Shown here: piece by piece, positions 1 through 64,000 of the stretch
How the letters are laid out: each line of letters starts with the position of its first letter
Position numbering within the stretch: position 1 is the first letter of the stretch
Origin: Halorubrum hochsteinianum
GTDB lineage: Archaea; Halobacteriota; Halobacteria; Halobacteriales; Haloferacaceae
DNA length: 64,000 nt
Reading direction: 5' to 3'
Assembly: GCF_023702125.1 (NCBI RefSeq)
Contig: NZ_CP098415.1
Location: 744,001-808,000, forward strand
Made by a program: the position numbers and the translations under genes
The notes under the pieces: model-generated
Databases searched by the model: none
What the model was told of the DNA's origin: nothing
Seen by the model: only the letters and a program-made list of their open reading frames with translations

Positions 1-883
1 AGTCGCGCTGGTTGATGCTCTCGATGACCAGCGTGCCGAGGCCGGGCCACGAGAACACCGCCTCCGTGATGACGGCCCCCCCGATCAGCGTCCCGAGCTG
101 GAGCCCGAGGACGGTGATGACGGGGATGAGCGTGTTCCGGAGCGCGTGTTTGTACCGGATCAGCGTCTGCGGGAGGCCCTTGGCCCGCGCGGCCTGGACG
201 TAGCCCTTGCTGAGCTCGTCCAACATCCCCGACCGCGTCAGCCGGGTGATGAGCGCCATGAAGTAGGTGCCCAAGGCGATCGCGGGCAGCGTGATGTACG
301 CGAGCCACGCCAGCAGCGTCCCGACGAACGGCTCGGCGTTCACCACCGACAGCGCCACGTCGCCGACGTCGACCCCGCGGCCGCTGGTGTTGAAGATGTC
401 GAACTCCACGGCGAAGATCAGGATGAGCATGATCCCGAGCCAGAAGTTCGGCGTCGAGATGCCGCCGAGCGACAGCAGGGTCGCGCCGTAGTCGACCGGC
501 TCGTTCCGGTTCGTGGCGCTGACGACGCCGAGCGGGATCGCGAGGACGATGGCGACGACGCTGGCGGCGACCGCCAGTTCGACGGTGGCGGGCAGTCGCT
601 CGAACACGAGCGTCGTGACCTCCTGTCCCTTGATGTACGACCGGCCCATGTCCCCCTGAAGCAGGTCGAAGACGTACTGGCCGTACTGGACGTACAGCGG
701 CTGGTCGAGCCCCAGCTCGGCGGCGATCGCGGCGCGCGTCTCCTGCGACGCGTCGAGCGGCGCGACCGCGTTGATCGCGCTGCCGGGCGTGACGAACCGG
801 AGCGCGAACACGACTGTGATCACGCCCCAGACGACCCCGACCCCCTGGAGGCTTCTTTTGAGTGCGAATCTGCCGAATGACAT
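1..883 (-). CDS. ABC transporter permease, DppB/OppB type (3' part outside window)
   Basis: Inner-membrane permease subunit of a dipeptide/oligopeptide ABC importer. The ATG at 883 begins MSFGRFALKRSL, followed by a hydrophobic first membrane helix; about 294 codons are visible before the window edge cuts the gene. The classic binding-protein-dependent permease pattern is present: an N-terminal helix, a periplasm-facing loop (VTPGSAI... GDMGRSY), several helices, then the EAA-type cytoplasmic loop region (YVQAARAKGLPQTLIRYKHALRN) that contacts the ATPase. It lies 30 bp downstream of the substrate-binding protein gene on the same strand, so the two are very probably one operon, with the second permease and ATPases expected beyond the edge. 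The peptide specificity is a family inference; nickel or other solutes are possible. Confidence 0.9.
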   Translation of the reverse strand, partial: MSFGRFALKRSLQGVGVVWGVITVVFALRFVTPGSAINAVAPLDASQETRAAIAAELGLDQPLYVQYGQYVFDLLQGDMGRSYIKGQEVTTLVFERLPATVELAVAASVVAIVLAIPLGVVSATNRNEPVDYGATLLSLGGISTPNFWLGIMLILIFAVEFDIFNTSGRGVDVGDVALSVVNAEPFVGTLLAWLAYITLPAIALGTYFMALITRLTRSGMLDELSKGYVQAARAKGLPQTLIRYKHALRNTLIPVITVLGLQLGTLIGGAVITEAVFSWPGLGTLVIESINQRD

Positions 884-913
884 TAATAACGGTATGGAGA
901 GATGGCGGCGGCG

Positions 914-2539
914 TTACTGTTGCGTGGCGGTGTCGGGGTCGATGAACTCGTCGCTCCGCGGCACCCACGAGATGTCGCTGGAGACGCCGTAGACGCTGAA
1001 CTGCTGGTGCATGAACACCCACGGGGCCAGATCGTGGGCGAGCTGGTTCGCCTCTTGGAGAATTCCGACGCGCTCGTCGGGGTCCTCCGTCGCCTCGGCG
1101 TCCGTGAGCAGTCCGTCGAGCTCCTCGTTCTCGAGGACCGTCAGCGCGCCGCTCGACGAGAGTAGCGGCGTCAGCGTCTGGCTGCCGTCGAACTCGCCGT
1201 TCCCCCAGCCGAGGAGGTTGAAGTGCGGGCGGTCCTCGATGTCCGGCGCGGTGACATCCTGAACGAGCGAGGAGAACTCGCGCTGTTCGACCTCACAGGA
1301 GACGTTCGACAGCGAGTCGATCTGGTTGGCCGCCGCCTGGGCGATGTCGACGTCCCGGAGGTACCGACCGATCGGGGTTTCCAAGGTGATCTCGACGCCC
1401 GCGTGGCCGGACTCCTCGACGAGCCGCTCGGCCTCGTCGGGGTCGTACGGGTACGGCTCGATGTCGGGGTTGTAGCCGACGTGCCCCTCCAGGGTCGGCT
1501 GGGCGGTGATGTTGCCGAAGCCGTTGAGCACGTTCTCGATGATGCTCTCGACGTCGACCGCGTGGTTCAGCGCCTGCCGGAACTGCTGGCTGGAGAACGG
1601 CTCCACGTCGTAGCGCATCTGGAGGAAGATGATCCGCGCGCTCGGCACGGAGTTGATCGACGCCACGTCGGAGTTGTTCACCCGGGAGACCTCGTTCGGG
1701 GGGACGTTCGTCACGATGTCTGTCTCCTCGGCGAGCAGTTGGTTGACCCGCGTGCTCGACTCGCTGGAGGCGCTCATCCTGAGTTCGTTGACCGCCGGCG
1801 CGCCGTCCCAGTAGTCCTCGTTCGGCTCGTAGAGGACCTCGGTACCCGAGTTGTACTCCGTGACGCGGAACGGGCCGGTTCCGTTCGCGTTCCGGTTGAT
1901 GTAGTCGCCGCCGTTCTCCTCGACCCACGACTGCTGGACGATTTCGCCGTTCGTCGCGAACAGCTGGAAGGCGATCGGGTTGTACCCCTCGAACGAGACC
2001 GTCACCTCGCCGTCGCCGGCCGTCACCTCGTCGACCACGCCGAGGTCGTTCGACTGCGGACTGGCGATGCCGACGTCCTCGAAGACGATCCGGCGGATGC
2101 TAAAGCGGACGTCCTCCGCGGTCAGGTCGTCGCCGTTGTGGAACGTGACGCCGTCCCGGAGCGTGAACCGGACGCTCCCGTCGTCGGTCCGCTCCCAGTC
2201 GTCCGCGAGGCCGGCGATGATGCCGCCCTCCTTGTCGCGGTCGAGGAGGCCCTCGTACGCCTGCCCGACGATGATCTCCGTGTTCGTCTCGGCGTGGTCC
2301 TGCGGGTCGAGCCCGGAGTCCATCTGGCCCATGGTGACGCCGAGTTCGAAGGCGTCGCCGCCGTCCTCGCCGTCTTCGCCGTCCATCCCGTCCTCGCCGT
2401 CGCCGCCGTCCATCCCGTCCTCGCCGTCGCCGCCGTCGCCGCCGTTTCCGGAACACCCCGCGAGCCCGACCGCGCCGGCCGTCCCGGCGTACTTGAGTAC
2501 CGTCCGCCTATCGATGTGATCGTCGTTGTCAGTAGGCAT
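914..2539 (-). CDS. ABC transporter substrate-binding protein, peptide family (SBP_5)
   Basis: Extracytoplasmic lipoprotein that would capture peptides or a related solute for the permease encoded downstream. I place the start at 2539 (MPTDNDDHIDRRTVLKY); an in-frame ATG at 2551 is an alternative. The N-terminus has a twin-arginine motif (DRRTVLK), a hydrophobic stretch and a lipobox ending in AGC, then a Gly/Asp-rich spacer of near-repeated GDGEDGMDG units (about residues 32-65) that would hold the domain off the membrane. The rest is a full-length SBP_5 domain, with motifs such as LADDWERTDDGSVRFTLRDG and FHNGDDLTAEDV. Length 541 residues is normal for the family. First gene of the visible operon. 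Confidence 0.92.
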   Translation of the reverse strand: MPTDNDDHIDRRTVLKYAGTAGAVGLAGCSGNGGDGGDGEDGMDGGDGEDGMDGEDGEDGGDAFELGVTMGQMDSGLDPQDHAETNTEIIVGQAYEGLLDRDKEGGIIAGLADDWERTDDGSVRFTLRDGVTFHNGDDLTAEDVRFSIRRIVFEDVGIASPQSNDLGVVDEVTAGDGEVTVSFEGYNPIAFQLFATNGEIVQQSWVEENGGDYINRNANGTGPFRVTEYNSGTEVLYEPNEDYWDGAPAVNELRMSASSESSTRVNQLLAEETDIVTNVPPNEVSRVNNSDVASINSVPSARIIFLQMRYDVEPFSSQQFRQALNHAVDVESIIENVLNGFGNITAQPTLEGHVGYNPDIEPYPYDPDEAERLVEESGHAGVEITLETPIGRYLRDVDIAQAAANQIDSLSNVSCEVEQREFSSLVQDVTAPDIEDRPHFNLLGWGNGEFDGSQTLTPLLSSSGALTVLENEELDGLLTDAEATEDPDERVGILQEANQLAHDLAPWVFMHQQFSVYGVSSDISWVPRSDEFIDPDTATQQ

Positions 2540-2723
2540 AGGCGATCCCATACGACAGAACGTTATGAACCTACCGGCGGACGCAGCGTCTGTCGCCACC
2601 GCCTGCTGGCGATCCGTTGACAGAACGTCTCGCCGAATTCCCGCCGGTCAGCGGCGGAACGGGCGTCTCCGGCGCGAGTGGAAACCGACGCCTATGTAGG
2701 GGCGCGGCCGGTAGCCGCGACCC

Positions 2724-3179
2724 ATGAACGGAGCCGATCCCGGACCGCGATGGGGGGCGGTCGAGGAGGACGCGGAGTCGACCGCGGCGGCGTACCGAGA
2801 GCGCGGCTGGCGCGCGTTGACGGCCCATCCCGGCGACGTGAACCCCGTGCCCGACACGGCCCGGATCGACGTGTTGCTGCCCGGGTCGGAGTTCGAGGAG
2901 GCGCTGTCGGCGGTCGAGGACGCCGCGATCGACGGCGTCGACGTGTACGCGGGGGCCGCGGGAGGCGTCGCGTACCGGCTCGTGGTCGCGATCGACGAGG
3001 CCGCGGAAGTGGTGCTGTGCGTGCCGACGTACCTCCGGGACGGCGACCTCGCCTCGCTGCGCGCGGCCGCCGAGGCGTCGGGGTCGCTCACCGTTCGGCT
3101 GCGTCCCCTCGACGACCGCGATCACGTCGAGATCGCGGTCGACGACCCCGCGGTGTTCTTCGACGCGCCCGAGGCGTGA
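2724..3179 (+). CDS. Conserved haloarchaeal hypothetical protein
   Basis: A 151-residue acidic soluble protein with no signal peptide or membrane segment. Codon use and acidity match the neighbours, and the translation shows alternating strand/helix segments (RIDVLLPGSEFEEALSAV..., YRLVVAIDEAAEVVLCVPTYL) suggestive of a small alpha/beta fold. I do not recognise a catalytic motif. It stands alone: a divergent transporter operon lies to its left and the PRTase-like regulator starts 75 bp downstream on the same strand. I suspect it belongs to one of the haloarchaea-only DUF families but cannot name it with confidence. Confidence 0.75.
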   Translation: MNGADPGPRWGAVEEDAESTAAAYRERGWRALTAHPGDVNPVPDTARIDVLLPGSEFEEALSAVEDAAIDGVDVYAGAAGGVAYRLVVAIDEAAEVVLCVPTYLRDGDLASLRAAAEASGSLTVRLRPLDDRDHVEIAVDDPAVFFDAPEA

Positions 3180-3253
3180 GAACCACGTGCGTGGGTATCG
3201 GGGCCGGCGTCTGACTTCGACGTATTCATAGTTGTGCGATCGCGATCATCGGT

Positions 3254-3967
3254 ATGAATCGCGCAGAGAAGGCGGCCCTCCAGCTACAGGCGGTCGCCGT
3301 GTTGCGGATGCTGAAGGAGACGCGAACGTACGAGGAGCTGTCGGCGGTCACCGGGTTGCCCGCCGGGGACCTGAACCGGTACGTGAACGGCCACGTGCTG
3401 CCCGGCACGGACCGCGCGAGCGAGGTCGTCGAGTCGGTCGGGCGCGAGGCGCTCGCCGACGAACTGGTCGCGCGCGTCGAGTTCGACGACGAGGGGTACG
3501 TCGACAACTCCGGGGTCGTCTTCGACCAGTCGTTCCTCGACCTGGTGGCCCCGGTCGCCGCGGAGACGTTCGAGTTCGAGTCGCCGGACGTCGTCCTGAC
3601 GGCCGCGACCGACGGGATCACGCTGGGCGCGGCGATGGCCTCCTTCTTCGACGCCCGCTTGGCGTACGCCAAGAAGTCGAAGGAGACCGCCGTCGAGGAG
3701 TTCATCGAGTCGCGCCAGCGGCTCGCCTCCGGCATCGAGCTCACCTACTACCTCCCCGCGAGCGCCATCGACCCCGGCGACACCGTCCTCGTCGTCGACG
3801 ACCTGATCCGCTCGGGCGAGACCCAGGAGCTCCTCTTGGACATCGCCCTACAAGCCGACGCCGACGTCACCGGCGTGTTCGCGCTCATCGCGGTCGGCGA
3901 CGAGGGGATGGACCGCGCGCGAGCGATCACCGACGCGCCGGTCGGGGCGCTGACGACGTTCGAGTAG
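3254..3967 (+). CDS. gfcR: PRTase-like transcriptional regulator (GfcR/PyrE-like family)
   Basis: A 237-residue protein with an N-terminal helix-turn-helix (residues about 1-60; YEELSAVTGLPAGDLNRYVNG) followed by a phosphoribosyltransferase fold. The PRPP-binding loop VVDDLIRSGET (about residues 175-185) is intact. This architecture is that of the haloarchaeal GfcR family, in which a PRTase domain serves as a ligand-sensing regulator; in Haloferax the founding member controls sugar-catabolism genes. Here the next gene (about 125 bp downstream, same strand) is an NCS2 nucleobase permease, so a role in purine salvage control is equally plausible. The family assignment is fairly firm; the regulon is inference. 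Confidence 0.78.
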   Translation: MNRAEKAALQLQAVAVLRMLKETRTYEELSAVTGLPAGDLNRYVNGHVLPGTDRASEVVESVGREALADELVARVEFDDEGYVDNSGVVFDQSFLDLVAPVAAETFEFESPDVVLTAATDGITLGAAMASFFDARLAYAKKSKETAVEEFIESRQRLASGIELTYYLPASAIDPGDTVLVVDDLIRSGETQELLLDIALQADADVTGVFALIAVGDEGMDRARAITDAPVGALTTFE

Positions 3968-4093
3968 CCACGTTCTCGCATACTATTCGAGTATAGACAG
4001 GAATTTACCCCGTTTCGATCCGCGTTCGTGTATTACTGAGCGGGGCGTTCAGCAAGGCTTATCACTCGATCCCGGGGAACACTCACCCGTTCA

Positions 4094-5473
4094 ATGGGGC
4101 TTTCAGACACGCTGGCCGCGCGGTTCGACGTCGAGTCGCACGGGTCGGACGTCCGCACCGAACTGGTCGCCGGGCTCACCACGTTCCTCGCGATGTCGTA
4201 CATCATCGTGGTGAACCCCGCGATCCTCTCGGAGGCGATCCAGATCGAGGGGTACGGACAGGGAGAGGTGTTCCAGATGATCGCCATCGCGACGATCCTC
4301 TCGGCGGCGGTCGGGACGGTCGTGATGGCGCTGTACGCCAACCGCCCGTTCGGGCTCGCCCCGGGACTCGGGCTCAACGCCTTCTTCGCGTACACGGTCG
4401 TGCTGGGGCTCGGCATCCGGTGGCAGACGGCGCTCGCGGCGGTGTTCGTCGAGGGCGTCCTGTTCATGCTTTTGACCGCGGTCGGGGCTCGCGAGTACGT
4501 CATCCGGCTGTTCCCCGAGCCGGTGAAGAAGTCCGTCGGGGCCGGTATCGGACTGTTCCTGCTGTTCATCGGCCTCCAGGAGCTCCAGATCGTCGTCCCC
4601 GACGACTCGACGCTCGTCACGCTCGGCGGGATATTCGGGAACCCGTGGGCGATCCTCGGCGTCCTCGGCCTCGTCCTCACGTTCATGCTGTGGGCGCGGA
4701 ACGTCACCGGTGCCATCGTCCTCGGGATCGTGACCACGTCGCTCGCCGGCTGGGGGCTCACGCTCGCCGGGGTCTTCGACCGCGGGACGATCACCCCCGA
4801 GTCGCTGCCGGCGGCCCAGTACGACATCACGCCGCTCGCGGGCGCGTTCCTCGACGGGCTCTCCGGGATCGACCCCCTCACGTTCGTCCTCGTCGTGTTC
4901 ACGTTCTTCTTCGTCGACTTCTTCGACACCGCCGGGACGCTGATCGGCGTCTCGCAGTTCGGCGACTTCCTCGACGACGACGGCGACCTCCCCGACATGG
5001 ACAGGCCGCTGATGGCCGACGCGGTCGGCACCACCGCCGGCGCGATGCTCGGCACCTCCACGGTGACGACGTACATCGAGTCGTCGACCGGCGTGGAGGA
5101 GGGCGGCAGGACCGGTCTCACGGCGCTGGTCGTCGCGCTGCTGTTCGTCGCGTCCCTGGTCGTGATCCCCCTCGTGGCGGCGATCCCGGCGTACGCCTCC
5201 TTCACCGCGCTGATCGTCGTCGGCGTGATGATGCTCCAGGGGCTCGTCGAGGTCGACTGGAGCGACCCCGCGTGGGCGGTCTCCGCGGGGCTCACGGTCA
5301 CCGTGATGCCGTTCGCCTACTCCATCGCGGACGGGCTGGCGGCCGGCATCGTCGCGTACCCGATCATCAAACTCGCCGTCGGCGAGGGCGACGAGGTCGC
5401 GCTCGGCCAGTACGCGATCGCCGCGCTGCTCGCGGTCTACTACGTCCTCTCGACCGCCGACCTCATCCTCTGA
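4094..5473 (+). CDS. NCS2 family nucleobase permease (AzgA-like)
   Basis: Polytopic membrane transporter of 459 residues, about 12-14 hydrophobic segments, typical length for the AzgA branch that imports hypoxanthine, guanine or adenine. Diagnostic stretches include the N-terminal TELVAGLTTFLAMSYIIVVNP, the GLAPGLGLNAFFAYT loop, and VDFFDTAGTLIGVSQ in the middle, all highly characteristic of this subgroup; a TSTVTTYIESSTGVEEGGRTG segment follows. It sits downstream of the PRTase-type regulator on the same strand. The exact nucleobase cannot be read from sequence alone. Confidence 0.93.
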   Translation: MGLSDTLAARFDVESHGSDVRTELVAGLTTFLAMSYIIVVNPAILSEAIQIEGYGQGEVFQMIAIATILSAAVGTVVMALYANRPFGLAPGLGLNAFFAYTVVLGLGIRWQTALAAVFVEGVLFMLLTAVGAREYVIRLFPEPVKKSVGAGIGLFLLFIGLQELQIVVPDDSTLVTLGGIFGNPWAILGVLGLVLTFMLWARNVTGAIVLGIVTTSLAGWGLTLAGVFDRGTITPESLPAAQYDITPLAGAFLDGLSGIDPLTFVLVVFTFFFVDFFDTAGTLIGVSQFGDFLDDDGDLPDMDRPLMADAVGTTAGAMLGTSTVTTYIESSTGVEEGGRTGLTALVVALLFVASLVVIPLVAAIPAYASFTALIVVGVMMLQGLVEVDWSDPAWAVSAGLTVTVMPFAYSIADGLAAGIVAYPIIKLAVGEGDEVALGQYAIAALLAVYYVLSTADLIL

Positions 5474-5605
5474 GGCGGCCCGGGCGGCGCGATATCACGG
5501 CGTCGCCGGAGCGCCTTCGATACGGTCCGGCGGAGCGCCTTCGACGCGACCCGCCGGTGCGCTCTTGTGGGGTCGGGGAGAACCCGAGGCCGAGAGACCG
5601 GACTC

Positions 5606-7048
5606 ATGACCGATCACCCGGACGACTCCACCGTCACCGTCGCCGACCGCGACCGACACGCGAGCGACCCGGCCCGCGAGCTCGCGCTCGACTGCGTCAC
5701 CGCCGGGATCGAGGCGGCGCACCCGGCCGGAGTCGTCGCGGACGCGCTCTCTTTAGAGGGCGACCGACTCGTCGTCACGACCGTCGACGGCGAGGCCGCG
5801 AGCCGCGACCTCGACGCGTACGACCGGGTCGTGGTCGTCGGCGCGGGCAACGCCGCGGGCCACTTCGCGGCCGCGCTGGAGGGGCTGCTCGGCGACCGGA
5901 TCGCCGGCGGCGCGGTCGTCACCGACGACCCGGTCGAGACCGAGCGGGTCGCGGTCCTACCCGGCGACCACCCGACCCCGAGCGAGGCGGGCGTCGAGAG
6001 CGCCCGTCGGGTGCGGGCGGTCGCGACCGACGCCGGCGCGTCGGACCTCGTGATCGGGCTGATAACGGGAGGCGGAAGCGCGCTGTTGGCCGCGCCCGCG
6101 GCGGGGGTCGGGCTCGACGACCTGCGCGAGACGACCGAGGCGCTGCTGGCCAGCGGCGCGACGATAGCCGAGATCAACGCGGTCCGGAAGCACCTCTCGG
6201 CGGTGAAGGGCGGCGGGCTCGCCCGGGCCGCCGCGCCCGCCGACGCGCTCGGACTCGCCGTCAGCGACGTGACCGGCGACGACCCGAGCGTTATCGCGAG
6301 CGGCCCCCTCTCGCCCGATCCGACGACGCACGCGGACGCGCTCGCCGTCCTCGACCGGCACGGCGTCGAGGTCCCGCCCGCCGTCGAGAAGCGGCTCGAC
6401 CGCGGCGTCGCCGGCGAGGTCGCGGAGACGCCCGGACCGGGAGACCCCGTCTTCGACGGCGTCGGGGTCCGGGTCGTCGCGAGCGCGCGCACGGCGCTGA
6501 ACGCGGCCCGCGAGGTCGCGGCCGAGCGGGGGTACGAGCCGCTCGTGCTCTCCTCGCGGGTGCGCGGCGAGGCCTGGGAGGCGGCGAAGACGCACGCGGC
6601 GGTCGCAGAGGAGTGCCGGGCGGCCGGCGACCCGGTCGACCCGCCCGCGGTCGTCCTCTCGGCGGGCGAGGTGACGGTGACGCTCGGCGGCGACCCCGGA
6701 CGCGGCGGGCCGAATCAGGAGTTCGCGCTGTCGGCGGCGCTCGAACTCGACGCCGCGGGACCGGACGGCGAGGGCGTCGCCGTCGCGAGCGTCGACACCG
6801 ACGGGATCGACGGAGCCACCGACGCCGCGGGGGCGCTGGTCGACGACCGATTCGCGGGCGGAGACGGGGGGGACGGGTCGCTCGACCGCGAGGCGGCCGC
6901 GAGGGCGCTCGACGGGCACGACGCCTACGGGGTCCTCGACGACGCCGGCGCGCTGCTCCGGACCGGCCCGACCGGCACGAACGTCAACGACCTGCGCGCG
7001 GTCGTGATCTCGGCGGGCGCGGACGACTCTCCGGCGTCGGACGAGTAG
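5606..7048 (+). CDS. Glycerate 2-kinase, DUF4147/MOFRL family
   Basis: Cytoplasmic kinase that phosphorylates D-glycerate to 2-phosphoglycerate, feeding lower glycolysis. I choose the ATG at 5606 (MTDHPDDSTVTV); an upstream in-frame start at 5567 lacks conserved sequence. The N-terminal DUF4147 domain shows VVVGAGNAAGHFAAALE, LPGDHPTPSEAGVESAR, LITGGGSALLAAPA and INAVRKHLSAVKGGGLA, the latter including the conserved Lys. The C-terminal MOFRL domain contains VTVTLGGDPGRGGPNQEFAL and SVDTDGIDGATDAAGA. Length about 480 residues is normal. It could equally serve the semi-phosphorylative Entner-Doudoroff or serine/glycerate routes. Confidence 0.9.
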   Translation: MTDHPDDSTVTVADRDRHASDPARELALDCVTAGIEAAHPAGVVADALSLEGDRLVVTTVDGEAASRDLDAYDRVVVVGAGNAAGHFAAALEGLLGDRIAGGAVVTDDPVETERVAVLPGDHPTPSEAGVESARRVRAVATDAGASDLVIGLITGGGSALLAAPAAGVGLDDLRETTEALLASGATIAEINAVRKHLSAVKGGGLARAAAPADALGLAVSDVTGDDPSVIASGPLSPDPTTHADALAVLDRHGVEVPPAVEKRLDRGVAGEVAETPGPGDPVFDGVGVRVVASARTALNAAREVAAERGYEPLVLSSRVRGEAWEAAKTHAAVAEECRAAGDPVDPPAVVLSAGEVTVTLGGDPGRGGPNQEFALSAALELDAAGPDGEGVAVASVDTDGIDGATDAAGALVDDRFAGGDGGDGSLDREAAARALDGHDAYGVLDDAGALLRTGPTGTNVNDLRAVVISAGADDSPASDE

Positions 7049-7169
7049 CGCCCGGGGGTTCGGGGGAGGCCCGAAGCGCGTTCGGGAGGGACCGCGCGAG
7101 TCGTGTTGGGAAGGGGCAATCCGAGGCGCGTTCGGAAGTGACTAAGTGGCGGCCAGCAAATTCTGCGAC

Positions 7170-8228
7170 ATGCAGACGCTGCTCCTCAACGCGGACGACG
7201 TGTCGGAGAACGCCGAGATGGACCGCGTGATCGACGCGGTCCGCGGCGCGTTCACGGCCTACGAGCGCGGCGACGCCAAGATGCCGGCGAAGTCGTACAT
7301 CGACCTGCCCGAGTACAACGGCGACTTCCGGTCGATGCCCGCGTACCTCGACGTGCGCGAGGAGGACGTCGCCGAGGAGACGGCGACGGGCGACGGGTGG
7401 GACGCCGCCGGTATCAAGTGGGTGAACGTCCACACCGACAACCCCGCCGACCACGACCTCCCGACCGTGATGGGGACGATGATCTACTCCGACCCGGAGA
7501 CGGCGTTCCCGCTGGCGGTGCTCGACGGGACGACGCTGACGATGAAGCGCACCGGCGCGGCCGCCGCGGTCGCCACCGACCACCTCGCCGTCCCCGACGC
7601 CTCCTCGCTCGGGATCGTCGGCGCGGGCGTCCAGTCGTACACGCAGCTGGAAGCGATCGCGGAGGTGCGGGACATCGAGGAGGTCGTCGTGAGCGACCTC
7701 GACGAGGAGCGCGTCGCCGACTTCATCGACCACTTCGAGGACCGGTTCGACGTGCGCACCGGGTCGATCTCGGAGGCCGGCCACTGCGACATCCTCTCGA
7801 CGGTGACGCCCGTCGAGGACCCGATCGTCGGTCCCGACGACGTGGGCGAGCACACGCACGTCAACGCGATGGGCGCGGACGCGGAAGGCAAACACGAGCT
7901 GGCCGACGACCTCCTGCTGGACGCCACGATCGTCATCGACGACCACGAGCAGTGCACTCACTCCGGCGAGATCAACGTCCCCTACGCCGCGGGGACGCTC
8001 GCCGACGACGACATCTACGGCGAGGTCGGCGAGATCGTCGTCGGCCGGCGCGCGGGCCGCCCCGGCGCGACGGGCACGTCCGCGGACGCCGACGGCGTGC
8101 GCGGCGTCAGCGTCTTCGACTCGACCGGCCTCGCGATCCAAGACGTCGCGGCCGCCCGGGTCGTCTACGAGCGCGCCGACGAACTGGACAACGGCTACCC
8201 GTTCGACCTGCTCGGACTGGACGACTGA
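7170..8228 (+). CDS. Ornithine cyclodeaminase / archaeal alanine dehydrogenase family
   Basis: NAD(P)-dependent enzyme of the OCD/mu-crystallin superfamily; archaeal members act as alanine dehydrogenases or, less often, cyclodeaminases. The ATG at 7170 ([17 protein letters not shown]) matches the usual haloarchaeal N-terminus; an upstream GTG at 7146 would add eight unconserved residues. A Rossmann glycine motif occurs as [16 protein letters not shown] (about residue 150), preceded by [19 protein letters not shown], which contains the substrate-lysine and arginine positions. [18 protein letters not shown] follows in the C-terminal half. Length 352 residues is slightly long. Substrate choice is not determinable here. 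Confidence 0.88.
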
Positions 8229-8301
8229 GTCCGGCCCGTGCCCGGCCGCGGCGACCGACCCCGACGCGCGGATTTTTCACCGACGCCGCCCTATTGAACG
8301 C

Positions 8302-8853
8302 GTGAGACTCGTCAGCGTCGCCGCGCTCGCGGAGAACCGGGTGATCGGGAAGGACGGCGAGGTGCCGTGGCCGCACATCGAGGCGGACGTCAGGCAGTAC
8401 CGCGAGCGCGTCGCGGGCTCGCCCGTAGTCTTGGGCCGCCGCACGTTCGACTCGATGCGCGACGACCTCCCCGGGAGCCGGCAGATCGTCGTGAGCCGCA
8501 GCGTCGACGCCGTCGACGTGCCGAGCGCGACGGTCGCGAACGACGTCGAGGCGGCGCTCGCGCTGGCCCGCGAGGTCGCCGAGGACGCGGTCGACGACGG
8601 GACGGCGGTCGCCGCCGAGGCCGACCCGACGCCGGGCCGGACCGACGGGGACGGGGTCGTGTACGTGCTCGGGGGCGGGACCATCTACGAGCTGTTCCAG
8701 CCCCATCTCGACGGGATGGCGCTGAGCCACGTCGACGGGAGCTACGAGGGCGACACCTACTACCCGGAGTGGAACGAGGAGGAGTGGGAGGTCGCGGCCA
8801 AGACCGACTACGACCGGTTCACCCTGCGCGAGTGGGTCCGTCGCGGGCGTTGA
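8302..8853 (+). CDS. folA: Dihydrofolate reductase
   Basis: Reduces dihydrofolate to tetrahydrofolate with NADPH for thymidylate and one-carbon metabolism. The start is a GTG at 8302 ([30 protein letters not shown]), giving the standard DHFR N-terminus, with the catalytic acidic residue in the HIEADV segment. [14 protein letters not shown] and [15 protein letters not shown] are the cofactor-binding motifs. At 183 residues it is longer than bacterial DHFRs because of an acidic insert around residues 92-118 ([19 protein letters not shown]), a salt-adaptation type loop. It ends 43 bp from the convergent transducer gene. Confidence 0.93.
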
Positions 8854-8896
8854 GCGGAGCGGAGATCGACGGCGCGATTTCCGGCGGACGCCGGGC

Positions 8897-11407
8897 CTAC
8901 GACCCGTCTGCGCGCTCGTCGGCGTACCGTTCGAGCTGGAGCGCGGTACTGTCGGCGAGGCGGTCGAGCGCCTCGTCGACCCCGTGTTCGCGGGCGTCGA
9001 CCGACGCCTCGGCGACGAGCGTCCGGACCGTGTCGAACGGACCGATCCGCGCGCCCGTCGTGGCGACGCCGTCCTCCGCGTCGAGGAGCTGGTTCACCGC
9101 GGTGCGGTAGCCCGGGTTCTCGTCGAACCAGCCCTCGCGGTCGAGCCGCTCGACCGCGCCCTCGTGGACCGGGAAGTAGCCGGTCTCGCGGTGCCAGCGC
9201 GCCTGTCGCTCCGGGGCCGCGAGCCAGCCGAGGAACGCCGCCGCGGCGCGCTGCTCGGCGGTCGACGCGCCGTCCGCGACCCACAGCGACCCGCCGCCGA
9301 CGACGACGCCGTGGCGCTCGCCGGCGACCGGGAAGTAGCCGACGCCGACCGGGAACGAGGCCCCCTCCCGGACGTCGACCATCGCGGAGGTCGACCCGAT
9401 GAGCATCCCGGCGCGCCCCTCGTGGAACGCCTCGCGGGCCTGTCCGCGGGCCTCGATCCCGGGGTCGTGGTAGAGGCCGTCGGCCGCCATGTCGGCGATC
9501 CACCCGTATATCCGCTCGCCGACCGGGCCGTCGAACCGGCTCTCCGTCGGCGTGCCGCCCCGGCCGTTGTCGGCGTCGACGAGCGGCTCGCCGGCCTCGG
9601 CGAACCACTGCTCGACGAACCACGAGTAGGTCGCGAAGGTGATCCCCGTCTCGGTCGCGCCGCTCTCGACGAGCCGCTCGGCGCAGCGGCGGACCTCGTC
9701 GAACGTCTCGGGCGGGTCGTCGGGGTCCAACCCGGCGCGCTCGAACGCCGCGCGGTCGTAGTACAGCACGGGCGTCGACGCGTTGAACGGCATCGAGTGG
9801 AGGACGCCGTCGGTCCGGTAGTAGTTGGCCACGGGGGCGAGCAGGTCGTCCGGGGAGAAGGCGGCCCCCGGACCGCCCGCGCCGCCGGAGCCGCCGAGCC
9901 CCCCGGCGTCCCGGTCGAGGAGGCGCTCGACCGGCGTGAACGCCTCGCTATCGAGCGCGCGCCGCGTCCCGATCTCGTAGAGGTGCGCGATCGCCGGCGG
10001 GTCGCCCCTGTCGGCCGCCGCGAGCGTCGCCTCGAACACGCCGCGGTAGCTCCCCTTCGAGGAGGGACGGACCGCGATCCCGTCGGTCTCCGCGGCGAAC
10101 TCGGCCGCGAACTCGTCGAGGAGCCGCGCCTTGCGCCCGCCGAACGCGTGCCAGAAGTCGAGGACGACCGCGTCCTCGTCGTCGGTCCCGTCGGCGTCGT
10201 ACGCGTCGAGCGCGTCGTCCAGCGTTCCGGTCCGGTCGGCGAGCGTCGACGCGCCGGCGGCCACCTCGGTCAGCGACGTCTTCTGGGCGTGCGCGACCGC
10301 GGTGGCGTCGCCCGCGTCCGCGGCCGTCTCCTCGGCGAGGTCGCCGACCGACTCGACCGCGTCGACGACCGCCTCGATCGAGGTCGCCTGATCGTCGGTG
10401 GCGTCGCGGATCTCGGCGACCCCGCTGGTCGTCTCCTCCACGTCCGCGGCGAGGTCGGTGAACGCCTCCAGCGCCGCCTCGGCGGTGGCGATCCCCTCGT
10501 CGGCGCGCTCGCGCATCTCGGCCATCTCGTCGACGGTCGCGTCCGTCTCCTCGCGCACCGAGCGGATCGACGACTCGATCTCGCCCGTCGCGTCCCGCGC
10601 CTCCTCCGCGAGGCTCTTGACCTCCTCGGCGACCACCTCGAAGCCGGCCCCCGCCTCCCCCGCCCGGGCCGCCTCGATCGAGGCGTTCAGCGCGAGGATG
10701 TTCGTCTCGTCGGCGATGTCTTGGATCAGGTCGGTGACGTCCTCGATCGCCGCGACCTCCGATTCGAGCGTCTCGACGCGGTCGAGGGCGGTCTCCGTCC
10801 GCTCGTCGACCACGCGGAGCTCCTCGATCGCCGCGGTCGCGGCGTCGGTCCCCTCGTCGGTCCGCTCTGCCACGTCGGCCGCGGTGGCGGCCACCTGATC
10901 GGCGGAGGCGGCGACCTCCTCGGTCGCGGCCGAGACGGTCTGAAGCTCGCTCGTCGCGTCCGCGATGTCGTCGCGCTGGCGGGTCGCCGCCGCCTCGATG
11001 TCGTCGACCGCGGCGTACACCTCGTCGCTCTGCGCCTTCGCGCGGTCGACGTTCGACCGGACGTGTTCGGTCGCGCCCGCGACCTCGTCGCCGAAGCCGT
11101 CGACCGCGGACACCGTCTCCGCGACGCCGTCGACGAACTCGTTGAGCGTCTCCGCGAGCGCCGCCGCCTCGCCGTCGGTCTCCGCGGCCGGGAACCGGGC
11201 CCCGAGGTCGCCGTCGGCGAGCCGCGCCGCGACCTCGCGGAACTCCGAGACCGGGACCTCGTCGTCGGAAGCGGTGCGGGAGGCGGCCGTTGTCTCGCCG
11301 GACGCGACCCCGCCGTCGGTGGTCGCGTCCGAGTCGGTCGATGCCGTCGAACGGTCCCCGTCGCCGGGGCCTCGATCGGACCGGTCGCTCGCGTCGTCGC
11401 CGTTCAT
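8897..11407 (-). CDS. Soluble methyl-accepting transducer fused to a UgpB-like solute-binding domain
   Basis: An 836-residue fusion. Residues 1-50 are a Ser/Asp-rich disordered tail. Residues about 50-110 resemble a HAMP-type segment without any preceding membrane helix. Residues about 110-390 are a long coiled-coil MCP signalling domain with the conserved hairpin tip ([19 protein letters not shown]) for CheA/CheW docking. From about residue 413 to the C-terminus is a complete family-1 solute-binding domain very like glycerol-3-phosphate binding protein UgpB ([54 protein letters not shown]). No signal peptide or transmembrane segment is visible, so the binding domain should be cytoplasmic. 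A TATA box 24 bp upstream suggests a leaderless mRNA. Confidence 0.9.
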
Positions 11408-11430
11408 CTGTCGCCACTCGCCCGCAGGGG

Positions 11431-11438
11431 TATATAAG
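11431..11438 (-). promoter_or_regulatory. TATA box of the transducer-fusion gene
   Basis: The plus strand reads TATATAAG here, giving CTTATATA on the minus strand, centred about 27 bp upstream of the ATG at 11407. This spacing fits a leaderless haloarchaeal promoter. Confidence 0.6.
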
Positions 11439-11585
11439 TCTCAGAGTCGGATTATTCGGACTGATACTCGTCTGACGGGGAAGGCCCACACGTTCGGGTC
11501 CGAGGAAATCGGCGGAGGGCTCCGGCGCGGCCGCCCCGTCCGGTTCGGCCGGGCCGCGCCGTCCGGTTCGGGCGGCCCGCCCGAT

Positions 11586-12368
11586 TCAGTCCGACTCGTC
11601 CGCGTCGACGCGCTCCGCGAAGGCGAACCGCGGCTTGACGTCGGTCACCTCGACGCTGAGCGTCTCGCCGACGTCGCCGTCGACGAAGAGGGTGTAGCCG
11701 TCGACGTAGGCGATGCCGTCGCCCTCGTCGCCCTCCTCCTCGACGGTCACGTCGACCCGGTCGCCCTCGGCGACCGGCGACCGGGTGTACCCCTTCCCGA
11801 CGAGGTACACCTCCGAGGAGGAGTCACGCGACGCGGGCGGCGAGACGGTGCGGACGTACTGGAACGCCTCGCTCACGTCGTCGCGGAAGGCGTCGAGGTC
11901 GTCGCCCTGGAACACCTTCACGACGAAGTCGCCGCCGGACGCGAGCAGCTCGTCGGCGGTGTCGAACGCCTGCCGCGCGAGGTGGACCGACCGGGCGTGA
12001 TCGAGGGTGTACTCGCCGGTCATGTTCGGGGCCATGTCGCTCACGACGACGTCCGCGCCGCCCTCGTCGACCGCCTCGCGCAGGTAGTGGCGGGTCCGCT
12101 CCTCGGTCATGTCGCCGCGGATCGTCTCCACGTCGTGGTCGTCGAGGTCGTCGATCCGCTGGAGGTCGACGCCGACGACGGTGCCGCCCTCGCCGACCGC
12201 CTCGGCGGCGACCTGGAGCCACCCGCCGGGCGCGGCCCCGAGGTCGACCACGGTGTCGCCGCGCTCGAACAGGTCGGCCTCCTCGTCGATCTGTTTCAGC
12301 TTGTAGGCCGAGCGGGCGCGGTACCCCTGCTGTTTGGACCGGTTGTAGTAGTCGTCTTTTCCGCTCAT
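11586..12368 (-). CDS. rlmE: 23S rRNA (uridine-2'-O-)-methyltransferase RlmE/FtsJ with TRAM domain
   Basis: SAM-dependent methyltransferase modifying a uridine in the peptidyl-transferase region of 23S rRNA. I start at 12368 (MSGKDDYYNRSKQQGYRARSAYKL), which carries the K of the K-D-K-E catalytic set; upstream in-frame sequence is unconserved Arg-rich filler. The SAM loop is VVDLGAAPGGWLQVA, followed by the motif containing VVSDMAPNMTGEY and FVVKVFQGDD. The C-terminal 55 residues form a TRAM RNA-binding domain (VDGYTLFVDGDVGETLSVEVTDV), a usual addition in haloarchaeal homologues. 260 residues. Confidence 0.94.
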   Translation of the reverse strand: MSGKDDYYNRSKQQGYRARSAYKLKQIDEEADLFERGDTVVDLGAAPGGWLQVAAEAVGEGGTVVGVDLQRIDDLDDHDVETIRGDMTEERTRHYLREAVDEGGADVVVSDMAPNMTGEYTLDHARSVHLARQAFDTADELLASGGDFVVKVFQGDDLDAFRDDVSEAFQYVRTVSPPASRDSSSEVYLVGKGYTRSPVAEGDRVDVTVEEEGDEGDGIAYVDGYTLFVDGDVGETLSVEVTDVKPRFAFAERVDADESD

Positions 12369-12484
12369 CTGTGGCTCACCGGCGTTCGGTGCTGAAGGTC
12401 CGTCGAAACGGCGGACGAATCGGCGCTCATGGCCGGAACGACGGGGTCGAACCGGAAATGGACATCGAATGTGCGGCCCGGCGC

Positions 12485-12949
12485 TCAGCCGTCCGCGCGG
12501 CGCAGCCACGCCGCGACGCGCTCCATCCCGGCGGCGACGGCGGCGAGGGGGCACGGTCGCGTCGACGCGGTCCGAGGCGCGTCGGAGGCGGGGTCCGACT
12601 CCGACCGGGCCGCGACGACCCGCTCGTAGTTGTCGATCACCTGCTGTCGCCGCTGCGCCTCCGACTCGACCGCCCGTTCGAGCGCGGCCACCCGGTCGGC
12701 GAGGCGGTCGCGTTCCGCCTCCAGCCGCTCGACCTCGGCGGCGAGCGCGGCGACGCGGACGCGGTCGTGGTACCCCGGACGACGGTCGCGGCCGACGCCG
12801 ACGGTCCGGGCGGGGTCGCTCGCCCGGGAGCCGGCGGGGGCGATGGGCGAGGCCGAGCGGCGTCGCGGTCCGTCGGCCGAGTCCGCCGCCTCGGCGTCGG
12901 TGCCACCGGGCGCGTCGGGAGGGTCGGGAGAGTCGGGCTGAGAGGGCAT
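12485..12949 (-). CDS. Haloarchaeal coiled-coil hypothetical protein
   Basis: A 154-residue protein read from the ATG at 12949 (MPSQPDSPDPPD). The first 60 residues are Pro/Asp/Ala-rich and probably disordered. Residues about 68-115 form a strong heptad pattern (VAALAAEVERLEAERDRLADRVAALERAVESE), a coiled coil. A short conserved C-terminus follows (CPLAAVAAGMERVAAWLRRADG). I believe it belongs to a haloarchaea-specific coiled-coil DUF family (possibly DUF7310), but that name is from memory. It shares its strand with rlmE but is separated from it by 116 bp. Confidence 0.65.
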   Translation of the reverse strand: MPSQPDSPDPPDAPGGTDAEAADSADGPRRRSASPIAPAGSRASDPARTVGVGRDRRPGYHDRVRVAALAAEVERLEAERDRLADRVAALERAVESEAQRRQQVIDNYERVVAARSESDPASDAPRTASTRPCPLAAVAAGMERVAAWLRRADG

Positions 12950-13031
12950 GATCCGGGTGGGTATGTGTACACGTGCCACACGTTCAAAAAAGTCAGTCAG
13001 CCGCGAGTCGGACGCGCCGCTTGCGGCCGGT

Positions 13032-13580
13032 TCACGACGGCTCGGAGTTCGCCGTCGGCACCCGGCCGAACAGGCGGTCGTCGTCGTCGGAGTCGCGCGA
13101 GTCGACCGGGGCGGCCGCCGTGCCGCCCGAGCCGTCCGCCGGCCGGATCGCGAAGCCGAGGGCGGCGTAGAACGGTCGCAGTTCGGCGTCGAACGCCGCG
13201 GTGACGGTCTCGACACCGTCGTCGCGCTCGCCGCGTTCGACCGCGGCCGCGACGAGCGCCGAGCCGACCCCGCGGCCGCGACGCGCCCGCCTGACGGCGA
13301 CGGCGTCGACGTGGAGCCGTGCGGGGTCGGGACGCGTCGCGACGAGCGCCCCGACGACCCCGCCGGTGCGCTCCGAGCGGGCGACGAGGGCGTCGCCGGA
13401 CGCGATCCGGTCGTCGACGGCGTCGGCGTCGGTCTCCAGCATGGCCGCGTCGAGGACTCGGAGAATATCGAGGCGGTCGTCGGAAGTCGCGGATTCGACG
13501 GTCACGTCCGCCGGCGGGTCGGGTCGCTCGGGCGGGCGAGGCCGGTCGGGGGAGTCGGATTGGTCGCGTTCCCCGGTCAC
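13032..13580 (-). CDS. GNAT family N-acetyltransferase
   Basis: Acetyl-CoA dependent N-acetyltransferase of unknown substrate, 182 residues. The GNAT core is clear: LHVDAVAVRRARRGRGVGSALVAAAVERG contains the R/Q-x-x-G-x-G/A acetyl-CoA loop, and FDAELRPFYAALGFAIRP is the C-terminal strand/helix. Start is a GTG at 13580 that overlaps the stop of the upstream SAMP-like gene (shared GTGA), implying translational coupling. The first 30 residues and the last 25 are low-complexity and acidic. Pairing with a ubiquitin-like modifier raises the possibility of a lysine- or N-terminus-directed activity, but this is inference. Confidence 0.82.
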   Translation of the reverse strand: MTGERDQSDSPDRPRPPERPDPPADVTVESATSDDRLDILRVLDAAMLETDADAVDDRIASGDALVARSERTGGVVGALVATRPDPARLHVDAVAVRRARRGRGVGSALVAAAVERGERDDGVETVTAAFDAELRPFYAALGFAIRPADGSGGTAAAPVDSRDSDDDDRLFGRVPTANSEPS

Positions 13581-13792
13581 GCGCCGTCGGTCGCGCCGCC
13601 CTTTATCAGTCGCAGAATCTTGACCGCCTCTGCGTCGACGACGCGGTCTCCCGGGACCGGCGCGCCGTCGACCAGCGCCGACGCCTCCTGCGGGTGGTAG
13701 CCCGCGGCGCGGATCAGGTCGTCGTACGTCGCGTCGGCGGCGAGGCTGTACTCGTCGGTCCCCTCGCCGACGACCTCGACGGTCACGTCCAT
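13577..13792 (-). CDS. SAMP/MoaD-type ubiquitin-like protein with a C-terminal tail
   Basis: A 71-residue beta-grasp protein of the small archaeal modifier protein class, most like SAMP2 (MDVTVEVVGEGTDEYSL, ALVDGAPVPGDRVVD, ILRLIKGG). Haloarchaeal SAMPs act both as protein modifiers and as sulfur carriers in tRNA thiolation or molybdopterin synthesis, after adenylation of a C-terminal Gly-Gly by UbaA. Here the Gly-Gly is followed by five more residues (ATDGA), so the mature end would need proteolytic exposure unless the protein is not used for conjugation. It is translationally coupled to the downstream GNAT gene by a 4-bp overlap. Confidence 0.82.
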   Translation of the reverse strand: MDVTVEVVGEGTDEYSLAADATYDDLIRAAGYHPQEASALVDGAPVPGDRVVDAEAVKILRLIKGGATDGA

Positions 13793-13834
13793 GGGCGCGG
13801 TAGCGGGCGAGCGGGGGTCAATCGCACGGTTCGG

Positions 13835-14155
13835 TCACCGGCTCGTCGACCGCGGCTCGCGGACGTTCCACTTCCAGAGAAGCCACGCCGTCGGGACGAC
13901 AACGGCGAGCGTCGTCAGGAGGTCGGGGCGCGGCACCGCGTCCGTCCGCGAGTCGATGGCAAGTACTCCGACCCCCGCGGCCGCGGCGACGAGGACGAGC
14001 GCCGTGTCGCGGGCGAGCGCCGCCTCGCGTTCGGGCGAGAGGTCGCCGTCGTAGCCGGCTATCAGGCCGACCGCGCCGCGGTACCGGATCGCCCACGCGA
14101 GCAGGAGGCACAGTCCGATCGGGAAGGCGTACAGGAGGGTGGCAGCGAGGGCCAT
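13835..14155 (-). CDS. Small membrane protein, DUF3784-like
   Basis: A 106-residue protein from the ATG at 14155 (MALAATLLYAFPIGLCLLLAWAI). It has an N-terminal membrane helix, then RYRGAVGLIAGYDGDLSPE, which resembles the conserved LIAGY signature of DUF3784 membrane proteins, and two more hydrophobic segments (residues about 52-70 and 80-97). Function unknown. It is upstream of, and on the same strand as, the SAMP-like gene, with 42 bp between them. Confidence 0.72.
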   Translation of the reverse strand: MALAATLLYAFPIGLCLLLAWAIRYRGAVGLIAGYDGDLSPEREAALARDTALVLVAAAAGVGVLAIDSRTDAVPRPDLLTTLAVVVPTAWLLWKWNVREPRSTSR

Positions 14156-14257
14156 GTGCGCAGATCCGTTGTGGAATTGAAATAAAGCTGTCCGACGGGA
14201 ACGGGGAAATCGGATCGAGGAAGGGTTCGATAAATCGGTGATCGACACGAACACCAC

Positions 14258-14500
14258 CGAAGCCCCAGCCGGGAGGCGGACGCACGCTCGCTGCGGTCCT
14301 CACTCGGTCGCTACCGCTCCCTCGTTGCGGTGCTGCCGTCGCCTGCGCCCGCCTCCCGGCTGCCCCTTCGAGTCCCGCCCCGCACAGCACCGCAACCGCA
14401 CCTCACGCCTCCCCAGCCTCGTCGGTCGCGCTTATAAGCGCGACCGACTCCCTCGCGCGGTGCTGCTCGCGGGCCGATGGCCCGCTCGCAGGCACGCGCC
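14258..14500 (-). repeat. Intergenic hairpin element, copy B (structured-RNA candidate)
   Basis: The 458-bp stretch between the DUF3784-like gene and gatB has no gene but holds an element related, on the opposite strand, to 43143-43389. Read on the minus strand it has a G+C-rich hairpin (about 14452-14500), a perfect 28-bp palindrome at 14421-14448, a conserved single-stranded-looking segment (GAGGCTGGGGAGGCGTGAGG), and a long hairpin with 19-nt arms at 14344-14362 and 14266-14284. Outer CGAAG/CTTCG arms are separated from the main stem by a GGG/GGG internal loop. Differences from copy A keep the pairing. Beyond the element, a weaker AAGTGAGCG...CGTTCACTT inverted repeat lies at about 14518-14551. 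Whether it is transcribed is unknown. Confidence 0.7.
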
Positions 14501-14613
14501 GACCGCATTGTTCATTATAAGTGAGCGTCGCCGCCGCTGGCGTTCACTTAAATACCAGATTGAAGTCGAGAAATCCGGTACGCGTCTCTGTTGTCGTTCG
14601 ACGACCGGCCGTC

Positions 14614-16101
14614 TCAGCCGTCCAACTCCTCGCGGAGCAGGCCGTTCACCTGCCCGGGGTCGGCGCTGCCCCCGGTCGCCTGCATCACCTGCCCGACGAG
14701 GAAGTTGATCGCGCCCTCGTCGCCGTCGTGGTAGTCACTCACGGCGTCGGGGTTCTCGTCGATGGCGGCCGCGACGGCGGCCTCGACCTCGCCGCTCTCG
14801 GCCTTCCCGAGCCCCTCGCGGTCGATCACCGTCTCGGGGTCGTCGCCCTCGTCGAGCATCTCGCGGAGGACGGCCTCCTCGGCGTTCTTCACGGTCAGCT
14901 CCTCAGCGGCGACGAGTTCGATCAGGCGGGTGAACTCGTCGAGCCGGCCCTCGACGTCGGTTATCTCCATCTCGCGGTAGTTGAGTTCGCCGAGCAGGTT
15001 GTCTGCGACCCACGTCGCGGCGAGGCCGGGGTCGAACGACTCGGCCACGTCCTCGAAGAAGTCGGCGACCGCCTTCGTGGAGGTGAGCTTCGAGGCGGAC
15101 TCGCGGTCGAGCCCGTACTCCTCGCGGAAGCGCTCCCGGCGCGCGTCGGGCAGCTCCGGGATCGCGATCTGTTCCTTCCAGTCGGAGACCTCCAAGGCGG
15201 GGAGGTCGGCCTCCCGGAAGTAGCGGTAGTCCTTCTCGGCCTCCTTCGAGCGCATCGAGACGGTGACGCCGCGCGCCTCGTCCCAGTGGCGGGTCTCCTG
15301 TTCGATCTCGCGGCCGCGGCGGAGCACGTTCTCCTGCCGAGTGACCTCGTAGGCGAGCGCCTGCTCCGCGCCCTTGTGGCTGGAGATGTTCTTCACCTCG
15401 GCGCGGTTCACGCCCGCGAGCGCCTCGTCCGTGATCGTCCCGTCGTCGTCGACCTGATCGTCCGGGACCAACGAGACGTTGGCGTCGACGCGGAGGCTCC
15501 CGTCGCGGGTCGGGTCGAAGACGCCCAAGTATTCGAGGACCTCCTCAAGCTTCGCGAGGAAGGCCCGCGTCTCCGCCGGCGAGCGGAAGTCCGGCTCCGT
15601 GACGATCTCCATCAGGGGCGTTCCGGCGCGGTTGTAGTTCACGAGGGTGTGCGTCGCCGACTCGATGGAGCCGCCGGCGTGCTGAAGGCTACCGGGGTCC
15701 TCTTCGAGGTGGGCACGGGTGATACCGATGGTGCGGCTCTCGTCGTCGACGCGGACCTCCAACTCCCCGGACTGGCAGATCGGGGCGTCGTACTGGGTGA
15801 GCTGGAAGTTCTTCGGCAGGTCGGGGTAGTAGTAGTTCTTCCGGTGGAACGTCGTCGTCTCGGGGACGTCGGCGTCGATCGCCTTGCCGACCTTCACGGC
15901 GGCCTCGACGGCGGCCTCGTTGAGGACCGGCAGCGCGCCCGGCAGCCCGAGGCAGGTGGGACAGGTGCGCGTGTTCGGCTCCTCGTCGTCGGCCGGCTCC
16001 GTCGAGCAGCCGCAGAAGATCTTCGTGTCGGTCTCGAGCTGGACGTGGACCTCCAGCCCGATCACGACTGTCCGGTCCGCCGTCGCGGCCTGCGTGCTCA
16101 T
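14614..16101 (-). CDS. gatB: Asp-tRNA(Asn)/Glu-tRNA(Gln) amidotransferase subunit B
   Basis: Subunit of the GatCAB complex that converts misacylated Glu-tRNA(Gln) and Asp-tRNA(Asn) to the correct amide species; it binds the tRNA acceptor and performs the ATP-dependent activation. The N-terminus VIGLEVHVQLETDTKIFCGC and the zinc-type cysteines CGC...CPTC (about residues 33-52) are present, followed by HRKNYYYPDLPKNFQLTQYD and the C-terminal YqeY-like tail (about 350-495; FLVGQVMQATGG). 495 residues is the expected length. It stands alone here; gatA and gatC are not in the window. Confidence 0.96.
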   Translation of the reverse strand: MSTQAATADRTVVIGLEVHVQLETDTKIFCGCSTEPADDEEPNTRTCPTCLGLPGALPVLNEAAVEAAVKVGKAIDADVPETTTFHRKNYYYPDLPKNFQLTQYDAPICQSGELEVRVDDESRTIGITRAHLEEDPGSLQHAGGSIESATHTLVNYNRAGTPLMEIVTEPDFRSPAETRAFLAKLEEVLEYLGVFDPTRDGSLRVDANVSLVPDDQVDDDGTITDEALAGVNRAEVKNISSHKGAEQALAYEVTRQENVLRRGREIEQETRHWDEARGVTVSMRSKEAEKDYRYFREADLPALEVSDWKEQIAIPELPDARRERFREEYGLDRESASKLTSTKAVADFFEDVAESFDPGLAATWVADNLLGELNYREMEITDVEGRLDEFTRLIELVAAEELTVKNAEEAVLREMLDEGDDPETVIDREGLGKAESGEVEAAVAAAIDENPDAVSDYHDGDEGAINFLVGQVMQATGGSADPGQVNGLLREELDG

Positions 16102-16403
16102 TACCGGCCCGTTGTGAGCGGGCCGCCTAAATCGTGTCGGGACGAGCGGCCCGGACGGAACGGGCGGCGGGACGGGTGGGCGGCCGGCGTCGGGGAGCGG
16201 GCGGCCGGAGTCGTGCGGGCGCGCCAGCGACGGCCCCGGACGCGGATATCTCCCGTGAGAACGCGAGCGAACGATTATTACGACGCCGCTCGTACTCAGC
16301 GAGGTGATGGGATCGGACGGGGAGACGCGGCCGACGCTCCGGCTGAGGGGACCCGCCGGGGGGCGGTCGGCCGCCCGCGCGAAGCGACCCGCGGACGACG
16401 GGG
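16102..16403. other. Divergent intergenic region between gatB and the sensor kinase
   Basis: About 300 bp without a supported gene. It must contain the divergent promoters of gatB and the kinase. A short A/T-rich patch (GAACGATTATTACG, near 16268-16281) is the only island in GC-rich sequence; I see no hairpin or repeat. Confidence 0.5.
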
Positions 16404-19400
16404 ATGACGGCTGAGGGAACGGTCGTCCACGTCGGCGAGCCGGTCGACGCCGCGTGGGGGACGCTCCCGGAGGGGACGCGAACGGTCGAGGACCCCGAGA
16501 GTCCCGAGTTCGGTCGCGGCGAGGCCGCGAGCGCCGTCGTCGTTCGACTGGCGGAGCCCGCCGAGTCCGACGGCCGCGCCGAGGGCGGCGAGAGCGACCG
16601 GACCGATCGAAACGGGCGGACCGGGCGGAGCGACCGGACCGACGCCGGCGGCCGCGTCGCCGGTCTCGCGGCCGCGCCGGTCGGGATCGAGGCGGTCCGG
16701 GAGCGCTGCCCGGACGCGCGGATCCTCGCGTACACCGTCCGCGACGACCCCGACGCCGCCATCGACGCGAGCCGCCTCGGGGTCGAGTACGTCTCCGGGC
16801 GGCGGCTCGCGGCCGACGGCGAGACGCTCGCGGACCGGGTGGAGCGCGCAGAGCGGAGAGGCGACTCCGACGGGGACCGGAGCGAGCGAGCCGAACCAGA
16901 GGAGCAGAGGCCGGACCGCGACGGGCCCGGGGAGTCGGAGCCGGGCCGCGACGGGCCCGGGGAGTCGGAGCCGGACCGCGAGTTCCTCGAACCGTTCGTG
17001 CGGATCATCTCCGACCGGTCCACGGGGTTCGACGCGACGGTCGACGCGCTGCTCGACCTCGGTCGGGACCACCTCGACCTGTCTATCGGCTACGCCTCGC
17101 AGATCGACGGCGACCGGATCGGGCTCCGCCGGTACCGGGACCCGACCAGCCTCGTCGACTCGCTTGCGGCGGACGAGCTCGATGCCGACGGCATGGTCCC
17201 GCTCGAACTGACATACTGTCGAGAGACCGTGCGGGGCGCGCTCCCGGGCGACCCCGACGGCGAAGACGGGGGCGACCGCGTGTTCTCGCTCACCGACCCC
17301 GAGGCCGAGGGGCTGGGAGACCACCCCTCCTACGAGCGGTTCGGCGTCGGCAGCTACGTCGGGGGGCGAGTCGTCGTCGACGAGGAGGTCTTCGGGACGA
17401 TCTGTTTCCTCGACCCCGAGTCGCGGGACCGACCGTTCGACGCCGCGGAGGAGCTGTTCGTCGAACTGCTCGCCGCGTGGCTCGGGCGGGCGATCGAGCG
17501 CCGGCTGGCGGGGGAACAGCGCGAGGCCGCGATCGAGCGGTTCGAGGAGACGCTCGACCGGATCGACGACGGGTTCTTCGCGCTCGACGACGAGTGGCGG
17601 TTCACCTACGTCAACGAGCGGGCGGCGACGCTGCTCAACCGCACCCGAGAAGAGCTGCTCGGGGCCGATGTCTGGGACGAGTTCCCGGCCGCGCTGGGGG
17701 AGGCGTACGAGCGCCACTACCGCCGGGCGATGGAGACGCAGGAGCCGGTGTCGTTCGAGGACTACTACGAGCCGCTCGACCTGTGGACCGAGGTGACGGC
17801 GTACCCCTCGGCCGACGGGCTCTCCGTGTTCTTCGCGGACGTCACGGACCGGAAGCGCCGCGAGCACACGCTCGAACGCCTGCTCGGGACCGTCGAGGAG
17901 CTACAGCGGACCGGCGACCGCGAGGCCGTCGCGGAGCGGCTGATCGAGGCGGCCGACGAGGTGCTCGGGTACCGGATAAGCGGCGTGCGGCTCTTCGACG
18001 CCGACACGGGCCGACTCCGCCTCGCCGCCACGAGCGACGGGGTCGGCGACCGGTTCTCGGCCGGCCGCGGGCCGCGGCGGCCCGGCGAGGGGATCACCGG
18101 ACGGGCCTTCGAGTTCGGGGAGACCCGGATCGTCGACGACCTCGCCGCGGGCGAGGAACTGGCCGCGGACGAGGAGCGCGACTACTACGGGATGCGCTCG
18201 GCGATCGCCGTCCCGCTCGGCGGCCACGGCGTGTTGGTCGTCGGCTCCACGGAGCCGGAGAGCTTCGGCGAGGACGACGTCTCCGTGCTCGAACTGCTGG
18301 CGACGAACGCGGTGGCCGCGATGGACGCCAACGAGCGGCGACGGCGGCTCCGCACCTACGAGGACGCGCTGAAGAACGTCGACGACATGGTCTGCGTCCT
18401 CGACCGGGACGGCGCGGTCACGTACGCCACCGCGCCGTTCGTCGCGTGGGTCGGCGCGGCCGACCTCGACGGCGTCGTCGGTCGCCGGCTCGACGCGCTC
18501 GTGAACGAGGAGGACGCGCCGCGGGTGGCCGACGCGGTCGCGGCGCTCACCGACGCCGCGACGGGGACCGGCGGGGGGCCGGAGCCGACCCGGACGGTCG
18601 AGTTGACCGTCGACCGCGAGGGGAGCGGCCGGCCGCGGCACGGCCAGTTGCGGCTGTCGGCGCTGTCCGACCACGGGAGCGGGCTCGTCGGGTCGCTGTC
18701 GGACACGACCGATCTCCGTCGGACGCGGACCGAGCTGTCGGCCGAGCGCGACCGCTTCAGGCGGCTGTTCGACCAGATCCCGGACCCGGTGATGGAGGTC
18801 GTCCTCGAGGAAGAGGAGACGGTGATCGACGGGGTGAACCCCGCGTTCGAGTCGCGGTTCGGCGCGGACGAGGCGACGCTCCGGGGCCAGCCGATCGGGG
18901 CGTTGGACATCCACGACAGCCGGCTTGGCGACCGCGAGGCGCGCGGCGGCGGGGCGACCGACCTCGACGCGCTGGTCCGCGAGCGCGGGTTCGCGACCGA
19001 GGAGGTCCGGCGACAGACCGTCGACGGACCGCGGGAGTTCCTCTTCCGCGGGTTCAGCTACGAGACCGAGGGCGCGCGTCGCGCGTTCGGCATCTACACC
19101 GACATCACCGACCGGAAGCGCCGCGAGCGGTACGTCCGGATCGTCAACCGGATCCTCAGGCACAACCTGCGAAACGAGCTGAACGTCGTGTTCGGCTTCG
19201 CGGGCGAGATCGCCGACCGGACGGACGACGACCGAATCCGCGACTACGCCCGGCGGATCGAGACCACCGGCAAGCGGCTCAGCGGCGTCGCCGAGGGGGC
19301 CGCCACCCTCCGACGCGTCGTCGAGGAGGGGTACGCGACCGACCCGGAACCGGTCGACATCGGCGCGGTCGTCGAGGAGATCGTCGCCCGCCGCGCGGCC

Positions 19401-19826
19401 GAGCGCCCGGACGCGCGCGTCACCGCGGACGTTCCGAGCGGAATCGCGGTCAGCGGCGACGACCGGCTCGCGATCGCGATCGACCACCTCGTCGAGAACG
19501 CGCTCGAACACGGCGGCGACGCGCCCCGCGTCGCGGTGACCGCCGAGCGCGACCCCGACGCCGAGGTCGTGCGGGTGAGCGTCGCCGACGACGGGCCGGG
19601 CATCCCGAGCGCGGTCCGGGAGGTGATCGCCGAGGACCGCGAGGTGACCCAGCTCCGGCACAACACCGGCGTCGGGCTGTGGATCGCCGCGTGGGTCGTG
19701 GAGGCGTACGGCGGCGACATCCGGTTCGACACCGGACTCGACGGCGAGGGGACGACCGTGACGCTCGTCCTCCCGGCGGCCGAGCGGGACGGGTCGGGGC
19801 TCGCCGACGGGGAGGCGGAGGAGTAA
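16404..19826 (+). CDS. Multi-sensor histidine kinase (GAF/PAS repeats, Bat-era type)
   Basis: A 1140-residue soluble kinase. Order: N-terminal module resembling a degenerate receiver (1-150), an acidic linker with a tandem ten-residue repeat (RDGPGESEPG/D; bases about 16917-16980), a GAF domain (200-370), PAS (380-490; ERFEETLDRIDDGFFALDDEWRFTYVNER begins it), GAF (495-640), PAS (645-770), PAS (780-905), then HisKA with the phospho-acceptor His920 in LRHNLRNELN, and an HATPase domain (VENALEHGG, VADDGPGIP, NTGVGLWIA). No membrane helix, so it should sense cytoplasmic signals. Such kinases in haloarchaea commonly lack an adjacent response regulator, as here. Confidence 0.9.
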   Translation: MTAEGTVVHVGEPVDAAWGTLPEGTRTVEDPESPEFGRGEAASAVVVRLAEPAESDGRAEGGESDRTDRNGRTGRSDRTDAGGRVAGLAAAPVGIEAVRERCPDARILAYTVRDDPDAAIDASRLGVEYVSGRRLAADGETLADRVERAERRGDSDGDRSERAEPEEQRPDRDGPGESEPGRDGPGESEPDREFLEPFVRIISDRSTGFDATVDALLDLGRDHLDLSIGYASQIDGDRIGLRRYRDPTSLVDSLAADELDADGMVPLELTYCRETVRGALPGDPDGEDGGDRVFSLTDPEAEGLGDHPSYERFGVGSYVGGRVVVDEEVFGTICFLDPESRDRPFDAAEELFVELLAAWLGRAIERRLAGEQREAAIERFEETLDRIDDGFFALDDEWRFTYVNERAATLLNRTREELLGADVWDEFPAALGEAYERHYRRAMETQEPVSFEDYYEPLDLWTEVTAYPSADGLSVFFADVTDRKRREHTLERLLGTVEELQRTGDREAVAERLIEAADEVLGYRISGVRLFDADTGRLRLAATSDGVGDRFSAGRGPRRPGEGITGRAFEFGETRIVDDLAAGEELAADEERDYYGMRSAIAVPLGGHGVLVVGSTEPESFGEDDVSVLELLATNAVAAMDANERRRRLRTYEDALKNVDDMVCVLDRDGAVTYATAPFVAWVGAADLDGVVGRRLDALVNEEDAPRVADAVAALTDAATGTGGGPEPTRTVELTVDREGSGRPRHGQLRLSALSDHGSGLVGSLSDTTDLRRTRTELSAERDRFRRLFDQIPDPVMEVVLEEEETVIDGVNPAFESRFGADEATLRGQPIGALDIHDSRLGDREARGGGATDLDALVRERGFATEEVRRQTVDGPREFLFRGFSYETEGARRAFGIYTDITDRKRRERYVRIVNRILRHNLRNELNVVFGFAGEIADRTDDDRIRDYARRIETTGKRLSGVAEGAATLRRVVEEGYATDPEPVDIGAVVEEIVARRAAERPDARVTADVPSGIAVSGDDRLAIAIDHLVENALEHGGDAPRVAVTAERDPDAEVVRVSVADDGPGIPSAVREVIAEDREVTQLRHNTGVGLWIAAWVVEAYGGDIRFDTGLDGEGTTVTLVLPAAERDGSGLADGEAEE

Positions 19827-19877
19827 CCGCCCGCGCGTTCCGACCCGTTTATTGTCGGGGGCGGCCCTTCTCGGCGT

Positions 19878-20432
19878 ATGACCGACGACGACCGGCGGTC
19901 GGAGCTGATCGCGGCGCTCACCGCGGCCGACGCCGTCCGCTTCGGCGAGTTCGAGCTGTCGCACGGCGGGACGAGCGACTACTACGTCGACAAGTACCTG
20001 TTCGAGACCGACCCGGACGCGCTGACGCTCGTCGCCGAGGCGTTCGCCGACCGGCTCGCGGAGACGGACGCGAAGCTCGCGGGCGTCGCGCTGGGAGCGG
20101 TGCCGCTCGTGGCCGTCACAGCCGCTGAGCTGGGCCGCCCGTACGTCATCGCCCGCAAGCAGGCGAAGGAGTACGGGACCGGGAACCGCATTGAGGGGCG
20201 GCTCGACGAGGGCGAGGAAGTGATCGTCATCGAGGATATCGCCACGACCGGGCAGTCCGCGGTCGACGCCGTCGAGGCGCTCCGCGAGGCGGGCGCGACG
20301 GTGGACCGCGTGCTGGTCGTCGTCGACCGCGAGGAAGGCGCGGCGGAGCTGCTCGCCGACCACGACGTCGAACTGGAGTCGCTGCTCACGGCGTCGGAGC
20401 TGCTGGCGGAGCGGGACGAGGAGGGGGAGTAA
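19878..20432 (+). CDS. pyrE: Orotate phosphoribosyltransferase
   Basis: Converts orotate plus PRPP to OMP in de novo pyrimidine synthesis. 184 residues: [20 protein letters not shown] (substrate region), [19 protein letters not shown] (flexible catalytic loop with its Lys), and the PRPP loop [21 protein letters not shown]. All core motifs are intact and the length is normal for archaeal PyrE. It follows the kinase on the same strand by 51 bp, probably with its own promoter (CCGTTTATTG near 19846). Confidence 0.94.
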
Positions 20433-20451
20433 AGGCGGTTTTCTCGGCCGC

Positions 20452-21414
20452 TCACGCCTCGGGCGCGTCGACCGTCGGCACCGTGATCCGGTCGAGCACG
20501 TCGGCGATCACGTCGCGCTCGTCCACGTCGTTGACCGCGGCGTCCGGCGTCAACACGAGCCGGTGGGCGAGCGTCGGCTCCGCGACGCGCTTCACGTCGT
20601 CCGGGGTGACGAACTCCCGGCCGGCGATCACCGCGGCCGCCCGCGCCGTCTCGAAGAGCCGCTGCGTGCCGCGCGGGGAGACGCCGGCCTCGACGCGGCG
20701 GTCCTCGCGGGTCGCCCGCGCGAGCGACGCCGCGTACCGCAGGAGGTCGTCGTCGACCCGGACGGACTCGGGGACCTCCCGCAGCGCGGTCACGGCGTCG
20801 GGATCGAGCACGCGGTCGACGCTCGGGGACTGCTCGACGCGGCCCGCGCGCCGTCGCAGCAGTTCCAGTTCGCCCGCCTCGTCCGGGTAGCCGATGGAGG
20901 TCTTGATCGTGAACCGGTCGAGCTGCGCCTCCGGGAGGGGGAACGCGCCCTCGCTCTCGACCGGGTTCTGGGTCGCGATCACGTAGAACGGCGAGGGGAG
21001 GTCGTGGGTCTCGCCGTCGACGGTCACCTGCCCCTCCTCCATCGCCTCCAGCAGGGCGGCCTGCGTCTTCGGCGGCGCGCGGTTGATCTCGTCGGCGAGG
21101 ACGACGTTCGCGAAGATCGGGCCGGGCGAGAACGCGAAGGAGCCGTCGCCCTCGTCGAACACGTTGGTCCCGGTCACGTCGGCCGGGAGGAGGTCGGGCG
21201 TGAACTGGACCCGCGAGAACTCCAGGCCGAGCGCGGTCGCGAACGACCGCGCCGAGAGGGTCTTGCCGGTCCCGGGCACGTCTTCGAGGAGGACGTGGCC
21301 GCGGGCGAGGATGCCGAGCGTGACGCGCTCCAAGAACTCGCGGTCGGCGACGACCGCGCCGCCGACCTCGCTGACGACGCGGTCGCAGGCGTCGGCCGCT
21401 TCGGGGACGTCCAT
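20452..21414 (-). CDS. MoxR family AAA+ ATPase
   Basis: Chaperone-like ATPase of the MoxR/RavA class, 320 residues from the ATG at 21414 (MDVPEAADACDRVVSEVG). Walker A is LLEDVPGTGKTLSARSFA, Walker B NVVLADEINRAPPKTQAALLEAM, sensor 1 FYVIATQNPVESEGAFPLPEAQLDRF, and the C-terminal lid carries ARATREDRRVEAGVSPRGTQ. Members assist maturation of vWA-domain proteins or metal-enzyme complexes; they are usually followed by a DUF58 gene, which is absent here (pyrE is convergent on one side and tRNA-Ser lies on the other). Confidence 0.92.
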   Translation of the reverse strand: MDVPEAADACDRVVSEVGGAVVADREFLERVTLGILARGHVLLEDVPGTGKTLSARSFATALGLEFSRVQFTPDLLPADVTGTNVFDEGDGSFAFSPGPIFANVVLADEINRAPPKTQAALLEAMEEGQVTVDGETHDLPSPFYVIATQNPVESEGAFPLPEAQLDRFTIKTSIGYPDEAGELELLRRRAGRVEQSPSVDRVLDPDAVTALREVPESVRVDDDLLRYAASLARATREDRRVEAGVSPRGTQRLFETARAAAVIAGREFVTPDDVKRVAEPTLAHRLVLTPDAAVNDVDERDVIADVLDRITVPTVDAPEA

Positions 21415-21557
21415 ACCGACCGCACGGGAGCCGAGCCGAAAAGCGTTGCCGGAGACCGAAACGAAGCCGAGACCGAGAGACGGTCGGCCGGGAGAGCGGG
21501 GCGCGGCGCGGGCGCGATCGAAACGCATAACACCGGAACCGGCCAACGACGAGTCGA

Positions 21558-21642
21558 GCCGAGGTAGCCTAGCCTGGCCAAGGCGGTAGATTCGAAATCT
21601 ACTGTCCATTCGGACACCGGAGTTCAAATCTCCGCCTCGGCG
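21558..21642 (+). tRNA. tRNA-Ser (anticodon CGA)
   Basis: An 85-nt class II tRNA. Acceptor arms GCCGAGG (21558-21564) and CCTCGGC (21635-21641) pair perfectly with discriminator G at 21642. The anticodon stem-loop is GTAGA-TTCGAAA-TCTAC, giving anticodon CGA. A long variable arm (TGTCCATTCGGACA) and the T arm CGGAG-TTCAAAT-CTCCG follow. The long arm plus discriminator G are serine identity features. CCA is not encoded; no intron. Confidence 0.96.
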
Positions 21643-21736
21643 CTTCTCTCAGTTTCGTTCGACGAGCCGCGGCGTCGTCCCGTCCGACGAGCCGCGGCGT
21701 CGTCCTATCTGACTGAAAACCCCCCTGAGGGGCGCG

Positions 21737-22360
21737 CTACGCGATCAGCGCGGCCGCGAGGAACATCCCGGACGCGGCCGCCGGGGGGATCGTGAGGTTG
21801 TCGTCGACGGCCACGCCGCGGATGAGCGGCGGGAGGCCGTCGGCGACGGCGGCCGGGACCGCGCCCGCCAGGGCGACGATAACGCCCGGGTCGGGGCCGA
21901 ACTCGGGGATCGCGTACGGGACGGCGATCCCGAAGCAGACGAACACCATCGCAGCGACCACGGGGAGCCGCTTCGGCTCCGTCGCCGCGTTCTCGCCGAG
22001 GCCGCCGCTTATGGGGTCGCCGATCGAGAGCATCCACATCGCGGGCACGGCGAACACCGGCGCGAAGAGGAGCGCGGTGACGGCCATCCCCACCTGATAC
22101 AGCGCGTAGCCCGCGACCCCGTCCGCCTCGTACTCGCGGACGAGCGCGTCGTACAGGGGCGCGAGCGGGCCGACCGAGTCGGTGAGCCGCAGCGCTTCGA
22201 GGAGGGCCGCGACCGCGACGCTGCCCACCAGCAGCCGCCCCGTCGTCTCCCACGAGATCCAGCCGAGCAGGAACGGGACCGGGTACAGCGTGCCACTCGC
22301 GTGGACCAGCCGCCGCTCGAACTCCACGCGCTCGCGCCACGCCGCGGCCGGGAGGGGCAC
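21737..22360 (-). CDS. Dolichol kinase-like integral membrane protein
   Basis: A 207-residue polytopic protein with about six hydrophobic segments, of the CTP-dependent polyprenol/dolichol kinase family that recycles the lipid carrier for N-glycosylation. Visible motifs: VHASGTLYPVPFLLGWISWE at the start, MLSIGDPISGGLGENAATEPKRLP in the centre (the conserved D-P-x-x-x-x-G nucleotide region) and AVADGLPPLIRGVAVDDNLTIP at the end. It begins 5 bp after the stop of glyS and is thus the last gene of a CBS-glyS-kinase operon. A dolichol kinase would serve S-layer glycosylation in haloarchaea. Confidence 0.8.
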   Translation of the reverse strand: MPLPAAAWRERVEFERRLVHASGTLYPVPFLLGWISWETTGRLLVGSVAVAALLEALRLTDSVGPLAPLYDALVREYEADGVAGYALYQVGMAVTALLFAPVFAVPAMWMLSIGDPISGGLGENAATEPKRLPVVAAMVFVCFGIAVPYAIPEFGPDPGVIVALAGAVPAAVADGLPPLIRGVAVDDNLTIPPAAASGMFLAAALIA

Positions 22361-22364
22361 GCCC

Positions 22365-24155
22365 TCAGTTCCCCGCGGTCTCGACGTCGGTGTCGACCGC
22401 GTCGTAGCGGTCGGCGACCGAGGCGAACGGCTCGCCCGCCCGCAGCGCGGTCAGTTCGTCGGCGAGGTCCGCGACCGGGACCCGGACCTGCGCCGCGGAG
22501 TCGCGCTCGCGGAGCGTCACCGTGTCCGGACCGTCGCCCTCGATGCCGTCGCGGTCGACGGTGACGCAGAAGGGCGTGCCGACCTCGTCCTGTCTGCGGT
22601 AGCGGCGGCCGATCGAGCCGGAGTCGTCGTACGCGACCGCCAGCCCCGCGGCCCGCAGGTCGGCCGCGACCTCGTCGGCGAGGTCGGTGAGCCGGTCGTC
22701 GTTCGTCACCAGCGGGAAGACGGAGGCGTCCTGCGGCGCGACCTCGGGCTCCAAGGAGAGGTACGTTCGCTCTTCGCCGTCGACCTCGTCGGTCTCGTAG
22801 GCGTGCGCGAGGACCGTCTGGACGGTCCGACCGACGCCGAACGAGGGCTCGACGACGTGGGGGGTGATGTGCTCGCCGCTCTCCGTGACCGCCTCGACCG
22901 AGAAGTTCGCCACGTCGGCGTCGACTTCGTGCGTGCCCCCGTTCACTTCGACCGACACCGTCTCGGCGTCGAAGGCGTCGGGGTCGCGCTCGGCGAGCGC
23001 TTCGAGCGCCCCCGCGACCGCGGCGGCGTCGCCGCCGAACTCGGGCCCGAGGACGGACATGTCGGGGTCGACCGTCGCGCGCTCGACCGTCTTCGGCTCG
23101 TCGTAGCGCTTGAACACGGTGAAGGAGTCGTCGCCGTGCTCGTCGTGTTTCGAGAGGTCGTAGTCGCCGCGGTACGCGAAGCCGGCGATCTCGATCCAGT
23201 CGCCGTCGACCTCGCTCTCGGCGTCCCAGCAGTCGGCCGCGTAGTGGGCGCGCTCGCCGGCGAGGTGCTGGCGGAACCGGAAGCGATCGGTGTCGACGCC
23301 GACGCGCTCGTACCACTCCTGCGCGACGCCGAGGTAGTAGCCGACCCACGGAGAACCGATGACGCCCTCGTCAACCGCCTCGCCGACAGTCGTGTCGAGG
23401 TAGTCGCCGTCGTCGGCCTCCTGTTCGGCCGCGGGGTAGAGCCGCACTTCGACGTCCGCGACGCGGTCGAGCGGCGGCTCGTCCTCCTCGGGGTCGATGA
23501 ACTGTTCCAGCTCCGCCTGCGTGAACTCGCGGAGGCGGAGCAGGCCGCCGCGGGGCGATATCTCGTTGCGGTAGGCGGGGCCGATCTGGGTGATCCCGAA
23601 GGGGAGGTTCCCGCGGGCGTACTCCTTCAGCCGCGGGAACTCGACGAAGATCCCCTGCGCCGTCTCCGGGCGGAGGTAGCCGGGCTGGGCGTCGCCGGGG
23701 CCGATATCGGTCGCGAACATGAGGTTGAACGCCTCCACCGGCTCGCCGGCGAGCGGGGTGCCGCAGGCGGGGCAGGCGATCTCCTCCTCGGCGATGAGTT
23801 CGGCGACCTCCTCGCCGGGCAGCGCCTCGGCGTCCTCGATGTCGGTGACCGCCTCGACGAGGTGGTCGGCGCGGTGGGACTCGCCGCACTCGGGGCACTC
23901 GACGAGCATGTCGTCGAACCCCTCCAGGTGGCCGGAGGCCTCGAAGACCGGCTCCGGCATCACCGTCGGGGCCTCGATCTCGCGGTTCCCCTCGCGGATC
24001 GTGAACCGGTCGCGCCACGCGTCCTCGACGTTCCGCTTGAGGGCCGCCCCCTGCGGGCCGAAGGTGTAGAAGCCGGCGGTGCCGCCGTACGCGCCGTTCG
24101 ACCCGAAGAAGAACCCGCGGCGCTTCGCGAGTTCGGCGAGCGCGTCCGCGGCCAT
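22365..24155 (-). CDS. glyS: Glycyl-tRNA synthetase (class II)
   Basis: Charges tRNA-Gly. 596 residues, archaeal/eukaryotic-type alpha2 enzyme. N-terminus ALAELAKRRGFFFGSNGAYG is highly conserved; zinc-type cysteines occur as CPECGESH and CPACGTPL; motif 2 is in FGITQIGPAYRNEISPRGG and LLRLREFTQAELEQF; motif 3 region around EPSFGVGRTVQTVL. The anticodon-binding domain is the last 110 residues. The ATG at 24155 directly abuts the stop of the CBS gene, indicating one transcript. Confidence 0.96.
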   Translation of the reverse strand: MAADALAELAKRRGFFFGSNGAYGGTAGFYTFGPQGAALKRNVEDAWRDRFTIREGNREIEAPTVMPEPVFEASGHLEGFDDMLVECPECGESHRADHLVEAVTDIEDAEALPGEEVAELIAEEEIACPACGTPLAGEPVEAFNLMFATDIGPGDAQPGYLRPETAQGIFVEFPRLKEYARGNLPFGITQIGPAYRNEISPRGGLLRLREFTQAELEQFIDPEEDEPPLDRVADVEVRLYPAAEQEADDGDYLDTTVGEAVDEGVIGSPWVGYYLGVAQEWYERVGVDTDRFRFRQHLAGERAHYAADCWDAESEVDGDWIEIAGFAYRGDYDLSKHDEHGDDSFTVFKRYDEPKTVERATVDPDMSVLGPEFGGDAAAVAGALEALAERDPDAFDAETVSVEVNGGTHEVDADVANFSVEAVTESGEHITPHVVEPSFGVGRTVQTVLAHAYETDEVDGEERTYLSLEPEVAPQDASVFPLVTNDDRLTDLADEVAADLRAAGLAVAYDDSGSIGRRYRRQDEVGTPFCVTVDRDGIEGDGPDTVTLRERDSAAQVRVPVADLADELTALRAGEPFASVADRYDAVDTDVETAGN

Positions 24156-25004
24156 CTACAGCCCCTCCAGCAGGTCGACGTCCCGGACGATGCCGTCGAG
24201 GTCCGTGCCGGAGACGAGCGGGACCTGCTCGATGTCGTTGCTGATGAGCTCCTGTGCGACCTCCTTGGCCGTCCGCGTGGCGTTGACGGTGACGAGGTCG
24301 GCGGTCATGAAGTGGCGGACCGCCTCCGCGGGGATCTCGACGTTCCGGGTCGGGAGGTAGCGCGCGCCGGTCGCCTTGATCCCCTCCCACGACCACTCGG
24401 AGTCCTCCTCGGCGATCGAGTCGCCCGTGCTCGCCTCGCCCTCGACGACGCGGGCGACCTCCAGGACGTCGACCTCGGTGAGCATCCCGGCGATCGCGGC
24501 GTCGTCGTCGAGGACGACCGCGTACGGGACGCCGGAGAGCGCGATCTCCCGCTCGGCGACCGGCAGCGGCGTCTCGGTGTGCGTCGCGTTGATCTCGGGC
24601 GTCGCCAGGTCGCCGACGCGGGTCTCGCCGTCGACCTCGCCGCGGGCGATGGCCCGCACCACGTCGGTGACGGTGAGGATGCCGACGAGCTCGTCGCCGT
24701 CGACCACCGGCAGGCGGCGCGACTCCTCGGCGACCATCGTCCGGGCGGCGTCGACGATGTCGTCGTCGGCCGCCGCGGTCGGGACCTCGCGCATCAGCAG
24801 CGCGAGCTGGTCCTCGTCCGGCTGGTCGATCAGGTCGTCTCGCGTGACGAGCCCGCGGTACACCTCGTCGCCGTCGACGTCCTTCACGACCGGGACCGAG
24901 GAGAACCCGTGGTCCTGAATGTACTCCAACACGTCGTTCCGGCTCCCGGGGATCTCGACGACGACGAGCTCCGAGCGCGGCGTCATGGCGTCTGCGACGT
25001 TCAT
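24156..25004 (-). CDS. CBS-domain protein (four CBS motifs)
   Basis: A 282-residue protein made of two Bateman modules: CBS pairs at about 1-125 and 135-282 (VADAMTPRSELVVVEIPGSRNDVLEYI; RRLPVVDGDELVGILTVTDVVRAI; YAVVLDDDAAIAGMLTEVDVL; RHFMTADLVTVNATRTAKEVAQEL). Such modules bind adenosyl ligands and report energy status; no effector domain is attached. It is the first gene of the operon with glyS and the dolichol-kinase-like gene, with no gap to glyS, so it may regulate one of these partners, but that is inference. Confidence 0.9.
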   Translation of the reverse strand: MNVADAMTPRSELVVVEIPGSRNDVLEYIQDHGFSSVPVVKDVDGDEVYRGLVTRDDLIDQPDEDQLALLMREVPTAAADDDIVDAARTMVAEESRRLPVVDGDELVGILTVTDVVRAIARGEVDGETRVGDLATPEINATHTETPLPVAEREIALSGVPYAVVLDDDAAIAGMLTEVDVLEVARVVEGEASTGDSIAEEDSEWSWEGIKATGARYLPTRNVEIPAEAVRHFMTADLVTVNATRTAKEVAQELISNDIEQVPLVSGTDLDGIVRDVDLLEGL

Positions 25005-25261
25005 GCCCGTTGTTCAGCGTGACACCTCTTGTATACTGCGAAGGTGGGCGGAGCCGTCTCACGCGATCAGGGGGCGGATGGCGGCGTCGGATCGCTCCCC
25101 CGACGCTCTCGGGCCGGCGGCGGACGGGGATTTTCAGGCCGGTGAGAAACCCGACACGTTTCGACGGATCGTCGTCGTCGCGGCGTATTTCCGTCAGATA
25201 CGTCGGCGGGCGGTCGTCGGAATCTCCGATTCGACGGCGGATCCGGTCAGGGTTCGTAACT

Positions 25262-25287
25262 CTTATATATACTGTGAACAATTCACA
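25262..25287 (+). promoter_or_regulatory. TATA box plus palindromic operator-like site
   Basis: CTTATATATAC (25262-25272) is a strong TATA box 19-29 bp before the ATG at 25291. Directly after it lies the inverted repeat TGTGAACAATTCACA (25273-25287), six-bp arms around three bases, covering the transcription start. This is a good site for a repressor acting on the small gene downstream. Confidence 0.55.
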
Positions 25288-25290
25288 ACC

Positions 25291-25512
25291 ATGTCACGGA
25301 GTTCCACTCCTTGGGACGACCCGGACCCCGACCGCCGTCGGACGGCGCTGCCGACGGACCCGGCGCTCGACGCGCCCGACGCGCCGGACGTGATGGCGTC
25401 CGTCGACTCCTCGTCGTCGCGACCGGAACTCGTCATCGCGGACGTCTCGCGGGAGGACGCGTGGGTGTCGGTCGACGAGACCAACGCGACCGTCCTCAAG
25501 GAGTGGTGTTGA
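25291..25512 (+). CDS. Small conserved haloarchaeal protein (DUF7556-like)
   Basis: A 73-residue acidic protein from the ATG at 25291 (MSRSSTPWDDPDPDRRRT). The first 40 residues look disordered; the C-terminal part ELVIADVSREDAWVSVDET is the conserved piece I associate with the haloarchaeal DUF7556 family, ending in Glu-Trp-Cys. Function unknown. Promoter with a palindromic operator-like element lies immediately upstream, so it is probably regulated. Confidence 0.7.
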   Translation: MSRSSTPWDDPDPDRRRTALPTDPALDAPDAPDVMASVDSSSSRPELVIADVSREDAWVSVDETNATVLKEWC

Positions 25513-25584
25513 GCGCGGCTCGACGATAGCGCGCCGCCGCGTCCGTTCGTTCCGTTCCTTTTTGTCCCCGTTTCCAGAGATCCC

Positions 25585-26481
25585 CTACCGGAGCCCGCAC
25601 CCCGCCTCCCAGCCCCGGATCAGCGACCCGACCGTCCGGCAGGTCGGGACCGACACGCCGTGCCGGTCCGCCCGCTCGGTGACCGCGCCGTAGATGGCGT
25701 CGACCTCGGTGCGGCGCTCGTTCGCGACGTCCTCGCGCATCGACGACCGGTTGGCGGCGGTGTCGGCGGCGACGCGCTCGACGGCGTCGACCGCCCGTTC
25801 GTCGGAGAGGTCGACCCCGATCGCGCGGGCGACGCGGGCCGTCTCGCGGGCGGCCTCGCGGGCGACGCCCCCCGCGGGACCGTCGAGCGTCGGGGCGTTC
25901 TCGGTCCGCGCGAGCGCCGAGGGGCCGTTGATCCCGGCGTTGACCGCGAGCTTCTCGAAGCGGCGGACGGGCATGTCCTCGGCGACGACCGTCTCGACGC
26001 CGGCCGCGTCGAAGGCCGCGCCGACCCGCGCCGCCTGCGAGCTGTGCCCGCCCGAGAGCGCGCCGACGACGACCTCGCCGACGCCGGTACAGGTGACGCG
26101 GCCCGGCTCCGCGAACCGGGCACCGTAGCTCGCGGTGCCGGCGAGGACCGTCGCGTCGAGCGCGGCGACCAGCCGCTCCTCGGTGAGGCCGTTCTGGAGC
26201 GAGCAGACCGCCCCGTAGTCGCCGGTCGCGAGCGCCCGGGCGGCCGCGTCGGTGTCGTACGCCTTCGTCGTGACGACGGCGAGGTCGGCGGCCCGGTGCG
26301 TCCCGTCGGTGAGCGCGCGCGGCGCGACGCGGACGTCGACCGCGCCGTCGATCCGGAGCCCGTCCTCCCGGATCCGCCGCATGTGCGGGTCGCGTCCGAC
26401 GAGCGTCACGCCGTGTTCGCGCGCCAACAGCCCGCCCACGAGGCTCCCGAGCGCGCCGGCACCGTAGACGAGCACCTCCAT
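25585..26481 (-). CDS. 2-dehydropantoate 2-reductase family (ketopantoate reductase)
   Basis: NADPH-dependent reductase of ketopantoate to pantoate, in coenzyme A synthesis. 298 residues with the Rossmann start MEVLVYGAGALGSLVGGLLA, the segment CSLQNGLTEERLVAAL, and the catalytic-lysine region RRFEKLAVNAGINGPSALAR; the C-terminal domain contains SSMREDVANERRTEVDAIYG, also typical. All key residues seem present. It stands 124 bp upstream of the threonine synthase-like gene's stop on the same strand and may or may not be co-transcribed. Confidence 0.88.
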   Translation of the reverse strand: MEVLVYGAGALGSLVGGLLAREHGVTLVGRDPHMRRIREDGLRIDGAVDVRVAPRALTDGTHRAADLAVVTTKAYDTDAAARALATGDYGAVCSLQNGLTEERLVAALDATVLAGTASYGARFAEPGRVTCTGVGEVVVGALSGGHSSQAARVGAAFDAAGVETVVAEDMPVRRFEKLAVNAGINGPSALARTENAPTLDGPAGGVAREAARETARVARAIGVDLSDERAVDAVERVAADTAANRSSMREDVANERRTEVDAIYGAVTERADRHGVSVPTCRTVGSLIRGWEAGCGLR

Positions 26482-26605
26482 ACGCGGTACGTACGCGCGC
26501 CCGGTGAAAAGGGATACCGGTGGCGCGGTCTGCCGGCCGGAGGCCGCCGGCTGCGGACCGACCGGTCGCGGGCCGTTCGGTCCCGGACGCGGGGGACCGC
26601 CCGGC

Positions 26606-27862
26606 TCAGCCCTTCAGTCCGCTCCCGGTCAGCGGCACGACGACGTCCTCGTCGGGACCGATCGCGCCGCGCTCGCGGAGGGTCCGCAGCGCGGCGGGCG
26701 CGACGGCGCAGGTCGGCTCGGTGTAGAAGCCGGCGGCGTGGAGGCGGTCGAGTTCGCGCGTCGCGGCCGCCTCCGTGACCGCGAGCGCGTCGCCGCCGGT
26801 CGCGTCGATCGCCGCCCGGATCTCCGCCCCGCGCACCGGCTCGGCGATCTGGATCCCGTCGGCCGCATCGTTGACCGCGCCGTCCGGGTGCGCCGCCTCC
26901 GGCCCGTGGAGCGACTCGACGACCGGCGCGACGCCGGCCGCCTGCGCGCCGTAGAGCCGCGGGACGGCGTCGATCCACCCGGCGCGTTCGAGCCGTCGGA
27001 ACCCACGGTGGACGCCGAGGAAGAGCGTCCCGTGACCGAGCGGCGTCACGACGGCGTCCGGGGCGTCCCAGTCGCGCTGGAGCGCGATCTCGTACGCCGC
27101 GGTGGCGGTCCCCTCGAAGAACGCCGGGTTCCAGGCGTGGCTGGCGTACCACGCGGCGGAGCCGTCGTCAGCGGCGGTTCCCGAACCGCCGCCGTCCGCG
27201 TCCGACTCGGCCTCGCCGAGCGCCGCGACGCACGCGTCCGTCACGTCCTGTCGACTTCCCTCGATCCGGACCGCTTCGGCCCCGGCGCGGCGGATCGCCC
27301 GGAGCTTCGACTCCTTCACGCCGGCCGGGACGTAGATCTCGGCCCCGATCCCGGCGCGGGCGGCGTAGGTCGCGATCGCAGCGCCCGCGTTCCCGGAGGA
27401 GTCCTCGACGACGCGCTCGACGCCGAGCTCGCGCGCCCGGGTCAGCGTCGCCGTCGCGCCGCGGTCCTTGAACGAGCCGGTCGGAAAGACGTACTCCAGC
27501 TTGAACGACGCGTTCCACGGGTCGAAGTCGGAAGCCCCGTCGTCGTCGGATTCGCTCGCTGCGCCGCCGCTGGACTCGCGTCCCCCGTCGGCGTCGACGA
27601 GCGGGGTCATCCCCTCGCCGAGCGTCACCCGGTCGGCGGGGTCGTCGCCGACGGCGAGCAGGTCGCCGAACGCCCAGAGACCGTCGCGCGCGTCGAACGA
27701 CGCCGGATCGGGCGGGGTCCCCTCCGGACCGGGCGCGTCGGCGAAGGCGAGGGGCGCACCGCACCGGCAGCGCCACCGGTCGCGGTACGTCTCGCCGCAG
27801 TCGGGACAGCGCAGTCGACGGGGGGTAGGCGTTCCTCGGTCGGACGGGCCGGACGTTCCCAT
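26606..27862 (-). CDS. thrC: Threonine synthase
   Basis: PLP enzyme converting O-phosphohomoserine to threonine. From the ATG at 27862 (MGTSGPSDRGTPTPRRLRC) it is 418 residues. A small zinc ribbon (CPDCGETYRDRWRCRCG) precedes the catalytic domain; the PLP lysine is in PTGSFKDRGATATL; EDSSGNAGAAIATYAARAG and PLGHGTLFLGVHRG are phosphate/PLP contacts. Two acidic linkers (about residues 85-105 and 220-235) are haloadaptive. Its ATG overlaps by one base the stop codon of the upstream aspartoacylase-family gene (TGATG), so the two are co-translated; a functional link is not obvious. Confidence 0.9.
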   Translation of the reverse strand: MGTSGPSDRGTPTPRRLRCPDCGETYRDRWRCRCGAPLAFADAPGPEGTPPDPASFDARDGLWAFGDLLAVGDDPADRVTLGEGMTPLVDADGGRESSGGAASESDDDGASDFDPWNASFKLEYVFPTGSFKDRGATATLTRARELGVERVVEDSSGNAGAAIATYAARAGIGAEIYVPAGVKESKLRAIRRAGAEAVRIEGSRQDVTDACVAALGEAESDADGGGSGTAADDGSAAWYASHAWNPAFFEGTATAAYEIALQRDWDAPDAVVTPLGHGTLFLGVHRGFRRLERAGWIDAVPRLYGAQAAGVAPVVESLHGPEAAHPDGAVNDAADGIQIAEPVRGAEIRAAIDATGGDALAVTEAAATRELDRLHAAGFYTEPTCAVAPAALRTLRERGAIGPDEDVVVPLTGSGLKG

Positions 27863-28818
27863 CAGTACTCGTCGACGTTGGTCCCGACCGAGCAGACGTA
27901 CTCGCCCTGCGCCACCTGCGGGAGCCGGCGCGTGCGCCAGAAGATACCGTCCGTGTCGGCCGTCACGCGGCCCTCCAAGCTCCCGAAGGTGTCGGTCACC
28001 TCGAACAGCACGTCGCCGGCGCTGACGCGCTCGCCCAGTTCGCGTTCGAAGCGGACCAGCCCGCCGGCGGGCGAGCCGTACTGGTCGAAGCCGCGGGCGC
28101 GCGTCTGGGGTTCGAGCGGCGCGTCCCCGTCGAGGAACCCGTAGTGGCGGAGGACGTTGAACACGCCCTCGACGCCGTACCGAATGGACTCCTCGTCCCA
28201 GCCGACGCAGCCGCCCAGTTCCGGGTCGATGGTGGGGATCCCGTGTTCCGGGCCGGCCCGCGCGAGCTGGCCGTCGGGGCCCTTGATGTCGAGGACGTGG
28301 CCGCAGCCGAAGACCTTGGCGAGCTCCAGGCAGTCGCCGTGGAGCCGGTGGCGGACGCCGCAGCGCACGCGGCTCTCGTTTATCATCCGGCTCGTCGACC
28401 CCTGATGTAGGTCCAGGATGTAGTCGGCGCGGGAGGCGATCTGGAACGTCTCGTGGGCGATCCGCTCGCTCGTCGTCCCGTCCGCGTCGCCCGGGTAGCC
28501 CCGGTTCATCTTCCGGTCGTCGACCGGGTTTCGGTGTTCCGCGGCCTGGAACGCGAAGTGGTTCACGACACCGACGACGAGGACCGACCCGGACAGCTCC
28601 GTCGGGTCGATCCGCGGCACGACGCGGTTGACGACCCCCAACCCGTTCAGCTCGTCGCCGTCGCTCACCGCCTGGACGTACAGCGTCGGCCCGTCGGTCG
28701 CGCCGTTGATCGCGGCGACCGGCAGCCGGACGGGACTCCCGTCCCGCATCTCTCCCACCTCGAGACGGCCCGTATCCGTCTCGCCCGGAGAGGCGCGGGC
28801 CGTTCCCAGCGTTATCAT
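27862..28818 (-). CDS. Succinylglutamate desuccinylase/aspartoacylase family protein
   Basis: Zinc-dependent M14-like deacylase of unknown substrate, 318 residues from the ATG at 28818 (MITLGTARASPGETDTG). The fold's signatures are visible: GPTLYVQAVSDGDELNGLGV (first zinc region), NHFAFQAAEHRNPVDDRKMN followed by RGYPGDADGTTSERIAHE, and ADYILDLHQGSTSRM with the second zinc His. A beta-rich C-terminal domain (GGLVRFERELGERVSAGDVL) resembles a lipoyl/biotinyl-like hammerhead seen in many archaeal members. It overlaps threonine synthase by one base. An IS element begins 55 bp upstream of the start and probably leaves a TATA-like TTTATCC intact. Confidence 0.85.
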   Translation of the reverse strand: MITLGTARASPGETDTGRLEVGEMRDGSPVRLPVAAINGATDGPTLYVQAVSDGDELNGLGVVNRVVPRIDPTELSGSVLVVGVVNHFAFQAAEHRNPVDDRKMNRGYPGDADGTTSERIAHETFQIASRADYILDLHQGSTSRMINESRVRCGVRHRLHGDCLELAKVFGCGHVLDIKGPDGQLARAGPEHGIPTIDPELGGCVGWDEESIRYGVEGVFNVLRHYGFLDGDAPLEPQTRARGFDQYGSPAGGLVRFERELGERVSAGDVLFEVTDTFGSLEGRVTADTDGIFWRTRRLPQVAQGEYVCSVGTNVDEY

Positions 28819-28872
28819 TACGCGAAGGTGGGGCGGGCGGGACTTTATCCGTTCGGTCCGCGGCGATCCGAC

Positions 28873-29569
28873 GGTAGTGTTCAGATAAGCTGATTCCATG
28901 CGAAGGCAAAGGATCTGAGCCACTCGTTTGCTGTTTCTGCTTCGGCGTTGCTGAAACAGTTTGAGAAACTGGTAGTTCTGCGTTTTACCTCACGAAAGAC
29001 ACGTTCGACGCTGTTCCGATTTCCATGTCGTTCGTATCTGAAATCGAGGCCGTGTTTACGACAGGCTCGCTGAAGTGGAGCCGCACCATCAACGAGAAAG
29101 ATCGCGTCATCTACGTCGTGTTTTTCGCGGAGTTCCGCGAAAAACCGATCTGCGATCGCGTTATTTCTCGTCGGTTCAAGCCGTGTGTGTAGCAGATCAT
29201 TTGATTCGGGATCGACAGCAGCGTACAGCCAATATTGCTCAGTATCGAGTTGAATCACGGTCTCATCAACCGCGACGTGATTCGGGTTCCGATCCGATTC
29301 CGGCTGTAGGTCGGCTTTGTGAACCCAGTTATGAACGGTCGATCGAACTCGATCAACACCGAATACCTCAAGAAACGAAACAGTATTCGAAAGCGATAGT
29401 CCAGACAAATGGAGCTGAATACTGAGCTTCATCAACAGCTTCGGTGTTGCTTCTCGCTCCACAAACTCTAAGTTGATCTCGTCTAAACAGCCGCTGAGGC
29501 GGTCGTTTTCTGGCATAGAACACTTTGAAAACGCACCGCCTCACTTTCAAACCTTATCTGAACACCGTC
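28873..29569 (-). mobile_element. IS6-family insertion sequence, copy 1 (complete)
   Basis: A 697-bp element with GGTAGTGTTCAGATAAG at the left and the near-complementary CTTATCTGAACACCGTC at the right. An 8-bp target duplication, GATCCGAC, flanks it at 28865-28872 and 29570-29577. It carries one transposase gene and differs from copy 2 (44689-45385) by a single base that I could see (C versus T near 29284), a silent change in the transposase. It sits between the aspartoacylase-family and CHAT-like genes. Low GC relative to the surroundings supports recent arrival. Confidence 0.95.
28881..29516 (-). CDS. IS6-family transposase (copy 1)
   Basis: A 211-residue DDE transposase. N-terminal HTH region (ATPKLLMKLSIQLHLSGLSL), then the catalytic core with Asp in NHVAVDETVIQL, Asp in AIFLVDGAAPLQRAC, and Glu in GNRNSVERVFREVKRRT. 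Length and motif order are those of short haloarchaeal IS6 transposases, which move replicatively through cointegrates and leave 8-bp duplications, as observed here. The ORF is intact. A hairpin TTTTTCGCGGAGTTCCGCGAAAAA-like sequence lies inside it near 29117-29141. Confidence 0.95.
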   Translation of the reverse strand: MPENDRLSGCLDEINLEFVEREATPKLLMKLSIQLHLSGLSLSNTVSFLEVFGVDRVRSTVHNWVHKADLQPESDRNPNHVAVDETVIQLDTEQYWLYAAVDPESNDLLHTRLEPTRNNAIADRFFAELREKHDVDDAIFLVDGAAPLQRACRKHGLDFRYERHGNRNSVERVFREVKRRTTSFSNCFSNAEAETANEWLRSFAFAWNQLI

Positions 29570-29672
29570 GATCCGACCGACACAAGCTTTATCGCCGCTA
29601 TCGCACTACGGAGTGGCACGCACCGCCGCGGCGTCGGTCCCCGCGCCCCGACGACCGCCGCGGCGAGTCCAC

Positions 29673-31865
29673 ATGAGCATCGACATCGACCCGCTGCGTG
29701 AGACCGACGGCATCACCGTCACGGACCACATCGAGAACACGCAGTTCGAGGTGTACACCGACCGCCCCGTCGACCCGCGTCCCCGCCCGGAGTCCGACCA
29801 CTACTTCCCGGTGGACGCGAGCGTCGCGGTCGAGACCGGGTCGATCGAGATCCCGCGCGTCGCGGTCGTCGAGACGCGGGCCGGCGACGGGACGCTCCTC
29901 ACCCACGGCGACTGTTACGCGATGCCGGACGGGCGGTACCACGTCGGTATCAACCCGGCCCCGACGAAGCTGTACTTCGCCTTCGAGTCCGGGTTCTCCG
30001 TCTCGACGACCGACCGGACGACGCGGATCGACCTCGACACGCCCGGAACGGTCGCGCTCGGGTTCCGGTCGCTCCACCAGACCCCCGCGGGGACGATTAC
30101 CACACCGACCGATCCCGAGTCGCTGATGGACGCCGTCTCGCTGCTCGGGTCCGCGCTCCAGACGACCAGCCCCGAGCGGTCGTTCCCCACGCTGCGAGGC
30201 CACCCGCCGCTCGTCGAACCCGGCGAGGAGTTCAGCGTTCCCGAGCGCGTCGAACCGGTCGACAGCGGGGTCCGGATCGTCGTGCCGCCCGAGTACCGCT
30301 ACCTCTACCCCGTGGTCTCGCTGGCGTACTACTTCGCGGCCGAGGTCGTCCCCGGCGACGAGCCGCGGATCGAGGGCAACGGGTGGACGTACCCACTCGA
30401 ACCGGGCTTCGAGGCGCGGACCGCGGAGGTGCTCAGGCAGTCGTTCCACATGGACTGTCTGGTTCGCACGGAGGGGTTTTACCCGGTCGACCTCCACGAG
30501 CGCGAGACGACCGACCTCGACCTCGACTGGGGGCGGCTGTACGACCTCCCGCTCGCGGAGCGGCTCGGCGAGTACCTCGACGTGCCGTTCGAGACCGTCG
30601 AACCCGAGCTGCCGCAGTGGACGCTGACGACGGACGTCCGCCCCGACCCCAAGAACGTGGAGATGCTCCCGTTCGTCGCCGGGGAGCTGTCGATCGTCCG
30701 CTCGCCGGAGACGGTGACGCCGGCCGACGAGGAGGGCGGCGTCGGGGTCGGATTCCTGCGGGCGTCGGACGACGGCGCGCCGGCGACGACGAACGTTCCG
30801 ACGGGGCCGAACCGCCCCGTCCCCGCGACGAGCGCGGTCGACGCGTTCGACGAGCGGGATTTCGTCCGCGGCGGCGCGAGCGCCGAGGCGGCCCCGGACG
30901 CCGACCCGGTCCGGGGCGCGGACGCGTCGGCGGACCGCGGCGCGGTGGCGGCCGAGGCCGACTTCGTGCGCCCGGAGCCGGTCGACACCGTCGAGCACGC
31001 GTGGGTCGGGGACGGCGTCCCCCTCGACGCGAACAAGGCGACGCTCGACGCGTACCACCGTCGGCTCGAAGCCGGGCAGGTCGAGCAGTCGCGGATATCC
31101 GTCCTCGTCGTCTGTAACGACGAGCAGATGCGGGAAGAGGGCGACGTCGCGGACCTCTACGGGCTCCGCGACATGGTCCAGTTCGACATCGAGGTCCGCC
31201 ACGACCTCGACCGCGTCGAGATGCGCGACGCGCTCGCGTCCGACGTGGACTTCCTCCACTACATCGGTCACGTCGACGACCGCGGCATGCAGTGCGCGGA
31301 CAGCTACCTCGACCTGACCGACGAGGACCTCGAAATCGGCGTCAGCGCCTTCCTGCTCAACGCCTGTCAGTCGTACCAGCAGGGCGAGGCCTTGGTCCAC
31401 CGCGGCTCCCGCGGCGGCATCGTCACCCTCTCCGACGTGGCGAACTCGCCCGCGACGAAGCTCGGCCGGATCATCGCCCGCCTGATGAACAGCGGGTTCA
31501 ACCTCCGCACGGCGCTTCACGTCGCGAAGCGGGAACTGATCACGGGCAATCAGTACATCGTCGTGGGCGACGGGGGGACGACGATTTGTCAGAGTCGGAG
31601 TGGCGGAGCAATTGTGGTGGATTTAAACGGGGATCCAGATGAAAATTCCGAGATAGAGACCAAAATATACCCAAATGGGTCTCACGGGATCGGGTCACTG
31701 TCTAGGATCAACCTAGAATCAAGCAACACGAACCACTACGTCCCTTCAAAAATCCTCACTTGTCACGTATCTAACAGTGAGCTGAAAGACTTCTGTGATT
31801 TGGAACTCTTTCCAGTGTTTGCCGATGGAGAACTTCGGTGGAGTGACGACTATTCGGTGAATTAG
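29673..31865 (+). CDS. CHAT (caspase-like) domain protein
   Basis: A 730-residue protein from the ATG at 29673 (MSIDIDPLRETDGITV). Residues 1-350 form an unrecognised beta-rich region; residues about 360-470 are an acidic linker; residues about 480-640 are a CHAT-type cysteine-protease fold. The presumed catalytic pair is His533 in LHYIGHVDDRG and Cys565 in LLNACQSYQQGEA, followed by GGIVTLSDVANSPATKLGRI and LRTALHVAKREL, as in CHAT domains. From about residue 639 (base 31590) codon use becomes AT-rich and unlike the rest, to the end. Substrate unknown. A 43-residue peptide gene is convergent and overlaps its 3' end by four bases. IS copy 1 lies about 100 bp upstream. Confidence 0.82.
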   Translation: MSIDIDPLRETDGITVTDHIENTQFEVYTDRPVDPRPRPESDHYFPVDASVAVETGSIEIPRVAVVETRAGDGTLLTHGDCYAMPDGRYHVGINPAPTKLYFAFESGFSVSTTDRTTRIDLDTPGTVALGFRSLHQTPAGTITTPTDPESLMDAVSLLGSALQTTSPERSFPTLRGHPPLVEPGEEFSVPERVEPVDSGVRIVVPPEYRYLYPVVSLAYYFAAEVVPGDEPRIEGNGWTYPLEPGFEARTAEVLRQSFHMDCLVRTEGFYPVDLHERETTDLDLDWGRLYDLPLAERLGEYLDVPFETVEPELPQWTLTTDVRPDPKNVEMLPFVAGELSIVRSPETVTPADEEGGVGVGFLRASDDGAPATTNVPTGPNRPVPATSAVDAFDERDFVRGGASAEAAPDADPVRGADASADRGAVAAEADFVRPEPVDTVEHAWVGDGVPLDANKATLDAYHRRLEAGQVEQSRISVLVVCNDEQMREEGDVADLYGLRDMVQFDIEVRHDLDRVEMRDALASDVDFLHYIGHVDDRGMQCADSYLDLTDEDLEIGVSAFLLNACQSYQQGEALVHRGSRGGIVTLSDVANSPATKLGRIIARLMNSGFNLRTALHVAKRELITGNQYIVVGDGGTTICQSRSGGAIVVDLNGDPDENSEIETKIYPNGSHGIGSLSRINLESSNTNHYVPSKILTCHVSNSELKDFCDLELFPVFADGELRWSDDYSVN

Positions 31866-31993
31866 GGTCCAGGGTTTACGACAGCAGCGTTCGCCGCCGC
31901 AGGCGCTGCCTGCGTCAACAGCAGCAGTGCGGTGAACAGGACGCCGGCCATCTTCGGGTGCTCTGCCACGTAGTCCGCGACACTTTCGTGCAT
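31862..31993 (-). CDS. Tiny secreted/membrane peptide (DUF7503-like)
   Basis: A 43-residue ORF read from the ATG at 31993: an amphipathic start (MHESVADYVAEHPKM), a hydrophobic stretch AGVLFTALLLLTQAA, then APAAANAAVVNPGP. The plus strand reads TATAAATAAA at 32010-32019, giving a TATA box about 20 bp upstream on the minus strand, so a real leaderless transcript is likely. I recall similar small haloarchaeal peptides (possibly DUF7503), but the family name is from memory. It converges on the CHAT-like gene with a 4-bp overlap at the stops. Confidence 0.7.
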   Translation of the reverse strand: MHESVADYVAEHPKMAGVLFTALLLLTQAAPAAANAAVVNPGP

Positions 31994-32215
31994 ACAACAG
32001 AAGTATCAGTATAAATAAATATCCGAGCTTGTTCTGCGGTTGAACGAAAGAGATATTTGAAATCGAAATTTTCTGTATTAAATAACAGTAGCCGCGGAGC
32101 GACCCGACATAAGCGGGTTCGGCGGGTATCGAAAGGCGGCGACGCCTCGCGAGCGTCCGGCCGGTTCGGTCAAGGATCTCGTTTTTTCACGACCGAGCGC
32201 GGAGTGCGAGTCGCC

Positions 32216-32464
32216 ATGACCGACATCGAAGCCGCGATCCGGGAGGCGTTCGAACACACGGAGTACGACCTCGGGAGCGTCGCCGTCAACCGGCGGCAGG
32301 TCCGCGTGCCGGTGATCGAGGAGGGCGCTGACCCGGACGCGCTCCGGGCCGTGATCGAGGAGGCGCTCGGCGCGGACGCGCTCGCGACCGTGACGGTGAC
32401 CACGGAGCGCATCGCCGGCGAGGACACCGTCGGCACCGTCGTATCGTTCCGGTACCGAGGCTGA
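32216..32464 (+). CDS. Small conserved hypothetical protein
   Basis: An 82-residue protein from the ATG at 32216 (MTDIEAAIREAFEHTEYD). Predicted alternating strands and helices (VAVNRRQVRVPVIEEGADP, TVTVTTERIAGEDTVGTVVSFRYRG) suggest a compact alpha/beta domain. Acidic and haloarchaeal in composition; no recognised motif. The preceding 220 bp are AT-rich and contain no other gene besides the divergent promoter of the tiny peptide. Confidence 0.7.
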   Translation: MTDIEAAIREAFEHTEYDLGSVAVNRRQVRVPVIEEGADPDALRAVIEEALGADALATVTVTTERIAGEDTVGTVVSFRYRG

Positions 32465-32555
32465 CGCGGGTTTCGGGCCGCTGAACTGGGGAGTCGACCG
32501 CGAGGCGCGACGCGGTACGGTTAACAGGTCGGTACCCGTACACACGGATCACACG

Positions 32556-33353
32556 ATGACGGCCGAGGAGGGACACGACGGCGCACAGTACCTCGCCGGT
32601 TCGCCCGTTCGGGTCGCGATACTCCGGACGTTACGCGAGGAGCCCCGACGCCCGGCAGCGCTGACCGACGCGGTCGACGCGACCCGGACGACCGTCCAGC
32701 GGATCCTCGCGGGGTTCCGCGAGCGCGACTGGGTGGTGAAACGCGACGCCGCCTACCGGGTGACGCTGACCGGAGCGCGCGTCCACGACGCCTACGAGGC
32801 GCTGCTGACGGAGGTCGAGCGCGGGGAGCGCTACGGGCGGTTCGCCGCGACGGTCGAGCGCGTCGGGGTGGAGTTCCCCCCGGCCGGAATCCCGGACAGC
32901 GACCTCACCGTCGCGTCCGATCAGAACCCGCTGGCGGCGGTCGACCGGCTCACGGAACTGCTCCGCGAGAGCCACGACGCCGACATCCGGGCGGTCTCGC
33001 CGGTCGTCATCCAGCAGTTCAACGACGCCGCCGCCGCGGCGCTGGACGACGGCGCGAGCGTCGAACTGATCATCGACCGCGACGTGGTCGACGCCTCCGT
33101 CGCGGAGTTCGGGCCGGCGACCGACCGCGCGCTGGACGACGACGACGCGGAGGTGTACGTGAGCGCGGACCCGATCGAGTACGGGCTCTTCCGGTGCGAC
33201 GAGGTCGCCTGCGTGACCGCGTACGACGACCGGAACAACCCGCGGAGCGTGCTCGAATCGACGGACAGGACCGTCGTCGAGTGGGTCGACGACGCGTTCG
33301 AGTCGCTCAGAGACGACGCGACGCGTCTCTCCTCGGTGGTCGAGCGCGCCTGA
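32556..33353 (+). CDS. Winged-helix transcriptional regulator (haloarchaeal two-domain type)
   Basis: A 265-residue regulator. Residues about 10-75 are an ArsR/IclR-like winged helix (GSPVRVAILRTLREEPRRPA, DATRTTVQRILAGFRERDWV). Residues about 110-260 form a PLD-like/methanogenesis-regulator-type ligand domain seen in COG4742-type archaeal regulators (VSPVVIQQFNDAAAAAL, VELIIDRDVVDASVAEF, PIEYGLFRCDEVACVTAYD). Ligand and targets unknown. It stands alone, 90 bp after the small hypothetical gene. Confidence 0.82.
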   Translation: MTAEEGHDGAQYLAGSPVRVAILRTLREEPRRPAALTDAVDATRTTVQRILAGFRERDWVVKRDAAYRVTLTGARVHDAYEALLTEVERGERYGRFAATVERVGVEFPPAGIPDSDLTVASDQNPLAAVDRLTELLRESHDADIRAVSPVVIQQFNDAAAAALDDGASVELIIDRDVVDASVAEFGPATDRALDDDDAEVYVSADPIEYGLFRCDEVACVTAYDDRNNPRSVLESTDRTVVEWVDDAFESLRDDATRLSSVVERA

Positions 33354-33370
33354 GAAGGGCGAGTCGACCG

Positions 33371-33493
33371 CTACGCGTCGTCGCTCGCGGTCCCGTCGTC
33401 CGTCGCCTCGCCGGTCGCGTCATCGTCCGGGTCGAAGTTCGCGGGGACGACCGTCGGATGGTCGATGGCGACGGAGGGCGTGGTTGCGCTCAT
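33371..33493 (-). CDS. Possible small protein of 40 residues
   Basis: Starting at the ATG at 33493, reads MSATTPSVAIDHPTVVPANF then an acidic tail ending ...TASDDA before TAG at 33371. A TTTTTAGGG TATA-like sequence lies about 35 bp upstream on the minus strand. Composition is haloarchaeal and no larger ORF explains the interval, but I recognise no family. Could be chance. Confidence 0.4.
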   Translation of the reverse strand: MSATTPSVAIDHPTVVPANFDPDDDATGEATDDGTASDDA

Positions 33494-33590
33494 GGGTGTA
33501 TCAGCCGGTAGACGGCCGACACCCTAAAAATTACCCATAGGCATAACGCATCCGGGCGCTGCCCGGTGATGCGTTTCGGTTATACAGGAG

Positions 33591-34124
33591 TCAGGCGACC
33601 TGCTCGTCGTACAGGTCCTGCGCGTGTTCGATCGCGTCTTTCGCGGCCTGTTTGTCCTCCCACCCAAGCGTTTCGACCTCCTTGCCCGCTTCGAGGTTCT
33701 TGTAGGTCGCGAAGAACTCGTCAATCTCGTCGAGGGTCTGCTGGGGGATGTCGTCGAGGTCCTCGATGTGGTCGAACCGGGGGTCCTCCGTCGGCACCGC
33801 GATCACCTTGTCGTCCTGCTCGCCGTCGTCGTCCATCTTCATCAGCGCGACGGGGCGGGCCTCGATCACGCAGCCGGGGAACGTCTGGTCCTCGACGAGC
33901 ACCATCACGTCGAACGGGTCCTCGTCGTCGTAGTACGACTGCGGGATGAAGCCGTAGTCGTACGGGTAGTGGACGTTCGAGTGGAGGACGCGGTCGAGGA
34001 CGACGCCGGGAACGTCCTTGTCGTACTCGTACTTGTTCCGCTCGCCCTTGAGACACTCCACCACGGCGTAGATCTCGTCCGGCGCGTTCGGTCCCGTCTC
34101 GAGATCTTCCCAGAGGTTGACCAT
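33591..34124 (-). CDS. ppa: Inorganic pyrophosphatase (family I)
   Basis: Hydrolyses pyrophosphate from biosynthetic reactions, Mg-dependent, cytoplasmic hexamer in other archaea. 177 residues from the ATG at 34124 (MVNLWEDLETGPNAPDE). The family signature with metal-binding aspartates is YYDDEDPFDVMVLVED, preceded by VHYPYDYGFIPQ and followed by RPVALMKMDDDGEQDDKVIAV; all catalytic Lys/Tyr/Asp positions look intact. Upstream in-frame sequence is Arg-rich and unconserved. Confidence 0.96.
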   Translation of the reverse strand: MVNLWEDLETGPNAPDEIYAVVECLKGERNKYEYDKDVPGVVLDRVLHSNVHYPYDYGFIPQSYYDDEDPFDVMVLVEDQTFPGCVIEARPVALMKMDDDGEQDDKVIAVPTEDPRFDHIEDLDDIPQQTLDEIDEFFATYKNLEAGKEVETLGWEDKQAAKDAIEHAQDLYDEQVA

Positions 34125-34488
34125 GTGTCCGTTGATGCGTCGATGCCGGCCAAAGTCCTTTCGGGATCCGTCGGTTCGGCGCGGTCCGCGTCGCGCCCCG
34201 CGAGGCGATCTCGGCCGATCGAACGGCCCCGAACGAACGACCGAACGCCCTCGAACGACCGATCGATCGGTTTCGATCGCGAGTCGGATCGGGAATCGTA
34301 CCGACGGATCGTCGGCGTATCGAGGCGTGACGGAACCGATCGGTCGAAACGCGTTCGCGGCGCGGATCGCGCGCTCGCCCGCCCCGCAACCGTGAAAACG
34401 CGGAATTCGGACGAGCGTCCGGGTTGAGGCATCGCAACGGTCGTGAATGTTGAGAAAGACTATAAGTTCGGGTTCCCTTCTAGTAAGC
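34125..34488 (+). promoter_or_regulatory. Divergent intergenic region with PadR-gene promoter
   Basis: No gene in 364 bp. Around 34220-34270 the sequence is rich in short imperfect repeats of CGAACGA and CGATCGAT. CTATAAG at 34460-34466 is a good TATA box about 25 bp before the ATG at 34489, implying a leaderless PadR-family transcript. Confidence 0.55.
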
Positions 34489-34839
34489 ATGTCAGAGGCA
34501 CAAGCAGTCACTGATGAATCGACGGCGGCGAGCGACCTCACGGCGTTCCAGCAGAACATCCTCACCATCCTGGCCGAGGAACCGATGTACGGGCTCGCCA
34601 TCAAGCGGGAGCTTGAGGCGTACTACGACTCCGAAGTGAACCACGGCCGCCTGTACCCGAACCTCGACGACCTCGTCGAGCTCGGGCTCGTCGAGAAGAG
34701 CGAACTCGACAAGCGGACGAACCAGTACGAGCTCACCGACGCCGGCCATGACGTCGTTCTCGGCCAGATCGAGTGGGTCCTCGACCGCTTCGTCACCGAC
34801 GAGGAGCGGGCCGACGAGGTCAGCGCGCTCCTCGAGTAG
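34489..34839 (+). CDS. PadR-family transcriptional regulator
   Basis: A 116-residue winged-helix protein. The conserved core is FQQNILTILAEEPMYGLAIKRELE, then VNHGRLYPNLDDLVELGLVE and the wing KSELDKRTNQYELTDAGHDVV. Such small haloarchaeal PadR-like proteins (phiH1-repressor group) bind DNA as dimers. I choose ATG 34489 (MSEAQAVTDES); the upstream in-frame extension would precede the transcription start predicted from the TATA box. Targets unknown. Confidence 0.88.
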   Translation: MSEAQAVTDESTAASDLTAFQQNILTILAEEPMYGLAIKRELEAYYDSEVNHGRLYPNLDDLVELGLVEKSELDKRTNQYELTDAGHDVVLGQIEWVLDRFVTDEERADEVSALLE

Positions 34840-34940
34840 ACGGACGGGGCGCGCCCGCGCGGCCGGACGCATCGATCGGCGACCGACCTTTTGGCACACG
34901 GCGCGGCGAAAGCCGCGTTTTCCCACCCACCGAGCGGCCG

Positions 34941-35738
34941 CTACGCCGAGTCGTCGGTCGCGGGACCGTCGCCGGCGGAAGCGTCGTCGTCGGAATCCGC
35001 GGCCGCGGGGGCGTCGGAGGCGGGATCGGCGTCGACGGCGGGACCGTCGACGTCGGCCGCGATCGATTCGATGACCGACAGCGACTCGTCGACGACGGCG
35101 AGCTGTTCGTCGGTCGGCCAGCCGTTCCGGACGAGGTACTCCTCGCGGAACTCGGCGCGGGTCTCCGGGGTCGTGTCGTCGACCGGGCGGACGTAGTGGT
35201 TGCTCATGAACGCCGCGAACGTCTCCGCGGTCCGGGCGTGGACCTCGGCCTCCCGTTCGGCGACTTCCTCGGCGACCGCCTCGTTGTACGCCGCCACCTC
35301 GCGGTAGCGGTCGGCGTCGCCGGGGCCGGACAGCGACACCTCGACCGCGCGGTCGGTGTCCTCGACGCGGTCGAGCTGGACCGTCCCGTCGTCCATCCAC
35401 TCGTCGGGGTACAACACGAGCGCGTCGTCCTCGTCGCGGACGCGCGCCGTGTAGCCGTACTCGGCCGCGAGGGCGTCCCGCCGCTCTCGGTACTGTTCTG
35501 CCGCCTGCTCGATCTCCGGCGTGGGTTCCGCGGACTCGGCCTCGCGGGCGAGCCGGGTGAGCCGCTCCGCCTCGTCGACCGCCTCGACCGGCACGTCCGG
35601 GACGCGCTCGTCGTCCGGGTCGGGGGCGGTCGCGCCCTCGGCGTCGGGCTCGTCCGGCTCCCCGTCGTCGTCCGCTGCCACCATCTCCCGCGCCCGTTCC
35701 TTCGCCCACTCCGGCGGTTCGTCGTCAGTTCGCGTCAT
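34941..35738 (-). CDS. rnhA operon protein (haloarchaeal)
   Basis: A 265-residue acidic, probably elongated protein: MTRTDDEPPEWAKERAREMV, then a charged linker, a helical middle (EIEQAAEQYRERRDALAAEYG) and a mixed region DALVLYPDEWMDDGTVQLD, AETFAAFMSNHYVRPVDDTTPE, with an Ala/Asp tail. It overlaps the 3' end of rnhA by 14 bp, matching the arrangement that gave the family its name. Molecular role is unknown; association with RNase HI suggests nucleic-acid metabolism by context only. Confidence 0.85.
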   Translation of the reverse strand: MTRTDDEPPEWAKERAREMVAADDDGEPDEPDAEGATAPDPDDERVPDVPVEAVDEAERLTRLAREAESAEPTPEIEQAAEQYRERRDALAAEYGYTARVRDEDDALVLYPDEWMDDGTVQLDRVEDTDRAVEVSLSGPGDADRYREVAAYNEAVAEEVAEREAEVHARTAETFAAFMSNHYVRPVDDTTPETRAEFREEYLVRNGWPTDEQLAVVDESLSVIESIAADVDGPAVDADPASDAPAAADSDDDASAGDGPATDDSA

Positions 35739-36321
35739 CGAGTGCCTCGTTCGCCAGATCGTCGGCGCGTTCGTTTATCTCCCGCGGTACGTGGGCGATC
35801 GACCACCGGTCGAACCGCTCCAACAGCTCCCGGGCGCGGACCCGTCGCTCGCGGAGTTCGGGGTCGTTGGCGTTCCACTCGCCGCGGACCTGCTTGACGA
35901 TGAGTTCGGAGTCGCCGCGGACGTCGACCGCGTCGAAGCCGTACTCGTCGGCCGCCTCCAGCGCGCGGACCAGCGCGGCGTACTCGGCCTGGTTGTTCGT
36001 CGCGCGCCCGATGCGCTCGCCGCCCTCCGCGACGACCCCGTCGGACGTGACCAGACACCAACCGACCGAGGCGGGCCCCGGGTTCCCCCGCGAGGCCCCG
36101 TCGAAGTAGACGTGCGCGCGGCCGCCGCCGTCGGACAGCAGGGCGGTGAGCCGCGTCGGATCGCTCCCCTGAACGACGACCTTGTCGTCGTAGGCGACCG
36201 CGACGGCCCCCTCGCGCTCGGCGCGCCACCGCTCGTGGGGGGTGTTCCCCTCGTCGACGCTGACGCCCGCGTCCGCGAGTCGCTCGCGCGCGGCGGTCGG
36301 ATCGCAGTCGATCGTCGGCAT
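35725..36321 (-). CDS. rnhA: Ribonuclease HI
   Basis: Degrades RNA in RNA-DNA hybrids. 198 residues: an N-terminal alpha/beta extension (about 1-68) precedes the catalytic domain beginning HVYFDGASRGNPGPASVGW. The catalytic carboxylates are Asp in YFDGASRG, Glu in TNNQAEYAALVRAL, Asp in VDVRGDSELIVKQV and a C-terminal Asp/Glu near INERADDLANEALDD. This split layout is typical of haloarchaeal RNase HI. First gene of the rnhA pair. Confidence 0.93.
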   Translation of the reverse strand: MPTIDCDPTAARERLADAGVSVDEGNTPHERWRAEREGAVAVAYDDKVVVQGSDPTRLTALLSDGGGRAHVYFDGASRGNPGPASVGWCLVTSDGVVAEGGERIGRATNNQAEYAALVRALEAADEYGFDAVDVRGDSELIVKQVRGEWNANDPELRERRVRARELLERFDRWSIAHVPREINERADDLANEALDDAN

Positions 36322-36393
36322 TCGTCCGGGTTCCGCGCCCGGCGGACAAAGGGCTGTCCGTCCGCCGGCGGAGGGTATCTATCCCAGCGAGAC

Positions 36394-36540
36394 GGAAGCC
36401 GCCGACCGCGGTACCACCCGCTGGCCTCGACACCCTCGGCGCGGTGACCACGGAGGGAAGTCCTCCCGGGGTCCCAGGTGGTCCGTTGCCCGTGCTGCCG
36501 GCACACCTCGATCCGCGACGGGAGCCGTTTCGGCTTACTC
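36394..36540 (+). ncRNA. RNase P RNA-like fragment (possible truncated rnpB)
   Basis: The 213-bp interval upstream of rnhA contains GAGGGAAGTCC (near 36455-36465), which looks like conserved region I of RNase P RNA, and GGCTTAC (near 36531-36537), like the conserved 3' end. Flanking AAGCCG (near 36397) could pair with CGGCTT to form a closing helix. The total of about 145 nt is far too short for a normal type-A haloarchaeal RNase P RNA, and the expected ACAGAA box is not visible. It may be a deleted relic or coincidence. The 3' end abuts the cupredoxin stop codon. Confidence 0.3.
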
Positions 36541-37377
36541 CACGATAATCGCGCCGCGGTGACCGATCGCCCGGTGAGGTCGGCAGGCGTACCGGAAGAC
36601 GCCGGGCTCGTTGAACGTGTGCTCGAAGTGGACGCCGGGCTCCGCGTCGATCGTCTCGCCGCCGATGTCGGCGTCCTCGAAGGCGACGTCGTGTGCGCCG
36701 CCGCTGCCGGTCCACGACCAGCGGACCGTCGTTTCGGTCGAGACCTTCACCGCGTGCGGGTCGAACGCGAGGTTCCCGCCGTTGCCTTCCGCCCCGGTCG
36801 TGATCTCGACGAGCCTCTCGTCCGTCCGATCCGTGACGCTCCCGTCGTACCCGTTCGTATCGACCAACCACTCGTCGACGGCGGGATACCCGCTCGACGG
36901 CGCGGATTCAACCACGACGACGCCCTTCATTCCCGCGTCCGCCTGCGGTTCGCTGACGTACCGATACACCCCCTCCGACTCGAAGGTGTACTCGAACGTC
37001 GTCTCTGTCTCCCCGTCGGGTCCGCCGCTGTCGAACGTCCCGTCCGTGGCCACGACGTTGTATTCGTCGTCGCTTCCGGTCCACTCCCACGTCACCGTCG
37101 TACCGGGCGCGACCTTGATCGCGGGCGGCGAGAACGATTTCGAGTTCGATACGTCGAGATACACCGTCGGCGGATCGTCGAACCGGAAGTCGCGGATCTG
37201 TGGTGTTCGCGGGTCGTTGGCCGTCGCAAGCCAGTTCTCCAACGAGTCGTTTCCGTGCTCGCTCGTCGTGCGTTCCGTCTCGGCGTTCGCCGCGTGTCGG
37301 TTCCCGAGAGCGACCAGCGAACCGAGGCCGACGACGGTGCTCGCTCCGAGGAACGCTCGGCGGTTGGTGGAGGGCAT
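36535..37377 (-). CDS. Tat-exported double cupredoxin (halocyanin-like), first domain degenerate
   Basis: A 280-residue exported protein starting at 37377 (MPSTNRRAFLGASTVVGLGS) with twin-arginine signal and no lipobox Cys. Two cupredoxin domains follow a roughly 80-residue linker. In domain 1 the copper-ligand positions are changed: EYNVV where HNVV is usual and YRYVSEPQADAGMKG where Cys and His are expected. In domain 2, GAHDVAF and FRYACRPHRAIGHRG keep His, Cys and His, but the usual Met axial position is His. So only the second domain can plausibly bind copper, possibly with an altered site. Halocyanins carry electrons outside the membrane. Confidence 0.85.
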   Translation of the reverse strand: MPSTNRRAFLGASTVVGLGSLVALGNRHAANAETERTTSEHGNDSLENWLATANDPRTPQIRDFRFDDPPTVYLDVSNSKSFSPPAIKVAPGTTVTWEWTGSDDEYNVVATDGTFDSGGPDGETETTFEYTFESEGVYRYVSEPQADAGMKGVVVVESAPSSGYPAVDEWLVDTNGYDGSVTDRTDERLVEITTGAEGNGGNLAFDPHAVKVSTETTVRWSWTGSGGAHDVAFEDADIGGETIDAEPGVHFEHTFNEPGVFRYACRPHRAIGHRGAIIVE

Positions 37378-37508
37378 ATCCACTTCGAAGTTCGCTCGTG
37401 AACATACAAACGTGGGAGTCGGTTCCAAGATGTTTAGAATCGTGAGGGAATCCGGGGTAGCTCGACCGAGATCGACGCTCACCACCGGCGGACTAAAAAA
37501 AGCCGAAT

Positions 37509-38069
37509 ATGTGGGGCACAGGGGACAGGGGCGGCGCGTCCTTCGATCGAGACGTAGTGACCACGTCGAACGCCGATCCGATCCGAGAAAGCGCCGCGTC
37601 GACCGGCGAGCGGGCCGAGTCGGGCCTGCTTTCCGACCTCGACGCCGTCAGAGAGCGATGCGGCACCGTCACCGTCTCCTGTAGCTACCGGTGCGCGACC
37701 GGGACGGCGTTCGGCGGCGAGTGGCGCGGCGTCCCGGTGGGGCCGCTCCTCGACGCCGCGCCAGCGGACACGACCCACCTCCGCGCCGAGTCGGCTGACG
37801 GGTACTGGGCGCACGTCGCGGTGCGGAACGCGCTCGACGCCGTCGTCGCGACGGAGCGCCTCGACGGGACGGGGGACGGCCTTCCGCGCCTTGTCGGCCC
37901 CGGGTTCGACAGTTCGCGGACGGTACGAGACCTCGCCGCGCTCGTCCCCGTCGCGCTCCCGCCGGGCACCGATCCGGAGACGGCCGCGCTCCGCGACGAC
38001 CCGTCGGAGGCGGACGCCGCCGGACGCGACGGCGGCGGGCCGACGGAGTCCGCGGGAAACGACGCGTGA
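37509..38069 (+). CDS. Small molybdopterin-oxidoreductase-like domain protein
   Basis: A 186-residue protein whose central 100 residues resemble the Moco-binding sulfite-oxidase/MsrP fold: VTVSCSYRCATGTAFGGEWRG (with a candidate molybdenum-ligand Cys), VPVGPLLDAAPADTTHLRAES, ADGYWAHVAVRNALDAVVATE, LPRLVGPG. It is much shorter than true sulfite oxidases and lacks a visible signal peptide. ATG 37509 is used here; a GTG at 37558 is an alternative. Divergent from the cupredoxin gene, so an electron-transfer partnership is conceivable. The assignment is moderate. Confidence 0.55.
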   Translation: MWGTGDRGGASFDRDVVTTSNADPIRESAASTGERAESGLLSDLDAVRERCGTVTVSCSYRCATGTAFGGEWRGVPVGPLLDAAPADTTHLRAESADGYWAHVAVRNALDAVVATERLDGTGDGLPRLVGPGFDSSRTVRDLAALVPVALPPGTDPETAALRDDPSEADAAGRDGGGPTESAGNDA

Positions 38070-38199
38070 ACGCCGCGGAACGGCGAACGAATCACACCCG
38101 ACCTAGAAGCCCCGCGGCTCGCGACCGATCCGACACGGGCGACTCGCCGTCGAGCTGACTGCGGCGACGTGGTGTGCTATACACTCGCATAGTAACGAA

Positions 38200-38209
38200 C
38201 TTTTAAGTT
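38200..38209 (+). promoter_or_regulatory. TATA box of the TFB gene
   Basis: CTTTTAAGTT lies about 28-37 bp before the ATG at 38237, inside an A/T-rich patch, consistent with a nearly leaderless transcript. A second A/T patch (CATATAAATG, near 38226) is too close to the start to serve as the TATA box. Confidence 0.5.
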
Positions 38210-38236
38210 AAACGGTTTCGATAGCATATAAATGCG

Positions 38237-39232
38237 ATGACACGGCCCACCCGGCAACGGGATCACGACCGGCAGCGCGTGGGGGACGAGGACGCCGAAG
38301 AAGCGGAGACCGACGTCGCGGACATCGAGGACGTCGACGAACTGGATCCCGAGGACTTCGATCCGGAGGATCTCACCCGGACGGCCGACGGGGAGCTGAT
38401 ACACGAGGAGACCGGGCTCGTCATCGAGGACGAGCAGATCGATCCCGGCCCGGAGTGGCGCGCGTTCAACCACAACGAGCGACAGGAGAAGTCGCGCGTC
38501 GGAGCCCCGACGACGAAGACGATGCACGACAAGGGGCTGACGACGACGATCGACTGGAAGGACAAGGACGCGTACGGGCGCTCCATCTCCTCGAAGAAGC
38601 GGTCGCAGATGCACCGCCTGCGCAAGTGGCAGGAGCGGATTCGCACCAAGGACGCCGGCGAGCGAAACCTCCAGTTCGCGCTCTCGGAGATCGACCGGAT
38701 GGCGAGCGCGCTCGGCGTCCCCCGGTCGGTACGCGAGGTCGCCTCGGTGATCTACCGACGGGCGTTGAACGAGGACCTCATCCGCGGGCGCTCGATCGAG
38801 GGCGTCTCGACCGCCGCCCTCTACGCCGCCTGCCGCAAGGAGGGGATCCCCCGCAGCCTCGAAGAGATCTCGGAGGTCTCGCGGGTCGACCGCAAGGAGA
38901 TCGGGCGGACGTACCGGTACATCTCCCAGGAGCTCGGCTTAGAGATGCGGCCGGTCGATCCGAAGAAGTACGTCCCGCGATTTTCCTCGGAGCTGGAGCT
39001 CTCCGAGGAGGTCCAGTCGAAGGCCAACGAGATCATCGAGACGACGGCCGAACAGGGGCTGCTCTCCGGGAAGTCGCCGACCGGCTACGCCGCGGCCGCC
39101 ATCTACGCGGCCTCGCTGCTCTGTAACGAGAAGAAGACCCAGCGCGAGGTCGCCGACGTGGCTCAGGTCACCGAGGTCACCATCCGCAACCGGTATCAAG
39201 AGCAGATCGAAGCGATGGGCATCCACAGTTAG
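38237..39232 (+). CDS. Transcription initiation factor TFB, zinc-ribbon cysteines absent
   Basis: General factor that binds TBP-DNA and recruits RNA polymerase; 331 residues. The B-finger/linker ([20 protein letters not shown]) and two cyclin folds (residues about 135-230: [20 protein letters not shown]; about 235-325: [20 protein letters not shown]) are excellent, with the C-terminal recognition helix [21 protein letters not shown]-like end. But the N-terminal ribbon, normally two CxxC pairs, reads [17 protein letters not shown] and [12 protein letters not shown] without any Cys. Haloarchaea carry several TFBs; this one should dock to polymerase in an unusual way. Confidence 0.94.
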
Positions 39233-39373
39233 GCGGCGGCCGACCCACGTTTCGCCGCGCCGGCCGCCTTCCGGCCCCGGCGCGGTCCCGCCGCTTCGCT
39301 CGCCGCCGCCCGTTCCCCGTTTTCCCCGGTCGCCAGCAACGTTCAAGCCGCCGCGCCGCCAACGCCGATCCGA

Positions 39374-40702
39374 ATGCGGCTCGACGAGTTCATCGAGTTC
39401 GAGGCGAACGAGCGCGCCGAGCGGCGGCGACTCGCGAGCGAGAAGGACTACGGTATCCTCGATCACCTCGACTCCTTCGAGCGGCGCTTCGACGAGCACG
39501 TCTCCGACGACGCCGTCGTCGGCAGCGTCTCGCCCTCCATCTTCGTCGGCCGCGCGGACTACCCGAACGTCTCGACCGGGCTGCTCTCGCCGGTCGGCCG
39601 CGAGGAGCGCGCGGCGGCGTTCGAGACCTCCGCGGCGTGGTACGACGAGGGCGTCTCGATTTCGGACGTGTTCGACCGCCGGACGAGCCTGCTCAACTCG
39701 ACTCGCGGGGTCGACGTGGCGGACGCGGGCGCGACGGGCGGCGTGACCTCGGTCGGGGGCGGTGGCGGGCCGGCCGAGAGCGTCCACGACGCGTGGAACG
39801 GCTGGCTCGGCGTTCAACGCGAGGTCGCGATCGCGGACCGCCCGGTCGACGTGGAGATCGGACTCGACGGCCGCCCCGACCTCGACTTCGAGGTCGGGAC
39901 GGAGGACATCAAGACGCCGACCGGCCCGCGCGCCGCGGCCCGGACGGCCGACCTCGGCGAGAACCCGCACGTCCCCCGGCCGGTGAAGAAGACATTGGAG
40001 GACGACGACTGGCGCGCCGAGGGGGCGATGACGTACCTCTACCGCCGCGGGTTCGACGTGTACGAGATCAACACGATCCTCTCGGCGGGCGCGCTCGGGC
40101 GCGGCGAGAACCGGCGGCTCGTCCCGACGCGCTGGTCGATCACGGCCGTCGACGACACGGTCGGGCAGTTCCTCCGCGGGTCGATCCGCGACAATCCGAC
40201 CGTCGACGGGATCGAGGTCCACCGCAACGAGTACCTCGGCAACGCGTTCTGGGTGATCTTGGTTCCGGGGCAGTGGGAGTACGAGCTCGTCGAGATGAAA
40301 TCGCCCGGCTCCATCTGGAACCCCGACCCGGAGGCCGGGGTGTACCTCGCAGCCGCGAGCGAGGGGCGCGAGGGGCGCACCGACTACGTCGAGGAGACCG
40401 CGGGCGCGTACTACGCCGCCCGCCTCGGCGTGTTGGAACACCTCGACGACCGGGGGCGACAGGCGAAGGCGCTCGTCTTACGCCACGTCTCCGACGACTA
40501 CTGGGGCCCGGTCGGCGTCTGGCAGGTCCGCGAGGCCGTCAGGAACGCCTTCGAGGGCGAACTCGGCACCGCGGAGACGTTCGGCGAGGCGGTCCGCGGC
40601 GTCGCCGACCACCTCCCCGTGTCGCTGGCGCGGCTCCGACGGAAGTCGACGCTGGCGGCCGGGCTTCAGGCGAACCTCGGAGACTTCGTCGACGCTGGGT
40701 GA
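39374..40702 (+). CDS. nreA: DNA repair protein NreA
   Basis: Archaeal Nre-family repair protein, 442 residues; Haloferax NreA acts in interstrand or alkylation damage repair together with UvrABC and PCNA. Characteristic sequence: VGSVSPSIFVGRADYPNVSTGLLSP at the start, RRTSLLNSTRGVDVA, LRGSIRDNPTVDGIEVHRNEYLGNAFWVI, and VRNAFEGELGTAETFGEAV. The extreme C-terminus (LQANLGDFVDAG) fits a PCNA-interacting Q-x-x-L-x-x-F motif. Length and start (MRLDEFIEFEANERAERR) are as in the family, although I see no CxxC at the N-terminus. Confidence 0.92.
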   Translation: MRLDEFIEFEANERAERRRLASEKDYGILDHLDSFERRFDEHVSDDAVVGSVSPSIFVGRADYPNVSTGLLSPVGREERAAAFETSAAWYDEGVSISDVFDRRTSLLNSTRGVDVADAGATGGVTSVGGGGGPAESVHDAWNGWLGVQREVAIADRPVDVEIGLDGRPDLDFEVGTEDIKTPTGPRAAARTADLGENPHVPRPVKKTLEDDDWRAEGAMTYLYRRGFDVYEINTILSAGALGRGENRRLVPTRWSITAVDDTVGQFLRGSIRDNPTVDGIEVHRNEYLGNAFWVILVPGQWEYELVEMKSPGSIWNPDPEAGVYLAAASEGREGRTDYVEETAGAYYAARLGVLEHLDDRGRQAKALVLRHVSDDYWGPVGVWQVREAVRNAFEGELGTAETFGEAVRGVADHLPVSLARLRRKSTLAAGLQANLGDFVDAG

Positions 40703-40918
40703 GCCGGGCGGCTCGCCGGCCGGCAGAGGGCGTTTTTCGAATCCCAGACGGTCGGTCGCGGTTGGCGAGTTCCACGACGGCAAGCAAGCTGTCCAGGCCG
40801 AAGGAGTGGTCCCGCTCGTCGACGGTGACGGCGACGCCGCGTTCGCGGTGAAGGCCAGTAGCGTCACGGACATCCCCGGAGTCGACACGCTCTCCCGCGC
40901 CGGCACCGGCGAGGCCCC

Positions 40919-42718
40919 TCAGAAGGCGGCGGGGTCCGACGACATCCCGACCGGCGTCTCGCCGTCGACAGTCGCGTCGAGGTCGAGCCGCGCGAGCGTC
41001 TCGGGGGTGGGGAGTCCGTCGCGGTCCCAGCCGCGCGCGGCGTAGTAGGCGTCGAGGAGGCGTTCGAAGGCCTCGCGGTCGAGCCCGTCGGTCGCCTCGG
41101 AGCCGCCGGGGACCGGGTCGGTCAGCGTCGGGGGGAGTTCGTCGTCCCCGCGGTCGAACCCCTCGCGGGCGTTGAACAGCCGCACGAGGGTCCAGATCCG
41201 CTCGCCGGCCAGCCGGAGCGACTCGGCGTCGTGGTCGCGGCCGAGCGCGGCGAACCACTCGGCCCCGAACTCGTCCCACAGCGGCTCGCCGGCGAAGTCG
41301 TCGGCGACGAAGCTCCACAGCGCCGACCGGGTGTTCTGCGCGGTCACGACCGCGGCGACCCGCTCGCGCGTCGACGCCTCCTCGGCGACGGCCTCCCACT
41401 CGATGGGCCGGGCGCGACGGTGACAGCCGCCGCGGTCGCTCGTCGCGTACGCCAGCGCCATCCCGACGGCCGCGCGCGGGTCGTACGCCGGCAGCTCCAT
41501 CGACTTGACCGTCGGGATGGCGTCGTCGGTGCCGTACGCGTCGGCGGCGGCGTCGACGCCGTCGGCGAGCGCGTCGGTGACCCCCGGCTCGCAGGGGCCG
41601 TCCGCGCCGGTCGCGATCGCCTCGATGAGCGCGCGGGCCCCGTCGGGGTCGCCGAACGACACGTCGCAGTCGACGCGGCCGGCCTCGGCCGCCCGGACCG
41701 CCCACGCGACGGCGTTGCCGGCCGAGATGACGTCGACGCCGAGGCGGTCGCAGCGCTCGCCCAGCGCCGCGACGGCGTCGAACGACTCCACGCCGAGCCC
41801 GGCACCGAGGGTCATCGGGGTCGCGCCGCGGGGGACGGACCGGCCCTCGTCGGTCTCGACCTCGAAGCCGCCGGGCACCGCGCTGTCGGGGCGTTCCCGG
41901 CCGACCGCGGCGTCCGCGGCCGCCTCGATGCCGATGTCGTCGGCGGCCGCGAAGCGGTCGCGCTGCCACCCCTCGGTGGCGAGCGCGCCGACCTCGTTGG
42001 CGAAGTCGACGCTCTCTAACGTCTCGCCGGCCGCCTGCCAGCGGCCCGTGTCGCCCTCGGCGTACGCGCGCTCGACGCGCTCGCGGAGCGGGACCAGTTC
42101 GGGCGGCACCGCGGGCGGGTCGTCGCGGGCCACGACGGCCTTGAGCCGCTTCGACCCCATGACCGCGCCGGCCCCGCCCCGGCCGGCGTGGTGGTCGCCC
42201 GCGTCCGAGGCGATCGTCGCGTAGGCCACGCCGCGCTCGCCCGCCGGCCCGATACAGGCGACGCCGGCGTCCGGGTGGACGCCGTCGGTCTCGACCGTGT
42301 CCGCGCCCCACGCCTCGGCCGGCTCGACGCGGGCGTCGCCGCCCTCGACGACGATCCGGACCGGCCGGTCGGCGGCCCCGGTCACGAGCAGGGCGAGGCA
42401 GTCGTCGAGCGAGCCGGCCAGCCGGCCGGCGAAGTCGTCGCCGGCGTACGAGTCGAGGAAGCCGCCGGTCAGCGGCGACTTCGTCACGGCAGCGTATCTG
42501 GTCTCGCCGGGGAGGTACCCCGAGAGCGGGCCGACGCAGAAGGCCAGCAGGTTCCCGGGGCCCAAGGGGTCGGTGCCGGGGTCGAGCTCGTCGTAGAGGT
42601 AGCGGGCACCGATCCCCTTCCCGCCGAGGAACCGGCGACGCCACGCCGCCGGGACGGGCTCTCGCTCGACGGTCTCCGAGGAGAGGTCGACCCGTAAGGC
42701 GTGGTCTCGGTCGGCCAT
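40919..42718 (-). CDS. Aldehyde ferredoxin oxidoreductase family protein lacking the Fe-S cysteines
   Basis: A 599-residue AOR-family protein. The tungstopterin domain is well kept: LGGKGIGARYLYDELDPGTDPL, VTKSPLTGGFLDSYAG, CIGPAGERGVAYATIASDAG, HAGRGGAGAVMGSKRLKAVV. The [4Fe-4S] ligand motif CxxCxxxC that should lie near residue 285 reads DSAVPGGF, and the usual fourth Cys near residue 475 (LWSFVADDF here) is also gone. So the cluster should be missing, and electron transfer to ferredoxin is doubtful. A rubredoxin-like gene is 57 bp upstream on the same strand and could substitute as carrier. Confidence 0.9.
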   Translation of the reverse strand: MADRDHALRVDLSSETVEREPVPAAWRRRFLGGKGIGARYLYDELDPGTDPLGPGNLLAFCVGPLSGYLPGETRYAAVTKSPLTGGFLDSYAGDDFAGRLAGSLDDCLALLVTGAADRPVRIVVEGGDARVEPAEAWGADTVETDGVHPDAGVACIGPAGERGVAYATIASDAGDHHAGRGGAGAVMGSKRLKAVVARDDPPAVPPELVPLRERVERAYAEGDTGRWQAAGETLESVDFANEVGALATEGWQRDRFAAADDIGIEAAADAAVGRERPDSAVPGGFEVETDEGRSVPRGATPMTLGAGLGVESFDAVAALGERCDRLGVDVISAGNAVAWAVRAAEAGRVDCDVSFGDPDGARALIEAIATGADGPCEPGVTDALADGVDAAADAYGTDDAIPTVKSMELPAYDPRAAVGMALAYATSDRGGCHRRARPIEWEAVAEEASTRERVAAVVTAQNTRSALWSFVADDFAGEPLWDEFGAEWFAALGRDHDAESLRLAGERIWTLVRLFNAREGFDRGDDELPPTLTDPVPGGSEATDGLDREAFERLLDAYYAARGWDRDGLPTPETLARLDLDATVDGETPVGMSSDPAAF

Positions 42719-42774
42719 CTCTTCGGCGGTTCGACGCCGGTACGCAAAAGCGTGGCGACGAGGGAGACCGGCGC

Positions 42775-43071
42775 TCAGTCCTCGGCCCAGTAGTACAGCT
42801 CCTCGCGGGGCGCGTCGCAGCTCGGGCAGTTCTCGGGGAGCTCGTCACCGATCTCGCCCATCTCGCCGCACTCCCAGCAGCGCCACATCACGTAGGCGGT
42901 GCCGAACACGTCGCGGGCGTCGGTGAGCGCCAGCGGGTCCGTGCCCGTCGGCGCGGAGACGTAGAAGCCGGCGTCGTCGACCCCGCGGACCGTCCCCAGC
43001 TCATCGCCCGACTCGTCGTACACCGTCTGTCCGATGCTCACGTCGGCGAATTCGGGTTCTTCGGAGGCCAT
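42775..43071 (-). CDS. Rubredoxin-like zinc/iron protein (DUF7130-like)
   Basis: A 98-residue protein. Residues 1-60 are a small beta barrel (IGQTVYDESGDELGTVRGVDDAGFYVSAP); residues 62-98 form a four-Cys knuckle, CWECGEMGEIGDELPENCPSC, as in rubredoxins, then DAPREELYYWAED. I associate this architecture with haloarchaeal DUF7130. It is upstream of the AOR-family gene on the same strand; an electron carrier role is by context. Confidence 0.85.
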   Translation of the reverse strand: MASEEPEFADVSIGQTVYDESGDELGTVRGVDDAGFYVSAPTGTDPLALTDARDVFGTAYVMWRCWECGEMGEIGDELPENCPSCDAPREELYYWAED

Positions 43072-43142
43072 ACGCGCGGATACGCCCCGCGCCGTGTTAA
43101 ATCATGATCTTCGTTGACAGGAAACACTCCAACGTCGCGGTG

Positions 43143-43389
43143 GCGCGTGCCCGCGAGCGGTCGCCCTCGGCGACCGCGAGACGGCACGCGCGAGGGAGTC
43201 GGTCGCCGAGCGGAGCGACGGCGACCGACGAGGCTGGGGAGGCGTGAGGTGCTGTGCGGTCGCGGTCGGGCGGGACTCGAAGGGGCAGTCGCGAGGCGGG
43301 CGCAAGCGACGCAAGCACTGGAAGGAGCGAACGGAGTGAGCGACTGAAGCGCGCAGCGAGCGTGCGCCCGCCTCGCGACTGGGGCTTCG
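43143..43389 (+). repeat. Intergenic hairpin element, copy A (structured-RNA candidate)
   Basis: Hairpin 1: GCGCGTGCC (43143-43151) with GGCACGCGC (43183-43191), enclosing CGGTCGCC-ctc-GGCGACCG (43158-43176). Hairpin 2: GTCGGTCGCC (43198-43207) with GGCGACCGAC (43220-43229). A conserved segment GAGGCTGGGGAGGCGTGAGG follows. Hairpin 3: CAGTCGCGAGGCGGGCGCA (43286-43304) with TGCGCCCGCCTCGCGACTG (43363-43381), a perfect 19-bp stem, extended outward by GGG/GGG and CGAAG/CTTCG. A related copy lies on the other strand at 14258-14500. The interval 43072-43533 has no gene. Confidence 0.72.
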
Positions 43390-43492
43390 GCGGTCTCGGT
43401 CGTGACGAGAACAAGTTCGTATAGCCGAGCGACTGGGGCTTCGGCGGTCTCGGTCGTGACGAGAACAAGTTCGTATAGCCGAGCGACTGGGG
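43375..43492 (+). repeat. 54-bp tandem repeat, two full copies plus partial
   Basis: The unit begins GCGACTGGGGCTTCGGCGGT and ends TTCGTATAGCCGA; copies start at 43375, 43429 and 43483 (the last only ten bases). The two full copies look identical. The first overlaps the right arm of the copy-A hairpin, so the tandem may have arisen by slippage at its end. No spacers, hence not CRISPR. Confidence 0.85.
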
Positions 43493-43533
43493 AGTTAGCG
43501 CGTCACAACGGCGAAAAGCCGGAAGTCACCTCG

Positions 43534-44532
43534 TCAAGCGACCGGCGTGCGCTCGACGACGGTGCCGTCGACGGTCGGGTACTGCTCGACGATCTCGCCG
43601 CGGTCGAGGTCCCCGTCCTCAACCATCTCTTCGAGGAGCCACCACGCCACCTCGACGTGCTCCGACTTGACGGTGTAGAACTCCTCCGGGACGCCGAGCG
43701 CCTCGAACCGGTCGGCGTCGGCGAACGCCTTCCCGTAGACCAAGGTGCCGTCGTCGGTCACCTCGTCGAACTCGCGGCGGATGTTCTTCGCCATCCGCTT
43801 CAGGCGGTTCCGGTGCTGGGCGGCGTCTTTGAACACCGAGGTACAGAAGTACACCTTCTCGTGGCTCGCCATCTCTTCGAGGATGGCGTCGTCCTTCGAC
43901 CCCTCGACGGCGGACATGTGGTCCTCCTGCAGCTCGAAGCCCTCCTCTTGCATCCGGCGGTAGTTGCCGTCGGACATCTCGAACTCGTTGATGTTACAGA
44001 ACTCGGCCGCACCCTCGTCTAAGAACTCCAGGAACTCCGGCTCCGCGCGGATGCCGGGGATCTCGAAGGCGGGCGTGAGCCCCTCCTCGCGGGCGATGTG
44101 GAGGATCTCCTCCCACTCGGTGCCGTGCATGTCGCCCCACATCTCCAGCGGCGGGTGGAAGCGGATCTCGTCGAGCCCCGCCTCAGAGAGGCGGCGCATG
44201 TTCTTGCGGCCGCCCGTGATCCCGGTGTAGAGGTGGGTGTGGTGGTCCTCGCCGAACTCGTCTTTCAGCAGTTCGAGGTAGCGGGTCGTCTTCGCCATCG
44301 CCTCCTGCGGCTCGCCGCCGGTGATCGACGTGCCGAGCGCGCTCATGCGCTTGGCCTCCTCGATCACGTCCGCGTCGGACTCCACCTTCCGCTCGTTGGC
44401 GTACACGTCGGTGACGTTCTTCCGGTTCTCTCCGAGGGGGCAGTAGAAGCAGTCCCGCTGGTCGCAGTAGCCGTAGACGAAAAGCACCATCTTCCCGCCC
44501 TTGGCGCACTGTTCACAGCCCTTGGAGATCAT
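43534..44532 (-). CDS. Radical SAM protein (haloarchaeal, unusual cysteine spacing)
   Basis: A 332-residue radical SAM enzyme. The cluster motif is CDQRDCFYC, a C-x4-C-x2-C spacing rather than the usual C-x3-C-x2-C, shortly after an extra pair in CEQCAKGG. ITGGEPQEAMAKTTRYLELL corresponds to the GGEP SAM-binding motif. LSEAGLDEIRFHPPLEMWGD and FCNINEFEMSDGNYRRM are barrel strands. Likely resembles PFL-activating-type or archaeal biosynthetic radical SAM enzymes, but the product is unknown. It stands alone. Confidence 0.85.
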   Translation of the reverse strand: MISKGCEQCAKGGKMVLFVYGYCDQRDCFYCPLGENRKNVTDVYANERKVESDADVIEEAKRMSALGTSITGGEPQEAMAKTTRYLELLKDEFGEDHHTHLYTGITGGRKNMRRLSEAGLDEIRFHPPLEMWGDMHGTEWEEILHIAREEGLTPAFEIPGIRAEPEFLEFLDEGAAEFCNINEFEMSDGNYRRMQEEGFELQEDHMSAVEGSKDDAILEEMASHEKVYFCTSVFKDAAQHRNRLKRMAKNIRREFDEVTDDGTLVYGKAFADADRFEALGVPEEFYTVKSEHVEVAWWLLEEMVEDGDLDRGEIVEQYPTVDGTVVERTPVA

Positions 44533-44688
44533 CTACCCGTCTCTATCGGCCGCGGCCTCAAAAAGCGTCCGAACCGCGCGTTCGCGGGAGAGCCGTTGTC
44601 ACGGGACCGCGATCGCTGGCGCCCCGGGAGGGCCCTCCGGCGCGCGGAGGAGTCACCGGAACACAAAGTATGTACCCCCGCCGCCGGG

Positions 44689-45385
44689 GGTAGTGTTCAG
44701 ATAAGCTGATTCCATGCGAAGGCAAAGGATCTGAGCCACTCGTTTGCTGTTTCTGCTTCGGCGTTGCTGAAACAGTTTGAGAAACTGGTAGTTCTGCGTT
44801 TTACCTCACGAAAGACACGTTCGACGCTGTTCCGATTTCCATGTCGTTCGTATCTGAAATCGAGGCCGTGTTTACGACAGGCTCGCTGAAGTGGAGCCGC
44901 ACCATCAACGAGAAAGATCGCGTCATCTACGTCGTGTTTTTCGCGGAGTTCCGCGAAAAACCGATCTGCGATCGCGTTATTTCTCGTCGGTTCAAGCCGT
45001 GTGTGTAGCAGATCATTTGATTCGGGATCGACAGCAGCGTACAGCCAATATTGCTCAGTATCGAGTTGAATCACGGTCTCATCAACCGCGACGTGATTTG
45101 GGTTCCGATCCGATTCCGGCTGTAGGTCGGCTTTGTGAACCCAGTTATGAACGGTCGATCGAACTCGATCAACACCGAATACCTCAAGAAACGAAACAGT
45201 ATTCGAAAGCGATAGTCCAGACAAATGGAGCTGAATACTGAGCTTCATCAACAGCTTCGGTGTTGCTTCTCGCTCCACAAACTCTAAGTTGATCTCGTCT
45301 AAACAGCCGCTGAGGCGGTCGTTTTCTGGCATAGAACACTTTGAAAACGCACCGCCTCACTTTCAAACCTTATCTGAACACCGTC
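44689..45385 (-). mobile_element. IS6-family insertion sequence, copy 2 (complete)
   Basis: A 697-bp twin of 28873-29569 in the same orientation. Target duplication is CCGCCGGG at 44681-44688 and 45386-45393. Because each copy has its own, different target duplication, they are independent insertions rather than the ends of a composite transposon. The right end is 18 bp from the ATG of the lipoprotein gene, so this copy has split that gene from its original promoter. Confidence 0.95.
44697..45332 (-). CDS. IS6-family transposase (copy 2)
   Basis: Encodes the same 211-residue DDE transposase as the copy at 28881, with the three catalytic acids in NHVAVDETVIQL, AIFLVDGAAPLQRAC and GNRNSVERVFREVK. 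The only base difference I see is silent. Intact, so probably still active. Confidence 0.95.
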   Translation of the reverse strand: MPENDRLSGCLDEINLEFVEREATPKLLMKLSIQLHLSGLSLSNTVSFLEVFGVDRVRSTVHNWVHKADLQPESDRNPNHVAVDETVIQLDTEQYWLYAAVDPESNDLLHTRLEPTRNNAIADRFFAELREKHDVDDAIFLVDGAAPLQRACRKHGLDFRYERHGNRNSVERVFREVKRRTTSFSNCFSNAEAETANEWLRSFAFAWNQLI

Positions 45386-45403
45386 CCGCCGGGACGTGAA
45401 GGC

Positions 45404-46126
45404 ATGAAATCCGGTGAGACGCTCGATTCCGACGACGAGACCCACTCGACGACCGACGCGACCACCCGTCGGGGCGCGCTCGGGCTGGCGGGCGCTGTCG
45501 GCCTCGCGAGCCTCGCCGGCTGCACCGCGCTCGACGTGGCGACCGGCGGCGAGCCCGCGGAGTTCGCCGCCGGGACGGCGACGGTCGCTGACGCGACCCT
45601 CTCCGACACGGGGTACGAGCTCAACGACGTGAGCGAGGAGACCCTCTCTCGGGAGGTCGAGGCCGGCGGTCAGACCCGCGAGGTCCGGGTGACGAACGCG
45701 GTCGCCGAGTACGACAAGGCCGTCGAGCTGTTCGGCGAGCGCTATCAGGCCGCCGTCTTCGCCGCGGTGGCGACGCCCCGGATCGAGGTGCTCGGGCAGG
45801 CGCTCAACCCCATCGCCGAACTCAGCACGCGGGAGCGGGCGGATCTCATCCTGAGCCGCTTCGAGAACGTCGGCGACCTCGAACGCGGGACGGAGTACAC
45901 GACGACGGTCCTCGAAAGCGACGCCGACGTCGTCGTGTACACGGCGCAAGGCGAGATCGAGGGCACCGGCGCGAGCACCGAGTTGGAGCTCCACATCGGC
46001 GAGCCGGTCTCGGTCGAGGACGACTTCGTCCTCCCGGTCGCGGCGTACCCGGCCGCGTTCAGCGACGGCGAGAACGTCCGGCTGATGATGAACGGGCTCG
46101 AACACGAGCCGAACGAGGAGAACTGA
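45404..46126 (+). CDS. Tat lipoprotein, DUF6517-like
   Basis: A 240-residue exported protein. From the ATG at 45404 (MKSGETLDSDDETHSTTD) a twin-arginine motif (TTRRGALGLAG), a hydrophobic core and a lipobox (SLAGCTA) follow. The mature domain (FAAGTATVADATLSDTGYEL, VRVTNAVAEYDKAVELFGER, PVSVEDDFVLPVAAYPAAF) is the haloarchaeal DUF6517 pattern as I remember it. Function unknown. The IS copy 2 end lies 18 bp before the start, so normal expression is doubtful unless the IS supplies a promoter. Confidence 0.85.
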   Translation: MKSGETLDSDDETHSTTDATTRRGALGLAGAVGLASLAGCTALDVATGGEPAEFAAGTATVADATLSDTGYELNDVSEETLSREVEAGGQTREVRVTNAVAEYDKAVELFGERYQAAVFAAVATPRIEVLGQALNPIAELSTRERADLILSRFENVGDLERGTEYTTTVLESDADVVVYTAQGEIEGTGASTELELHIGEPVSVEDDFVLPVAAYPAAFSDGENVRLMMNGLEHEPNEEN

Positions 46127-46239
46127 CGCGACACGGCTGCGCCGCGACGGGACAACCGCGACGACGGCGAGGGCGGCGGGTTCGCGGCCGCGCGGCGCGA
46201 GCCGAAAACATATGCCGACCCCTCGCGTAGCCCGGGACG

Positions 46240-47349
46240 ATGCTGCTCGTCCTCTGCGTCGACCTCGACGACGACCTCGGCCGCAAGACGGGGATCCCCA
46301 CCCCCGTCATCGGCGACGAGGACGTCACCGAGGCCGCGGTCGCGCTCGCGACCGCCGACCCCGAAGACTCCGACGTCAACGTCCTCTTTCAGGGGGTCAA
46401 CGTCCACGACGAGCTGGCCGCCGAGGGCGAGGCCGTCGAGGTGGCGGCCGTCACCGGGGTCGACGGCCCCGACGTGAAGGCGAACCGCGCCGTGGCTCAG
46501 GAGGTCGACCGCGTCCTCGCGGAGCTGTCGACCGGCGAGGAGGTCTCCGCGGTCGTGATCACCGACGGCGCGCAAGACGAGTCCGTCCTCCCCGTGATCC
46601 GGTCGCGGATGCCGATCGACGGGATGCGTCGGGTCGTCGTCCGACAGGCGCAGGACCTCGAATCGCTCTACTACACGATCAAACAGGTGCTGGCCGACCC
46701 GGAGACCCGGGGGACGATCCTCATCCCGCTCGGCGTCCTCCTGCTCATCTACCCGCTCGTCGTCGTCGCGAACCTCTTCGACGTCGCCGGCGCGGCGGTG
46801 CTCGGAATCCTCTCCGGCGCGGTCGGGCTCTACTCGCTGTTCCGCGGGCTGGGCCTCGAAGAGACCGTCGACGGCGCGGCCGAGAGCGTCCGGAACGTCC
46901 TCTACACCGGCCGCGTCACCCTCGTCACGTACGTCGTCGCGCTCGCGCTGATCGTCGTCGGCGGCGTTCAGGGGGTCGACACCGTCGACGCCGTCCGCGG
47001 CGTTCAGGGCGGGTCGCTCGCCGCCGGCACCGCCCTCGCGGCGTTCGTCCACGGGTTCGTCCAGTGGCTCGGCGTCGCCGGCGTCACCTCCAGTCTCGGC
47101 CAGATAACCGACGAGTACCTCGCCGGGCGGTTCCGGTGGCGCTACCTCAACGCGCCGTTCTACGTCGTGTCCATCGCGGTCGTGCTGTTCGCAGTCTCCG
47201 GGTTCTTCCTCCCGGACGCGCCGGGCGTGACGGCGCTCGGCCTCTCGGAGCTGGCGATGGCGCTCGCGGCGGGGACGCTCATCGGCGTGTTGAGCACGCT
47301 CGCGTTCGCGGTCGCGGAGTCGCAGCTCCCCTCGGCGGACCCGGTGTGA
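46240..47349 (+). CDS. DUF373 family membrane protein
   Basis: A 369-residue archaeal protein. Residues 1-145 are a soluble alpha/beta domain (MLLVLCVDLDDDLGRKTGIPTPVIG; GAQDESVLPVIRSRMPIDG). The rest has about six membrane helices starting at LIPLGVLLLIYPLVVVANLF. Conserved in most archaea with no proven function. Starts at ATG 46240. Convergent with the next gene. Confidence 0.88.
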   Translation: MLLVLCVDLDDDLGRKTGIPTPVIGDEDVTEAAVALATADPEDSDVNVLFQGVNVHDELAAEGEAVEVAAVTGVDGPDVKANRAVAQEVDRVLAELSTGEEVSAVVITDGAQDESVLPVIRSRMPIDGMRRVVVRQAQDLESLYYTIKQVLADPETRGTILIPLGVLLLIYPLVVVANLFDVAGAAVLGILSGAVGLYSLFRGLGLEETVDGAAESVRNVLYTGRVTLVTYVVALALIVVGGVQGVDTVDAVRGVQGGSLAAGTALAAFVHGFVQWLGVAGVTSSLGQITDEYLAGRFRWRYLNAPFYVVSIAVVLFAVSGFFLPDAPGVTALGLSELAMALAAGTLIGVLSTLAFAVAESQLPSADPV

Positions 47350-47385
47350 GAAGGTTCGTTCGCGGGGCGGAGAGAAGGTGACCGG

Positions 47386-48438
47386 TCAGCGCGGGGTCCA
47401 GGAGTCGCAGGCTTCCATGTCGTCCATGAGCTCGTCGTAGTGCGCGCAGTAGGGGCGCATGCCGTCGTCGGTGCGGACGTAGTCGAACTTCGCGCAGTTG
47501 CCGCAGTAGGCGTCGCCCGGTCCGTCGCGCGCGGCGGGGGAGCCGGGCGAGGGGGCGGCGTCGGGCGCGGCCGGCGACGACGGGGCGTCGGTCGGGCCGG
47601 CGTCGTCGAGCGGCGAGGTGATGTCGGCCTCCGCGCTGCCGCCGTCGCTCACGCCGGGCGACCCGGGACCGGAGCGGCCGTCGACCCCCGACCGGCCGTT
47701 CGTTCCGGAGCGGTCAGTCGCGCCGGACTGTCCCGTTCCGGTGGTCGCCGCCTCGGGGTCGCTCGGCGCTCCGGGGGAGCGGTCGGACGGAGATGCGGGC
47801 GACCCCCGAGAGGAGGCGTCAGCCGAGTCGGCCGGGCGGTTCGTCTGGGTCTCGACGTCGCCGTCCGGGGTCCCGCCGAGGAGGCCGACGCCGCCGCGGC
47901 TCCCGAGCTGGTCGCGGGGCACCTCGACGACCCTGGTCTCTCCCTTGTGGGTCACCTCCATCGTGACGGTACCGCCGGGGTCGTTGCGGGTCTTGAAGTT
48001 CGCGACGCCGACGAACACGCTCCACAGCGTCGTCGCCGCGCCGAGGAAGTAGACGCCCGCGGTCGGCAGCGTGAGGTCTGTCAGCTCCGGGCGCGGCCCG
48101 CCGACCCACTGCTGGGGGTACGCGTGCGCGAACAGCGCCACGCCGAGACACATGACGGCCGCGCCGACGACCGCCGCGGCGTAGGTGTTGCGGTCGGCCG
48201 GTAAGACGGCCATCACGCCGAGCAGCACAAGCGGGACGCCGACGCCGCCGAGGACGCCGCCGAGCTGCCGGGCGTCCCCCGCGGAGTACCCCGCCGGCAC
48301 CGTCACCTCCGCCGCGACGAGGATCCCCGCCACGACGAGCAGCGCGCCCGCGACGAACGAACCCACACCGAGATAGAGCCGACGCGGGTCGACCCCGGAG
48401 CGCCCCCGTCCGCCGTACGCCTCCGAGAGACTGGTCAT
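47386..48438 (-). CDS. Haloarchaeal membrane protein with C-terminal cysteine knuckle (DUF7139-like)
   Basis: A 350-residue protein: four N-terminal membrane helices (residues about 25-145), a soluble middle including VTMEVTHKGETRVVEVPRDQ, a long Ser/Asp/Gly-rich disordered linker (about 195-305), and a C-terminal metal-site-like module YCGNCAKFDYVRTDDGMRPY followed by CAHYDELMDDMEACDSW. I associate it with DUF7139. Function unknown. Confidence 0.8.
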   Translation of the reverse strand: MTSLSEAYGGRGRSGVDPRRLYLGVGSFVAGALLVVAGILVAAEVTVPAGYSAGDARQLGGVLGGVGVPLVLLGVMAVLPADRNTYAAAVVGAAVMCLGVALFAHAYPQQWVGGPRPELTDLTLPTAGVYFLGAATTLWSVFVGVANFKTRNDPGGTVTMEVTHKGETRVVEVPRDQLGSRGGVGLLGGTPDGDVETQTNRPADSADASSRGSPASPSDRSPGAPSDPEAATTGTGQSGATDRSGTNGRSGVDGRSGPGSPGVSDGGSAEADITSPLDDAGPTDAPSSPAAPDAAPSPGSPAARDGPGDAYCGNCAKFDYVRTDDGMRPYCAHYDELMDDMEACDSWTPR

Positions 48439-48520
48439 GGGCGGGGTACGTCGTCCACCGTGAAAACAGTACGTCAGACGATCACGGACCCGAGCGAGCC
48501 GGGCGGCGACGCGGGCCGGC

Positions 48521-49582
48521 TCAGACGAGCGCGTCCACGTCGACGTGGTCGCCGAGCAGTTCGGCCATCCGGTCGACGGTGCGGACGTCGCGCGTGCGGC
48601 CGCCGCGGACGACCGCCTCGGCGCGGTCGATGGCCGTGACCGTGTCGGTGTTCACCGCCAGCACGGGCTTGCCGGCGTCCGCGGCCTTGCCCAGCACCGC
48701 GCCGGAGGGGCGGTGGCCCCCGGTGAGGACGAGACAGGCGACGCCCGAGGCGTCGAGCGCGGCGGTCTGTACGTCCGCGCGGTCGCCGCCCGTGATGACG
48801 GCGGCGTCGCGGGCGCGCCGGAAGTACCGCAGCGCTTCGTCGCCGCCCATCGCGCCGACGAGGAAGCGCTCGACGAACGCGTCGGTGGGCGCGTCCGTGA
48901 GCAGTTCGGCACCCAGCTCGTCGGTGAGCTCGCCGACCGTGACGCCCGCGAGCTCCTTCTCGTACGGGAGCGCGCCGAACACCGTGATCCCCTTCGATTC
49001 GAGGAACGGGATGCCGTCCTGGTCGAGCGACTCGAAGGCGTCGTCGGACACCTTGTTGAACACGACGCCGGCGAGGCGGTCGCCGAACGCGTCGGCGGCC
49101 GCCAGCACCTCGTCCAAGTCGTTCGGCGAGCCGTACTCGGCGACGAGGACGACCCGCGCGTCGAGCAGCTCCGCCACGTCCACGTCGGTGAGGTCGACGA
49201 CGCCGCCGGTGGTCCAGCTGCCGCCGCCCTCGACGAACACCTGGTCGTGGTCGGCGGCGATGCCCTCGTACTCCTCGCGGATCCGGTCGCGCAGGGCGTC
49301 GGGGTCCTCGGTGCCGCGGACCGCGCCCTCGACGAACGTCGGCGAGTAGACGACCGGTTCCATCTGGTGCATCTCGGCGTCTAAGCCGAGCACCTCGCGG
49401 GCGAGCATCGGGTCCTGGTCGAGCGTCTTGCCGACGTTCGACTGGAGCCGGGTGCCCTTCGGTTTCATGTAGCCGACGCTGCGGTCGCCCTCCGCGGCGA
49501 GCCGCGCTAAGGCGACGGTGATCGCTGTCTTTCCGGCGCTGTCTCCGGTCGCGGTGACGAGTGTGGTGGGTGTGTCAGTCAT
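48521..49582 (-). CDS. Phosphotransacetylase-like protein (BioD-like AAA plus DRTGG domain)
   Basis: A 353-residue protein of the COG0857 type. N-terminal P-loop domain: LVTATGDSAGKTAITVALAR with downstream VFVEGGGSWTTGGVVDLTD. C-terminal DRTGG domain: VGAMGGDEALRYFRRARDAA, VITGGDRADVQTAALDA. It lacks the catalytic Pta domain and so is more likely regulatory or a nucleotide-dependent partner. Its start overlaps the 3' end of the acetyl-CoA synthetase gene by 8 bp, implying shared acetate/acetyl-CoA metabolism. Confidence 0.88.
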   Translation of the reverse strand: MTDTPTTLVTATGDSAGKTAITVALARLAAEGDRSVGYMKPKGTRLQSNVGKTLDQDPMLAREVLGLDAEMHQMEPVVYSPTFVEGAVRGTEDPDALRDRIREEYEGIAADHDQVFVEGGGSWTTGGVVDLTDVDVAELLDARVVLVAEYGSPNDLDEVLAAADAFGDRLAGVVFNKVSDDAFESLDQDGIPFLESKGITVFGALPYEKELAGVTVGELTDELGAELLTDAPTDAFVERFLVGAMGGDEALRYFRRARDAAVITGGDRADVQTAALDASGVACLVLTGGHRPSGAVLGKAADAGKPVLAVNTDTVTAIDRAEAVVRGGRTRDVRTVDRMAELLGDHVDVDALV

Positions 49583-51749
49583 TGGTGGGTTCCTCCGCGT
49601 CGATCGGGGTCGGGTCGGTCTCCGGGTCGGCCGTCGCCGAGTCGAGTTCCTCCGGGTCGACGGTGAGTCTCACGTCGACGGCGGCGGCGTTCGTGCCGCC
49701 GTCGTCGTCGGGCAGTGCGACGAGGGGGTTGATGTCGAGTTCGAGGATGGCCGGGAAGTCGGTGACCAGCTGCGAGAGCCGGCCGATCGTCTCGATCACG
49801 GCGTCGACGTCGACCGGGTCGCGGCCGCGGGCACCCCGCAACAGCGGTGCCGACTGGATCTCCTCGGTCATCTCGCGGGCCTCCGGCTCGGAGACGGGCG
49901 CGACGCGGAAGGTGGTGTCCTCCATCACCTCCACGAAGATGCCGCCCAGCCCGAACATCAGCAGCGGCCCGAACTGCGGGTCGCGGTTCATGCCGACGAT
50001 CGTCTCGACGCCGTCGTCGAGATCGACCATCTCCTGCACCTGCACGCCGAGGACGGTCGCGTCCGGCTGGTAGTTGCGCGCGCGGGTGATCAGGTCCTCG
50101 TAGGTGTCGGCCACGTCCTCGTCGCTCACGCCGACGGCGACGCCACCGATGTCGGACTTATGCAGGATGTCCGGCGAGACGATCTTCATCACCACGTCGC
50201 CGTCGACCGCTTCGGCTACCTCCCGGGCGCGCTCCGGCGAGTCGACGATCTCGCCGTCGGGCGTGGGGATGCCGTAGGCGTCGAGCAGTTCCATCGCCTC
50301 GACGCCCAGCCGGTTGTCGTCGCGGTCGCGCACCGTACCGAGGATCTCGCGGGCGCGCTCGCGGTCGACGTCGAACGACATCGGCTCGGCGTACTCCCGG
50401 GCTTTGATGTCGCGGTACTCGGCCAGCGTCGCGAGGCTGTCGATTGCGCGCGCGGGATCGAAGTAACAGGGGATCCCCTGCGCCTGAAGCCGCTGTTTCG
50501 GCTCGCGGGTCCGGTCGCCGCCCATCAGGCAGGCGGCGACGGGGGCGTCCATCTCGGCGCTCACGTCGGTGATCGCGTCCGCCAGCTCGTCGAAGTCGAT
50601 CGTCGCCGTCGGCGCGGCCAACACGAGGGCGGCCCCGACGTTGTCGTCGGCGACGGTCGTTTCGAGCGCCTCCCGGAACCGCGCCACGTCGGCGTCGCCG
50701 ATCACGTCGACCGGGTTGTGGATGTTCGCCTCCTCCGGCATCGACTCGGCGAGGGCGTCCGTCGTCTCGCGCGTGAACGACGCCATGTCGAGGTCGGCGT
50801 CGCCGACCGCGTCCGTCGCCATCACGCCCGGGCCGCCGGCGTTCGTGACGATGGCGACGCTGTCGGTGTCCGGCAGCGGCTGGCTGCCGAGGATGCCGGC
50901 GGCGTCGAACAGCTCGTCGACCGACTCCGCGCGGATGACGCCCGCCTGATCGAGGCCGGCCTCGTACGCCTTGTCGGAGCCGGCGAGCGTGCCGGTGTGC
51001 GAGGAGGCGGCCTGCGCGCCGGCGCTGGTCCGCCCCGACTTCACGGCGACGATCGGGGTGTCCTGGGTCGTCTCGCGGGCGGTCTCGATGAACTCGCGGC
51101 CGTCCTCGATCCCTTCGAGGTAGCCGATTATCACGTCGGTCTCCTCGTCCGCCCCCCAGTGGTCGACGAAGTCCGTCTCGTCTAACACCGCCTTGTTGCC
51201 GAGCGAGACGACGTCCTTGAAGCCGATCCCGTTGTCGTTGGCCCAGTCGAGGACCGCCGTGACGAACGCGCCGGACTGGCTCATGAAGGAGAGCCCGCCC
51301 GGGAGCGCGTTCTCCGGGCCGAACGTCGCGTTCATCCCGGAGGGCGTCGACATGATCCCCAGGCTGTTGGGGCCGACGAGGTTGAGGTCGTGCTCGTCGG
51401 CTAGCTCCGCGAGGCGCTGCTCCCTCGCGGCCCCGTCCTCTCCGGTCTCGCCGAACCCGGCGGTGATCACGACGACGTTCCGGACGCCGGCCTCGCCGCA
51501 CGCCTCGATCGCGTCCAACACGATCGAGGGGGGGACGACGACGACGGCCACGTCGGCGTCGGCGTCGGCCACCTCGTCGACGCAGGGCGTCCCGAGCACC
51601 TCGTCGTAGTTCGGGTTGACGGGGACCGTGTCGCCGTCGAAGTCGTCGAGGAGATTCGACGTGACGGCGCGACCGACGGCACCCTCGCGGGCGGTGGCAC
51701 CGACGACGGCGACCCGGTCCGGGTCGAACAGCTCGTTGAGCGTACCCAT
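49575..51749 (-). CDS. acd: Acetate-CoA ligase (ADP-forming), fused alpha-beta
   Basis: Converts acetyl-CoA, ADP and Pi to acetate, CoA and ATP, the main archaeal acetate-forming step; reversible. 724 residues from the ATG at 51749 (MGTLNELFDPDRVAVVGAT). The CoA-binding Rossmann domain comes first, then the ligase domain with the phosphohistidine in AQAASSHTGTLAGSDKAYEA (about residue 255), then an ATP-grasp domain (about 480-700) with VVMKIVSPDILHKSDIGGVAV and FGPLLMFGLGGIFVEVMED. Fused alpha/beta order is usual in haloarchaea. Followed directly by the Pta-like gene. Confidence 0.95.
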   Translation of the reverse strand: MGTLNELFDPDRVAVVGATAREGAVGRAVTSNLLDDFDGDTVPVNPNYDEVLGTPCVDEVADADADVAVVVVPPSIVLDAIEACGEAGVRNVVVITAGFGETGEDGAAREQRLAELADEHDLNLVGPNSLGIMSTPSGMNATFGPENALPGGLSFMSQSGAFVTAVLDWANDNGIGFKDVVSLGNKAVLDETDFVDHWGADEETDVIIGYLEGIEDGREFIETARETTQDTPIVAVKSGRTSAGAQAASSHTGTLAGSDKAYEAGLDQAGVIRAESVDELFDAAGILGSQPLPDTDSVAIVTNAGGPGVMATDAVGDADLDMASFTRETTDALAESMPEEANIHNPVDVIGDADVARFREALETTVADDNVGAALVLAAPTATIDFDELADAITDVSAEMDAPVAACLMGGDRTREPKQRLQAQGIPCYFDPARAIDSLATLAEYRDIKAREYAEPMSFDVDRERAREILGTVRDRDDNRLGVEAMELLDAYGIPTPDGEIVDSPERAREVAEAVDGDVVMKIVSPDILHKSDIGGVAVGVSDEDVADTYEDLITRARNYQPDATVLGVQVQEMVDLDDGVETIVGMNRDPQFGPLLMFGLGGIFVEVMEDTTFRVAPVSEPEAREMTEEIQSAPLLRGARGRDPVDVDAVIETIGRLSQLVTDFPAILELDINPLVALPDDDGGTNAAAVDVRLTVDPEELDSATADPETDPTPIDAEEPTND

Positions 51750-51838
51750 CAACGCGGAAGTACGCGAAGCGTGGGCTTAAGATCGGTGGGATGTTCTTCG
51801 AAATCGGAGTCAACGGTGAACGATCGATCGGGTTTCCG

Positions 51839-53542
51839 TCAGCCGTCCGTCGATCCCGGCGGGGGATCCGCGGCGGCCTCTCCGTCGGTCGCGGTCTCCG
51901 ACGCCGCACCTCGATCCGGCCCCGTCTCCGACACCGCGTCCCGGTCCGCGGCGACGCCGTCGAGCCCGGCGGCCGACGCCGCGCCCCCGCCGTCGGGCTC
52001 CGCGGCCGAGCCGCCGCCGGAAACCGCCGACGGCCGGCCGTCAGCCGTCGTCGAGGCGGGGTCACGGTCGGCGTCGGGGACGCTGATCGTCACCTCGTTG
52101 CCGTCGACGCCGGTGTCGAACCGCAGGTCCCCGCCGGAGCGGTCCGCGATCCAGTAGACGAGCCACAGGCCCATCCCGTCGGTGTGTCTGAGGTCGTCCA
52201 TCCTCCAGCGGTCGGTGATGGGGTCGCGCTCGGCCGGCGGGATCGGCGGGCCGTTGTCCCGAACCGCGATCTCGACGCGGTCGGCCGGGACCGTGACCTC
52301 GATCTCGACCGTCGGCGTCGCCTCCGCGTGTTCGATCGCGTTCTCGATCAGCTCCGCGATCGCGTAGTCGAGCTCGGGGTGGGTGAACGCGCGCGCGCCG
52401 TCGGGACAGGAGACGGACACCCCCACCGGCGAGTCGCCGGGGTCGCCGACCGCGTCCGCGACCGCGCTCTCGACGAGCGGCGCGACGCGGAGGGGCTGCG
52501 GCGGCTCGTGCTGGCGGAGCAGGTCGATCACGCCGCGCTGCTTCTCGGCGGTGGTGAGCAGGTCGTCGGCGACGCGGCGGACCGTCTCCGCGTGCTCGAT
52601 CACGTCGGCCGCGAGCTCCGCGAAGTCGGCCTCGGAATCGACGGACTCGGAAGCCGAAGAGTCGGAGCCGTCGAGCGTCGGCGACGCCGATGACGCCGAC
52701 GGCCCCGCCGCGTCGCGGACCCGGTCGGCGATCCGTTCGGCGGTCCCGTCGACGATGTTCATGTCGTTGCGGATCGTGTGTCGGAGCAGGTTGTCCATCA
52801 CCGTGAGCTGGCGCTCGCGGCGGTACTCGTCGGTGACGTCGCGGGCGAACCCGGTGACCGCGACGACCTCGCCGCCCTCGGTCACGGGCCGACCGGGCAC
52901 CCGGACCCAGCTCGTCGGCCCGTCGGGGGAGCCGACCCGGTAGTCGAGGTTCGTGGACTCGCCGGCGGAGAGCCGCTCCATCGCGCGTTCGACCGCGGGG
53001 CGGTCGTCGGGGTGGACCGACTCCAGGAACCGCCGCGGCCGGCGGTCGAGCGCGTCGGGGTCGATCCCGAACACCGGCTCGACCGCGCCGTTGACGAACA
53101 GCAGTTCGGTCCAGTCGGCGCTGAACATCCACAGCACGTCGGGGGAGGTCGAGGCGATGGTCTCCAAGCGCCGCCGGGACTCCACTTCGAGGGTGATGTC
53201 GCGGGAGCTGAGCGCGTAGCCGTCGATGCCGGTCTCCGCGGGCGGGAACACGAGGGTGCGGAACCACACCCAGTCGCCGTCGGCGGTCGCGTAGCGGTAC
53301 TCGACCGGGGAGTCGGACCGCGTGCCGTCGGCGACGATAGACTCGAACGCGGCGCGGACGCGGTCGACGTCGTCGGGATGGACCAGGTCGAACGCGTTCC
53401 GGCCGACGAGCTCGTCGGGGTCGAACCCGAGGAGCTCTTCGGTGGCCGCGCTGAGGTACCGGAACCGACCCCGCTCGTCGATCACCGCGATCTTGTCTTG
53501 CGCGAGATCGATGAGGGTCTCTGGCTCCGGCGAGCGAGACAT
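51839..53542 (-). CDS. PAS-domain sensor histidine kinase
   Basis: A 567-residue soluble kinase. PAS 1 at about 10-130 (YLSAATEELLGFDPDELVGR), PAS 2 at about 130-245 (LFVNGAVEPVFGIDPDAL), then HisKA with His255 in NLLRHTIRNDMNIVDGTAE, and HATPase with IAELIENAIEHAE, VRDNGPPIPP and GMGLWLVYWI. An Ala/Ser/Asp-rich tail of about 65 residues ends it. No membrane segment or adjacent receiver protein; the Bat-like HTH gene is nearby but divergent. Confidence 0.9.
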   Translation of the reverse strand: MSRSPEPETLIDLAQDKIAVIDERGRFRYLSAATEELLGFDPDELVGRNAFDLVHPDDVDRVRAAFESIVADGTRSDSPVEYRYATADGDWVWFRTLVFPPAETGIDGYALSSRDITLEVESRRRLETIASTSPDVLWMFSADWTELLFVNGAVEPVFGIDPDALDRRPRRFLESVHPDDRPAVERAMERLSAGESTNLDYRVGSPDGPTSWVRVPGRPVTEGGEVVAVTGFARDVTDEYRRERQLTVMDNLLRHTIRNDMNIVDGTAERIADRVRDAAGPSASSASPTLDGSDSSASESVDSEADFAELAADVIEHAETVRRVADDLLTTAEKQRGVIDLLRQHEPPQPLRVAPLVESAVADAVGDPGDSPVGVSVSCPDGARAFTHPELDYAIAELIENAIEHAEATPTVEIEVTVPADRVEIAVRDNGPPIPPAERDPITDRWRMDDLRHTDGMGLWLVYWIADRSGGDLRFDTGVDGNEVTISVPDADRDPASTTADGRPSAVSGGGSAAEPDGGGAASAAGLDGVAADRDAVSETGPDRGAASETATDGEAAADPPPGSTDG

Positions 53543-53642
53543 ACGAGACAGGTCCGCAAACTGACCTAAAACCTTGACCGTTCGATTATCACGTCCGAAA
53601 AGCAGCGCCGGACGGCGCGGCTCCGCGCGTCCCGAACGGCGG

Positions 53643-54029
53643 TCAGTCGGCTGAGACGCCGGGCGCGTCGAGCGCGGACGCGAGGGGGTCGGCCCCGTCG
53701 CCGTCGACCGAGAGCGTCACGCCGTCGTCGCCGAGTTCGACCGCGGCGTCCGCGGCGTCGCGGACGTACTCGGCGGCGTGGTCGCCGTTCGGGTCGAACC
53801 GGACCCCCTCGGCGAGCAGCGGGGTCTCGCTCAGCAGTTCGACCTTCCGGTAGGCGGTCGAGAGCGCGATGTCGCAGGCCTCGGCGAGCTCGCTCGTCGT
53901 CCTCGGCGTCGCCGCGGCGGCGAGGATCGCCCGGCAGTCGCCGTCGGCGAGCGCCTCGAACGTCGCGTCGAGCGCCGCGTCGTCGTCGGTCGTCGTCGTC
54001 GCGTCGTTCGCTCGCGGGCTTCGCTTCAT
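53643..54029 (-). CDS. Small winged-helix regulator
   Basis: A 128-residue protein from the ATG at 54029 (MKRSPRANDATTTTDDD). LDATFEALADGDCRAILAAA, then TPRTTSELAEACDIALSTAYRKVELL is an ArsR-like winged helix, followed by a short effector-like tail (AAEYVRDAADAAVELGDDGV). A divergent Bat-type regulator starts 115 bp away, and this pairing of two regulators across a shared promoter suggests mutual regulation. Confidence 0.8.
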   Translation of the reverse strand: MKRSPRANDATTTTDDDAALDATFEALADGDCRAILAAAATPRTTSELAEACDIALSTAYRKVELLSETPLLAEGVRFDPNGDHAAEYVRDAADAAVELGDDGVTLSVDGDGADPLASALDAPGVSAD

Positions 54030-54143
54030 ATTGATACGTAACGGCTCTGAGCCCCCGAACCGTGGCCCATCATATGCGGGGTGTTTTATACCGCGGTGCG
54101 CGCCCGTCAACGTTTTTGCCCGGGGCGGGCACGGACGAACGAG

Positions 54144-54779
54144 ATGGGTTCGGGAATCCGGGCGGAGGTCTCGCTGCCGACCGAAGCGCCGTCGCCGTTC
54201 GACGGCGTCGTCGACGGGGCGACCCCGGTCACCGGCGTCTCGCGGTGTACGCCCGAGGACGACCGCGAGCGCGTCGTCGTGGAGTTCATCGCGGACGCCG
54301 ACCTGTCGGTCCCCGAGGGGGTCGACGTCGTCTTCGATTACGGCGGCCGAGCCGCCTACCGGTTCGACGCCGCGGTCGACCCCGACTCGCCGTTCGCCGT
54401 GCTCGACCGCCACGAGACCCCCGTCTCGGAGGCGGTGGTCCGCGACGGGCGGCTCCGCGTCACCTTCCACGCGAGCGACCTGCCGACGCTGCGGTCCGTG
54501 TTGGAGGCATTCCGGGACGGCTGCCCGGACATGGAGGTGAAGCGCCTGCTCCAGTCGACGACGACCCCGACCGAGTCGGACCTGGTCACCGTCGACCGGA
54601 GCGAGCTGACCGAGCGCCAGCGCGAGGTGCTCGCGGCCGCCTACGAAGCGGGGTACTTCGACCACCCGAAGGGGGCCAACGCCGGCGAGGTGGCCGAGTC
54701 GCTGGGGATCGGCCGGTCGACGTTCACCGAACACGTCGCGGCCGCCCAGCGGAAGCTGTTCGGGGCGCTGCTCGATTGA
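54144..54779 (+). CDS. Bat-type HTH-10 transcriptional regulator
   Basis: A 211-residue protein: an N-terminal ligand-like domain (about 1-145; GSGIRAEVSLPTEAPSPFDGV) and the C-terminal HTH_10 module of the bacterio-opsin activator family: LTERQREVLAAAYEAGYFDH, PKGANAGEVAESLGIGRSTF, TEHVAAAQRKLF. Start at ATG 54144. TTTTATA near 54087-54093 is a candidate TATA box. Targets unknown. Confidence 0.88.
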   Translation: MGSGIRAEVSLPTEAPSPFDGVVDGATPVTGVSRCTPEDDRERVVVEFIADADLSVPEGVDVVFDYGGRAAYRFDAAVDPDSPFAVLDRHETPVSEAVVRDGRLRVTFHASDLPTLRSVLEAFRDGCPDMEVKRLLQSTTTPTESDLVTVDRSELTERQREVLAAAYEAGYFDHPKGANAGEVAESLGIGRSTFTEHVAAAQRKLFGALLD

Positions 54780-54843
54780 CCGCGTTCCGAATCCGCGAGA
54801 ATCCGAAACCCGTTTGATGGGCGTGGGTGTCGTACCCACGAGT

Positions 54844-55002
54844 ATGACGCCCCCACCGACGCAAACGTTCGTCTGCCCGGAGTGTCGGCGCTCGATCGAG
54901 GTGGACGACGCGATGCGGTCGACGCTGCTCGAGACGGGCTGCGTCGTCTGCGGGGCCCCGGTCACCGAGGAGGACGTCGGCGAAGCGCCGGCGATGAGCT
55001 GA
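54844..55002 (+). CDS. Small zinc-ribbon protein (DUF7560-like)
   Basis: A 52-residue protein with two CxxC pairs, FVCPECRRSIEVDDAM and GCVVCGAPVTEED, forming a likely treble-clef zinc ribbon. Start at ATG 54844. I associate it with haloarchaeal DUF7560; function unknown. Confidence 0.8.
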   Translation: MTPPPTQTFVCPECRRSIEVDDAMRSTLLETGCVVCGAPVTEEDVGEAPAMS

Positions 55003-55152
55003 CCGGTCGCCCCCTCGCGCCCCACCGCGGTCGGCCCCGCAGCGCCCTCCAGCCCCGCAGCGCCCTCCGGCCCCGCAGCGACTCCCGACCCCGCACCGTC
55101 CGGTCTCGAATCGTCTCGTGCCCTTTATGCCGCCGTACGAAGAAGTTCGCGT

Positions 55153-55608
55153 ATGGCGACGAACAGCGAGGTCGAGATGTCTCCGGCGGAGGTGGACGCG
55201 TTCCTCTCGCGCCACGAGACGGGAGTGCTCGCGCTCGCGCGCGACGACGCGCCGTACGCGATCCCGATCTCGTACGGGTACGACGCGGACGACCGCGCGC
55301 TGTTCCTCCGGCTGGTGTCGACGCCCGACAGCGAGAAGCGCGAGTTCCTCGCGTCGACGCCGCGGGCCCGCGTCGTCGTCTACGAGGACGAGGGCGACGA
55401 GTACGCGAGCGTCGTCGGCGTCGGGACGCTCGAACGGGTCGACCTCGACGAGCTCACCCCCGAGACGATCGCGCAGTACGGCGAGGCCCGACGCCCGCTC
55501 TTCGAGATCTGGGCGGATGACAAACCGGACCTAGACATCGAACTCTACCGCTTCGCGCCCGAGACGCTGACCGGACGGACCGTCGTCGTCGAACGGGACG
55601 AAGGGTAG
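55153..55608 (+). CDS. Pyridoxamine 5'-phosphate oxidase-like flavin protein
   Basis: A 151-residue split-barrel FMN-binding family protein: VDAFLSRHETGVLALARDDA, PYAIPISYGYDADDRALFLR, KREFLASTPRARVVVYEDE, SVVGVGTLERVDLDEL. Function likely FMN-dependent redox or binding, not vitamin B6 synthesis. Its last 52 codons (from about 55453) are repeated at 56366-56521, on the other side of the Doc toxin cassette. TATA-like CTTTATG lies upstream near 55122. Confidence 0.88.
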   Translation: MATNSEVEMSPAEVDAFLSRHETGVLALARDDAPYAIPISYGYDADDRALFLRLVSTPDSEKREFLASTPRARVVVYEDEGDEYASVVGVGTLERVDLDELTPETIAQYGEARRPLFEIWADDKPDLDIELYRFAPETLTGRTVVVERDEG

Positions 55609-55698
55609 ATGGTCGGGGTAGTGACTGAGCGGGGACAGTGAGGCGACGATCGGGCCTGCGGACGTACCGATTATTTTGGAGACACAGAATAAAACAGC

Positions 55699-56100
55699 AT
55701 GACCGATGAACTGTCGTATCCATCTCGAGAACTCGTCTGCGATCTACACGCCCAGATCGTCAGGGAAGGCGAGGTGACAGAGCCGGGAATCCGGTCGACA
55801 GATTCGATAGGGTCCGCGTTACAGTACGTTTCAGAGGGGTACTTCGGGGAGAGTCCGGAAACGATCCATCAGAAGGCGGTCCACCTGATGCGGTTGCTCG
55901 TCGCCGATCATCCGTTTGTCGACGGGAACAAGCGAACAGCGCTCCGGACGGTGGTCGTCTTTTACATGCTGAACGGGTACACGTTCGAGTACGGCGACGA
56001 GATTCGAGCGTTGCTCCACCGGTTTGCGACTGCCGAATCCGACGTCGACATCACGACGGCCGTCGTGTATTTTCGCGCGTGTGCGCGCCGCAACGGCTAA
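55699..56100 (+). CDS. Doc/Fic-type toxin
   Basis: A 133-residue death-on-curing protein. The Fic motif HPFVDGNKRTAL (about residue 73) matches H-x-F-x-D/E-G-N-K-R exactly, so a nucleotidyl- or phosphotransfer activity toward a translation factor is expected by analogy with Doc. It is followed 30 bp later by a small co-oriented ORF that is the best antitoxin candidate. Lower GC and codon use differ from the flanking genes. Confidence 0.9.
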   Translation: MTDELSYPSRELVCDLHAQIVREGEVTEPGIRSTDSIGSALQYVSEGYFGESPETIHQKAVHLMRLLVADHPFVDGNKRTALRTVVVFYMLNGYTFEYGDEIRALLHRFATAESDVDITTAVVYFRACARRNG

Positions 56101-56130
56101 ATGGGATGCAGAACGAATAACATCATATAA

Positions 56131-56301
56131 ATGGCGTCCAGTAGCGATTCCACGACTTCGGTCGATGACGAAGTCCGCCGCCTGTACGAGCGGTATCAGT
56201 CGGCCGAGACGGACGCGGAACGCCGAGAGATCGCCTTAGAGATGGGCGAACTCGACGGCCGACGCCACGCGGCCATCTACGAACGACTCGAAACGGAGTA
56301 G
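56131..56301 (+). CDS. Small protein, candidate antitoxin to the Doc-type toxin
   Basis: A 56-residue helical, charged protein (MASSSDSTTSVDDEVRRLYE, RYQSAETDAERREIALEMGE, LDGRRHAAIYERLETE). It lies just after the toxin, the reverse of the usual Phd-Doc order. No DNA-binding motif is recognisable. The antitoxin role rests only on position and size. Confidence 0.6.
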   Translation: MASSSDSTTSVDDEVRRLYERYQSAETDAERREIALEMGELDGRRHAAIYERLETE

Positions 56302-56365
56302 CCGGGTCGAATACGGAACGACCCCGACGGGAATCCGTTCGCGCCCGCGCGAGTGGGTCGACGAT

Positions 56366-56521
56366 CTCACCCCCGAGACGATCGCGCAGTACGGCGAGGC
56401 GCAACGCCCGCTCTTCGAGATCTGGGAAGAAGACAAGCCGGATCTGGACATCGAACTCTACCACTTCGCGCCCGAGACGCTGACCGGACGGACCGTCGTC
56501 GTCGAACGGGACGACGAGTAG
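56366..56521 (+). pseudogene. Duplicated 3' end of the PNPOx-like gene
   Basis: Encodes LTPETIAQYGEAQRPLFEIW then EEDKPDLDIELYHFAPETLT and GRTVVVERDDE before TAG at 56519, the same C-terminus as the intact gene ending at 55608, with a handful of substitutions. It has no start or upstream domain. Together with the original it brackets the Doc cassette in direct orientation. Confidence 0.88.
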
Positions 56522-56640
56522 CAGTCTTCGCGGTCGACCGGCGCTGTTTTTCGGGACGAGTTCGGTCGTGGCCGCTCTCAGTCGTTACGTAGACGAGCGT
56601 CTCGGAGAGCCAGTCAACGCGCACTCAGTCCGGAAACGGA

Positions 56641-56717
56641 GCCGACGACACCGCGAGATCGGAGCGGTGCCAAGTCGACATCCGATTCACAGTATGTCTC
56701 GGGGCGGTGTCGTCGGC
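56641..56717. repeat. 14-bp perfect inverted repeat in a geneless stretch
   Basis: GCCGACGACACCGC (56641-56654) and GCGGTGTCGTCGGC (56704-56717) are exact reverse complements around a 49-bp loop. The interval 56522-56905 otherwise contains no gene I can support. Confidence 0.65.
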
Positions 56718-56774
56718 AGCCTGCGGATCACCGGTCTGAGATAAGTAGCTGTTCGTTCGAGCAGTATTTCGGCC

Positions 56775-56868
56775 GCGAGCGCCGCCGCTGGTCGGAGCGA
56801 GCCGCGATAAAGAAGGACCGTGTGGGTCGGCCCGCGAGGGCCGATGGTTAGTGACTGCGAGTCGCGTC
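56775..56868 (-). terminator. Terminator-type repeat R1
   Basis: Shares with R2 and R3 the segment from GCGAGCGCCGCCGCTGGTCG to GAGTCGCG. On the minus strand it has the hairpin TCGGCCC-tcgc-GGGCCGA (56827-56844 region) followed by a short T-rich stretch, placed just downstream of the RelE-like toxin gene. It lacks the S-layer coding tail present in R2. Confidence 0.72.
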
Positions 56869-56905
56869 CGCGACAGCGGCGGTGGAACCGAAACGAAAGG
56901 CCGGC

Positions 56906-57199
56906 TCAGAAACCGTAGCGTTTGTGAGCCTCGCCGATGGGAACGATCTCCAGCACGCGGACTTCCGCGTCGTCCTCCAAGACCGTGTAAATCGCCGTGT
57001 AGGTCCGCGAGATGTGTATCCGATAGCGATCGCGACGACCGTCGATCGGGAGTTTCTCTTTGTCTCCGCGACCGCGTTCCGGGTACGGACTCGCCGCGAG
57101 ATACTCGAGGTTCTCCGTACAGATGCGCTCGGTCTTCTCGTCGGCGACTTCAAGGAACTCCCGGGCCTCATCAGCGAGCAGGACGTCGTACTCAGACAT
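56906..57199 (-). CDS. RelE/ParE-type toxin
   Basis: A 97-residue toxin: MSEYDVLLADEAREFLEVAD, ERICTENLEYLAASPYPERG, RYRIHISRTYTAIYTVLEDD, VRVLEIVPIGEAHKRYGF. The basic core and final strand fit RelE-family mRNA interferases. Its first codons overlap the antitoxin's 3' end by 8 bp (57192-57199). Confidence 0.9.
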   Translation of the reverse strand: MSEYDVLLADEAREFLEVADEKTERICTENLEYLAASPYPERGRGDKEKLPIDGRRDRYRIHISRTYTAIYTVLEDDAEVRVLEIVPIGEAHKRYGF

Positions 57200-57386
57200 C
57201 CGTGAGGGATGTTAACTCGTCTCGATCCGCATCCTCTAACTCCTGAAATCGCTGTTCAAGATCCTGACGCCGACGCTGTTGGGCGAGTTCGGCGAGCAGA
57301 TCGTCGTACGTCTGCCCCGGTTCCTTCAGCTCGTGGAGCTCCTTCCGCGTCTCCTCGGTCACCGGAATGCGCTTGTCCGCGGACAT
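57192..57386 (-). CDS. RelB-type antitoxin (DUF7557-like)
   Basis: A 64-residue protein from the ATG at 57386 (MSADKRIPVTEETRKELHEL). The N-terminus fits a small ribbon-helix-helix dimeriser; the rest is a long charged helix (YDDLLAELAQQRRRQDLEQR). It precedes and overlaps the RelE-like toxin, the standard operon order. I associate the family with DUF7557 from memory. Confidence 0.82.
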   Translation of the reverse strand: MSADKRIPVTEETRKELHELKEPGQTYDDLLAELAQQRRRQDLEQRFQELEDADRDELTSLTDV

Positions 57387-57488
57387 CGGTCTGTACGGAC
57401 GTATCAGGCTGATCGTCTTAACAGTTCTGGGGATCGCGATCGTCACGAGTCGACCGTCGCACCGAGACGGGACTCGGTAGCGACGAGC

Positions 57489-57674
57489 GCGAGCGCCGCC
57501 GCTGGTCGGAGCGAGGCGCGATAAAGAAAACCGCGTGTGGGTCGGCCCGCGAGGGCCGGTGGTTCGAAGCTACGAGTCGCGACCGTCAGGCAACGATGTT
57601 ACTCGTTGCGGCGGGTCGCGAGCAGCGCAGCCGCGATGAGCGCGACGAGCGCACCGAAGCCGGGCGTTCCGTCA
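57489..57674 (-). repeat. Repeat R2: copy of S-layer 3' end plus terminator
   Basis: Matches 58665-58863 almost base for base: the terminator hairpin (57542-57559), the stop codon and the last 24 codons of the S-layer gene. It lies directly downstream of the TumA-like gene on the same strand. One 9-bp deletion inside the coding tail is visible relative to R3. Confidence 0.85.
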
Positions 57675-57675
57675 T
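57599..57675 (-). pseudogene. Orphan PGF-CTERM tail of the S-layer gene
   Basis: Reads DDGTPGFGALVALIAAALLA-TRRNE and then TAA at 57599, i.e. the archaeosortase recognition tail with its stop but no body, three residues shorter than the intact tail at 58778. It can have no function alone and marks a duplication of the S-layer 3' end. Confidence 0.85.
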
Positions 57676-57692
57676 CTCTATAACCGTTCCGG

Positions 57693-58142
57693 TCAGGGCA
57701 CGACGGTCGCCGCGTCGTTGCTGTCGGGGGCGACGGAAACCGAGATCACGAGCTCATCGAACCAGACGACCGGGCGCTTACGCTGGCCTTCGCGGTCGAA
57801 ACGAACGATGCCGAGACGGGCAAGACGGGACAGTTCTTCGTGGACGTTTTTCACGTCGCGGTCGACGACACGGGCGGTCTCGTTGATACTGGCCGGCTCT
57901 TCCCGGCGTACGGCTTCGATGAGGTCGAGTGTGTTCGGCGTCAGCGTCCGGAGGAGCGCGTCGTAGCTCGTGAACGCGAGTCGCGGCGGCGACGCTGGAT
58001 CGCCGCCGCGATCTAGCGACGCGATCCCGTCCGCGACATCGTCACGGAACTCGTCGGTTGAGCGAACGGTCACGACGAGCGTCGACGCGGCGCGGAGCTG
58101 TTCGCGTTCCATCGGGTGAAGCGGTGGCGTGTCATCGGTCAT
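57693..58142 (-). CDS. TumA-like winged-helix antitoxin (HVO_A0114 family)
   Basis: A 149-residue protein: variable N-terminus, then TPNTLDLIEAVRREEPASINE, TARVVDRDVKNVHEELSRLA, RLGIVRFDREGQRKRPVVWF, a MarR/ArsR-like winged helix typical of the HVO_A0114 DNA-binding family. It follows the TumE-like toxin gene by 12 bp, so the order is toxin first. Probably autoregulates the operon. Confidence 0.88.
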   Translation of the reverse strand: MTDDTPPLHPMEREQLRAASTLVVTVRSTDEFRDDVADGIASLDRGGDPASPPRLAFTSYDALLRTLTPNTLDLIEAVRREEPASINETARVVDRDVKNVHEELSRLARLGIVRFDREGQRKRPVVWFDELVISVSVAPDSNDAATVVP

Positions 58143-58154
58143 GATGGGGCGTAG

Positions 58155-58493
58155 TCAATCGATTTCGATCGTCGATTTCGGTATTTCACTCCAGAACCGG
58201 GTCCAGAGCGGGACGATGCCGGGAAACTCAATGCGGGTCGGCTCGGGGTCAGGTGCGACGTGGAGTTCGTGGCCTTTGGTGTCCTCGTGTGAGTTGTCAT
58301 ATCGCCGGATGGTCCCGTCGTCGAGCGTCTGAGGGGGATCGGGAACCGTCATTCCGTAGTGGAACTTGTACGCCCATCCGGAGGGGTACGCGTCCCGATC
58401 TGTCCGCATACAGAACACCCGGACGACCGTTCCGTCCGCGTAGGTCTGTCCCTCGCTGATACCGTCGAGGTCGTCGGCACTCGGCCCGACCAT
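58155..58493 (-). CDS. TumE-like toxin
   Basis: A 112-residue protein: GISEGQTYADGTVVRVFCMR, GWAYKFHYGMTVPDPPQTLD, TIRRYDNSHEDTKGHELHVA. The RYDN-x-H motif is the signature of the TumE toxin family that pairs with HVO_A0114-type antitoxins. First gene of the pair on the minus strand. Confidence 0.85.
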   Translation of the reverse strand: MVGPSADDLDGISEGQTYADGTVVRVFCMRTDRDAYPSGWAYKFHYGMTVPDPPQTLDDGTIRRYDNSHEDTKGHELHVAPDPEPTRIEFPGIVPLWTRFWSEIPKSTIEID

Positions 58494-58664
58494 CTACGCG
58501 ATGATACGCAGTCCGCCGATATCAAGGTATTGGTCTACAAGCCAATGGCTGGAGTCGGCACATCACCGTGGGCCGATACGATCTGGCCTGCTTTCCACGC
58601 ATACCCTCGTAGGTCGCTGGTCGATCGTCGAGCCTCGGCCGTCGCGGTTGGCATGACGACGACC

Positions 58665-58863
58665 GCAAGCGCCGCCGCTGGTCGAAGCGAGGCGCGATAA
58701 AAAAAAAACCGCGTGTGGGGTCGGCCCGCGAGGGCCGATGGTTCGAAGCTACGAGTCGCGACCGTCAGGCAACGATGTTACTCGTTGCGGCGGGTCGCGA
58801 GCAGCGCAGCAGCGATGAGGGCGACGAGCGCGACGAGCGCACCGAAGCCGGGCGTTCCGTCGT
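58665..58863 (-). terminator. S-layer gene terminator and repeat R3
   Basis: Downstream of the S-layer stop (58778) the minus strand folds as TCGGCCC-tcgc-GGGCCGA (58738-58721) and then has ten T (58708-58699), a strong intrinsic-like terminator. The whole segment, with the last codons of the gene, is the parent of repeat R2 and partly of R1. Confidence 0.8.
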
Positions 58864-61800
58864 CGGTGGAGTCGCCTTCGCTGTCACCTTCGCTGTCGCC
58901 TTCACTGTCACCAGAGGAGTCGCCTTCACTGTCACCAGAGGAGTCGCCTTCGCTGTCACCACTAGAGTCACCAGAGGAGTCGTCTCCGCTGGAGTCACCG
59001 CTGGCCTCGATGGTCAGCGTGCCAGTGGCCTCGTCGTCGTCGGTCGCGACGCCGTGCGTGTAATCGCCGGCTTCGAGACCGGACGTGTCGGCAGTGAACT
59101 CGACGGTGGTACTGTTACCGTCCGCGAGCGTCACTTCCTGACTGTCGAGCTCGTCGCCGTCAAGCGTGAGCGCGACATCCTGAGTGGCCTCCTGACCGCC
59201 GGTGTTCTCGATCGTCGCGGAGACGTCAACCGAGTCACCAGCCGTCGCGGTGGCTTCCTCAGGGTTCAGGTCCGAGACCTCGAAGGTCGCGGGGTCCTGC
59301 GTAGCCTCGACAAGGACAGCATCGCTGTCAGCAACGGTGGAGCTGCCGACACGGAAGTTGACGGTCGCTTCGTCGTCGACCTGACCTTCCGTCGTGTCGA
59401 TGGTGGCCTCGAAGGTACCATCCTCGGCGATCTCCAGGTCATCATCCGTCAGGATGAAGCCGGGCGAAACGCCGGACGCGGAACGGAGACGGACGCTGAT
59501 GTCCGTTCCGGGCGCAACGTTCGTCGTGCCCGTGACCGTCGCTTCCTCGCTCACGCCGACTTCAACGTCGCCATCAGCGTTCGTGTTATCGAAGGTCGCA
59601 TCCCGGTCTTCGAGCGTGAAGCTCGCCTCGGTAGAGGCGTCAGATTCAGTGTCGTAGTACGGGAACGCATCGTCCGTGTCACCGACGTTGTACTCGCCAC
59701 CAGCATTGTCGAACTCGTAGCGGTTGTCCTCGTCAGTCACGTACTCGTAGGTGACATCGAAGTCCTCACCGTCGGAGACGCTCTGAGTGAACGAGTCGTC
59801 GTTACTCGTGTCGACCACGACGAAGAACTGACCGTCACCGAAGTAGACGGTTGTCTCGGTGAAGTCGAGCTGCGCCGGTTCCTGATTCGCAGTCGCCGAC
59901 GATGCTTCAACCTCGAAGTTCACGCCCTCGTAGTCGTTCGTGAGGAGCGCGTTGAAGGCGGAGCCCTCAACACCCTCGTCGAGTTCGTTGAGGTCAGCGC
60001 TGCTCTGCTGAGCCACGAACCCTTCGACACCGTCAGCTTCGACCTGAAGGACCATCCGGTCGTCCAGGGCAACGGTGTCGCTCGGGGTCACTTCTTCGAG
60101 CAGTTCGGAGACGTCGTCATCTTCGTCCGTGTCGCCGGACGGCGACGTGTGGACGGTGACACCGTCAATGGTCGGCTCGACGAGGTCGAGCGTCGCAATG
60201 TCGAGCTCGTCGTCAACGGTGAGGTCACCATCTTCGTCAACGGCGAAGACGCCGTCACCGCTAGCGACCATCTCGTATTCACCGGGCTGGGCCGGGCGGA
60301 TCAGCTGGCCCTGGTCAAGCCCGTCCGAACTCGTCCGGAAGTCGTTGAGGTCACTGAAGGTGGAGGAGTCGCCATCCTCATCCTCGTAGGTGGCCCCAGA
60401 CGGGGCGCGCTCGACGATGTCGTCCGCCGAGTAGTATGCGTCACTAGCCTGGTTCGTACCAAGCACACGCGTGTTAACCTCGAAGGTCACTTCGTCGTCA
60501 TCGTCGTCGTCCTCAACGCGGACAACGTCGAAGAAGCCGGCGTCGGAACCGCCGATACCGATGTAGGCCTCACTCGTGTCCTCAAGGTCAACAGTAACGT
60601 TCGTCACGTCACCAGCCGCAGCAGTGGTGATGGAGTCACCGAAGCTGGCTTCGACGTCCTCTTCCTGAACGGTTACCGAAGCAGAGTCGCTTGCTTCGGT
60701 GTCGTAGACCTCCATGTCGAACTGGTAGTCACCAGAGTCGATGGAGGTGTTGCTGAAGTTTGCGATGATCTGGTCGTTGCGGTACCCCTCAACGATGATC
60801 TCGTCGTCTTCAGCGTTCTCGTCAATCTCGACATCGTTCACCGGCGAGTTATCGCCAGCGAACAGCGCTTCGAGGTCCTCGTAGTCGAGGCTGTCAGCGC
60901 TGATGATGACGTTGTAGCTGTTACGCTGCGACTCAGTGGTGATCTCAGCTGCAGTTTCGCCGGTGTCGTAGGAGTCCTCCTCCCACTCAGCGGCGAAGTT
61001 CTGAACAGTCAGCTCGAACGTGTTGTCGCGAGTCTCCGCGAGGTCGCCGCCGCGGAGGAAGTAGTCACCGCTCTCGAGATCCTCGGTGTCGAGGTCAATG
61101 AACCCGTCACCGTCGGACGTGTACTCGGATTCGAACGTGCTCGAGGAGATCTGATCCCCGTCGAACTCGTCAACCGAGCGGAGCGTGTAGTCCGTGTTCT
61201 GTTCGAGGTCAGTCGCGTTGATGTCCTGACCCTGGTAGTAGATTCCCTGAGAGTTGTCGTCAACCTGGAAGGTAACAGAGCCAGAGCCGCCGGTCGAGCC
61301 GACCTCAACAGGCACGTCGAACGTGATGTCGTTACCCTCGGAGTACGAGACAGTAACGGTGTAGTTCGTGCTCTGAGAACTCAGCGGAGCAGTAAGCTGA
61401 TTGTTGAAGTTGTTGAACGTGGCCGTACTGTCAGCAGCGATAGTCTGGCCGCTGGTGTCGCTGCTGGTGGTCGAGCCGAGCGAGACCGAAACGTCAACGC
61501 CAGTCATCTGAGCGCTGTTGGGGCCATTGTTAACCTCAACAACGATGTCGCTGGCACTGACAGATTCGCCGGTGTCGAGTTCACTCGGGAGGTTGTTAGC
61601 CTGCGTGACGTCGCCCACGTTCAGCGTGAGGGCACTGGAACTGATGTCGCCCGAGCTGGTTCCGGTGACGACCTCATCGTTGCTCGAGTTGTACAGGACA
61701 ACTCGGTGGTCGTAGGAACCGGGAGCGAGGTTGCCAATTGCGGAGGACGCACTACTGAACGTTACGTCCTTGGTGTCTCCTTGGGCGAGGTTAGTCCCAC

Positions 61801-62116
61801 TAAAGTCGGCAGTATCGACGGTGGAGAACCCATCGCCAGAGTCAACTTGGAACGCGAAAGAGTCCGCGCTGGGCAGGTTGGTCGCGTTGAGATTCTCGGA
61901 ATCCGTGTTTTCAACCGTAACGTCCGGCGTTACTTCTGTACCTTCTGTGATGGAGGCATCATCACTCGGCGTGTTGTAGGTAATGGTCACGTTCGTACCG
62001 TCCTGAACCGCAGCAGCGGGTGCTGCTGCAAAGCCGGCAGCGAACATGGACACTACCATAACCGCCGCGAAGAAGACCGCGTTGGCCTTCCCGCGATAGT
62101 TTGTGTCGTTTGTCAT
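58778..62116 (-). CDS. S-layer (cell surface) glycoprotein with PGF-CTERM
   Basis: A 1112-residue secreted protein forming the cell surface lattice. Signal peptide: MTNDTNYRGKANAVFFAAVM then a hydrophobic core to AAPAAA. The body is a chain of Ig-like beta domains rich in Asp, Glu, Ser and Thr, with many N-x-S/T sites (for example NVT, NAT, NSS) for N-glycosylation. A CARDB-like domain occupies about 945-1050. A Ser/Asp/Gly/Glu repeat linker (about 1055-1085; repeated GDSEGDS) would be the O-glycosylated stalk. It ends with TPGFGALVALVALIAAALLA-TRRNE, the archaeosortase A signal. GC is lower than in neighbours. A long 5' leader is predicted. Confidence 0.93.
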   Translation of the reverse strand: MTNDTNYRGKANAVFFAAVMVVSMFAAGFAAAPAAAVQDGTNVTITYNTPSDDASITEGTEVTPDVTVENTDSENLNATNLPSADSFAFQVDSGDGFSTVDTADFSGTNLAQGDTKDVTFSSASSAIGNLAPGSYDHRVVLYNSSNDEVVTGTSSGDISSSALTLNVGDVTQANNLPSELDTGESVSASDIVVEVNNGPNSAQMTGVDVSVSLGSTTSSDTSGQTIAADSTATFNNFNNQLTAPLSSQSTNYTVTVSYSEGNDITFDVPVEVGSTGGSGSVTFQVDDNSQGIYYQGQDINATDLEQNTDYTLRSVDEFDGDQISSSTFESEYTSDGDGFIDLDTEDLESGDYFLRGGDLAETRDNTFELTVQNFAAEWEEDSYDTGETAAEITTESQRNSYNVIISADSLDYEDLEALFAGDNSPVNDVEIDENAEDDEIIVEGYRNDQIIANFSNTSIDSGDYQFDMEVYDTEASDSASVTVQEEDVEASFGDSITTAAAGDVTNVTVDLEDTSEAYIGIGGSDAGFFDVVRVEDDDDDDEVTFEVNTRVLGTNQASDAYYSADDIVERAPSGATYEDEDGDSSTFSDLNDFRTSSDGLDQGQLIRPAQPGEYEMVASGDGVFAVDEDGDLTVDDELDIATLDLVEPTIDGVTVHTSPSGDTDEDDDVSELLEEVTPSDTVALDDRMVLQVEADGVEGFVAQQSSADLNELDEGVEGSAFNALLTNDYEGVNFEVEASSATANQEPAQLDFTETTVYFGDGQFFVVVDTSNDDSFTQSVSDGEDFDVTYEYVTDEDNRYEFDNAGGEYNVGDTDDAFPYYDTESDASTEASFTLEDRDATFDNTNADGDVEVGVSEEATVTGTTNVAPGTDISVRLRSASGVSPGFILTDDDLEIAEDGTFEATIDTTEGQVDDEATVNFRVGSSTVADSDAVLVEATQDPATFEVSDLNPEEATATAGDSVDVSATIENTGGQEATQDVALTLDGDELDSQEVTLADGNSTTVEFTADTSGLEAGDYTHGVATDDDEATGTLTIEASGDSSGDDSSGDSSGDSEGDSSGDSEGDSSGDSEGDSEGDSEGDSTDDGTPGFGALVALVALIAAALLATRRNE

Positions 62117-62293
62117 TGTTGTTGTGTTGTGTTCTGCGTCGCGACACCCTGCTTTGCCCCAATCTTGGTCGCCCGTTCGTCATCGACCAACATCGCATCG
62201 AGGGCGCGACCGGACTCGACCGGGAGTACTCGCAATCGGCGTCGCATTATCTGCGTGGGCAGGGGTACTGCGTTTCTAACATTTACTGTCGGG

Positions 62294-62342
62294 TATAAAT
62301 GCTTTGTGTGCCCCCTCGGCGTGTGTGAACGCTACACACGCC
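62294..62342 (-). promoter_or_regulatory. S-layer gene promoter with upstream palindrome
   Basis: The plus strand TATAAA at 62294-62299 is a TATA box for the minus strand, predicting a start near 62268 and a leader of about 150 nt before the ATG at 62116. Upstream on that strand lies GGCGTGTGT-gaacgct-ACACACGCC (62318-62342), 9-bp perfect arms, a likely regulator site. The rest of 62117-62578 shows no gene. Confidence 0.6.
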
Positions 62343-62578
62343 CCGTAGCGAGCGTCAGACGGTCGTTTTCAAAGTTGAGACAAAGAGACGCGCACGGCCA
62401 GTTCACGGTTGGTCGTCGTCGTTCCGTGTGGGCCGTGCGACCGGAACATCTACATACGCGCCAAGACGAACATGAGGCAGGGTTCGGACCCTCTCAGGCG
62501 ACTGGGTGCTGATTTTCAGGGTAGGGACCTGCCCAGTCGTCTGCGTTCCCCGCAGTATCGCGCCCCGAGTAGGGTCAC

Positions 62579-62767
62579 CTACGCGTCCGTATCGTCGAAC
62601 GCGGCCCCAGCTGCCTCACCCCACGAGCTGAAGCGACGCTGGTAGGTCGCGAGTCCGTACTCGCCCTCGCGAGCGACGTTCGGCGCGGCTACAGACTCGG
62701 ATCGAACGCGGTCGGCCGCTGGGACCGGCGTGCGGTTGGCGTCCGTCTGAGCGACTGTGTTCGCCAA
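62579..62767 (-). CDS. Small ORF with a homing-endonuclease-associated-type repeat (remnant)
   Basis: A 62-residue ORF (MANTVAQTDANRTPVPAADR...) whose second half, EYGLATYQRRFSSWGEAAGA, has the Y-x(n)-R-F-x-S-W-x-E-A-x-x-A pattern of the short DNA-binding repeats found with homing endonucleases. Only one repeat remains, so this is likely a decayed piece of a larger protein. Start is uncertain. Confidence 0.45.
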   Translation of the reverse strand: MANTVAQTDANRTPVPAADRVRSESVAAPNVAREGEYGLATYQRRFSSWGEAAGAAFDDTDA

Positions 62768-62773
62768 GTCTCC

Positions 62774-62884
62774 TCGCGTGCGTACGCGAGGACGGGCGCG
62801 ATAGTGCCCTCGCGGGCGACCGGGGGCGGGAGGGGATCGCCAGGTCGTCTGCGGCCGGTTTTCGAGGTGATCGTCGCGCTCGGG
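62774..62884. repeat. 110-bp direct repeat, left copy (TA flank)
   Basis: Begins TCGCGTGCGTACGCGAGGAC, includes GTGCCCTCGCGGGCGACCGG and GGGCGGGAGGGGATCGCC, and ends GATCGTCGCGCTCG. Very similar to 63574-63682 in the same orientation. Contains its own palindrome CCTCGCGT-gcgt-ACGCGAGG, and on the minus strand would form a terminator-like structure after the toxin gene. Confidence 0.82.
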
Positions 62885-62929
62885 AGCTGCGCGAGTACGC
62901 CGGTTCCGGATCGCAGACGACCGGTCAGA

Positions 62930-63217
62930 TTAGTCGTCGTCGGCCGTGTACGCGCCGCTTCGGTGCTCGATACGGTGGACCTCGACGACTGACCCGCGAC
63001 GGTCGAGAACACACGCGAGTCGATACTGCCCGACGCGAAGCTTGGAGAACGGGCCGCCGGTGAGCGGTTCGAGGAACTCGTCCGGGTCGCGCCACTCCGA
63101 TTCGACGACCGAGTCGAGTTTCGACACGATGCGGTCTTGGACGTGCCCGTCGAGCGCGTCGAACTGGTCGGCTGCCCGCGACGTGAACGCCCACGTCCAC
63201 GCGTCCTCACTCCCCAT
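62930..63217 (-). CDS. RelE-type toxin
   Basis: A 95-residue toxin: TWAFTSRAADQFDALDGHVQ, DRIVSKLDSVVESEWRDPDE, PFSKLRVGQYRLACVLDRRG, SVVEVHRIEHRSGAYTADDD. The LRVGQYRL-x-x-x-x-D core fits RelE. Overlaps the antitoxin gene by 11 bp. Confidence 0.9.
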   Translation of the reverse strand: MGSEDAWTWAFTSRAADQFDALDGHVQDRIVSKLDSVVESEWRDPDEFLEPLTGGPFSKLRVGQYRLACVLDRRGSVVEVHRIEHRSGAYTADDD

Positions 63218-63503
63218 CGTCGTCGCGGTCCATACTCGCTACGACGTCCTCGCGCGAGACGAGCGACTCGTCACTGGCCCGGAGTTCGTGCTCGCTCGCC
63301 GCGATCTGTTTCCACCCCTCGCGCGAGAACGCCGGGTGTTTCACCGCGTCGCGGGCAGCGTGTCGCAGGAACTCGCTTCGAGAGTTGAATCCCTGCTCGT
63401 TCCACGTCGCGTCGATGTCGTCGAGGAACGACTTACTGAGCCGGAGGTTTATTTGGACCATCTCGGGGCCGTCACCGCCGTCGGGCGCGTCTGCGTTTGA
63501 CAT
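63207..63503 (-). CDS. Ribbon-helix-helix antitoxin
   Basis: A 98-residue antitoxin. MVQINLRLSKSFLDDIDATW and NEQGFNSRSEFLRHAARDAV form a CopG-type ribbon-helix-helix; the acidic C-terminal tail would neutralise the toxin. The start ATG at 63503 is followed closely upstream by A/T-rich ACGTATATGC, a possible TATA box. Confidence 0.9.
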   Translation of the reverse strand: MSNADAPDGGDGPEMVQINLRLSKSFLDDIDATWNEQGFNSRSEFLRHAARDAVKHPAFSREGWKQIAASEHELRASDESLVSREDVVASMDRDDDGE

Positions 63504-63573
63504 ATACGTTTGGGTAGCAGACGTATATGCTTAAGCGTTGTCAGGGATCGGCGCTCGCAGTTTCTATGCGTCT

Positions 63574-63682
63574 TCGCGTGCGTACGCGAGAACGGGTGCG
63601 AGAGTGCCCTCGCGGGCGACCGGGGGCGGGAGGGGATCGCCCGGTCGTCCGCGACGGTTTTAGAGAGATCGTCGCGCTCGCG
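63574..63682. repeat. 110-bp direct repeat, right copy (TA flank)
   Basis: Counterpart of 62774-62884, about 800 bp away, with roughly nine-tenths identity by eye. It lies just beyond the 3' end of the regulator-like gene that enters from the right edge and before the antitoxin promoter. Confidence 0.82.
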
Positions 63683-63752
63683 AGTCGCATCGATCTCGTG
63701 CGTCCTAACCGCAGGCGTCGCCGCGCGGCGCTGTCGTGCGACGACGGTCGCC

Positions 63753-64000
63753 TCACTCGGCGGCCGCCTCGTCCGCGACGTCGACGAACAGGCCGTCGAC
63801 GATGGTGTCGATCAGCGCGCGGTCGACGCGGGCGGGCTCGGTGGCGGTGCCGGGCTCGCGCACCAGCTCCTGCGAGCGCGTGGTGAATATCAGCGAGGTG
63901 ACCGCGTCCCGGACGAGGTCGGGGTCGTCGAACCGGAACGACGGCTCCTCGACCCATCGGTCGGCGTAGCCCAGCGGCTCGCCCGGCGGGTCGGCCGCGA
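63753..64000 (-). CDS. C-terminal part of a protein, possibly a TetR-type regulator (5' part outside window)
   Basis: An open reading frame of 81 codons runs in from the window edge to TGA at 63753, ending EPARVDRALIDTIVDGLFVD then VADEAAAE. Helical composition and the closing segment resemble the C-terminal dimerisation domain of TetR-family regulators, but without the N-terminal HTH I cannot confirm. Confidence 0.45.
   Translation of the reverse strand, partial: AADPPGEPLGYADRWVEEPSFRFDDPDLVRDAVTSLIFTTRSQELVREPGTATEPARVDRALIDTIVDGLFVDVADEAAAE

Follow-up and report, generated by a model that had tools for sequence, protein, structure and literature searches.

A structured hairpin repeat of Halorubrum genomes, probably an old copy of an IS5-mobilised MITE family

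Two intergenic copies of an element with three hairpins lie in the window, a 64,000-nucleotide stretch of the Halorubrum hochsteinianum genome, and they differ by base changes that preserve pairing. What kind of element folds in this way, and does it serve the host or move through it? The first-pass annotation had offered two readings: an RNA fold under selection, or a mobile repeat that depends on its hairpins. We conclude that the element is probably an old member of a family of non-autonomous transposons, a MITE (for the definition and examples from Haloquadratum, see PMC3119063) mobilised by an IS5-type transposon and carrying a structured core kept by selection.

Anatomy and distribution of the family

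Reading the sequence recovered both annotated copies with their shared hairpin order, the first at 43143-43389 on the plus strand and its partner at 14258-14500 on the minus strand (Table 1). With both oriented alike, stem P1 with hairpin 1 (HP1) is followed by hairpin 2 (HP2), a 20-nt linker and hairpin 3 (HP3). The framed 19-bp HP3 was also where it had been placed, at 43278-43304 / 43363-43389. It is built as CGAAG-GGG-19 bp / 19 bp-GGG-CTTCG, with the 19-bp stem at 43286-43304 / 43363-43381, and its parts are the CGAAG/CTTCG frame, the GGG/GGG internal loop and an apical arm with a GA-ladder. The location given for the first copy was right, but its boundaries were too narrow: complete copies continue further at the 5' end, and on the 3' side come units of ~54-60 bp, which in the window form a 54-bp pair reaching 43488. 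Units akin to this pair are present at other copies of the family. To the 5' side of the minus-strand copy lie TATTTAA and a TATA-like box, and the 5' flank of this copy is common to 6 other species. Conserved G-runs (GG-CT-GG-GGA-GG-YGTGA-GG) mark the plus strand at the linker (43230-43249) and at HP3 (43270-43285 and 43381-43384), and a predicted two-tier G-quadruplex could form from them in the high-K+ haloarchaeal cytoplasm.

Table 1. Features of the two window copies and of the IS5-family elements in the same genome (G000). Pairing values are Watson-Crick fractions with the copy's own partner arm and with arms of other copies (shuffled).
Feature	Position	Strand	Observation
Stem P1 (GGCGCGTGC / GCACGCGC), around hairpin 1	43142-43150 / 43184-43191; whole part 43142-43191	+	
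Hairpin 1, GCGGTCGCC-CTC-GGCGACCGC, inside P1	43157-43177	+	6-bp class: own 0.977, shuffled 0.718 (n=66); 9-bp class, low variation: own 0.977, shuffled 0.923 (n=34)
Hairpin 2	43198-43229; arms 43198-43208 / 43219-43229	+	GCGGAGC-type loop; own 0.951, shuffled 0.711 (n=93)
Core linker GAGGCTGGGGAGGCGTGAGG, 20 nt, conserved	43230-43249	+	125 matches in G000 (<=2 mismatches, both strands), reversed control pattern 0; 17/95 genera
Hairpin 3	43278-43389; outer arms 43278-43304, 43363-43389	+	own 0.930, shuffled 0.759 (n=153)
Two exact tandem 3' units, 54 bp (GGGGCTTCGG...GCGACT)	43381-43488	+	read in sequence
Second window copy	14247-14506	-	nhmmer 193.5 bits
IS5-family element L400	G000:C2:66826-68244		intact 273-aa transposase ORF; exact 8-bp duplication GATTTTCT
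IS5-family element L390	G000:C1:1768996-1770589		278-aa ORF, NF033579 184.8 bits

Among the BLAST matches listed for the genome that contains the window (G000, 3.06 Mb), at least 40 are copies of the 247-bp element at E <= 1e-48, well outside what chance would give. The linker count puts the family at 125 copies or more; at ~260 bp each, they make up about 1% of this genome alone. The family is present in all sampled species of Halorubrum, with 13-194 copies each; in the first sample, 34 of 34 other Halorubrum species had 14-181 linker matches (control, 0-1). Across the order, the linker occurs patchily, in 70 of 392 genomes, and in another genus copy number runs from 0 to 94 depending on the species. 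Strain names in a GTDB scan were mostly Halorubrum, together with Haloparvum, Halorussus, Halosimplex and Halobellus.

All 24 copies placed across 464 kb with a home-made gene caller were intergenic. Their neighbour genes lay in every orientation with no gene-side preference, and no recurrent gene family adjoining the copies was found. A role as a leader, 3' UTR or terminator was rejected on this random orientation; a protein-coding gene inside or constantly beside the core was likewise rejected, as none was found, and so was viral or phage carriage (0 matches). Among the open-licence papers searched for repeats, palindromes, MITEs or structured RNAs in Halorubrum, no description of this family was found.

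Variant and composite copies also occur. A ~50-bp two-hairpin unit (TTCACGAGAGC..GCTCTCGTGAGCCAATCAGAACGC..GCGTTCTGATGA), which looks like a secondary small mobile hairpin, sits at the identical point of HP3 in different species (L083 2742-2792, L171 11344-11394 and L186 2094-2143). Arrays of short hairpins with CTGCCAGAG/CGCTGCC linkers are inserted into parts of the element or replace them (L028, L031, L035, L079 and L109). At two loci (G000 C1:228973-229110 and C1:550427-550551), HP3 is precisely missing and GGGCGGG is joined to GGGCTTCGG, while in Halorussus-like genomes (L309-L323) a short hairpin followed by GTAGCTAGCTTC stands in its place as an alternative 3' module. Exact tandem arrays of three or more identical 3' units (~54-63 bp), probably recent slippage, were seen at L016/L148 (G000 ~452.8 kb) and L035.

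Insertion sites, terminal tips and a resident IS5-family transposase

Orthologous sites support mobility of the family. A same-orientation copy in G000 was found for 14 of the 21 assessable copies of one Halorubrum species (G026), with 7 sites empty, and for 13 of 26 in another (G061), with 11 empty. The two window sites had a match in 18 and 17 of 30 genomes, counted in either orientation and over fetched loci longer than the single intergenic gap. Several copies in G061 carry terminal blocks that face inward, at -84 and at +77 to +89 of the core; outside these blocks lie inverted tips (GGCTCTGTTGAAATCCT...) and then flanking 8-mers. In four of the five core-bearing copies, these 8-mers are near-duplications (GTATAAAC/TTATAAAC, CTATAAAT/TTATAAAT, TCGATCCC/TCGAACCC and AAATAATC/GAATAATT), alike at 6-7 of 8 positions; the fifth shows no duplication. 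Copies with both blocks were missing from the G000 site in 4 of 4 assessable cases, against 9 of 22 others, a difference not significant alone (Fisher p 0.096). In one case (D160627), an older copy has a young one inserted in its TATA-like 3' unit.

Such ends are rare. A terminal block was detectable at 20 of 371 core matches, on both sides in 11; the 371 include some duplicates from overlapping loci, as do other counts from overlapping locus sets. No terminal block was found in the window or in the 400 kb of G000 examined, and we read the window copies as old and tipless, assigned to the family by homology.

The same GGCTCTGTTGAAATCCT tips in G000 also bound IS5-family transposase elements, one with an intact ORF (Table 1). 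The C-terminus of the L390 ORF differs from that of the C2 copy, probably through a frameshift. Seven tip-bounded elements, the autonomous one included, are flanked by exact 8-bp duplications (GATTTTCT, GGAGAACT, AGATAGTA, GCAAAACA, GTTCAGGT, TTGCGATC and AGAGAAGT). Some other short elements, of 0.3-1 kb, lack the structured core yet bear these tips and are flanked by exact 8-bp duplications (L379/L404 at G061:C1:427093-427554, L401, L402, L403 and L406), and in a plasmid record an annotated IS5-like ISHla3 transposase lies between related tips. No reverse transcriptase (PF00078) matched in G000, and a retroelement-type repeat was rejected on that ground.

Judged by its sequence, the Halorubrum unit classes as a MITE of an IS5-type transposon. 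Young core units, in G061 and others, share terminal inverted repeats with the autonomous transposon, the target duplication has the same length (8 bp), and the unit, less than 1 kb between its tips, holds no transposase gene; the window copies themselves have lost their tips. We propose that the complete unit is MITE-like, roughly 720-770 bp, and would consist of terminal blocks of ~100 bp that bear the inverted tips, inner parts rich in AT, and the ~260-bp structured core (P1/HP1, HP2, linker and HP3). Most likely, the IS5-family DDE transposase would act in trans on the tips, moving the unit into sites between genes, often TATA-like ones, where 8 bp of the target would be duplicated; the tips would then decay while the core persists. 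Since young copies bounded by tips exist and the resident transposase is intact, mobility can be tested directly. As for the annotated "hairpin-dependent mobile repeat", mobility is borne out by presence and absence at orthologous sites, patchiness, inverted tips and target duplications; hairpin dependence finds no support, since young copies have the ordinary ends of an IS5-type DDE transposon and G000 lacks a Y1 transposase.

Pairing, folding strand and turnover of the hairpins

We compared how well each hairpin arm pairs with its own partner and with the arms of other copies. Own-arm pairing was higher in all three hairpins, least so in the 9-bp class of HP1 (Table 1). In a cross-genus alignment of 40 sequences, the covariation score was 0.272 against 0.131 in shuffles, none of 500 reaching it, and slid controls stayed at or below 0.10. 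The base of P1 is invariant among genera while its upper pairs covary, and every pair of HP2 has changed on both sides somewhere. The frame pair of HP3 is retained as G-C or A-T in 145 of 150 copies, being G-C in 45 of the 47 copies of G000 and its sister species G020 and mostly A-T in other species. The pairing-preserving changes first noticed between two copies, weak evidence by themselves, thus agree with the many-copy tests, and the additional copies give the covariation statistical support, as expected of a structured RNA. The pairing is real, and selection on it is supported.

Mismatches indicate which strand folds. Among distinct arm pairs, G-T outnumbers A-C by 60 to 17, and because G-T on one strand reads as A-C on the other, the asymmetry points to the annotated plus strand as the folding one and indicates selection on it in its folded, single-stranded form. 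In HP1, 113 of 134 loops have a length of 3 nt. Of 126 distinct HP3 apices, 95 (3.5 in shuffles) alternate two Watson-Crick pairs with a GA/GA step and mostly end in GNA triloops. In DNA, such triloops have unusual stability; tandem sheared GA pairs are found in DNA and RNA alike. The loops and the ladder hint at folded DNA without deciding between RNA and single-stranded DNA. At -13, 73 of 199 copies have a TATA-like box, an enrichment over a control stretch (8 of 199), yet it is missing in most copies and its transcripts would begin within P1; a promoter just upstream starting an RNA was therefore rejected, and the box belongs to the AT-rich inner region of the full unit. Of the "selected RNA fold" suggested at the outset, selected, strand-specific pairing stands; the fold may be RNA, but the prevalence of triloops and the lack, in most copies, of a promoter at the right distance from P1 do not favour this.

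The stems are also replaced quickly. All 7-8 comparable copies are shared between G000 and its sister G020, whose aligned stretches are about 95% identical, and several of these copies have wholly different stems and loops with identical linkers. Between G000 and the species G026 and G061, joints in orthologous copies are 0.93-0.99 identical, against 0.61 for HP2, 0.74 for HP1, 0.73 for HP3 and 0.605 for the 5' flank; HP2 and the flanks have been essentially replaced. Among 39 parsed G000 copies, nearly all HP1 and HP2 are unique. Across genera, the joints (GGCGCGYGC..GCGCGAGGG, GAGGYTGGGGAGGYGTGAGG and GAAGGGG/GGGGCTTC) are constant and the stems unrelated, which argues for selection on a folded single strand, be it for the element's spread or for the host.

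Does the core, then, belong to the transposon at all? Instead, it may have a function of its own as a separate structured module of RNA or single-strand DNA, such as a small RNA that is transcribed or a site of recombination or replication. An IS5-type MITE would then have captured the module in Halorubrum, and in other genera it would spread otherwise; we regard this as quite possible, though short of probable. The joints kept between genera with unrelated stems, and in orthologous copies beside randomised flanks, favour it, as do the wobble-pair asymmetry, the triloops and GA-ladder, and a linker identical in other families. The GGCTCTGTTGAAATCCT tips were absent in the few loci read from Halorussus, Halosimplex and other non-Halorubrum carriers, so the core may be older than the MITE or its passenger; and the many copies at an unchanged site across species, with conserved joints, are also compatible with a host function. 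On the other side, no family in Rfam 15 had its gathering threshold reached by the element, there is neither a fixed gene side nor a recurrent neighbour, a range of 0 to 94 copies within one genus is odd for a host gene, and the -13 box is confined to a minority of copies and would start transcripts inside P1. We tentatively suggest that the core is a previously undescribed haloarchaeal structured nucleic-acid module, in which hairpins of free sequence, rewritten between sister species, present fixed single-stranded joints, and which may act as folded single-stranded DNA or RNA in its carrier transposon's spread or in a host process.

Near-perfect, fast-changing stems replaced at orthologous sites might also covary without selection, if one palindrome arm were copied onto the other (quasi-palindrome correction or hairpin-templated repair) and gene conversion homogenised the copies; the lineage-wide switch of the frame pair from GAAG/CTTC to AAAG/CTTT would suit this. 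Copying should nevertheless be symmetrical, whereas the G-T excess is strand-specific; it would erase the non-Watson-Crick GA steps that the ladder retains; and the joints are constant across genera. We consider this explanation unlikely.

For the MITE with a selected core, the reading we prefer, the plus-strand fold would be maintained with its joints fixed and its arms free to vary as long as pairing holds, and the fold may matter for the element's own propagation. The quick replacement of arms would most likely come from hairpin cassettes swapped between copies through their identical joints, together with compensatory change. Whole-hairpin turnover is best explained in this way, although exchange does not fully explain the near-uniqueness of each copy's hairpins: an own version of HP1 and HP2 in nearly every G000 copy is a poor fit to plain homogenising gene conversion. 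The family offers a natural case in which joints hold constant and stems turn over at a genome divergence of about 5-8%, and with its many replicate loci per genome one can ask which property of a fold selection maintains. As to the folding strand, the wobble asymmetry and the GA-ladder yield a specific claim that can be checked.

Relation to known repeat systems

These results add a large repeat family to haloarchaeal genomes. High-copy, intergenic and palindromic, it could be taken for a REP/BIME-like or PATE-like repeat moved by a hairpin-binding Y1 (IS200/IS605, RAYT) transposase, but this is highly improbable, as Y1_Tnp (PF01797) had no match in G000 (control genomes were positive) or in five other species with 74-130 copies, and Y1 elements lack the inverted tips and target duplications seen at the young copies. 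The likeness to REP/BIME with RAYT and to PATEs (PMC3119063) lies in the palindromic intergenic repeats.

Haloarchaeal MITEs (PMC3119063) are closer: they too are short and non-coding, with inverted tips like those of known transposons, target duplications, intergenic positions and many copies. The present unit differs in its core of ~260 bp, which is strongly structured, evolves by compensatory change, outlasts the tips and occurs in other genera without them. The ISHla3-family IS5 element of plasmid pR1SE2 and its relatives in G000 have similar tips, and those in G000 encode an IS5-family DDE transposase with exact 8-bp duplications. Unlike our unit, the ISHla3-family element encodes a transposase and has no structured core; the relation of the G000 elements to it is read from their tips and family. 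BOX, RUP and ERIC repeats are modular, with stable hairpins. Like BOX and RUP of Streptococcus pneumoniae (PMC3049150) and ERIC, the family described here is a high-copy interspersed intergenic repeat; in contrast to them, it is unrelated in sequence, bears the inverted tips of a resident IS5 transposon and is spread patchily across a whole archaeal order.
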